IMG/VR virus record: IMGVR_UViG_3300037189_016931
Span: 1 to 24,740 of that record
Length of the DNA stretch: 24,740 bases
Direction: 5' to 3' (one strand)
Source: a virus
The first letter of the stretch is position 1, and each line of letters begins with the position of its first letter. The notes under the pieces were generated by a model that saw only the letters and a program-made list of their open reading frames with translations, ran no database searches and was not told the origin of the DNA. Below, piece after piece: positions 1 through 24,740 of the stretch. Position numbers and translations under genes: made by a program.

Positions 1-490
1 CCTTACGATTAAGATCGTAGTCTTGAACCATGCCTGCGCGCTTTTTATCAAACTGAGCAAGCTTGTCCTTGTCCATGGCTGCGTTTCGATCAAGCACACT
101 GTTTGCCGCCTGAATGGAGTTGCCGCCTTGAAAAGCTGCGCCTAAAGAGGCAAGCGCTGCCGCTGTGTTCCCCCTCCAATCATAACCACCTAACTCATCC
201 TCAAGCTTTTTTCTGTTCTCGTCTGAGTAATCGCCGTAGTCGAATTTCTGTGGCATAATGTCCGGATTTTTTTTCATTATGTAATCACTTACAATTGGGT
301 CCATAGATTTTGGAGCAGCGTCGAGATTTGGCGGAGCCATTTTCATCTGAGGAGGTGTTGCCGCTGGCATAATCGGAGCCTCAACCTCTTGCGGTTGAAA
401 CTCACCCATGCCCATAGGCGGGAGTGGATCTTGCTTGTATTCAGGGTCAAGGCTTGCGAGTAAATATTCTAGATCTTGATTTCTAGGCAT
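1..490 (-). CDS. Internal virion-type protein, 3' end cut by window edge
   Basis: An open frame runs from an ATG at 490 to the window edge without a stop, giving about 163 codons of a longer protein. It starts MPRNQDLEYLLASLDPEY, then has a Pro/Met-rich linker (about residues 24-62, with PPMGMGEF and MKMAPPN), a Lys/Asp-rich part, and an Ala/Gly/Gln-rich helix (AALASLGAAFQGG) followed by a charged helix. Its ATG overlaps the stop of the preceding gene by 8 bases (ATGCCTAG), so translation is probably coupled. I recognise no domain. Position after two other Gln/Ala-rich proteins at the end of the tail genes suggests an internal or ejected virion protein; that is inference from gene order. Confidence 0.75.
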   Translation of the reverse strand, partial: MPRNQDLEYLLASLDPEYKQDPLPPMGMGEFQPQEVEAPIMPAATPPQMKMAPPNLDAAPKSMDPIVSDYIMKKNPDIMPQKFDYGDYSDENRKKLEDELGGYDWRGNTAAALASLGAAFQGGNSIQAANSVLDRNAAMDKDKLAQFDKKRAGMVQDYDLNRK

Positions 491-1598
491 TTTTCTTTCC
501 TTTCGAATAACCATAACGATGTCCGGTGATGTCGTCGAGAAAAGCAGCCGCATCGAAGTCACCGTCATCGCTTGTGTGCTTGCGCTTAAGCATTTCAGGC
601 ACGTCATCCTTTTTTATTACCATCTCACCAGGCTGAAGCATGTGAGGCATGGTGTCTTGATCGCTCGGGTCGCCCATAACAAGCCCACCCTCTTTTTTCT
701 TTCCTAAGTACGCGCTTCCCACACCAAGCAATCCGCCCACAAGTTGATTTGTTGCGTTCGCTTGAGCCTGAGAGGCAGCGCCTTGATTTGCGGCGTTTTG
801 TGAAGCAATCCCGCTCTGCCCTGCCGCCTTTTTAAGTTTGTTGTCGTAGTTTTGCTGAATGAGATTTTTGTTGTACATCTGTTGCTGATTATTCGTGTTC
901 GCGTTTGCGTCTGAAACACCTTGCTTGGCTGCGAGGTTACTTGCTTGAGCGTCGTTTCTCGATTGAGTGTTAAACAGATTTGTCTGTTGCTGATTTTGCG
1001 CATTGAATTTAGAAATTGCATCTTGCGCGCCTGCGACAGTGGCCTTTTGATTAAAGTCTTGATTTTCAATATTGCCCGCTGTGGTTCCGCCCTGAATTAA
1101 TGCTTGAAGCGCTCTGTCTTGAGCTTGAGCCGCAATATCCGTCCCCCGCTGACTCGCTCGAGTCGCTGAGTCCTGTTGATTTTGCATCTGACTCATTAAC
1201 TCAAGTCCACTTCCCCCAAGGCCTCTTGTTTGGGCGTTTTGTAAAATCGCCTCACGTGAGCCTCGGGCCGCTGCGTCTTGCTCGGATTGAATCTTTCTCA
1301 AGTTCGCTTGATCTGTGAGCGTCATCCCGCCGTTATCAGAAATGTCCTGCAAGCCCTGAAGCGCCTGCATTTGAGCGTCCTTCAACTTTGGATCAAGGCT
1401 TATTCCACTAAGCGCAGACGGCCCAGCAAGCGCAGCCTGAGCATCCTCTGGCGTTAATACGCCCTGTTGCACGAGCTGTTGAAGTTGAACCTCAAGATCA
1501 ACCGTGTCTGGTGTTTGAATGTCCTTATAGTAGTCCGAAATGTTTGGGGCTTCGCCAGAGGACATAACCCCGCCCAGTAAACCATCTAATAATCCCAT
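483..1598 (-). CDS. Gln/Asn/Ala-rich internal virion (ejection-type) protein
   Basis: This 371-aa protein starts at an ATG preceded by AAGGA seven bases upstream. The N-terminus is glycine-rich (MGLLDGLLGGVM), the middle (about 75-290) is very rich in Gln, Asn and Ala and likely helical (for example QMQNQQDSATRASQRG, NTNNQQQMYNKN). A short Gly/Leu segment follows (QLVGGLLGVGSAYLGKKK), then a tail with MLQPGEMVIKKDDVPEM, a pattern I associate with phage internal and tape-measure-like proteins. No enzyme motif is visible. It lies between a second Q/N-rich protein and a third at the window edge, the kind of trio that podoviruses eject with their DNA. The role is inferred from composition and position. 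Confidence 0.8.
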   Translation of the reverse strand: MGLLDGLLGGVMSSGEAPNISDYYKDIQTPDTVDLEVQLQQLVQQGVLTPEDAQAALAGPSALSGISLDPKLKDAQMQALQGLQDISDNGGMTLTDQANLRKIQSEQDAAARGSREAILQNAQTRGLGGSGLELMSQMQNQQDSATRASQRGTDIAAQAQDRALQALIQGGTTAGNIENQDFNQKATVAGAQDAISKFNAQNQQQTNLFNTQSRNDAQASNLAAKQGVSDANANTNNQQQMYNKNLIQQNYDNKLKKAAGQSGIASQNAANQGAASQAQANATNQLVGGLLGVGSAYLGKKKEGGLVMGDPSDQDTMPHMLQPGEMVIKKDDVPEMLKRKHTSDDGDFDAAAFLDDITGHRYGYSKGKKNA

Positions 1599-1602
1599 GT
1601 TT

Positions 1603-3012
1603 TTATCCTTTTTTGTTTAACGCAAATTGCTTGTTGTATCCTGCTGCGTTTTTAAAGTTGGCAATCGTATTTTCAAGGGCAAGCAAGCTTTTTTTGCTTA
1701 GCTCGTCGCCAGGCCTTGATTGAGAGTACTTTCTATACTCAGGAAGCCATTTCGATTCAATTTCCTCAAGCGTCGCCCCTTTTAAATTTGGATCAACTTG
1801 CGTAAACCCTAAGTTTTTACGTTCTTGATTGAGAAACTGCTCTGCGACACCTTTGTCTGTTTTGTATGTCTTTTGAAAGTCGGCATCCTTTTTCTCGATA
1901 TCTCCCTTAAGCCTTTCTTTATCGAAATTTGAGCCATACATTCCCGCCGTTCCTGCCTGAGAAATATTGGCTTGATCTAACAAGCCTTGCCCACCGGCAA
2001 GATCTGCAAGCGCCTGTGACCTTGCGTACTCTTCTTGTTTTGCTACGTTCCCAATGTTCATCGAGTTAACGTCACCCTGTTTTAAGTATGAGTTCGGATC
2101 AATTCCGTAGCCACGCACTCCGTCGGATAACCCAAGCGCGTCCATTGTTTCTTGATCTAAACCATAGGCATTGTCCCCAAGGTCTTGCGCAATCGCATTG
2201 TTTTTAGCCGTCGTACCGTCTCTCATTTCCTTAAGTCTCTGTTCAAGGCTTTTCCCCAAACTCTGGCTTGCGCTCGTTACCGCCCCTTGAGTTTGCTGTC
2301 TTGTCGCATCTGTTTGTGATTTAATATCGGCAGCCTTTTGCTGTGCAGCTAAATTGTTTTGAGCTAAAACATCTTGAGTTACATCTTGATTTGCGTTTGC
2401 AGCCTGAGCAAGCTTCTCTCGTCCCCCGCCAGTCTGTAAAAGAATGTTGTCAAAGTTATTGATTCCCGCAGTTCTAGGCTTTGAATTAATTTGAGTAACA
2501 AGTCCCTGTCGTCCTTCTTCAGTGTTTGAGGCCTCAACGTTTTGTTTCGCAGTAGAAAGCTTTTTCCCCGCATCGTTATACTGCTCAGACAAATCCTGAA
2601 GGCTGTTCGGCCCTCCGTACTGAGCGTTATAAGCCGACTTGATTTGCTCTTTTTCTTGATCGCCAAGAGTTTCCGCCTGATTCACTTTCCCAAGCACGCC
2701 TTGATCAATCGTTTGAGCGCTCCCGGCTTTTTGATTAAACTCGTTGTTTAAGTTATTAACGCTCTCGCGCGCTTGATTTGCACTGCTTGTGATAACACCC
2801 GAAGCTTGATCGCCAAGCTTTTCAGCCTGAGGCTTATTTGCGTTAATATATTGGTTTATCCCAACGAAATTGCTTCCCCTGTCCGGTGCTGTGGGGGCTT
2901 GAGGCGCTCCCGAAACTCCTCCGCCTTGAATAACGCCACTTCCTTGCGGCCCGGTCTGTTGAGGCGCGTTCGGATCTTGCTGTTCTAAGTCGTCATCTTC
3001 ATAATAGGCCAA
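1603..3012 (-). CDS. Gln/Asn-rich internal virion (ejection-type) protein
   Basis: This is a 469-aa protein with a TTG start (codons TTG GCC TAT TAT) supported by GAGGAGAG four bases upstream. It opens with an acidic MAYYEDDDLEQQ, a Pro/Gly-rich linker to about residue 45, then a long helical Gln/Asn/Ala/Ser region with heptad-like stretches (about 50-300) and a more charged C-terminal third with QERKNLGFTQVDPN. No catalytic motif, signal peptide or membrane segment is evident. It follows a small unknown gene and the nozzle gene and is four bases from the next Q/N-rich gene. Gene order suggests an internal core protein released during DNA entry; the sequence alone does not prove it. Confidence 0.8.
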   Translation of the reverse strand: MAYYEDDDLEQQDPNAPQQTGPQGSGVIQGGGVSGAPQAPTAPDRGSNFVGINQYINANKPQAEKLGDQASGVITSSANQARESVNNLNNEFNQKAGSAQTIDQGVLGKVNQAETLGDQEKEQIKSAYNAQYGGPNSLQDLSEQYNDAGKKLSTAKQNVEASNTEEGRQGLVTQINSKPRTAGINNFDNILLQTGGGREKLAQAANANQDVTQDVLAQNNLAAQQKAADIKSQTDATRQQTQGAVTSASQSLGKSLEQRLKEMRDGTTAKNNAIAQDLGDNAYGLDQETMDALGLSDGVRGYGIDPNSYLKQGDVNSMNIGNVAKQEEYARSQALADLAGGQGLLDQANISQAGTAGMYGSNFDKERLKGDIEKKDADFQKTYKTDKGVAEQFLNQERKNLGFTQVDPNLKGATLEEIESKWLPEYRKYSQSRPGDELSKKSLLALENTIANFKNAAGYNKQFALNKKG

Positions 3013-3033
3013 GGGTCTCTCCTCGTTAAATAT

Positions 3034-3438
3034 TTAAGAAACAAGCAGCCTCACAACATAAGTGGTAGAAGCGGCAAGCCCGGTGATAGGAAATATTCGA
3101 ATTGTGCTGTTATCTTCAACCCAAGGAACGTACACCGCTCCGGTCGCAGGCTCATAAGTCGCACGGTTATAAACCTGTAAAACCTGTACTCCTGTCGCCT
3201 TAACCTTAAGAAGACTCGTGAATTCAACGTTATCCATGGTCGGGTAGGTCGATGGGGTTTTGTAAATCAGCTCTTTTATAAAACAAGAAACGTTGTCCTC
3301 AAACGTGATGTTCTTATTTAGGCTCTGATAAACAGACTCCATAAAGTTATTAAGCGTGTCGATTAAAGGATTCACCCAGCTCGGGGCGTCCTTTAAGTCT
3401 TCTCTTAGAATTTTCTTTTGCGGCGGTAATCTTCCCAT
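3034..3438 (-). CDS. Small tail-associated protein, unknown
   Basis: A 134-aa protein with an ATG start and AGG six bases upstream. The N-terminal third is helical (LREDLKDAPSWVNPLIDTLNNFMESVYQ), while the last 80 residues look like beta strands ending FPITGLAASTTYVVRLLV. That arrangement, a short helix joined to a beta domain, occurs in small podovirus tail or fibre-attachment proteins. It lies directly after the nozzle-type gene and before the internal virion proteins, so a virion role is likely. I do not recognise a named family. Confidence 0.75.
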   Translation of the reverse strand: MGRLPPQKKILREDLKDAPSWVNPLIDTLNNFMESVYQSLNKNITFEDNVSCFIKELIYKTPSTYPTMDNVEFTSLLKVKATGVQVLQVYNRATYEPATGAVYVPWVEDNSTIRIFPITGLAASTTYVVRLLVS

Positions 3439-3441
3439 TTT

Positions 3442-6117
3442 CTACCTAAATCTGCTCGACATTTGGTTATAAACTATCGAAACACCCTGCAAGCTAAACC
3501 CCGTAAACGCCTCTTGAGTTCTTAAGCTTAAAATCAACCAACTTGCCCTTTGTTTCTCTCGAGGCACATAGGTTCTTAGTACGTTTTGCCCGCCAAGAGG
3601 ACTTCCCCACGGAAACATCCCCCAGCTTGAGCTTCCCCAGCCCGAGCTTGAAACGTTTGCAACCATAACTGTCTCCCCGCTTGATTCAATGTTCGTTGAA
3701 AAGGTCGCATCGATTTCACGAAAGGCCGCATTTCTGAAAAATAATGAAATTTCTGAAAACTGTTTTAATATCCCAGGGTTTTCACAATCAAGCGGAGCCC
3801 ATTGAATAAAATTATCAATAGGAACATAAACGGCCGCAGCTCCCGCGATAAGGCCTGAGGTTTCAGAGATGACAAGGTCATTTCCATTAATCTCTTCAAT
3901 TAACGCCACTCGATCACCCTGCTTAATCGACATCCCAACCGAAACATCCGCCACGCTTGAAAGCGTTATCTCTGTGTCTGAATCAACAGCGCTAATTGTG
4001 ACTGCGTACTCCTCGTCTGCGTAGTCCGCGTTTGTATAGTTTTTTCTCTCAATTAAAATCTGACCTGAGTCAGTTTGCGCCATAAATAACTTATTCACGG
4101 CAGAGTTCACAACGCCACACGTTCTATTCATCACCCATCTCGTCCACGAATCAGTGAGAGAGTTATAAACATAAGCCTGAGTTGCAAACTCGTCCGTAGT
4201 CTCAGTCACTGTGAAAAATAAATACTGTCTTGCTGATTCATACGCCACGCCAAAAGAGGCGGTCGCAAAATTCGTGTATTGCTCACTTGATAACTCAAGT
4301 AATACGTTTTCAATCGGAACACTCATAATCTGCACGCCTGAATCGCTAACTGCACAAATTCCTTGAGTCGTAAAACAAAACACCTGGTTATTAAACGGCA
4401 CCGCGCTCTCAGGAGCTTTAAGCGTCACCGTGTTATCAACGAGAGAAACTGTAAAATTTGAAAACGTCTCGCCTGATAGTCTATAGATCCCGTCTGTTTT
4501 AAAAAAGAATATCCCGTCCCTTAGGGCCACAACCCGCTGAATTGGGAAGTTCGCAGATCCGATATCAAAATAAGTATAAATTGGAACGGCCTCGACAAGA
4601 CCTGGCTTTGAAATCACCACGCGGTTTTGACGTGCATCGTTTTCAGATATTACCGTGGTGCCTGAGGTTGGAAGCTCGGGACTAAACGAGTCGCCGTTTG
4701 TGCTTGTCGCACTAAATGCACTCCCGCCAATAGATCTTTCCTCAAAAAGAATCTGTCCAGGAAGATCCTCAACGCCTGAGGTGTAATAAGCATAAAGCGT
4801 GGTGTTTGACGAGCTCGTGTTGATAATTTCGATTAAATTTAAAGCCGTCTGATTTATATTTTGTCCCGGCGTGCCTGAAACATCAACCAAAAAAGTATTC
4901 GTCGCAACTGTTTGCGTGGAGCCCGCCCAGTAATTCACCCCACCGATTGTAAATCTATCTTGAAACTCAACACTCACGGTGCCTGTCGCTGTGGCGTTTG
5001 CCGTGAGCGTAACTTGAGTGCCTGAGTCGATTGATAATATTGTAGCGTTGGTCGGAATGCCGGTGCCTACAGCGCGCATGCCTACGTTTAAATCGGCAGT
5101 CGATGCGATACCTGTCAAAATAGCAGACGCATTCGTTGTCCCCACCGACGCGTCCACGTAGTAACCAAGAGAGGGCGATTCAACTGAGATCAAAGCGATT
5201 GTGAGTCTTTGCTTTTGTCTAACGTTTGCATAAAAAGCCGACCCCTTGAAGATGTCCATATCAAGAGCAAAGGGCGGCTCATCATTCGCATTTGCAATGC
5301 CCTCTTGACTCGGACTCGTGTAAAGAGTTGCTCTCATGAGCGAGTAGGGCGTTTGATCAAGCACAGTGAAACTTTTTGCAGAAATCTCACCACTTGTCGG
5401 ATTGCCCTCAATCACTAGTTGCAGTTCGTCTGAGGGCTCGACCGTTTCAGGAGTTACGGAAAGTGATCTATAAATTTGATAAAAATACTCAGTCGTAATC
5501 GAGCTTGGGATTGCAAACGTCAAGCTCACATCTCTTGATCCGCCAGAACTGTTTGGAACAACCACACGCTGAGAGGGGCTTCCAATCACTAAATTGTTGT
5601 TCGCATCTCGATAGCCCCAAACCATGCGATAGGCAACGGCTGTGGTGTCGAGTAAAAATCCACTCCCACCCGTGAGGCTTGCTGTTCCGCCAAGAGCGCG
5701 AACCACACCCGCCTTTCTTGGAGTTGAACTGATTGAGTCGATTTTAAAAACACCTTCATCCGTTGTGAAATAAAAATTCTTTAAAGCCTCAAGGCTTCGC
5801 ATTTTATAGCCAGAGGCAGGATCTGTATAGGTGCCAGAGTAATCAACCCACACACCGCTCCCTGAATCATAAGCAAGCTTATTGTCGTAGTTTGTAATAA
5901 GGCTTGAGGCGTAGTTAAAAATCTTATTCACTTGGCCTGTGCCTACGGTGAGCGGATCGCCGTATTGAGTTTGTCCGCGACGAGAATCGATCTTTGATTT
6001 TGAATTAATAACGACGTTATCTGCAACCTCAAGCGCTCCGGGCGGGACGCCAGAGAGATTGTTCGGGCTTGTGTAAAGTCCCTTTAGTTGTAATTCGAGC
6101 TTTTGACTCTCTTGCAT
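3442..6117 (-). CDS. Tail nozzle / tail tubular B-like protein
   Basis: At 891 aa this is the largest protein in the window. The N-terminus (about 15-50: GLYTSPNNLSGVPPGALEVADN followed by a KSKIDSRRGQ segment) resembles the start of podoviral nozzle-type tail proteins, in which an opening is followed by repeated blade-like beta modules. Repeated hydrophobic strands such as RDGIFFFKTDGIYRLSG, QVFCFTTQGICAVSD and ARQYLFFTVTE fit a beta-propeller. Two segments, near 320-390 and 700-775, share a pattern around VGM with TQVTLTANAT or TEITLSS and may be inserted beta domains. The ATG follows the adaptor stop (TAGATG) with GGGG upstream. T7 gp12 is a similar-size functional analogue; homology is inferred. 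Confidence 0.72.
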   Translation of the reverse strand: MQESQKLELQLKGLYTSPNNLSGVPPGALEVADNVVINSKSKIDSRRGQTQYGDPLTVGTGQVNKIFNYASSLITNYDNKLAYDSGSGVWVDYSGTYTDPASGYKMRSLEALKNFYFTTDEGVFKIDSISSTPRKAGVVRALGGTASLTGGSGFLLDTTAVAYRMVWGYRDANNNLVIGSPSQRVVVPNSSGGSRDVSLTFAIPSSITTEYFYQIYRSLSVTPETVEPSDELQLVIEGNPTSGEISAKSFTVLDQTPYSLMRATLYTSPSQEGIANANDEPPFALDMDIFKGSAFYANVRQKQRLTIALISVESPSLGYYVDASVGTTNASAILTGIASTADLNVGMRAVGTGIPTNATILSIDSGTQVTLTANATATGTVSVEFQDRFTIGGVNYWAGSTQTVATNTFLVDVSGTPGQNINQTALNLIEIINTSSSNTTLYAYYTSGVEDLPGQILFEERSIGGSAFSATSTNGDSFSPELPTSGTTVISENDARQNRVVISKPGLVEAVPIYTYFDIGSANFPIQRVVALRDGIFFFKTDGIYRLSGETFSNFTVSLVDNTVTLKAPESAVPFNNQVFCFTTQGICAVSDSGVQIMSVPIENVLLELSSEQYTNFATASFGVAYESARQYLFFTVTETTDEFATQAYVYNSLTDSWTRWVMNRTCGVVNSAVNKLFMAQTDSGQILIERKNYTNADYADEEYAVTISAVDSDTEITLSSVADVSVGMSIKQGDRVALIEEINGNDLVISETSGLIAGAAAVYVPIDNFIQWAPLDCENPGILKQFSEISLFFRNAAFREIDATFSTNIESSGETVMVANVSSSGWGSSSWGMFPWGSPLGGQNVLRTYVPREKQRASWLILSLRTQEAFTGFSLQGVSIVYNQMSSRFR

Positions 6118-7056
6118 CTAACAACCCCAGCCTCTTCGTCTAACCCCTGACCACAGTCTTAGCCCCCCGTCCGGAGACATTACTTTTTTTACAGAGCCAT
6201 CGACTCTTTGAGAAATCATGATCAAAAGATTTTGTTTTAAAACTTCAGCCTCGGCTTGTGCGGCCTTTTGCCCCTCCCGGTCGCCAAGACCCTCTAAACA
6301 TTTCACCGCTGTTAGTTGCGCAAGATAGTTGTGCGCTTCAATTGGGATTTGAGGAACCGCAGAGTAACCAAGCTCAGAAATGTAATCACCAACCTCAATC
6401 CCATCGACTGAGGATAAAGCTATCGAAGGTGAGCTGATTGCTGTGATTGTTGTGCCTTCGTTTGTTGTGGCGAAGTTTGGTTCACTAGAGACCGAGTTTA
6501 ATTCTGTTCCAACTTCCCAGGCGTAGGGAACGAAATCCATAACAACCGTATTCGTCAAAGTATCAACCGATTGCACTTGTCCATATTGAGTTGGCGAAGC
6601 AAGCACTAAGGTTCTTCGATAGTAATAAAGCCTAAGATTTGAATTCACCGGAACTGAAGTGTTCGGGTAGAGAATAATGTCGTTTCCTTGAACATAAAAC
6701 CCGGCAAGAGTCGCGTAGTTAAAAAAACCCACGCCAGATACAACATCAAGGTCTATTCTCGGAAGATTAACTAAAACAAGCGGACTTGTCTGCTGCATAA
6801 AACAAACAGATCTTAGTTTTGCGCCGACTGCGTTTTTCGGAATCGAAATCACCCCGTCTGCTGTCGATAAAACATCCTCGTAATCGACGAAGTACTCCTC
6901 CCTTGTTGACATAATAAGAGGAACCACCTCGGTCTGAAGCGAATCGTTCGCAAGCGCTGAAAAATCTTGATCCGTATAGGTCAATTGACTTGTCGGGACC
7001 GAGCACGCACGTTTAACGTTTTTTATTAATTCTTCGGTGTTGTATTGGGGTTTCAA
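6118..7056 (-). CDS. Head-tail adaptor-type protein
   Basis: A 312-aa protein starting at TTG (TTG AAA CCC CAA) with AAGGGG five bases upstream; no ATG is suitably placed. The N-terminus is helical (YNTEELIKNVKRACSVP...LTYTDQDFSALANDSLQTEVVPLIMSTREEYFVDYED), followed by beta strands and a C-terminal helix containing PIEAHNYLAQLTAVKCLEGLGD. Helical ends around a beta centre, size, and position immediately before the nozzle gene match podovirus adaptor or gatekeeper proteins (T7 gp11 role). The gene ends exactly one base before the nozzle gene begins. Assignment rests on layout and secondary-structure impression. Confidence 0.65.
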   Translation of the reverse strand: MKPQYNTEELIKNVKRACSVPTSQLTYTDQDFSALANDSLQTEVVPLIMSTREEYFVDYEDVLSTADGVISIPKNAVGAKLRSVCFMQQTSPLVLVNLPRIDLDVVSGVGFFNYATLAGFYVQGNDIILYPNTSVPVNSNLRLYYYRRTLVLASPTQYGQVQSVDTLTNTVVMDFVPYAWEVGTELNSVSSEPNFATTNEGTTITAISSPSIALSSVDGIEVGDYISELGYSAVPQIPIEAHNYLAQLTAVKCLEGLGDREGQKAAQAEAEVLKQNLLIMISQRVDGSVKKVMSPDGGLRLWSGVRRRGWGC

Positions 7057-7057
7057 A

Positions 7058-7291
7058 TTAACCCCTTAGTTTCAACAAGCGTTTTTTAAGCTTATCCTCA
7101 GGACCTTCCATTTCATCTTCCATGCCCACGCCTTCCATTTCACTCTCCATAGGCTCAGCTTCGATCTTCATGACTTCGACCTCGGGCTTTTTTCTCCCCA
7201 AGCGCTCACCAAAGTCGTCCTCTGAGTACTTCATGTGATCTTGAAGTTCTTCCATAAGCTCTTTTATGATTTGCATTTCGTCTCTTTCCAT
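7058..7291 (-). CDS. Small acidic Met/Glu-rich protein, unknown
   Basis: A 77-aa protein with a strong ribosome-binding site (AAGGGGAGATT before ATG). It is dominated by Glu, Met, Asp and Lys: a charged helix (MQIIKELMEELQDHMKYSED), an acidic Met-rich middle (EPMESEMEGVGMEDEMEGPED), then a basic end (KLKKRLLKLRG). No known motif. It is packed between a beta-rich protein and the adaptor, so it is probably made late. It could be an assembly chaperone or an adaptor partner; the sequence does not decide. Confidence 0.65.
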   Translation of the reverse strand: MERDEMQIIKELMEELQDHMKYSEDDFGERLGRKKPEVEVMKIEAEPMESEMEGVGMEDEMEGPEDKLKKRLLKLRG

Positions 7292-7300
7292 AATCTCCCC

Positions 7301-7672
7301 TTAAACTTGATATTGTGTTTTAAAAACCGCTCGACCATTTACTGTTTGCTCGGCGCTCGTTCCACTATGAGTGAAAACAACCCTCAACCAATTAAATCCG
7401 ATCTCTGATATGTTATAGAAAATCGAGTCAGACGCTTCGGCTGTGATCACCTCGCTTGAACCGTCAACATCCGTCCAATTCGTTGGAGTTTGTCCTATCG
7501 GATCGTCTGAGGATTGAAGCTTAAACGTTCCCGACACCGTTAAGCTTGTCGCAACATAAGTAATCTGCATTGAACCGAGCTTATAATCTCCAACCCACAT
7601 TGCGTCGCTTGAGTAATCAGAGTTTGCCGCCACTAAGCGGTTGTTAAAGATAACGAGATTTTGGTTTTGCAT
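7301..7672 (-). CDS. Small beta-sandwich virion protein
   Basis: A 123-aa protein made of alternating strands, with FKLQSSDDPIGQTPTNWTDVDGSS in the middle and VNGRAVFKTQYQV at the end. The pattern of a short strand, a deviation or difference term and LQSSDDP...NWTDV is common in small phage structural proteins of jelly-roll or Ig-like fold. A similar design (QGSLDGTNFKALD) is seen in the 113-aa protein at 9208-9549, so these may be paralogous decoration or fibre-associated subunits. The ATG lies two bases after the previous stop. Confidence 0.65.
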   Translation of the reverse strand: MQNQNLVIFNNRLVAANSDYSSDAMWVGDYKLGSMQITYVATSLTVSGTFKLQSSDDPIGQTPTNWTDVDGSSEVITAEASDSIFYNISEIGFNWLRVVFTHSGTSAEQTVNGRAVFKTQYQV

Positions 7673-7673
7673 C

Positions 7674-7859
7674 TTATTTCATCCCCATTTTTTTCAACAT
7701 TCGCTTAAAAACGCCGTCGTATTTGTCGCCGCTTTTAATTTTTCTATTTTTCGGATAAACTTTAATTTCCTCGTCACCGAAAATCTTCACGTCAGAGAGA
7801 TCTTTTGTAACCACCACTTTTTTTACAATGTTGTTTGTAACAACGACCGCCTTAATCAT
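7674..7859 (-). CDS. Small basic protein, unknown
   Basis: A 61-aa protein with GAGG six bases before its ATG, sitting between two structural genes with only 1-3 bases on either side. The first half is Val/Lys-rich (MIKAVVVTNNIVKKVVVTKDL) and likely forms a beta hairpin; the C-terminus is basic and Met-rich (GVFKRMLKKMGMK). The clean ribosome-binding site and tight packing support a real gene. No family is recognised. Confidence 0.6.
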   Translation of the reverse strand: MIKAVVVTNNIVKKVVVTKDLSDVKIFGDEEIKVYPKNRKIKSGDKYDGVFKRMLKKMGMK

Positions 7860-7862
7860 TCG

Positions 7863-9206
7863 TTACCTCGCACTTGTTCTTAGTGAGTTGAAATAGAGCC
7901 AATCAACGGCAATAGAGCGTGATGTTGTTCCGGCAGATTTTTCAATTTTCGCTCCGTAAAAAAAGAAATCGCCCGCGCCTGGAAGGCCAGAGCTCACAGT
8001 ATTTGTAAGTGTTCCGTCGATATAAAACTGAGCTTGTGTTCCCGCCTGATTAACAATGATCACAAAAACTTGATTGACTGTGTTTGACGGAGCAATGCCA
8101 GTATCAACAGCGGCGCGCACCCCAGCGTCAGCAACGACCGCTTCCCAACGTCCGCCGTTCACCGAGTGTGTGTAGCGAAAATAAATGCCGTCTGTCATAT
8201 CCCCGGAATTTGGGTTGTCCAAAAAACCAATGTAAGCTGTATATGTGTTAGTTCCATCTGACAGACCAGACGTGAGCGCAGAACGAAAACCACAACGGAG
8301 TTGATTCGTTCCGGCCATGATTGTTCCAGAATTATAAATCATTGCTCTGGCGGTGGTCCCTGAGCCCAAAACCATTTCAAAAACGCCGAGACAATTTTCA
8401 GTGCTGTTTACTCCTGTCACCGAGTCGTTAGAGTTTACTTGACCAGTTCCGCCCCCAGCGTTTGCCGCGATGTTAAGAGTAGCCCTGTCGTTTTGACAAA
8501 AGTCAGTCCAAAAGGCAGCTTGTCGATCTAGATTTAGCGCCCAATCATAAATCATCTCTTTTTCATTTAAAGCAGTTTGCAGATCTGTTTGATCTGAAAG
8601 CGTGCCTGTAATTCCGCCCCATGCGGTGCTGGGGCTTTGCCAACTCAAAATTCCCGAACCGTCGGTCTGAAGAAATTGTCCTGTTGACCCGTCCGCATTT
8701 GGCAACACATAATCCGTCGTTCCGCCCAAAGCAGGATCAACACTAAATCCTACGTAGTCTGCCTCGTCATCATTCCACAACTTTAAAGCGTTTCCGGATG
8801 AGTCAGAGAATAAATTTATATTTCCATAAAAATTAAAATCACCGCCGGGGGTGCTGCTGGAAAACGCAATTTGACTAGTGTTACCCTGTATTGATGTCGT
8901 CCTTAGACTTTGAAAATACCCAGTGAGCCATCTTTTTGCGCTTGCGCCTAAGTCGATTGAGCCATTTGTTGCAGGAATAATCGAGGCATTGACTGCCGTG
9001 GAAGCGAGGTTATCAAGCGCAGTTGTTGCCCCAACGCTCCCGGCCTGTAAAACATAAACAGCGCCGTCCCATAAATATAAATCCGAAGCGTCCTCATCAA
9101 TATAAACAATTCCAATCTCTCCCGTTACGGGGAAGGCGGCATACGTGGCGTAGGGCTCAACCCTTTGCTCTCCGCTTGCTGGGGGGATGTTTATATAGTG
9201 AGACAA
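7863..9206 (-). CDS. Tail fibre protein with lectin-like C-terminal domain
   Basis: I place the start at TTG 9206, one base after the preceding TAA, with GAGG six bases upstream; this gives 447 aa beginning MSHYINIPPASGEQ. A longer frame to 9278 would run deep into the preceding gene. The N-terminal part (GIVYIDEDASDLYLWDGAVYVL) is a typical fibre attachment or collar module. The middle contains ASAKRWLTGYFQSLRT and YVLPNADGSTGQFLQTDGSG, common fibre-shaft motifs. The C-terminal 200 residues (from about ALNLDRQAAFWTDFC to the end) form a beta-rich domain with RWEAVVADAG and AQFYIDGTLTNTV, like concanavalin/LamG-type sugar-binding folds. It probably contacts the host surface. Confidence 0.75.
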   Translation of the reverse strand: MSHYINIPPASGEQRVEPYATYAAFPVTGEIGIVYIDEDASDLYLWDGAVYVLQAGSVGATTALDNLASTAVNASIIPATNGSIDLGASAKRWLTGYFQSLRTTSIQGNTSQIAFSSSTPGGDFNFYGNINLFSDSSGNALKLWNDDEADYVGFSVDPALGGTTDYVLPNADGSTGQFLQTDGSGILSWQSPSTAWGGITGTLSDQTDLQTALNEKEMIYDWALNLDRQAAFWTDFCQNDRATLNIAANAGGGTGQVNSNDSVTGVNSTENCLGVFEMVLGSGTTARAMIYNSGTIMAGTNQLRCGFRSALTSGLSDGTNTYTAYIGFLDNPNSGDMTDGIYFRYTHSVNGGRWEAVVADAGVRAAVDTGIAPSNTVNQVFVIIVNQAGTQAQFYIDGTLTNTVSSGLPGAGDFFFYGAKIEKSAGTTSRSIAVDWLYFNSLRTSAR

Positions 9207-9207
9207 A

Positions 9208-9549
9208 TTAAACCTCTTCGCCTTTAAATAAAATTGAAGTTGTCGCAACGTAAGAGCCGCTCGTCCATGCGTAGGCAAGTCTGTAATATCGAAACGCTGC
9301 GTTTATTCCCGTGAGATTCACACCAAACGTTCCATTCCCGGTAACACTCACTGCTGAATCAAGAGCTTTAAAATTAGTCCCATCGAGACTCCCTTGCGCT
9401 TGAATTGTCGTTCCGACGGGCGAAGACGCCGCGCTTGCGACTGTGACAAAACAAATTGTTGCCGCCTGTGGGCACTCAAGCGTGTCTGTGGTTTTTGCGC
9501 TGTCAATCGTTAGCGCGTCTAATGTTTTTTCAATTAATGATTGTTGCAT
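9208..9549 (-). CDS. Small beta-sandwich fibre-associated protein
   Basis: A 113-aa protein with AGGAG five bases before the ATG. It is beta-rich with IQAQGSLDGTNFKALDSAVSV and FRYYRLAYAWTSGSYVATTSILFKG, the same plan as the 123-aa protein at 7301-7672. It sits between the two fibre genes, and its last codons (GGC GAA GAG GTT TAA) contain the ribosome-binding site of the next fibre gene. It likely belongs to the virion, perhaps as a fibre-base or decoration subunit. Confidence 0.65.
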   Translation of the reverse strand: MQQSLIEKTLDALTIDSAKTTDTLECPQAATICFVTVASAASSPVGTTIQAQGSLDGTNFKALDSAVSVTGNGTFGVNLTGINAAFRYYRLAYAWTSGSYVATTSILFKGEEV

Positions 9550-9557
9550 TTTATCTC

Positions 9558-11393
9558 CTATTGATAATACTCTTCGACAATGATCACCCCAGAACCACCG
9601 TTTCCGCCAACTCCACCGCTTGTTCCAGCGGCCCCGCCAGCACCCGCCGCACCTACTGCATATGAATATGTTGATGAGGGAGAAGAAATAAGCGCCTCAA
9701 TGTACGCTCCTGCTCCACCTGGAGATCCTGGACGACTGCCTGTCGTAAGTGGAGGAGCCGCACCGCCGCCGCCTGATCCTGAGTTTGGTTGAGCATCACC
9801 CGCAGAATATGGAATTCCAGCCGTACCGCCCACGCCTGCACCGCCAAAAAAGCTCGATGCCCCAGGTTGACCAACAACATAGAAAGAAGCTCCCGCGCCT
9901 GTCGTACCGCCCGTGCCTCGCGCTCCGTTTACAGCGACAATAGTAACCGCAGGTGAGTTTACAGTGGGTGTTCCGCCTGCTCCGCCGTTAGCTCCATCAG
10001 TAGAGTTTGCACCTTGTGCTCCGCCAGTAGCCGTAAGTAGAGATGTTCCAAATGTAGTGCTACCGCCAGCTGTTGCCGCAGTTCCGGCCGTAGTACCGGA
10101 TCCACCACCACCACCGCCACCGCCGACCATTTTTACTTTGATCCAAACGACGTTTGCTGGCGTTGTGTATGTTCCTGTGCCAGAGGTGAAAGTTTGAATT
10201 GTAGGCGCTGCAAAGCTTGCAAACGCAGGAGCGCTTGTGCCGTTTGATTTTAAATACTGTCCGCTTGTTCCGGCGGATGTAATTTCCATTGAGTCAGCGT
10301 CTGTGTAAACCACACCGCCAGCGGCGGCAGTCAGGGCTTTATTTGTGCCGCCCTTATTCATTGGCACAATGCCAACATAAGAAGTCGCGCCAGCGTTTGA
10401 TATTCCAATATCCCCGCTCATCGCAACACTCGTTGCAACGTTCCCGGCACTTCCAACTAAAATGTTAGCGCTTGTTAGTGCAGCAAGTTTTGAAAACGCA
10501 ATGGCCGCGCTTGCAGAAATATCCGCGTTCACAATCGATGTTGCGAGATTTAATTTTGAATAAGCAATTGCAGCGCTCGCACTAACGTCTGCATTTACAA
10601 TTGAGGTTGAAAGGTTAAGCTTTGAGTACGCTATGGCCGCAGACGCGTTTACATCCGCATTTACAATCGTTGCCGGAGAGTCTTTAATTAACTTTCCTGT
10701 TATTCCGTCAAATCGAACAAACCCATTGTCGGTCGCACTCGCCGGACCCACAACGTCTCCGGTTCCCGCAACAGCGCCCCATTTCACTCCGGTAGGCTCT
10801 GCGGAGTCGGCGATTAAAACTTGATTATTCGTGCCAACCCCAAGTCTCGCAGGGGCCGCACTTCCAGTTGCAACGTAAAGATCGCCCTTAGTTGTTAGCG
10901 TTGATTTTAACGTTTTTCCATCAAGCTGAGTTTGAATTGCACTTGTAACGCCATTCACGTACCCAATTTCGGTTGATGTTGTTGTCGCAGCGGAAACAAG
11001 CCCAGAGCCATCACTAACCAAAGCGCGTGAAGCAGTAACAACTATCGCATTCTGAAGGTCGGTTCCGTTAAACTGTAAAACGTCACTTGAACTAACGCCT
11101 AAAGAAAGATTCGCGTCGTTCGCTTGATTTCTAAAGTTAATGACATCCGCTCGAGCTAAACGAATCTGTCCGCTATCTGCAACGTTTGACGTTCTAGATT
11201 TATAGTAAAGAGATTTTAACCCGTAACCTGACCCGAAATCAGCCTCGGCTAATAATTGAAAAAGGCCGCCCGCCTTTTGAAGCATTCCTCTTGTAACGGC
11301 AGCAGCCCAATCCGTCGCCTCTGGCCCCCATTCGGTGTCATCCGTTTCGGGGTAATCATATGTCTGTCCATTTATCGTGAGAGCAATAGAAAT
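9558..11393 (-). CDS. Tail fibre with triplicated shaft repeat and Gly-rich tip; probable ATT start
   Basis: The first ATG is at 11285, but the frame stays open upstream and reads TINGQTYDYPETDDTEWG then EATDWAAAVTRGMLQ, a conserved-looking fibre N-terminus. Between the TAA at 11408-11406 and 11285 there is no ATG, GTG, TTG or CTG. An ATT at 11393 preceded by GGGGGG would give MSIALTING, a usual opening for such proteins, so I start there (611 aa). Residues about 243-305 hold three copies of a 22-residue unit (IVNADVSASAAIAYSKLNLA type). Residues about 424-603 are a glycine-rich tip with an eight-Gly run and the ending GGSGVIIVEEYYQ, like polyglycine receptor-binding domains. A sequencing error or another start remains possible. 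Confidence 0.7.
   Translation of the reverse strand: MSIALTINGQTYDYPETDDTEWGPEATDWAAAVTRGMLQKAGGLFQLLAEADFGSGYGLKSLYYKSRTSNVADSGQIRLARADVINFRNQANDANLSLGVSSSDVLQFNGTDLQNAIVVTASRALVSDGSGLVSAATTTSTEIGYVNGVTSAIQTQLDGKTLKSTLTTKGDLYVATGSAAPARLGVGTNNQVLIADSAEPTGVKWGAVAGTGDVVGPASATDNGFVRFDGITGKLIKDSPATIVNADVNASAAIAYSKLNLSTSIVNADVSASAAIAYSKLNLATSIVNADISASAAIAFSKLAALTSANILVGSAGNVATSVAMSGDIGISNAGATSYVGIVPMNKGGTNKALTAAAGGVVYTDADSMEITSAGTSGQYLKSNGTSAPAFASFAAPTIQTFTSGTGTYTTPANVVWIKVKMVGGGGGGGGSGTTAGTAATAGGSTTFGTSLLTATGGAQGANSTDGANGGAGGTPTVNSPAVTIVAVNGARGTGGTTGAGASFYVVGQPGASSFFGGAGVGGTAGIPYSAGDAQPNSGSGGGGAAPPLTTGSRPGSPGGAGAYIEALISSPSSTYSYAVGAAGAGGAAGTSGGVGGNGGSGVIIVEEYYQ
10479..10667 (-). repeat. Three tandem 66-bp coding repeats in tail fibre shaft
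   Basis: Three successive 22-codon units read IVNADVNASAAIAYSKLNLS, IVNADVSASAAIAYSKLNLA and IVNADISASAAIAFSKL. The DNA has drifted at third positions while the protein is nearly identical, so they look like old in-frame duplications kept by selection. They probably form a repeating trimeric shaft segment. Confidence 0.85.
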
Positions 11394-11422
11394 ATAAACC
11401 CCCCGGTCTTAAACAATAAAAA

Positions 11423-11953
11423 TTAATCTAAATCAACCGTGTACGCCGTTCCGTCAGCTCCGCTTGCAAACGCACCCAATGTTACGTTTGAAAGAGTTCC
11501 CGCGCTCATTTGAATTCCATTCCCAATTAGACCAGGAACAACAGCCGTAATCGTCACTACACCGAGTGCACTTGTCGCCGTTACTTTTCCCGCCAAGTCT
11601 GTGCTTGCGTTAATCGCAGCCGCCATGTTTGCAGCTTGGGTCGCAGCGGTCGCAGAAATCGTAAATTCGTTGTTTGCCGTGCTCGATGTTTTTGCCGTAA
11701 GCGTGATGTTACAAATCGAACAAGTTTGGTTATTCGTTGAACCACCTGCAGCGACAGTTAAAGTTCCTGACGCTTGAACCGCACCGACTTTAAACGCAAG
11801 AGATGCGCCGTTAATCGATCCGCCGGCAACGCCACTTAGGTAATCAATAAAGTTATTCATCGCCACAAGCTGACCTGGGGCTAAATTACAATAGCCCTTA
11901 AAGTCTGCAGCCGTTCCGGGCGTAGTTATCACTAATCTTTGAAGTGAAGACAT
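11423..11953 (-). CDS. Capsid-associated (decoration-type) protein candidate
   Basis: A 176-aa protein immediately downstream of the major capsid gene and its terminator. The first 45 residues are helical (RLVITTPGTAADFKGYCNLAPGQLVAMNNFIDYL); the remainder is a beta domain rich in Thr, Ala and Ser (ASGTLTVAAGGSTNNQTCSICNITLTAKTS...VTITAVVPGLIGNGIQMS). The PGLIGNGI turn is frequent in phage structural beta domains. Position suggests head decoration or a head-associated fibre, but a tail role is equally compatible with the sequence. Ribosome-binding site AAGGAAA lies about nine bases before ATG. Confidence 0.65.
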   Translation of the reverse strand: MSSLQRLVITTPGTAADFKGYCNLAPGQLVAMNNFIDYLSGVAGGSINGASLAFKVGAVQASGTLTVAAGGSTNNQTCSICNITLTAKTSSTANNEFTISATAATQAANMAAAINASTDLAGKVTATSALGVVTITAVVPGLIGNGIQMSAGTLSNVTLGAFASGADGTAYTVDLD

Positions 11954-11976
11954 GAGGTATTTCCTTCCATAAAGTT

Positions 11977-11999
11977 AAAAGGCCCGGTTTCCCGAGCCC
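11977..11999 (-). terminator. Rho-independent terminator after capsid gene
   Basis: On the minus strand GGCTCGG, loop GAAA, CCGGGCC makes a 7-bp stem (one G-T pair) with a stable tetraloop, followed by TTTT. It lies 15 bases after the capsid stop codon and before the next gene's ribosome-binding site, so it probably trims most transcripts and makes capsid mRNA most abundant. Confidence 0.8.
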
Positions 12000-12013
12000 T
12001 GATTTTGGCTTAA

Positions 12014-13321
12014 TTAAGCAGCGTTAGAGTTCACAATTCCCGTGGCGAATACCGCTTGCGCAGGTGCCTCAAGGAAAATCGCTTGGTTCGTGTATGCACG
12101 AAGACCAACGCCAGCTTTTCCTGGGATTGTGAAAAAGATCTCATCGCTTGGACGAGTTGGGTCGTTAAGGCTAAGCTCACGAGCACCGATTCTGATTGTT
12201 TTAGAAACAGGGAAAATAAAGCAATCGCCCTCTTTTACGATGTTGTAAGAAACAATCTTAATCGCGCCGTTTTGTCCGAAGTATTCAATCTCTTTAGATC
12301 CGTTGGCATTTTTACCTTTAGAGTAAGAGCCATCAAATCTGCGAAGAGCGGCCAAGTTGCTTGCAAGATCTGCCCAAGTAGATGGGTTAACAAGAAGCAC
12401 AACGTCCTCATCAAGACCACGTTGAACAGCTTTAGATGTCATGCTTAGCACTTTTGCCATAGTTAACTGACCACTTGTTGTAACAGAGTTACCTTTCCAT
12501 AGGTCATAAGTAGCTGCGTCGATTCCAAAAAGAGAACCAGTGTTTGTGATAATCTTCTTAAGACCTGACATTTCCGCGTAGGCGAAAGTTCCTGCAGAAC
12601 CAGAGCATGAGCCATAAAAATGAATGTTCACCGCGTAAGCTTCAATCGCAGTTTCAAGAGTGGTTAGAGTTCCCGCAGTCCCGGCAGTACCCGCAGCAAA
12701 ATAAACTGTGCGGTTATCAACATCAACTTGAGCCACTTTGAAAGAGCGAAGCGAATCAACTGCTGTATTGTCAGACGCTTTAACGAAAACGACGTTAGCG
12801 TTTTCCATGCCTGTCCAAATACCAGTCGCCCACTCGTCTGTATCGATAACGATAGGAAGCATAGAGCTTGCGATCACAACCGCTTGTGTAGCGGCTTGTG
12901 CAATGTGGTCATTTCCATAAAGCATTGCGATCTCTAAGCGCTTTTCTGAGCTCTTAAGCATGTTTTCAAACTTCGTGCTCATAACAGACTTAAAGCTTGT
13001 AGCAGAGTGACTTGCACGAGCAGCCTGGTTATAGCCAACAGTAGAATCTAAAACGATATCACAACCGGGAACGATTGCAGATTGCATCGCCATTCCGATT
13101 GAATCGTTAAGATCATATGCATTTTGTGTGTCTAATGAATAAGTGAATCCTTGTTCTGCAGCCAAAACAACGGGTTGTTCGTATTGCTTTCCGTTTTGAA
13201 GCTCAGACGGCACGAAATCAATCATGTCAGAAAGTTTAGATGCCTTGGGGAGTAAATCCTCAACGCCTTTTGCATACGCGACTTTATATAGTGAATTTAA
13301 TGTACCTGTATCAATTGCCAT
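12014..13321 (-). CDS. Major capsid protein
   Basis: A 435-aa protein beginning MAIDTGTLNSLYKVAYAKGVEDLLPKA, with AAGGAG seven bases before the ATG. An extended N-arm is followed by a long helix (SHSATSFKSVMSTKFENMLKSSEKRLEIAMLYG), an internal beta domain (HFYGSCSGSAGTFAY), an alpha domain (MAKVLSMTSKAVQRGLDEDVVLLVNPSTWADLASNLAALRRFD) and C-terminal strands (RAYTNQAIFLEAPAQAVFATGI), matching the layout of HK97-fold capsid proteins. It follows the scaffold gene, is preceded by a 173-base leader with a promoter candidate and is followed by a terminator, as expected for the most expressed virion gene. The fold is inferred, not measured. Confidence 0.85.
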   Translation of the reverse strand: MAIDTGTLNSLYKVAYAKGVEDLLPKASKLSDMIDFVPSELQNGKQYEQPVVLAAEQGFTYSLDTQNAYDLNDSIGMAMQSAIVPGCDIVLDSTVGYNQAARASHSATSFKSVMSTKFENMLKSSEKRLEIAMLYGNDHIAQAATQAVVIASSMLPIVIDTDEWATGIWTGMENANVVFVKASDNTAVDSLRSFKVAQVDVDNRTVYFAAGTAGTAGTLTTLETAIEAYAVNIHFYGSCSGSAGTFAYAEMSGLKKIITNTGSLFGIDAATYDLWKGNSVTTSGQLTMAKVLSMTSKAVQRGLDEDVVLLVNPSTWADLASNLAALRRFDGSYSKGKNANGSKEIEYFGQNGAIKIVSYNIVKEGDCFIFPVSKTIRIGARELSLNDPTRPSDEIFFTIPGKAGVGLRAYTNQAIFLEAPAQAVFATGIVNSNAA

Positions 13322-13404
13322 ATTAATCTCCTTAAAGATTTAAAAATCAGTTAGTAAAAAATGTTGTTTTACGTTTGTGACTTATTCTTTAAGGATGGCC
13401 TGTG

Positions 13405-13456
13405 GCGTCCCGCGAGATAGTCGGTTGAGGCGTCCTGGATAGCAAAAAATGCGTCC
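13405..13456 (-). repeat. Three GGACGC copies in capsid leader
   Basis: Minus-strand GGACGC occurs at 13456-13451, 13435-13430 and 13410-13405, with 21- and 25-base periods, inside the untranslated leader of the capsid gene. They may be protein-binding sites or parts of a leader RNA structure. Chance cannot be excluded. Confidence 0.45.
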
Positions 13457-13457
13457 T

Positions 13458-13486
13458 TTAATAGACTCCTCAAACCGAAGTGGCAA
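13458..13486 (-). promoter_or_regulatory. Promoter candidate for capsid gene
   Basis: The minus strand has TTGCCA at 13486-13481, a 17-base spacer, and TATTAA at 13463-13458, matching 5/6 and 4/6 of bacterial sigma-70 consensus boxes. It begins just after the scaffold stop codon. The -35 part lies in TTTTGCCACTT, repeated exactly before the gene at 19147-19479. Confidence 0.55.
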
Positions 13487-13494
13487 AAATTAAA

Positions 13495-14403
13495 TTATTT
13501 TCGGTTGAATTCTCTCCACTCGGCGGGAGTCATTCTTTTTGTAGGATTACGCTTTCTTTGCCCAAGCTCTCCCTGATCTTGAGGGGTCTTTAGGTTCTCC
13601 TCCGGATTCTTTAACCTTGAGGTATCGTACTGGCGAATTTTCTGAAGCCCTTGATCGCCCAAAAGTCTAACCAAAGTCTCAGGGTCAGCCTCGCCGTACA
13701 ATCTTCGGTGTCTCTCCTCTATGTCCTCTTTCACAAGCTTTGCGGCTTCTTCGGCGGTCATCTTAAAGCCGATATGAGCCGCACGCGAGATGTACTTTGC
13801 CATTTCAGCCACGGTCTCTTTCGTCGGAGGCAGGCTTGACGCCTTAAGCGCCTCGACAAATTGATCATTGTAATCTTTTGAGAATTTATCCCTTAATACT
13901 GCGATTCTTTTATCCTCGAGCGCTTTTTTCTGTTCCTCGTCAAGCGACTGTAAACGCTTAAGCTCCGCTTTCGTATCGCGAAGTTCCTTTTCTCGAGGGT
14001 CCATCATTTCATCACGAAGCTGTTCGGCTAAATATTCCTCGGCAACTTTTCTCGGATCATGCCCAAGCTTTTGAATGGCGTTAAAGAGTTTCCCCTTATC
14101 TTTCATCATTGAGATGAATTCTTCGGCTTGTTTTTTCGCAGCCAAGCCCTCTTGCATTCTCTTTGTGGAAACCTTCTGAAGTCCGTACCCGCGCTTTAAC
14201 TCTTCGTCATCGACTTCAATTTCTTGACCGTCCACTTTGAGTTTGTGCTTTCTAATTGCTTCTTTTGCCGCCTCTGATATTGGGTTTCCCGCTTGACCCC
14301 CAACTGCTCCCTGCGCTCCTGAGCCTTGCGACTGAGCGGTTTCGGTTGTCTGCGGTGTTTGCTGTGTTGTGGCCGTTTGTGGCGCTGCTTGACTCTCTGA
14401 CAT
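13495..14403 (-). CDS. Scaffolding protein
   Basis: A 302-aa protein with AAGGAG before its ATG. The first 45 residues are low-complexity Gln/Thr/Ala/Gly. Residues about 50-75 form a small domain with LKVDGQEIEVDDEELKRGYGLQ, a frequent opening of phage scaffolds. The rest is highly charged and helical or coiled-coil (KELRDTKAELKRLQSLDEEQKKALEDKR), ending in a basic tail (QRKRNPTKRMTPAEWREFNRK) suited to bind the capsid shell. Its place between portal and capsid genes agrees. It would direct procapsid assembly and then leave or be degraded. Confidence 0.85.
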   Translation of the reverse strand: MSESQAAPQTATTQQTPQTTETAQSQGSGAQGAVGGQAGNPISEAAKEAIRKHKLKVDGQEIEVDDEELKRGYGLQKVSTKRMQEGLAAKKQAEEFISMMKDKGKLFNAIQKLGHDPRKVAEEYLAEQLRDEMMDPREKELRDTKAELKRLQSLDEEQKKALEDKRIAVLRDKFSKDYNDQFVEALKASSLPPTKETVAEMAKYISRAAHIGFKMTAEEAAKLVKEDIEERHRRLYGEADPETLVRLLGDQGLQKIRQYDTSRLKNPEENLKTPQDQGELGQRKRNPTKRMTPAEWREFNRK

Positions 14404-14468
14404 ATTCTCTCCTTAGCCGTCATATTGATGGGCTGTTGTTGTTTGAAGTGTCTGTTTGTTTTTTAAAT

Positions 14469-16460
14469 TCACGCGGTCTGTTGACTCTCTATAATCGCCG
14501 CACTTTGCGCGTCCGCGCCCTGTGGAGGATTTGGCATATTAGGTTGATTTACGCCCTGAGCCTGCTGCACAACCGGAGGCGTACCATCGAGCATCTGCGC
14601 TGTTCCCCCGTCTTGTGGCGGAGCCTGAGGAGGCATCATGCTTTGTTGATGAATGAGCTGTAAGAGCGCCGGATCTGCGGTCTTTAGAAAATTAATATGC
14701 TCTTGAATATGCGTGAGCGTGGCCTTCATGATCGGACTATTTGGATCCATGCGCACTTCGGGGCTTGCAAGTACCGTTTTGTGCTCGAGAATATGCTGTG
14801 CATGTTGATCGGTAATAATCGCCCGCTGCATTTGACCTTCGGCAAGCATTTCGTTTTCTGATTTAATAAGTAAAAGCTCGGCCTGCTTCCCCTCGATCAC
14901 TGGCTCTAATCGCCCGGTCGTTACAACCTGAATATATTGATCTGGATTATCGATCATTTGTTTTTCTAAAAATGCATCGGCAAGATTTACTTTCCCTGCC
15001 GTTGTACGAGTCATGGGGTTTCCCATATCGACTGTGACGCGATTAATGGCGTCTAAGTCTTGACCTGAAAATTCCTTCATTAATGGACGGTTTGATTTCC
15101 CGGCAATTTGCGCAACCCTTGGAACGGCTGCGTATTTTTTTAAAATATTAATCGTTCCTGTTCCTAAATCCTCGACAAGCTGTGCATAGGACTGTTGAAG
15201 CCCCATAGAGAATTGAATCGCCATGGATTGTACAAGCGCAAGTGCCGCTCCTGATTTTAAAGACGCCTCTGGATTTCCGCGCGCTACAGAATTTACGCCA
15301 GAGATTGTTTCACCTAGGCGCTCAAGCTGATTTATAAAATTAAAAATCTCAGGCGGAGTCGAAGTTAAATTAAACGCTTCAGGCTTTCCCGTCTTCGGGT
15401 CATACTCCATAACATTTAAACCACCCGACATCTGACTTGTTGAAAGATCATGACCTTTAGGTACAAGCACGTTTTGCACGCCAAAGGTTGCCTGATTCGT
15501 AACAACCGTTGAATATAAAATATCAATCGTCTCTTGAATCGGGAGCAGGTCAAACCCTACGGTGTAACCAAAGATAGTTCCCGTCTCCTCATCAGGTGCT
15601 ATTCGATAAACGTGTGTCTCGTCATACGGAATAGGTCCGTCCATAAGAACAGTGCCGTTATCTAATATTTCTGTGTATCTCCCTTGAGGCATCGCAGGCG
15701 TTGGCGGGTGAAGGAGTGTGTAGACCGCGATATTATCTGAATCTTCAAGGTTTAAAAAATTAAGCGTCGTTGTTCGCGCAAGCTCTAAGTAATCGTCCGA
15801 GTCGTTTAGTATTTCCTCAGAAAGTTCTGGGAATTTCGCTGAAAGATCATACTTGTTTTTAAACTCACGTAAAATACACCAGTCTTTTTGGTCGTGAGCT
15901 TCTTTCGTATAATCGCGTACGACATTTAAAGGCGAATAATTCGTATACTTCATATCGCCCTGATAAATCGTCGCACCTGTGGGAGTTTTTCCATAAGCGT
16001 CGCCACTTGTCGCGTCCCACTCGGCTCTAACGAAACCCTCAGAGAAAATTAAACAATCCTTCACGCCTTGCTTTATAAAGCGCTCAAGTTTTTTTTCTCT
16101 CATGTAGTAATCCAAGAGCCCGGCCGCTAAAATCACCTGCGATTGAGATTTAACGTCGCTATTAGTCGCTCGAGGTTCAAAGTTTGCCCGCTGTTGAACC
16201 GTCATCGTCTCTAAATGTAAAAGTAAATTTCTATAATGATTTATCGATAAACTTGAAAGCTCGCCCTGTTGCCCAGCTGGGGTTAAAGACCCTCCTGTGA
16301 TTCTCGGTCGATAGTAATACGTCCATGATCTTCGCCAAAGGTCCAAGCGTCCACTCATCGAGAGGTACTCGTAGTAGTTTTCGACTTTTTCTAAAATATT
16401 ATCTGCAATTTCTTTTGAACTAACGCTTGCCCAGTATGGTTTAAATGAATTTTCGGTCAA
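14469..16460 (-). CDS. Portal protein
   Basis: A 663-aa protein starting at TTG (TTG ACC GAA) with GGGGAGG five bases upstream, overlapping the terminase stop as TTGA. Typical portal features are the N-terminal helix-rich region (ILEKVENYYEYLSMSGRLDLWRRSWTYYYRP), SINHYRNLLLHLETMTVQQRANFEP, the clip/stem area with FVRAEWDA, a long helix region near SVARGNPEASLKSGAALALVQSMAIQFSMGLQQ, and a Gln/Pro-rich C-terminal tail. It forms the dodecameric ring through which DNA enters and leaves the capsid. Neighbouring large terminase and scaffold genes fit exactly. Size is in the range of podovirus portals. Confidence 0.88.
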   Translation of the reverse strand: MTENSFKPYWASVSSKEIADNILEKVENYYEYLSMSGRLDLWRRSWTYYYRPRITGGSLTPAGQQGELSSLSINHYRNLLLHLETMTVQQRANFEPRATNSDVKSQSQVILAAGLLDYYMREKKLERFIKQGVKDCLIFSEGFVRAEWDATSGDAYGKTPTGATIYQGDMKYTNYSPLNVVRDYTKEAHDQKDWCILREFKNKYDLSAKFPELSEEILNDSDDYLELARTTTLNFLNLEDSDNIAVYTLLHPPTPAMPQGRYTEILDNGTVLMDGPIPYDETHVYRIAPDEETGTIFGYTVGFDLLPIQETIDILYSTVVTNQATFGVQNVLVPKGHDLSTSQMSGGLNVMEYDPKTGKPEAFNLTSTPPEIFNFINQLERLGETISGVNSVARGNPEASLKSGAALALVQSMAIQFSMGLQQSYAQLVEDLGTGTINILKKYAAVPRVAQIAGKSNRPLMKEFSGQDLDAINRVTVDMGNPMTRTTAGKVNLADAFLEKQMIDNPDQYIQVVTTGRLEPVIEGKQAELLLIKSENEMLAEGQMQRAIITDQHAQHILEHKTVLASPEVRMDPNSPIMKATLTHIQEHINFLKTADPALLQLIHQQSMMPPQAPPQDGGTAQMLDGTPPVVQQAQGVNQPNMPNPPQGADAQSAAIIESQQTA

Positions 16461-17917
16461 AAACGCCTCCCCGGTCTCTGAGAAGTGGCAATTCCGGTGG
16501 TTTTTATGCCAAGGCTTTGACTGATTGTGCGTGCGTTAGCTGTTGATCGATCTTTAACGTGACCGAGCCACGCTTTATGGGCCTCAAACCCATGCGTCGC
16601 AGGTATTGGGTTTGTCCCTTTTGATAAATTCCGAACAAGATAAACAAGCGCCGCCAAGTGATCGAAGTGGCCGTAAACCGAGCTTCGCGCAAAAGCCTTT
16701 TTCTTTTGGTCCCAAACCCCGTAGCGCATACACCCAATTAATTTTTGACACCTCGGGTGAATAATTATCTGTCCCGCTTGAACCATTAACCTGACTTCGT
16801 TGATCATGGCTTCAAGGTTGTCTTTTGTGGTTTCAATAAACGTTAAATTGTGAATCGATGAAATATCTTGAATCAAAAGGGGCCAGTTATTATCTGAAAT
16901 CCTTCGAAACGGAACGGGTCTCCCCTCAATAACGCTCGGATAGTCTTGCCAGAGTTGTTTTTCTTTTTCTCGAATCGCACCGACCAATAAAAGCGTATTC
17001 ATCGAAGGGCCGCTCATCTCAGCCTCGTCCTCAATGATAAGACTTGCGCGCTTAAAATCGTAATAACCATAAAGCATTGCCGTCAGGTCTTTTACGCCAA
17101 GATCCATTCCAACGTACTTGTCGTAGTATTTATAAAACTCATCGCGCTCGACCTCTTCGATGCACTTGTCCTGCCACTCTGGAATGATCGCAAGATCACT
17201 ATCAGTTACAAACTCGCACAAACACTCACGCCTGAATGTCGTTGAACCCTCACCGCCTAATTCATCAGCCATGCGCTTGATATCGTCCGCTGAAATAAGT
17301 GGGTTTGTGTAAATATCAAGCTTCACATAGCCACCCTCAATTTCTGCTTTTTGACAGTAATCCGTAAACGAATGCGCGGGAGTTGATGGGGGGGTTGAGA
17401 TAAAAATGATTTTGCAATTAGGTCTATGTAGAGTTGAAGGAACAATGATCGATTTATAAATGTAATCAAGATTACCAATAAACCCGCACTCATCTAAAAT
17501 ATACATGTCGATTGTGCGACCGCGAAGTTTATCCGGGTGCTTATCCACACCGACGAGCTTAATCTGTGAGCCATTCGGGAAAGTGTACGTAGATTTTTGA
17601 ACATTGAACTTTGGCTTTAAATGTTCTGGGCAATCCTCTAATATTTTATCAAACGCAGGAATGATGAATTCCTCAACGTCTGTCTGAAAGGCCGCGCCGT
17701 AACGAACATTGTATTTTTCGTTCTTTAAACAAAACTCAATTGCGATCTTTACGCCCCAGAAACTTTTTCCCCATTGGCGCGAACAATTAGCGACAAAGAG
17801 TTGGCCTTTTGCGTTTCGGAACGTTTCCTCAAGCACAAGCTGGGCGTCATGGAGCTTATACTCAATATCGCCGCGCTCCCATAGCTCAAGAAGTAGAACG
17901 TCAAGGCTTGAGTCCAT
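16457..17917 (-). CDS. terL: Terminase large subunit
   Basis: A 486-aa DNA-packaging ATPase and nuclease. Walker A is CSRQWGKS at residues 45-52, Walker B is YILDE at 139-143 with the catalytic Glu, and the coupling motif IFISTPP is at 171-177. The RNase H-like nuclease part begins with VGMDLG (Asp272), has a further acidic candidate at Asp350 or Glu362, and ends with HFDHLAAL (Asp419). All key residues are therefore present. The ATG follows the small-terminase stop with no gap (TAAATG), and the portal start overlaps the end. It pumps DNA through the portal and cuts it. Which packaging strategy (headful, cos or repeats) cannot be read from this alone. Confidence 0.95.
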   Translation of the reverse strand: MDSSLDVLLLELWERGDIEYKLHDAQLVLEETFRNAKGQLFVANCSRQWGKSFWGVKIAIEFCLKNEKYNVRYGAAFQTDVEEFIIPAFDKILEDCPEHLKPKFNVQKSTYTFPNGSQIKLVGVDKHPDKLRGRTIDMYILDECGFIGNLDYIYKSIIVPSTLHRPNCKIIFISTPPSTPAHSFTDYCQKAEIEGGYVKLDIYTNPLISADDIKRMADELGGEGSTTFRRECLCEFVTDSDLAIIPEWQDKCIEEVERDEFYKYYDKYVGMDLGVKDLTAMLYGYYDFKRASLIIEDEAEMSGPSMNTLLLVGAIREKEKQLWQDYPSVIEGRPVPFRRISDNNWPLLIQDISSIHNLTFIETTKDNLEAMINEVRLMVQAGQIIIHPRCQKLIGCMRYGVWDQKKKAFARSSVYGHFDHLAALVYLVRNLSKGTNPIPATHGFEAHKAWLGHVKDRSTANARTISQSLGIKTTGIATSQRPGRRF

Positions 17918-18340
17918 TTAAGTCGCCTTTTTTCTATAATCCTTTACGATTTTTAATAGCGCACTTGAATCAAGTTTTTTGACCTCTTCTTTGAGTTTCA
18001 TCTCTTCAGCAGAGACGTTGATCACTGTGCGGTCTGTCTCCTCGGGGTGTTTATCTCTCCAGCCATGACAGTTCTTAAATTTGAAAATAAGCCCTGTAAT
18101 ATTCCCGCCAAAAACTTTTCCGCGAATAATGTCTTTTAATAATTTCTCGTCATGATACTGCAATTCGGCTTCTCCCAGGCTTTTTGCAATTGCAAAATCT
18201 TCATGAGTGTTTGCCCAAGAAAAAATAGTGTCGCGATTTACCTTTGCAACAGCGGCGAATGAACCAAACGTAAAACCACTCATCATGTGTTCGATAAGCA
18301 TTTCGCAAAACTCTGGCTTGTATTTCGAAAGACGTGCCAT
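17918..18340 (-). CDS. terS: Terminase small subunit
   Basis: A 140-aa protein directly before the large terminase. Residues about 22-45 (FTFGSFAAVAKVNRDTIFSWANTHEDFA) are a helix-turn-helix of the terminase small-subunit type, followed by helical segments (AIAKSLGEAELQYHDEKLLKDIIRG) and GGNITGLIFKFKNCHGWRDK, a phrase usual in these proteins (the FKLKN.GW motif). The C-terminal part is Lys/Glu-rich. It would recognise the packaging site and bring TerL to DNA. The gene starts at ATG 18340, overlapping the previous stop (TAATG). Confidence 0.88.
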   Translation of the reverse strand: MARLSKYKPEFCEMLIEHMMSGFTFGSFAAVAKVNRDTIFSWANTHEDFAIAKSLGEAELQYHDEKLLKDIIRGKVFGGNITGLIFKFKNCHGWRDKHPEETDRTVINVSAEEMKLKEEVKKLDSSALLKIVKDYRKKAT

Positions 18341-18549
18341 TAGTAATCCTCAGGCTTCTTAATAAACGCTACATAAAAAAGCGGCGTCTTTGTCGGATCG
18401 GCCTTAATTTCCAGGAGTTTACTCACAAGGCCGTATTCGGTGTCAGTGAGATCAAGCGTTATGCGAAACCCGCCGTCTCTTTGAGTTTGGATTTTCTCAA
18501 CAATCGCAAGCGCATTTCCGAGAGGTTTTAGGTCAGCCTTCTCACTCAC
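18340..18549 (-). CDS. Small protein upstream of terminase, unknown
   Basis: A 69-aa protein: a short helix (LKPLGNALAIVEKIQTQRDG) followed by strands (GFRITLDLTDTEYGLV) and a conserved-looking end PLFYVAFIKKPED. The stop overlaps the terS start and the start abuts the stop of the preceding gene, so it belongs to the packaging operon. No family recognised; it may be a small packaging or DNA-binding accessory protein, which is only inference from position. Confidence 0.7.
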   Translation of the reverse strand: MSEKADLKPLGNALAIVEKIQTQRDGGFRITLDLTDTEYGLVSKLLEIKADPTKTPLFYVAFIKKPEDY

Positions 18550-18882
18550 CTATTGCCTCTGCCTTGTTTGAAATCCCATTGCTAAATTAGATTGAGACAA
18601 AAGCTTTTTCGTATCCTCGGCAGTCTTTTTAATTCCCTCGTGATCAAGCTTAATTTGATCAAGCTGATTTTGAAGCATAACCATATTGATGTCGTATGAT
18701 TTTTCGCTCTCGATTTTTTTCTTTGTTTTCTCGTATTTCTCAAAACAATAAGCAGAAAATGAAAACAACAACATCGCAGCTGTACTTGGGCTTGGGCCAA
18801 ATAAAGAGATATTAATTAAAGACACGATAACGGAGAATTGTCCTAAGGGGAATTCATCTAAAAAAGCTAAAAACTTTTTCAC
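18550..18882 (-). CDS. Membrane-anchored coiled-coil protein, possible holin
   Basis: A 110-aa protein with a GTG start overlapping the previous stop (GTGA). Residues about 16-29 (FSVIVSLINISLFG) and 33-48 (STAAMLLFSFSAYCFE) are hydrophobic and can form two membrane spans with a short loop. From 49 on it is charged and helical (EKYEKTKKKIESEKSYDINMVML...), probably a coiled coil. Two spans and a charged tail are compatible with a class II holin, but the long tail is unusual; an inner-membrane scaffold or spanin-like protein is also possible. Confidence in the gene is high, in the role low. Confidence 0.7.
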   Translation of the reverse strand: MKKFLAFLDEFPLGQFSVIVSLINISLFGPSPSTAAMLLFSFSAYCFEKYEKTKKKIESEKSYDINMVMLQNQLDQIKLDHEGIKKTAEDTKKLLSQSNLAMGFQTRQRQ

Positions 18883-19178
18883 AACAAATCCCGATCCACA
18901 AACGATTGAACGAAATTAATCTTTGCCGACTCCTCTGCTATTGCTCTTAAATTCGGCTCGTCAATCTCGATGCTTAAAACCTCAGTCCCGCGAGTGGTCA
19001 TTACATAGCTCACCCAAGAGTTCGGTCCTTTTCCAAGCTTCATATAGCCAATACTTTTCATCTCAGGCATTTCGCTTGTCGGCCCTTCGAAGATCTCCTC
19101 TAAAAGATGTTTCTCGTCGTTTGAGCGAATCAAGGGTTTTACAACATTACTGAGTAATGGTTTCTTGGCTTTCGACAT
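18879..19178 (-). CDS. Unknown protein, 99 aa
   Basis: ATG at 19178 with AGAGG six bases upstream supports this start although it lies 32 bases inside the preceding gene. The protein has a basic N-terminus, an acidic middle (HLLEEIFEGPTSEMPEM), strands KSIGYMKLGKGPNSWVSYVMTTRG and VLSIEIDEPNLRAIAEESAKINFVQSF. No motif is recognised. It ends in an overlap with the membrane protein gene. Confidence 0.7.
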   Translation of the reverse strand: MSKAKKPLLSNVVKPLIRSNDEKHLLEEIFEGPTSEMPEMKSIGYMKLGKGPNSWVSYVMTTRGTEVLSIEIDEPNLRAIAEESAKINFVQSFVDRDLL

Positions 19179-19479
19179 TTTGAACCTCTGATTTTTTTGG
19201 TTTATCTTTATAGGATTTTAATTCTGGTATTAGAGCTGCATCGGGGTGAAGACTTGCCGCCTCGATTGCGTTCTCGTAAAGTTTATATAAAAACCCGTGA
19301 GTCGCTGCGACCGCCTTTAAATACTCAGGGGAGTACATGCCTTTTGTTAAAACATTACAGGCCGTTGCACAGGCCTCAACCGCGCCCCAGAGATCGGATA
19401 AATCTTTTGGGATATTAGGGGCCGCGCTTTTCGGTTGGGAAGAAGGGCTTTTCGCGCTTTTTGTGGATGATTTTTTCAT
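19147..19479 (-). CDS. Unknown helical protein, 110 aa
   Basis: A 110-aa protein with a Lys/Ser/Pro-rich first 25 residues, then an alpha-helical central part (LSDLWGAVEACATACNVLTKG...YLKAVAATHGFLYKLYENAIEAA) and a charged tail. AAGGAG precedes its ATG. It is the first gene after a 70-base leader with a promoter candidate, so it may begin a packaging transcript. The function is not known. Confidence 0.7.
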   Translation of the reverse strand: MKKSSTKSAKSPSSQPKSAAPNIPKDLSDLWGAVEACATACNVLTKGMYSPEYLKAVAATHGFLYKLYENAIEAASLHPDAALIPELKSYKDKPKKSEVQNVESQETITQ

Positions 19480-19519
19480 TTCTGAATGCTCCTTTTTTAG
19501 CGTCTCTTAAGATAGCTAA

Positions 19520-19547
19520 AATTTAGTGGTTCATTTTAAAGTGGCAA
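19520..19547 (-). promoter_or_regulatory. Promoter candidate before 19147-19479 gene
   Basis: Minus-strand TTGCCA at 19547-19542, 16-base spacer, and TAAATT at 19525-19520. The upstream box is embedded in TTTTGCCACTT, identical to the box before the capsid gene. An inverted repeat TTTTAGC...GCTAAAA follows between the box and the ribosome-binding site. Confidence 0.4.
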
Positions 19548-19549
19548 AA

Positions 19550-19957
19550 TTACTGTTTCTTTGATTTTTTCATTTCCCTTTTTAGATCGATAAGCTCTAT
19601 AAGAGCAGACTCGCCAAAAGAGACAACCTCGACCGTCTCTATGCTTATTTGTGGAGCCGCAAGGATGTCCATTTTCCGGGCGTACCGCTCGTGATATCTC
19701 TCGCTCCTGTCCTCAAGTGAGCCAAAAAAATCCTCTTCGGTTTTCGTAAAAACACACTTGTAATACTCGTTATTGAATTTAGTTATAAACTCGAGCGCCT
19801 CTTTTGACTTCTCACAACCAAGCTCGGCGCGCTTTAATAGAGATAAACTAAACTCCTCATCGACGTACTCCTTTGCCGCGTGTCTGTGTCCGGCCTTAAA
19901 CGCTCCCAAAAACTGTTTTGGAATTCGTTTTTTAATCATACCCTCCGTAGTTTTCAT
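19550..19957 (-). CDS. Unknown basic helical protein, 135 aa
   Basis: A 135-aa protein, N-terminus basic (MIKKRIPKQFLGAFKAGHRHAAKEYVDEEFS), then two helical stretches with Glu/Lys (LLKRAELGCEKSKEALEFITKFNNEYYKC) and a C-terminal coiled segment ending REMKKSKKQ. The ATG is four bases after the LuxR-type gene's stop, with a weak AAGAG. I cannot assign a family; it might interact with DNA or with the LuxR-type protein, but that is conjecture. Confidence 0.65.
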   Translation of the reverse strand: MKTTEGMIKKRIPKQFLGAFKAGHRHAAKEYVDEEFSLSLLKRAELGCEKSKEALEFITKFNNEYYKCVFTKTEEDFFGSLEDRSERYHERYARKMDILAAPQISIETVEVVSFGESALIELIDLKREMKKSKKQ

Positions 19958-19961
19958 TTGA

Positions 19962-20228
19962 TTAAACTCTTGCTCCGTAAAATTTAAGCACCGCTTGCGT
20001 CCTTGAGCTCACGCTTAATTTTCTGTAAATATCTGTGAGATGAAACTTCACCGTTTTTTCGACGATAAATAATGACTCTGCGATTTCTTTGTTTGATTTT
20101 CCCTTTAAGAGAAGCCCAAATATTTCAAGCTGTCTCGGGCTTAAAACAACACCACAAGCAGCAAGTGACGTTGCCGTGCTTCGAGATAGCTCTTCAGAAA
20201 TAATTGTAGAACCCGCAGGAAGCGCCAC
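19962..20228 (-). CDS. Free-standing LuxR-type HTH regulator
   Basis: An 88-aa protein with GTG start overlapping the endolysin stop (TAGTG) and GGGAAGG upstream. Residues about 28-85 are a full LuxR/GerE HTH domain: LSPRQLEIFGLLLKGKSNKEIAESL, then VEKTVKFHLTDIYRKL and RTQAVLKFY, with the usual Glu, Gly and Lys positions. There is no receiver or ligand-binding domain; only a 27-residue N-terminal extension with STIISEELSRSTATSLAACGVV. Such single-domain proteins bind DNA as dimers. It may regulate the phage late or host genes. Assignment to the HTH family is firm, role unknown. Confidence 0.9.
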   Translation of the reverse strand: MALPAGSTIISEELSRSTATSLAACGVVLSPRQLEIFGLLLKGKSNKEIAESLFIVEKTVKFHLTDIYRKLSVSSRTQAVLKFYGARV

Positions 20229-20773
20229 TAAACAACCTTCCCACTTGAATCGACTTTCTTCCCAGCCATAATCTGACCCGCAAGCTCACGAAGTTCGTTA
20301 ATCTCGTCTTTTGAATAATCCTGCGCTTTAGAGCTGCGACGGATATCTCTGAGTTTTGATGTCCCATAGGTGCTTATATTGACTGAATCAGATTGATTCC
20401 CGCCCAAGCAGTAAAGCATATCGCCGACCTTCGCTAAAAAGATTGTTACGTGCCCTTTTCCGCTCTTAAGCGAATCGCGCCAAAAAACAACAATGTCACC
20501 CGGAAGGGGGTCAAACCTAACTGACACGCCCCAATTCTCAAACGATCTTGCGCTTGCTGAATTAGTGGAGGTCATCCCGACCTTCTCAAGCACCCAGCAA
20601 ACAAAGGTCGCGCACCATGGGACGCTATCAGCCCAACCGAAGAGATTTTTTATCGTCGAATATCTTTGATACTCAACAATCTGAGGGTTGTCTTTTTTTC
20701 CAATAACCTCTCTAACGCCTAACTGACTTGCCGCTTTTAATAGTACGGCTTTATTTCTATTTTGAATTTCCAT
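20228..20773 (-). CDS. Endolysin-type Cys/His amidohydrolase (TIGR02594-like)
   Basis: A 181-aa protein. Residues 48-62 contain ADSVPWCATFVCWVLE with the catalytic Cys54; PGDIVVFW follows at 91-98, His108 lies in GKGHVTIFLAK, and GGNQSDSVN at 124-132 provides a polar residue. This order is that of NlpC/P60/CHAP-type cell-wall peptidases and matches the TIGR02594 phage family. The N-terminus (AVLLKAASQLGVREVIGK) is the usual helical start. No signal peptide, so it would need a holin or membrane leakage to reach peptidoglycan. The adjoining likely spanins support a lysis role. ATG has GGGGAAA upstream. Confidence 0.85.
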   Translation of the reverse strand: MEIQNRNKAVLLKAASQLGVREVIGKKDNPQIVEYQRYSTIKNLFGWADSVPWCATFVCWVLEKVGMTSTNSASARSFENWGVSVRFDPLPGDIVVFWRDSLKSGKGHVTIFLAKVGDMLYCLGGNQSDSVNISTYGTSKLRDIRRSSKAQDYSKDEINELRELAGQIMAGKKVDSSGKVV

Positions 20774-21064
20774 TTATTTCCCCTTCGTCATAACGATTAT
20801 AAGTTCCTGTAACCAGGCGGTTGCGTCGATGAACTGCTTTCCCGGAATACAGATATGTTTATCGATGTCCTTGTCTGAGAATTTTAAAAAAAACTCAGTC
20901 CCACTTGAGTTAATACAATCAAGACCACCGCGATTAAAATCCGCCAAACATTTAGTAATCTTTGGAGGCGCCCGAAGAGTCGTACAGCTACAGCAAATGC
21001 TTAAGGTCAGAAAAATTAGAGATTTTCCGTAAAACCACTTTTCTCTCTGCTTCACTTTGAGCAT
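20774..21064 (-). CDS. o-spanin-like lipoprotein candidate
   Basis: A 96-aa protein with GAGGAG seven bases before ATG. Residues 1-26 look like a lipoprotein signal: basic n-region (KVKQREKWFYGK), hydrophobic core (SLIFLTLSI) and a Cys cluster CCSC, then TTLRAPPK. No single Cys gives a perfect lipobox, so the lipidation site is uncertain. The start lies inside the upstream i-spanin candidate gene in another frame by 77 bases, like the Rz/Rz1 arrangement. The protein would anchor in the outer membrane and join the i-spanin to fuse membranes during lysis. It is followed at once by the endolysin. Confidence 0.62.
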   Translation of the reverse strand: MLKVKQREKWFYGKSLIFLTLSICCSCTTLRAPPKITKCLADFNRGGLDCINSSGTEFFLKFSDKDIDKHICIPGKQFIDATAWLQELIIVMTKGK

Positions 21065-21245
21065 TGTCTAACTCCTCAAGAAGGCTCTTAGCCTCAACTG
21101 TTATTGCGCTTATTTTTGCGGCGGCTATGTTGTTTTCTTTCATCCAGTTTTGAAGCTCGATGCGCATCTCTGTAAGCTGTTTACTCACAACGCCAGAGAT
21201 GATCGGGCTTAGAATTGGTGTTAGAAACGCAATGAGCGCTGCCAT
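20988..21245 (-). CDS. i-spanin-like inner-membrane protein candidate
   Basis: An 85-aa protein, N-terminal hydrophobic helix at about 2-21 (AALIAFLTPILSPIISGVVS) without a cleavage motif, then a charged helical part that suits a coiled coil (LTEMRIELQNWMKENNIAAA...EAKSLLEELDNAQSEAERKVVLRKI). A single membrane span with a helical periplasmic part, overlap with a lipoprotein-like gene and adjacent endolysin are the marks of an i-spanin (Rz-like). A small pinholin-type protein is the alternative. ATG is directly after the previous stop (TAGATG) with AAGG upstream. Confidence 0.62.
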   Translation of the reverse strand: MAALIAFLTPILSPIISGVVSKQLTEMRIELQNWMKENNIAAAKISAITVEAKSLLEELDNAQSEAERKVVLRKISNFSDLKHLL

Positions 21246-21470
21246 CTAACCTTGAGCGTTGATTTTATCGGCTTGCTCTAGAGCGTAAGCCTCAAGCTTT
21301 GGCAAAATTACCGCAATCATATCGTCGTAAGGAGTTTGAGAAACTTGGGCCGACTTACTAACCCATGAAAACACAGATTTAATTACAACCTTCGCTGCTT
21401 CCTCTGCGACCTCTACACCTTGCCCTTTTAACTCTTCCAAAAGCCCTTTTACGTCATATGCTTTTTCCAT
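21246..21470 (-). CDS. Small helical protein at head of lysis operon
   Basis: A 74-aa mostly alpha-helical protein with AAGGGGA before ATG. It contains GLLEELKGQGVEVAEEAAKVVIKSVFSWVSKSAQVSQTPYDD and a second helix with ILPKLEAYALEQADKIN. There is no clear membrane span; the pattern resembles small phage proteins that sit just before holin/endolysin genes. It is the first gene of the minus-strand lysis transcript and faces the divergent regulator. Confidence 0.65.
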   Translation of the reverse strand: MEKAYDVKGLLEELKGQGVEVAEEAAKVVIKSVFSWVSKSAQVSQTPYDDMIAVILPKLEAYALEQADKINAQG

Positions 21471-21540
21471 AAAATTCCCCTTATTTTTGTGTTGGCTTGA
21501 AAGCCGTTTATTAAGAGGTTAAGAACGATTGCGCGTTAAC

Positions 21541-21578
21541 AAAACGTTTACTTGTAATATACTTTTACAAAGCGTTTC
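21541..21578. promoter_or_regulatory. Operator candidate in divergent promoter region
   Basis: Nested inverted repeats: TTGTAA at 21552-21557 and TTACAA at 21565-21570, flanked by AAACG at 21542-21546 and CGTTT at 21573-21577. They overlap a possible plus-strand promoter (TTTACA at 21564-21569 and TATTGT at 21588-21593, 18-base spacer). The regulator encoded just downstream could bind here and control itself and the lysis operon. Confidence 0.55.
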
Positions 21579-21612
21579 CTTATGGTTTATTGTTAGTTTT
21601 CGGGGGATAAAC

Positions 21613-21810
21613 ATGAGCGTGAAATTGAGAAAAAAAAAGACGGCACTTTATCCAAAGATATTTTCCATGCGAGTTAGCGAAGAAGCTAAAGCCATGGTGC
21701 AAGAAATGACTGATTTTGAGTTTGATATAGCTGGCCCAGTCCGGGAAGTCGTTGAGCCCACGGTTAAAGAGCTATATAAGCAATTCCTAAAAGAGCGCAA
21801 ATCAAGCTAG
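21613..21810 (+). CDS. Ribbon-helix-helix-type regulator candidate
   Basis: A 65-aa basic protein, the only convincing plus-strand gene. I choose the ATG at 21613 with GGGGGA five bases before it over an upstream TTG at 21529 that has no ribosome-binding site and would start inside the operator region. The N-terminus is basic (MSVKLRKKKTALYPK), then IFSMRVSEEAKAMVQEM reads as the beta strand and first helix of a ribbon-helix-helix (Arc/CopG-type) fold. The C-terminal half is helical (VREVVEPTVKELYKQFLKE). Small size, divergent position and operator candidate suggest an autoregulating repressor. Family assignment is by pattern only. Confidence 0.7.
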   Translation: MSVKLRKKKTALYPKIFSMRVSEEAKAMVQEMTDFEFDIAGPVREVVEPTVKELYKQFLKERKSS

Positions 21811-21827
21811 ACAAGCGGGCGGGTTGG

Positions 21828-21932
21828 TTAAGCACACAAAACCATTAGCGTGAGCCAAAATAACATTCCGTAAATTTGTTCTCTTAATGTCAATTTTGTG
21901 TAGCCTAAACTATCAAGCCATTTACCGTACAT
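21828..21932 (-). CDS. 34-aa small membrane protein candidate
   Basis: ATG at 21932 is preceded by AAAGGAGAG, a near-perfect ribosome-binding site, and the frame reads MYGKWLDSLGYTKLTLREQI followed by YGMLFWLTLMVLCA and TAA. The last 15 residues are hydrophobic and could cross the membrane. The ribosome-binding site begins four bases after the closing stem of the structured element upstream, so translation could be controlled by it. Function unknown; a tiny holin, host-membrane effector or leader peptide are options. Confidence 0.6.
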   Translation of the reverse strand: MYGKWLDSLGYTKLTLREQIYGMLFWLTLMVLCA

Positions 21933-21949
21933 ACTCTCTCCTTTAAAAG

Positions 21950-22088
21950 CTGAGTCAGGGCTAGGCCAAAAGGCTATGCCAGCTTTTTATCCTTTTTTAA
22001 GGGACCTATATGGGCGTCCAGCAGACTTTCTCAGGCACATTCTCAACCCATCAAAACTCGCGCTAAAAGCGCCGCTAGCCCGACTCAG
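21950..22088 (-). ncRNA. Structured RNA or leader candidate of unknown class
   Basis: On the minus strand, 22088-22075 (CTGAGTCGGGCTAG) pairs with 21964-21950 (CTAGCCC, bulged T, GACTCAG) to make a 14-bp closing stem. Inside are a 5-bp hairpin GCGCT/AGCGC (22072-22060), a 6-bp long-range pairing TGTGCC with GGCATA (22039-22034 with 21980-21975), a hairpin GGAC/GTCC (22019-22002), a GCC-TTTT-GGC hairpin (21974-21965) and a possible pseudoknot ATGGGT with GCCCAT (22051-22046 with 22015-22010). The element starts one base after the tRNA CCA and ends four bases before AAAGGAG of a small ORF. It matches no RNA class I can recall. It may be a riboswitch-like leader or a phage small RNA. Confidence 0.6.
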
Positions 22089-22089
22089 T

Positions 22090-22164
22090 TGGTAGCAATA
22101 GTTGGATTTGAACCAACACCTCTGATTAAGCCAAACCAGCGCTCTACCGTTTAGCTATATTGCT
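22090..22164 (-). tRNA. tRNA gene with apparent 8-nt anticodon loop, identity unsure
   Basis: Acceptor AGCAATA pairs fully with TATTGCT, followed by discriminator A and an encoded CCA. The D arm is GCT(A)/(G)AGC with loop containing GG, and the T arm is GTTGG-TTCAAAT-CCAAC. The anticodon stem CTGGT/ATCAG (one G-T pair) encloses TTGGCTTA, eight bases rather than seven; a 6-bp stem with a 6-base loop is the alternative. If U33 is the second T, the anticodon is GGC (Ala), but position 37 would be a pyrimidine, which is unusual. The variable loop is four bases, so it is a class I tRNA. It may be a functional phage tRNA, a frameshift-reading tRNA or a decoy. Confidence 0.82.
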
Positions 22165-22230
22165 ATCAACTCAATCGTCCATATATTGAACGGACAATTA
22201 CTTTTTCGGTAACTGTCTTGTTAGATTTTA

Positions 22231-22382
22231 CCGTGACCCTGACCATGACCGTGACCGTGACCCTGACCATGACCGTGACTGTGACCCTGACCCTGACCAT
22301 GACCATGACCCTGACCATGACCATGACCGTGACTGTGACCCTGACCCTGACCCTGACTGTGACCATGACCGTGACCGTGACC
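22231..22382. repeat. 25-unit hexanucleotide tandem array (CCNTGA)
   Basis: Twenty-five consecutive six-base units plus CC, each CCGTGA (7), CCCTGA (8), CCATGA (7) or CTGTGA (3). Only positions 2 and 3 vary, and T at position 2 occurs only with G at position 3. Units 7-11 (22267-22296) are repeated exactly as units 16-20 (22321-22350). The six-base period keeps all minus-strand frames open. No function is known; see findings. Confidence 0.97.
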
Positions 22383-22422
22383 AATATTTAATTTTTAATA
22401 ATGTTTTTCTATTTGCAGACAT

Positions 22423-22686
22423 TTATTTAAAATCTCCAAAAGACTCAATAGCAGAAATCATCACGTACCATGCTCCAGGCATTGGCTCCGCTGTCGCGTA
22501 GTCTTTAGAGGTGTGCGAGCCAGTGTCATAAACAATTTTAGCCCCACTGATTTTAATAAATTTACTATTCACACCCTCAAGGATGCCGGTATAAATAAAT
22601 CCAAAACAGTAAACTGTTATTTTTTGCCCTAAGAAAGCTTCTAAGCCTTCTCCGTCTACTTCCGTTACGTTAATTACTTTTTTCAT
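22423..22686 (-). CDS. Conserved-looking phage protein, possible Sm-like fold
   Basis: An 87-aa protein with AAAGGAG before ATG. The sequence LEAFLGQKITVYCFGFIYTGILEGVNSKFIKISGAKIVYDTG and then AWYVMISAIESFG reads as a series of five short strands, a pattern of small SH3/Sm-like barrels in phage genomes. It ends with two stop codons before the hexamer array. No enzyme residues. An RNA- or protein-binding role would be compatible, but is not shown. Confidence 0.72.
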   Translation of the reverse strand: MKKVINVTEVDGEGLEAFLGQKITVYCFGFIYTGILEGVNSKFIKISGAKIVYDTGSHTSKDYATAEPMPGAWYVMISAIESFGDFK

Positions 22687-22717
22687 TTTGTCTCCTTTGT
22701 TTTTTGCATATGAATAA

Positions 22718-22993
22718 TCATTTTTGTTTCAACTTCTTGAGAGTTTCCTTTGCTTTTTCTCCGGCGTGTAAGTAACTATAGTTGAGTAAATCCTCAAGAG
22801 CACTCGTAAGATCTTTGATCTGTAGCCGAGATGCTTCAAGCTCCTTACATACCCCTTGGTAATTTTCAACATGGTACTTCCTGTTTGTCTTTACTGTTTC
22901 CAGTTCTTGCTTTGTCTGTTCAAACAACCGCTCCCTACAGTCACAAGCATGGTGGTGAGTAATGCACTCACGTGGAGTTTTGTCGTTATTCAT
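22718..22993 (-). CDS. Small coiled-coil protein with His/Cys cluster
   Basis: I start at ATG 22993 (ATGAATAA overlap with the previous stop, AAAGAG just upstream), giving 91 aa; an in-frame ATG at 23038 would add 15 residues deep in the preceding gene. The N-terminus has CITHHHACDCRE, a possible metal-binding cluster seen in many short phage proteins, followed by a coiled coil (LFEQTKQELETVK...KELEASRLQIKDLTSALEDLL). Function unknown. Confidence 0.68.
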   Translation of the reverse strand: MNNDKTPRECITHHHACDCRERLFEQTKQELETVKTNRKYHVENYQGVCKELEASRLQIKDLTSALEDLLNYSYLHAGEKAKETLKKLKQK

Positions 22994-23423
22994 TCTCTTT
23001 ATTCCTCTTGCTGAAAAACTCACGTACCTTTTCGGCATTACTACAAGTCATACCCTCAGTGTCGGCGATCTCGCAGTCTGAATAAATCTCGTTTAGTAAA
23101 TTACAAACATCTTCAAGCTCTTGCTGGAGTTTTTCTTGTACCTTCAAGTGTCCCCTTTTAATATCTTCAAACTCAACAATGCGAGCGTTCGCCTCTGCCA
23201 GTTTCCTGTTTGAATTATTAAGAGCGTCGTAGTCGATACGCTTTACAACCAGTTCTTGCTTCACGGCGAGATAGGCGCTTGCCTCTATGACGTGGATTTC
23301 TTCGTCTAACTCTGGGTCAAACCTAACTGGTGTTGGCGATCTTCTACAGTCGATAACTCCACCAGTTTTTTTGAATGCGTAAATCCAAAACGAACGTGGG
23401 CTTTTGTCGGTGGGGGTTGTCAT
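22986..23423 (-). CDS. Unknown protein with C-terminal coiled coil
   Basis: ATG at 23423 has GGAGG nine bases upstream and overlaps the prior stop as ATGA, giving 145 aa starting MTTPTDKSPRSFWIYAFKKTGG. The N-terminal 55 residues are mixed strand and helix with FDPELDEEIHVIEASAYLAVKQEL, resembling an N-terminal module frequent in phage early-region proteins. The rest is a long helix (NRKLAEANARIVEFEDIKRGHLKVQEKLQQELEDVCNLL). No known activity. Confidence 0.7.
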   Translation of the reverse strand: MTTPTDKSPRSFWIYAFKKTGGVIDCRRSPTPVRFDPELDEEIHVIEASAYLAVKQELVVKRIDYDALNNSNRKLAEANARIVEFEDIKRGHLKVQEKLQQELEDVCNLLNEIYSDCEIADTEGMTCSNAEKVREFFSKRNKENE

Positions 23424-23650
23424 TTTGGAGACCCTCCTTCTCTCGAATACCAAGGGTCCCATTCATCTAAATTTCCACTCGGCATTTTATCTTTACCGAT
23501 AACAAAAAGCCGTTTGCAGTAGAGATCTGTGAATCTATACATCCATCCTGCCCTATGATAGTGGCAAACGAGTATTGGCTTTCTCGCCAAACAAAGCTGT
23601 TCTTTTCTATGGAAACAAAGCCATCCGAATATAATTGGTATGCTAATCAT
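23420..23650 (-). CDS. Unknown small protein, 76 aa
   Basis: Basic and aromatic protein with MISIPIIFGWLCFHRKEQLCLARKP at its start and NLDEWDPWYSREGGSPK at its end. ATG overlaps the preceding stop by eight bases (ATGATTAG) and AAGGAG lies upstream. A hydrophobic N-terminus of about 12 residues is too short for a sure membrane span. No family recognised. Confidence 0.6.
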   Translation of the reverse strand: MISIPIIFGWLCFHRKEQLCLARKPILVCHYHRAGWMYRFTDLYCKRLFVIGKDKMPSGNLDEWDPWYSREGGSPK

Positions 23651-23849
23651 ACCCCTTGCTCCTTTTGGTGGGTTTCTCTTTTACCTTAACAACTGGACTG
23701 CATGTTGGACATAGGTGACGATTCAAGTCTTGCGAAAGAAAATCATCATAAAGCTGAGCCCAACCTTCGGGAGCTAACCAGTGCTCTCCGTTCCACTTCA
23801 TGGACTGTCTTGTTCTGCATTTATCACATTGGACTAAATATAGTTTCAT
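23643..23849 (-). CDS. Small zinc-ribbon-like protein
   Basis: A 68-aa protein with two CxxC pairs: CDKC at residues 8-11 and CPTC near 47-50, separated by WLAPEGWAQLYDDFLSQDLNRHL. This spacing fits a zinc ribbon or knuckle. The C-terminus is basic (KVKEKPTKRSKGYD). AAGGAAGG precedes ATG, which overlaps the previous stop (ATGA). It may bind nucleic acid; target unknown. Confidence 0.68.
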   Translation of the reverse strand: MKLYLVQCDKCRTRQSMKWNGEHWLAPEGWAQLYDDFLSQDLNRHLCPTCSPVVKVKEKPTKRSKGYD

Positions 23850-24388
23850 TCGCCTTCCTTCCCGCCATCTGGCGTGGGTGATTTATATGTGTGCTTATCA
23901 CAGCCTTGATGCCAAATAGAAGCTCCGCTCCAGCTACCCATAATATTCCCTTGTTTTACGTCTCTCCATAAAAAACGCTTATTACAAAAAGAACACCTAT
24001 CAAACAACCAGCGCCTTAAATGTTGGAGAGGCACAATTTGTATTCTCCAATGCCAAAAATGGTAGCGCGGATGCCATCTGAGTTTTGATCTTTTTCGCCA
24101 AATCCATTTCGCTTCTTTTACTTTTTGAAACCGTCGATGCGCTTCATGATCTGGATAAAATGGACCGTTATCTAGAATGGGCTCCATGTTATAAATAGCT
24201 TCGGCTAATGCTTTTTCGGCTTTGGTTAATTTTCTCTTGTGTCCAAACCAATCACAAGAATCATCGCTACCGTCACGACATGGGTCTTCGTGCCAAATCC
24301 TAATAAATGTATCTCGATATTTTCCGAAGCTAGTGTTTTTATACCATGGATATTTAATTTCAAAACACACTGTTGACGGATCAAACAT
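23846..24388 (-). CDS. Unknown Trp/His/Cys-rich phage protein
   Basis: I start at ATG 24388 because AAGGGG lies seven bases upstream; an ATG two codons earlier is too close to it, and a longer frame to 24442 runs inside the previous gene. The 180-aa protein opens MFDPSTVCFEIKYPWYKN and contains FIRIWHEDPCRDGSDDSCDWFG, a phrase I have seen in uncharacterised phage proteins. The C-terminal half has many Trp, Arg and His and CSFCNKRFLW, a possible zinc site with a later Cys and His (IWHQGCDKH). No catalytic pattern known to me. Confidence 0.7.
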   Translation of the reverse strand: MFDPSTVCFEIKYPWYKNTSFGKYRDTFIRIWHEDPCRDGSDDSCDWFGHKRKLTKAEKALAEAIYNMEPILDNGPFYPDHEAHRRFQKVKEAKWIWRKRSKLRWHPRYHFWHWRIQIVPLQHLRRWLFDRCSFCNKRFLWRDVKQGNIMGSWSGASIWHQGCDKHTYKSPTPDGGKEGE

Positions 24389-24674
24389 CCCCATCCCCCT
24401 TGATCGCTTTAATAAATTGTTCGTACTGCCAGCGAGCGCCATCGCGAAACATTTCCCACGTCCATGTGTTTAATGCGTGAATAGGTATTTGCCCTTTAAA
24501 GCATTCACTAAGTGTTTTGTCCTCATCAAACTCCATAGCCAACAACTCCTCATCCCTTAAGCGTATGCCTGCGAGCATTCCTTGTTTAAATGAATTTGCT
24601 GGACCTCGTTTAACTCTGGTATCGTCTCGCTCATATTCCTTTGAGAGAGCCTCGATTTTTTGTTCTCTGGTCAT
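24381..24674 (-). CDS. Unknown early-region protein, 97 aa
   Basis: ATG with GAGGTGAG upstream. The protein is charged and helical: MTREQKIEALSKEYERDDTR, GPANSFKQGMLAGIRLRDEE, then LNTWTWEMFRDGARWQYEQFIKAI. The stretch DGARWQYEQF is a frequent pattern in short phage proteins of unknown role. Its end overlaps the next gene by eight bases. Confidence 0.68.
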   Translation of the reverse strand: MTREQKIEALSKEYERDDTRVKRGPANSFKQGMLAGIRLRDEELLAMEFDEDKTLSECFKGQIPIHALNTWTWEMFRDGARWQYEQFIKAIKGDGDV

Positions 24675-24677
24675 TTC

Positions 24678-24740
24678 TCACCTCGTAAAATATAAAAGCA
24701 TACTGCCAAAAATAAACATAATTAACATCAAATATAAATC
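24678..24740 (-). CDS. C-terminal end of a membrane peptide, cut by window edge
   Basis: A frame open from the window edge reads DLYLMLIMFIFGSMLLYFTR then TGA, three bases before the next ATG. It is strongly hydrophobic and could be a membrane segment of a small protein. The next gene's ribosome-binding site (GAGG) lies within its last codons, typical of coupled genes here. Too short for a firm call. Confidence 0.4.
   Translation of the reverse strand, partial: DLYLMLIMFIFGSMLLYFTR

What the first reader, a model, noticed from the sequence alone, without database searches (positions are those of the whole stretch)
21950..22088. Unassigned structured RNA directly after a tRNA and directly before a small ORF
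A 139-nt minus-strand element has a 14-bp closing stem with one bulge, at least two internal hairpins, a 6-bp long-range helix and a possible pseudoknot (ATGGGT with GCCCAT). The closing stem ends four bases before the ribosome-binding site of a 34-aa ORF, the geometry of translational riboswitches, and starts one base after the tRNA CCA. I cannot match it to a known class. It could be a leader that senses a ligand or protein, a packaging-type RNA or an RNA effector. It is the best candidate here for something undescribed.
Basis: partly seen in the sequence, partly recalled or inferred. Interest (0 to 1): 0.78.

Follow-up and report, generated by a model that had tools for sequence, protein, structure and literature searches.

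The report
tRNA-linked folded RNA in a phage
Right behind an odd tRNA gene in an uncultured phage lies a 139-base stretch that can fold on itself and whose first bases can also pair with the other side of the tRNA; it looks like a phage tRNA-plus-structured-RNA unit rather than a riboswitch, and it is known from this one virus only, so its fold cannot yet be proven by evolution.

Summary
The complementarities are real: a 14-bp closing stem (7 + bulge + 7, all Watson-Crick) starts one base after the tRNA CCA, and the stretch folds better than shuffles (z about -2.9). No Rfam family matches. The element occurs only in this phage and a 99.98% identical twin, unchanged, so covariation cannot be tested. 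The translational-riboswitch reading gains nothing: predicted accessibility of the ribosome-binding site is about the same with and without the element, and the 34-aa ORF has no match in phage records. What turned up instead: the 5' arm of the closing stem is the tRNA's 3' trailer, and that trailer also pairs with the tRNA's 5' leader, extending the acceptor helix through CCA (10 of 13 positions). Two related phages also have a tRNA-like RNA in such an extended helix (13/13, 9/13); T4's tRNAs and another relative's do not (1-4/13). One of the two also has a second closed RNA directly behind it. Best reading: a co-transcribed tRNA plus structured-RNA unit, comparable to T4's tRNA-Arg followed by species 2 and 1 RNAs, in which leader, trailer and distal arm compete. 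Strand, transcript and function are unproven; an intergenic fold with terminator hairpins remains a serious rival.

The parts
22165..22177 (-). L: 5' leader of the tRNA, complementary to the 3' trailer (acceptor-stem extension)
   Evidence: inverted repeat 22081-22100 / 22158-22177, 85% complementary; 10 WC + 1 GU of 13 positions beyond the acceptor stem
22090..22164 (-). tRNA with encoded CCA and an 8-nt anticodon loop UUGGCUUA (four-base anticodon GGCU)
   Evidence: ARAGORN, Rfam RF00005 60 bits
22081..22089 (-). T: 3' trailer of the tRNA, shared by two helices (with leader L or with distal arm D)
22075..22088 (-). 5' arm of the 14-bp closing stem
22060..22072 (-). hairpin GCGCUUUUAGCGC; competes with a longer helix
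22024..22059 (-). internal hairpin GAGUUUUGAUGGGU...GCCUGAGAAAGUC with several GU pairs; P about 0.88
21991..22002 (-). hairpin CCUUAAAAAAGG, P about 0.75
21950..21964 (-). D: 3' arm of the closing stem (one bulged U)
21945..21987 (.). alternative local hairpin AAAAGCUG...CAGCUUUU, terminator-like on both strands (better U tract on the plus strand)
   Evidence: inverted repeat I4; -15.2 kcal/mol plus, -13.6 minus; takes the place of the closing stem in some folds
21995..22004 (-). possible anti-SD segment UCCCUUAAAA, complementary to UUUUAAAGGA 21948-21939
   Evidence: inverted repeat I2, 90%; not favoured in the folds
21828..21932 (-). 34-aa ORF with SD AAAGGAG (21938-21944) and a hydrophobic C-terminus; unproven gene
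   Evidence: no match in phage records
21613..21810 (+). 65-aa ORF resembling ribbon-helix-helix proteins, converging on the element; the element could be its 3' region on the plus strand
   Evidence: no Pfam match, so the fold is inferred by eye

Best explanation
The stretch is the downstream half of a tRNA-linked stable-RNA unit of the phage. One minus-strand transcript carries leader L, the tRNA, trailer T, about 110 nt of folded RNA and the distal arm D. T is complementary to both L and D. With L, T extends the tRNA acceptor helix through the CCA, a known anti-determinant for RNase P; with D, T closes the 139-nt RNA and frees the outer part of the leader. I infer that the folded RNA serves as a structured 3' flank that guides or gates maturation of the odd tRNA, and that after processing it persists as a small stable RNA, much as T4 makes species 1 and 2 RNAs directly behind tRNA-Arg. 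Shown by sequence: the complementarities, the order, and an extended acceptor helix in three related phages. Inferred: transcription, processing, the competition in the cell, and any function.
For: T pairs with L at 10 WC + 1 GU of 13 positions, against 1-4 WC in T4's eight tRNAs and 4 in relative G016's tRNA-Asn. Relative G014, same lysis cassette, has a tRNA(UCA) near the syntenic place inside a perfect 21-bp inverted repeat (13/13). Relative G006 has a tRNA-like RNA (Rfam tRNA 41 bits) with 9/13, followed directly by a second RNA closed by TTGAAGCGGC/GCCGCTTCAA whose 5' arm again is the trailer. The two helices compete in predictions for both phages, with the outcome depending on the ends chosen, i.e. 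near-isoenergetic; the inner leader-trailer pairs through CCA stay formed in nearly all folds with leader, and without leader the window's closing stem forms with P 0.9-1.0. A stem this long directly after the CCA is rare in shuffles. [quoted passage not shown] T4 precedent: rnaD (119 nt) starts 1 nt after tRNA-Arg, rnaC (139 nt) follows.
Against: No homologue of the folded part outside the identical twin, so no covariation. G006's and the window's second RNAs share no detectable sequence. G014 has no second RNA. In G006 and G014 the tRNA lies on the same strand as the RHH-like ORF, opposite to the late genes; in the window the tRNA lies on the late-gene strand, so the arrangement is not strictly conserved. 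Most relatives, including L067 and L068 with the same lysis cassette, lack it altogether. No transcript data.
Confidence: 0.36

Rival explanations
1. Intergenic sequence that folds by composition and chance, with terminator function at most: the hairpin 21945-21987 ends the plus-strand transcript of the RHH-like gene, and the long stem is incidental.
For: Local hairpin with A tract before and UUUUUAUCCUUUUUU after it on the plus strand, placed at the 3' side of the convergent ORF. z is only -1.5 once ~10 nt of flank are added. 14-bp stems occur about once or more per relative genome. The element is absent from all relatives with the same cassette.
Against: Start exactly one base after CCA and >=12 bp is rare in shuffles, 0.05%; G006 has a similar closed RNA directly behind its tRNA-like RNA.
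Confidence: 0.3
2. A structured RNA or 3' region on the plus strand, belonging to the transcript of the RHH-like gene 21613-21810.
For: The plus strand folds at least as well against shuffles (z -3.5). In G006 and G014 the tRNA-like RNAs lie downstream of an RHH-like ORF on its strand.
Against: The tRNA of this phage is on the minus strand and the closing stem is anchored exactly at its CCA end; a terminator-like hairpin early on the plus strand would stop such a transcript before most of the element.
Confidence: 0.12
3. A cis-acting leader (translational riboswitch or protein-responsive) controlling the 34-aa ORF.
For: Good SD 5-7 nt after the closing stem; an anti-SD segment exists (I2).
Against: SD accessibility hardly changes with the element; the ORF has no match in the phage records and its product no Pfam or PHROG match; no Rfam riboswitch.
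Confidence: 0.1
4. A self-cleaving ribozyme that releases the tRNA 3' end, as HDV-like theta ribozymes do in other phages.
For: Same place: directly 3' of a phage tRNA (PMC10879173).
Against: No HDV-like P1 beginning near the tRNA 3' end in a permissive descriptor search; no Rfam ribozyme hit; the tRNA encodes CCA, whereas only 4.5% of tRNAs next to theta ribozymes do.
Confidence: 0.04

Closest known systems
Phage T4 small stable RNAs species 2 (rnaD, 119 nt) and species 1 (rnaC, 139 nt)
   Same: Structured phage RNAs directly behind a tRNA (1 nt after tRNA-Arg; species 1 follows 6 nt later), similar length, no Rfam family hit.
   Different: No convincing sequence similarity and no hit by model R1; rnaC contains a clear tRNA T-arm, the window element does not; T4's tRNAs lack the extended acceptor helix.
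Theta ribozymes (minimal HDV-like ribozymes next to phage tRNAs, PMC10879173)
   Same: Element abutting a phage tRNA 3' end; possible role in tRNA 3' maturation.
   Different: No HDV-like double-pseudoknot descriptor match at the tRNA end; about 139 nt instead of about 56 nt; tRNA encodes CCA.
Pre-tRNAs with extended acceptor stems by leader-RCCA pairing (PMC10731613)
   Same: 5' leader pairs with the discriminator/CCA and the bases beyond it.
   Different: There one to a few pairs; here about 13 positions, and the outer trailer bases have a second partner 130 nt downstream.
Phage tRNAs with altered anticodon loops proposed to escape anticodon nucleases (PMC10264068)
   Same: Phage tRNA with an unusual anticodon loop.
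   Different: Here an enlarged 8-nt loop; no host or nuclease is known, so the link is only a lead.

Membership tests
Any Rfam 15 family (riboswitches, ribozymes, sRNAs) | covariance-model score above the gathering cutoff | tested here: not met
   only tRNA RF00005 in the window; nothing credible in the element at E<=10
Translational riboswitch / leader | alternative fold that changes SD accessibility | tested here: not met
   mean SD accessibility about the same with and without the element; a prediction, not a measurement
Translational riboswitch / leader | conserved aptamer with covariation across species | tested here: inconclusive
   only one identical homologue found
HDV-like / theta ribozyme | P1 starting at the cleavage site within 5 nt of the tRNA 3' end, nested double pseudoknot with catalytic C | tested here: not met
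   0 descriptor hits at starts within 10 nt upstream to 15 nt downstream of the CCA end; 26 of 100 shuffles had at least one
T4 species 1 / species 2 RNA | sequence or structure homology to rnaC / rnaD | tested here: not met
   no convincing blastn alignment (best E 0.085 in a two-sequence comparison) and no model R1 hit at rnaC/rnaD
T4 species 1 / species 2 RNA | discrete stable RNA processed from the tRNA transcript | not testable with these tools
   needs Northern blot or RNA-seq
Phage tRNA with extended acceptor helix (group described here) | leader pairs with the trailer beyond the 7-bp acceptor stem | tested here: met
   10 WC + 1 GU of 13 (window), 13/13 (G014), 9 WC + 1 GU (G006); controls 1-4

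The most novel reading that the evidence does not exclude
A phage RNA switch in which one segment, the tRNA trailer, alternates between the tRNA leader and a distal arm, so that maturation of an unusual tRNA (8-nt anticodon loop here, UCA anticodon or an insert in relatives) is coupled to folding of a second RNA, possibly to time translation or to escape tRNA-cutting host defences.
Probability: 0.1. Interest if true: 0.75.

Novelty: new variant of a known kind. Interest (0 to 1): 0.42.

Why it matters
T4's tRNA-linked stable RNAs have, to my knowledge, no known function after decades. A second lineage of small phages with tRNA-like RNAs in hyper-extended acceptor helices, one with a closed RNA attached to the tRNA end in the same topology as here, would give a new and compact system in which to ask what such RNAs do. 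It would also show that Rfam-negative RNAs beside phage tRNAs are under-catalogued: Rfam misses T4's own two as well.

Tried and rejected
Rfam at gathering and at E<=10: nothing but the tRNA. blastn with the element or its surroundings against phages and plasmids: only chance hits, E about 1 or worse. Covariance model R1 of the element against whole records of relatives and 55 further loci: only itself and its twin; best other hit E 0.73 over 32 positions. A 21-nt loop pattern in 2.9 million viral contigs: only the twin. Terminase and capsid scans of genome contigs for a host prophage: none. ORF34 tblastn: none. HDV/theta ribozyme descriptor: none at the tRNA end. Stop-codon recoding linked to the UCA tRNA of G014: rejected, TGA is used as a normal stop and no in-frame stops were found in five conserved genes. 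Inverted repeat of relative G007 at 32016-32144: no tRNA motif, it lies between two divergent ORFs and includes their start regions. One guess dropped as non-diagnostic: that leader-trailer pairing always wins; the folds flip with the ends chosen.

Full report
Setting. The window is a 24,740-nt virus record, 99.98% identical over its whole length to IMGVR_UViG_3300032333_000308 (34,148 nt with a 123-bp direct terminal repeat, hence most likely a complete circular genome of about 34 kb). Nearly all genes run on the minus strand: small early genes, an 87-aa ORF, a hexamer repeat array, the tRNA, the reported element, a 34-aa ORF, a plus-strand RHH-like 65-aa ORF, then what looks like a lysis region (74-aa ORF, 85-aa ORF, 96-aa small ORF with a lipoprotein-like start that resembles a spanin, CHAP endolysin), terminase, portal and capsid. 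The spanin and RHH assignments are by eye; only the CHAP, LuxR-type HTH, terminase and head matches come from profile searches.

The observation. The closing stem is 7+7 Watson-Crick pairs with a bulged U. With exact borders the fold is better than 99% of shuffles (z -2.85), though other windows of the record score as well (7 of 492 sampled windows reached its z). The interior is ill-determined, with many structures within 1-2 kcal/mol, and the strand is undetermined (plus z -3.5). No Rfam family fits.

Homologues. The element exists only in the window and its twin; the four substitutions between them lie at 8849-8879, none in the element. Relatives were gathered through terminase, capsid, portal, the 74-aa ORF and the 96-aa small ORF. 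Model R1 finds the element in none of them, and a 21-nt probe finds only the twin in viral contigs.

What the relatives do show. Among the relatives examined for tRNAs, three others have a tRNA or tRNA-like RNA: G006, G014 and G016 (ARAGORN on the further loci adds none). In G014, which shares the 85-aa and 96-aa ORFs (49% and 69% identity), a tRNA with anticodon UCA sits close to the lysis genes inside a perfect 21-bp inverted repeat, so that 13 of 13 positions beyond the acceptor stem pair. In G006, a tRNA-like RNA (Rfam 41 bits) with a large insert in the anticodon region has 9 WC + 1 GU of 13 pairs, and is followed directly by a second RNA closed by a 10-bp perfect stem whose 5' arm is that trailer. 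In the window, 10 WC + 1 GU of 13. T4's eight tRNAs give 1-4 and G016's tRNA-Asn 4. By simple binomial reckoning with p = 0.25 the three values have chances of about 1e-4, 1e-3 and 1e-8 each. The extended acceptor helix is thus a real feature of the odd tRNAs in part of this phage group, and it overlaps the reported element: bases 22081-22088 belong both to the extended acceptor helix and to the closing stem.

Competition. In the full precursor the two helices exclude each other at those bases. Which wins depends on the assumed ends: leader-trailer up to 0.99 in some fragments, closing stem up to 1.0 in others. The inner leader-trailer pairs through CCA persist (P 0.8-1.0) in all window folds with leader, and without leader the closing stem forms (P 0.9-1.0). 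G006 shows the same tendency more weakly. Pairing of the proximal leader with the 3' RCCA is a known anti-determinant for RNase P (PMC10731613). The suggested mechanism - the distal arm takes the outer trailer away from the leader, or leader removal lets the second RNA close - is inference.

Riboswitch reading. SD accessibility of ORF34 is essentially independent of the element, and ORF34 has no match in 50,697 phage records. A possible anti-SD (UCCCUUAAAA) exists but is not favoured in the folds. This does not exclude regulation but removes the positive argument.

Terminator reading. The hairpin 21945-21987 has an A tract before and U tracts after it, and sits downstream of the plus-strand RHH-like gene; it probably contributes termination on that strand (-15.2 kcal/mol; inferred). 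It shares bases with the closing stem and is the main reason why I keep the ordinary intergenic explanation at 0.3.

Compared with the known. The nearest precedent is phage T4, where species 2 RNA (119 nt) begins one nucleotide after tRNA-Arg and species 1 RNA (139 nt) follows; they too have no Rfam hit. No homology to either was found. Theta ribozymes occupy the same place in gut phages (PMC10879173), but the HDV-like descriptor has no match at the tRNA end.

Verdict. A probable tRNA-linked structured RNA with an unusual three-arm arrangement; structure, strand and function unproven. New variant of a known kind, moderate interest.

Noticed in passing
window 22090-22164 (-): tRNA with an 8-nt anticodon loop UUGGCUUA; ARAGORN cannot assign it (four-base anticodon GGCU, Ala or Ser). 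Candidate frameshift-suppressor or nuclease-insensitive tRNA.
   Followed up: partly
L059 1963-2064 (G014, IMGVR 3300006805_000105): tRNA(UCA) inside a perfect 21-bp inverted repeat beside the lysis genes; a potential UGA reader in a genome that is not recoded.
   Followed up: partly
L012 6497-6781 (-) (G006): tRNA-like RNA with a large insert in place of the normal anticodon arm, followed by a second RNA containing a mini tRNA-like shape by eye (acceptor, D-like and T-like arms, no anticodon arm).
   Followed up: partly
window 22225-22384; L019 5255-5610 (MW202825.1): GGTCNN hexamer array directly downstream of the 87-aa ORF; a phage with a 49% identical homologue of that ORF also has such an array directly behind it, although its terminase is not detectably related. 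If translated it gives Ser-X repeats.
   Followed up: no
window 8849-8879 (-): All four differences between the window and its twin lie within 31 bases of the 471-aa ORF 7863-9278; possibly a hypervariable spot.
   Followed up: no
window 19965-20228 (-): 88-aa LuxR-type (GerE) HTH protein next to the endolysin gene.
   Followed up: no
window 21613-21810 (+); L067 3335-3520 (-); L059 2056-2244 (-): Small RHH-like ORF opposed to the late genes beside the lysis cassette in several relatives; no Pfam match for the window and G014 copies, L067 copy not scanned. Candidate regulator of late transcription.
   Followed up: partly
L065 1909-2172 (phage T4): T4 species 1 and 2 RNAs have no Rfam family hit at E<=1 apart from a weak tRNA-Sec match; a gap in the library.
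   Followed up: no
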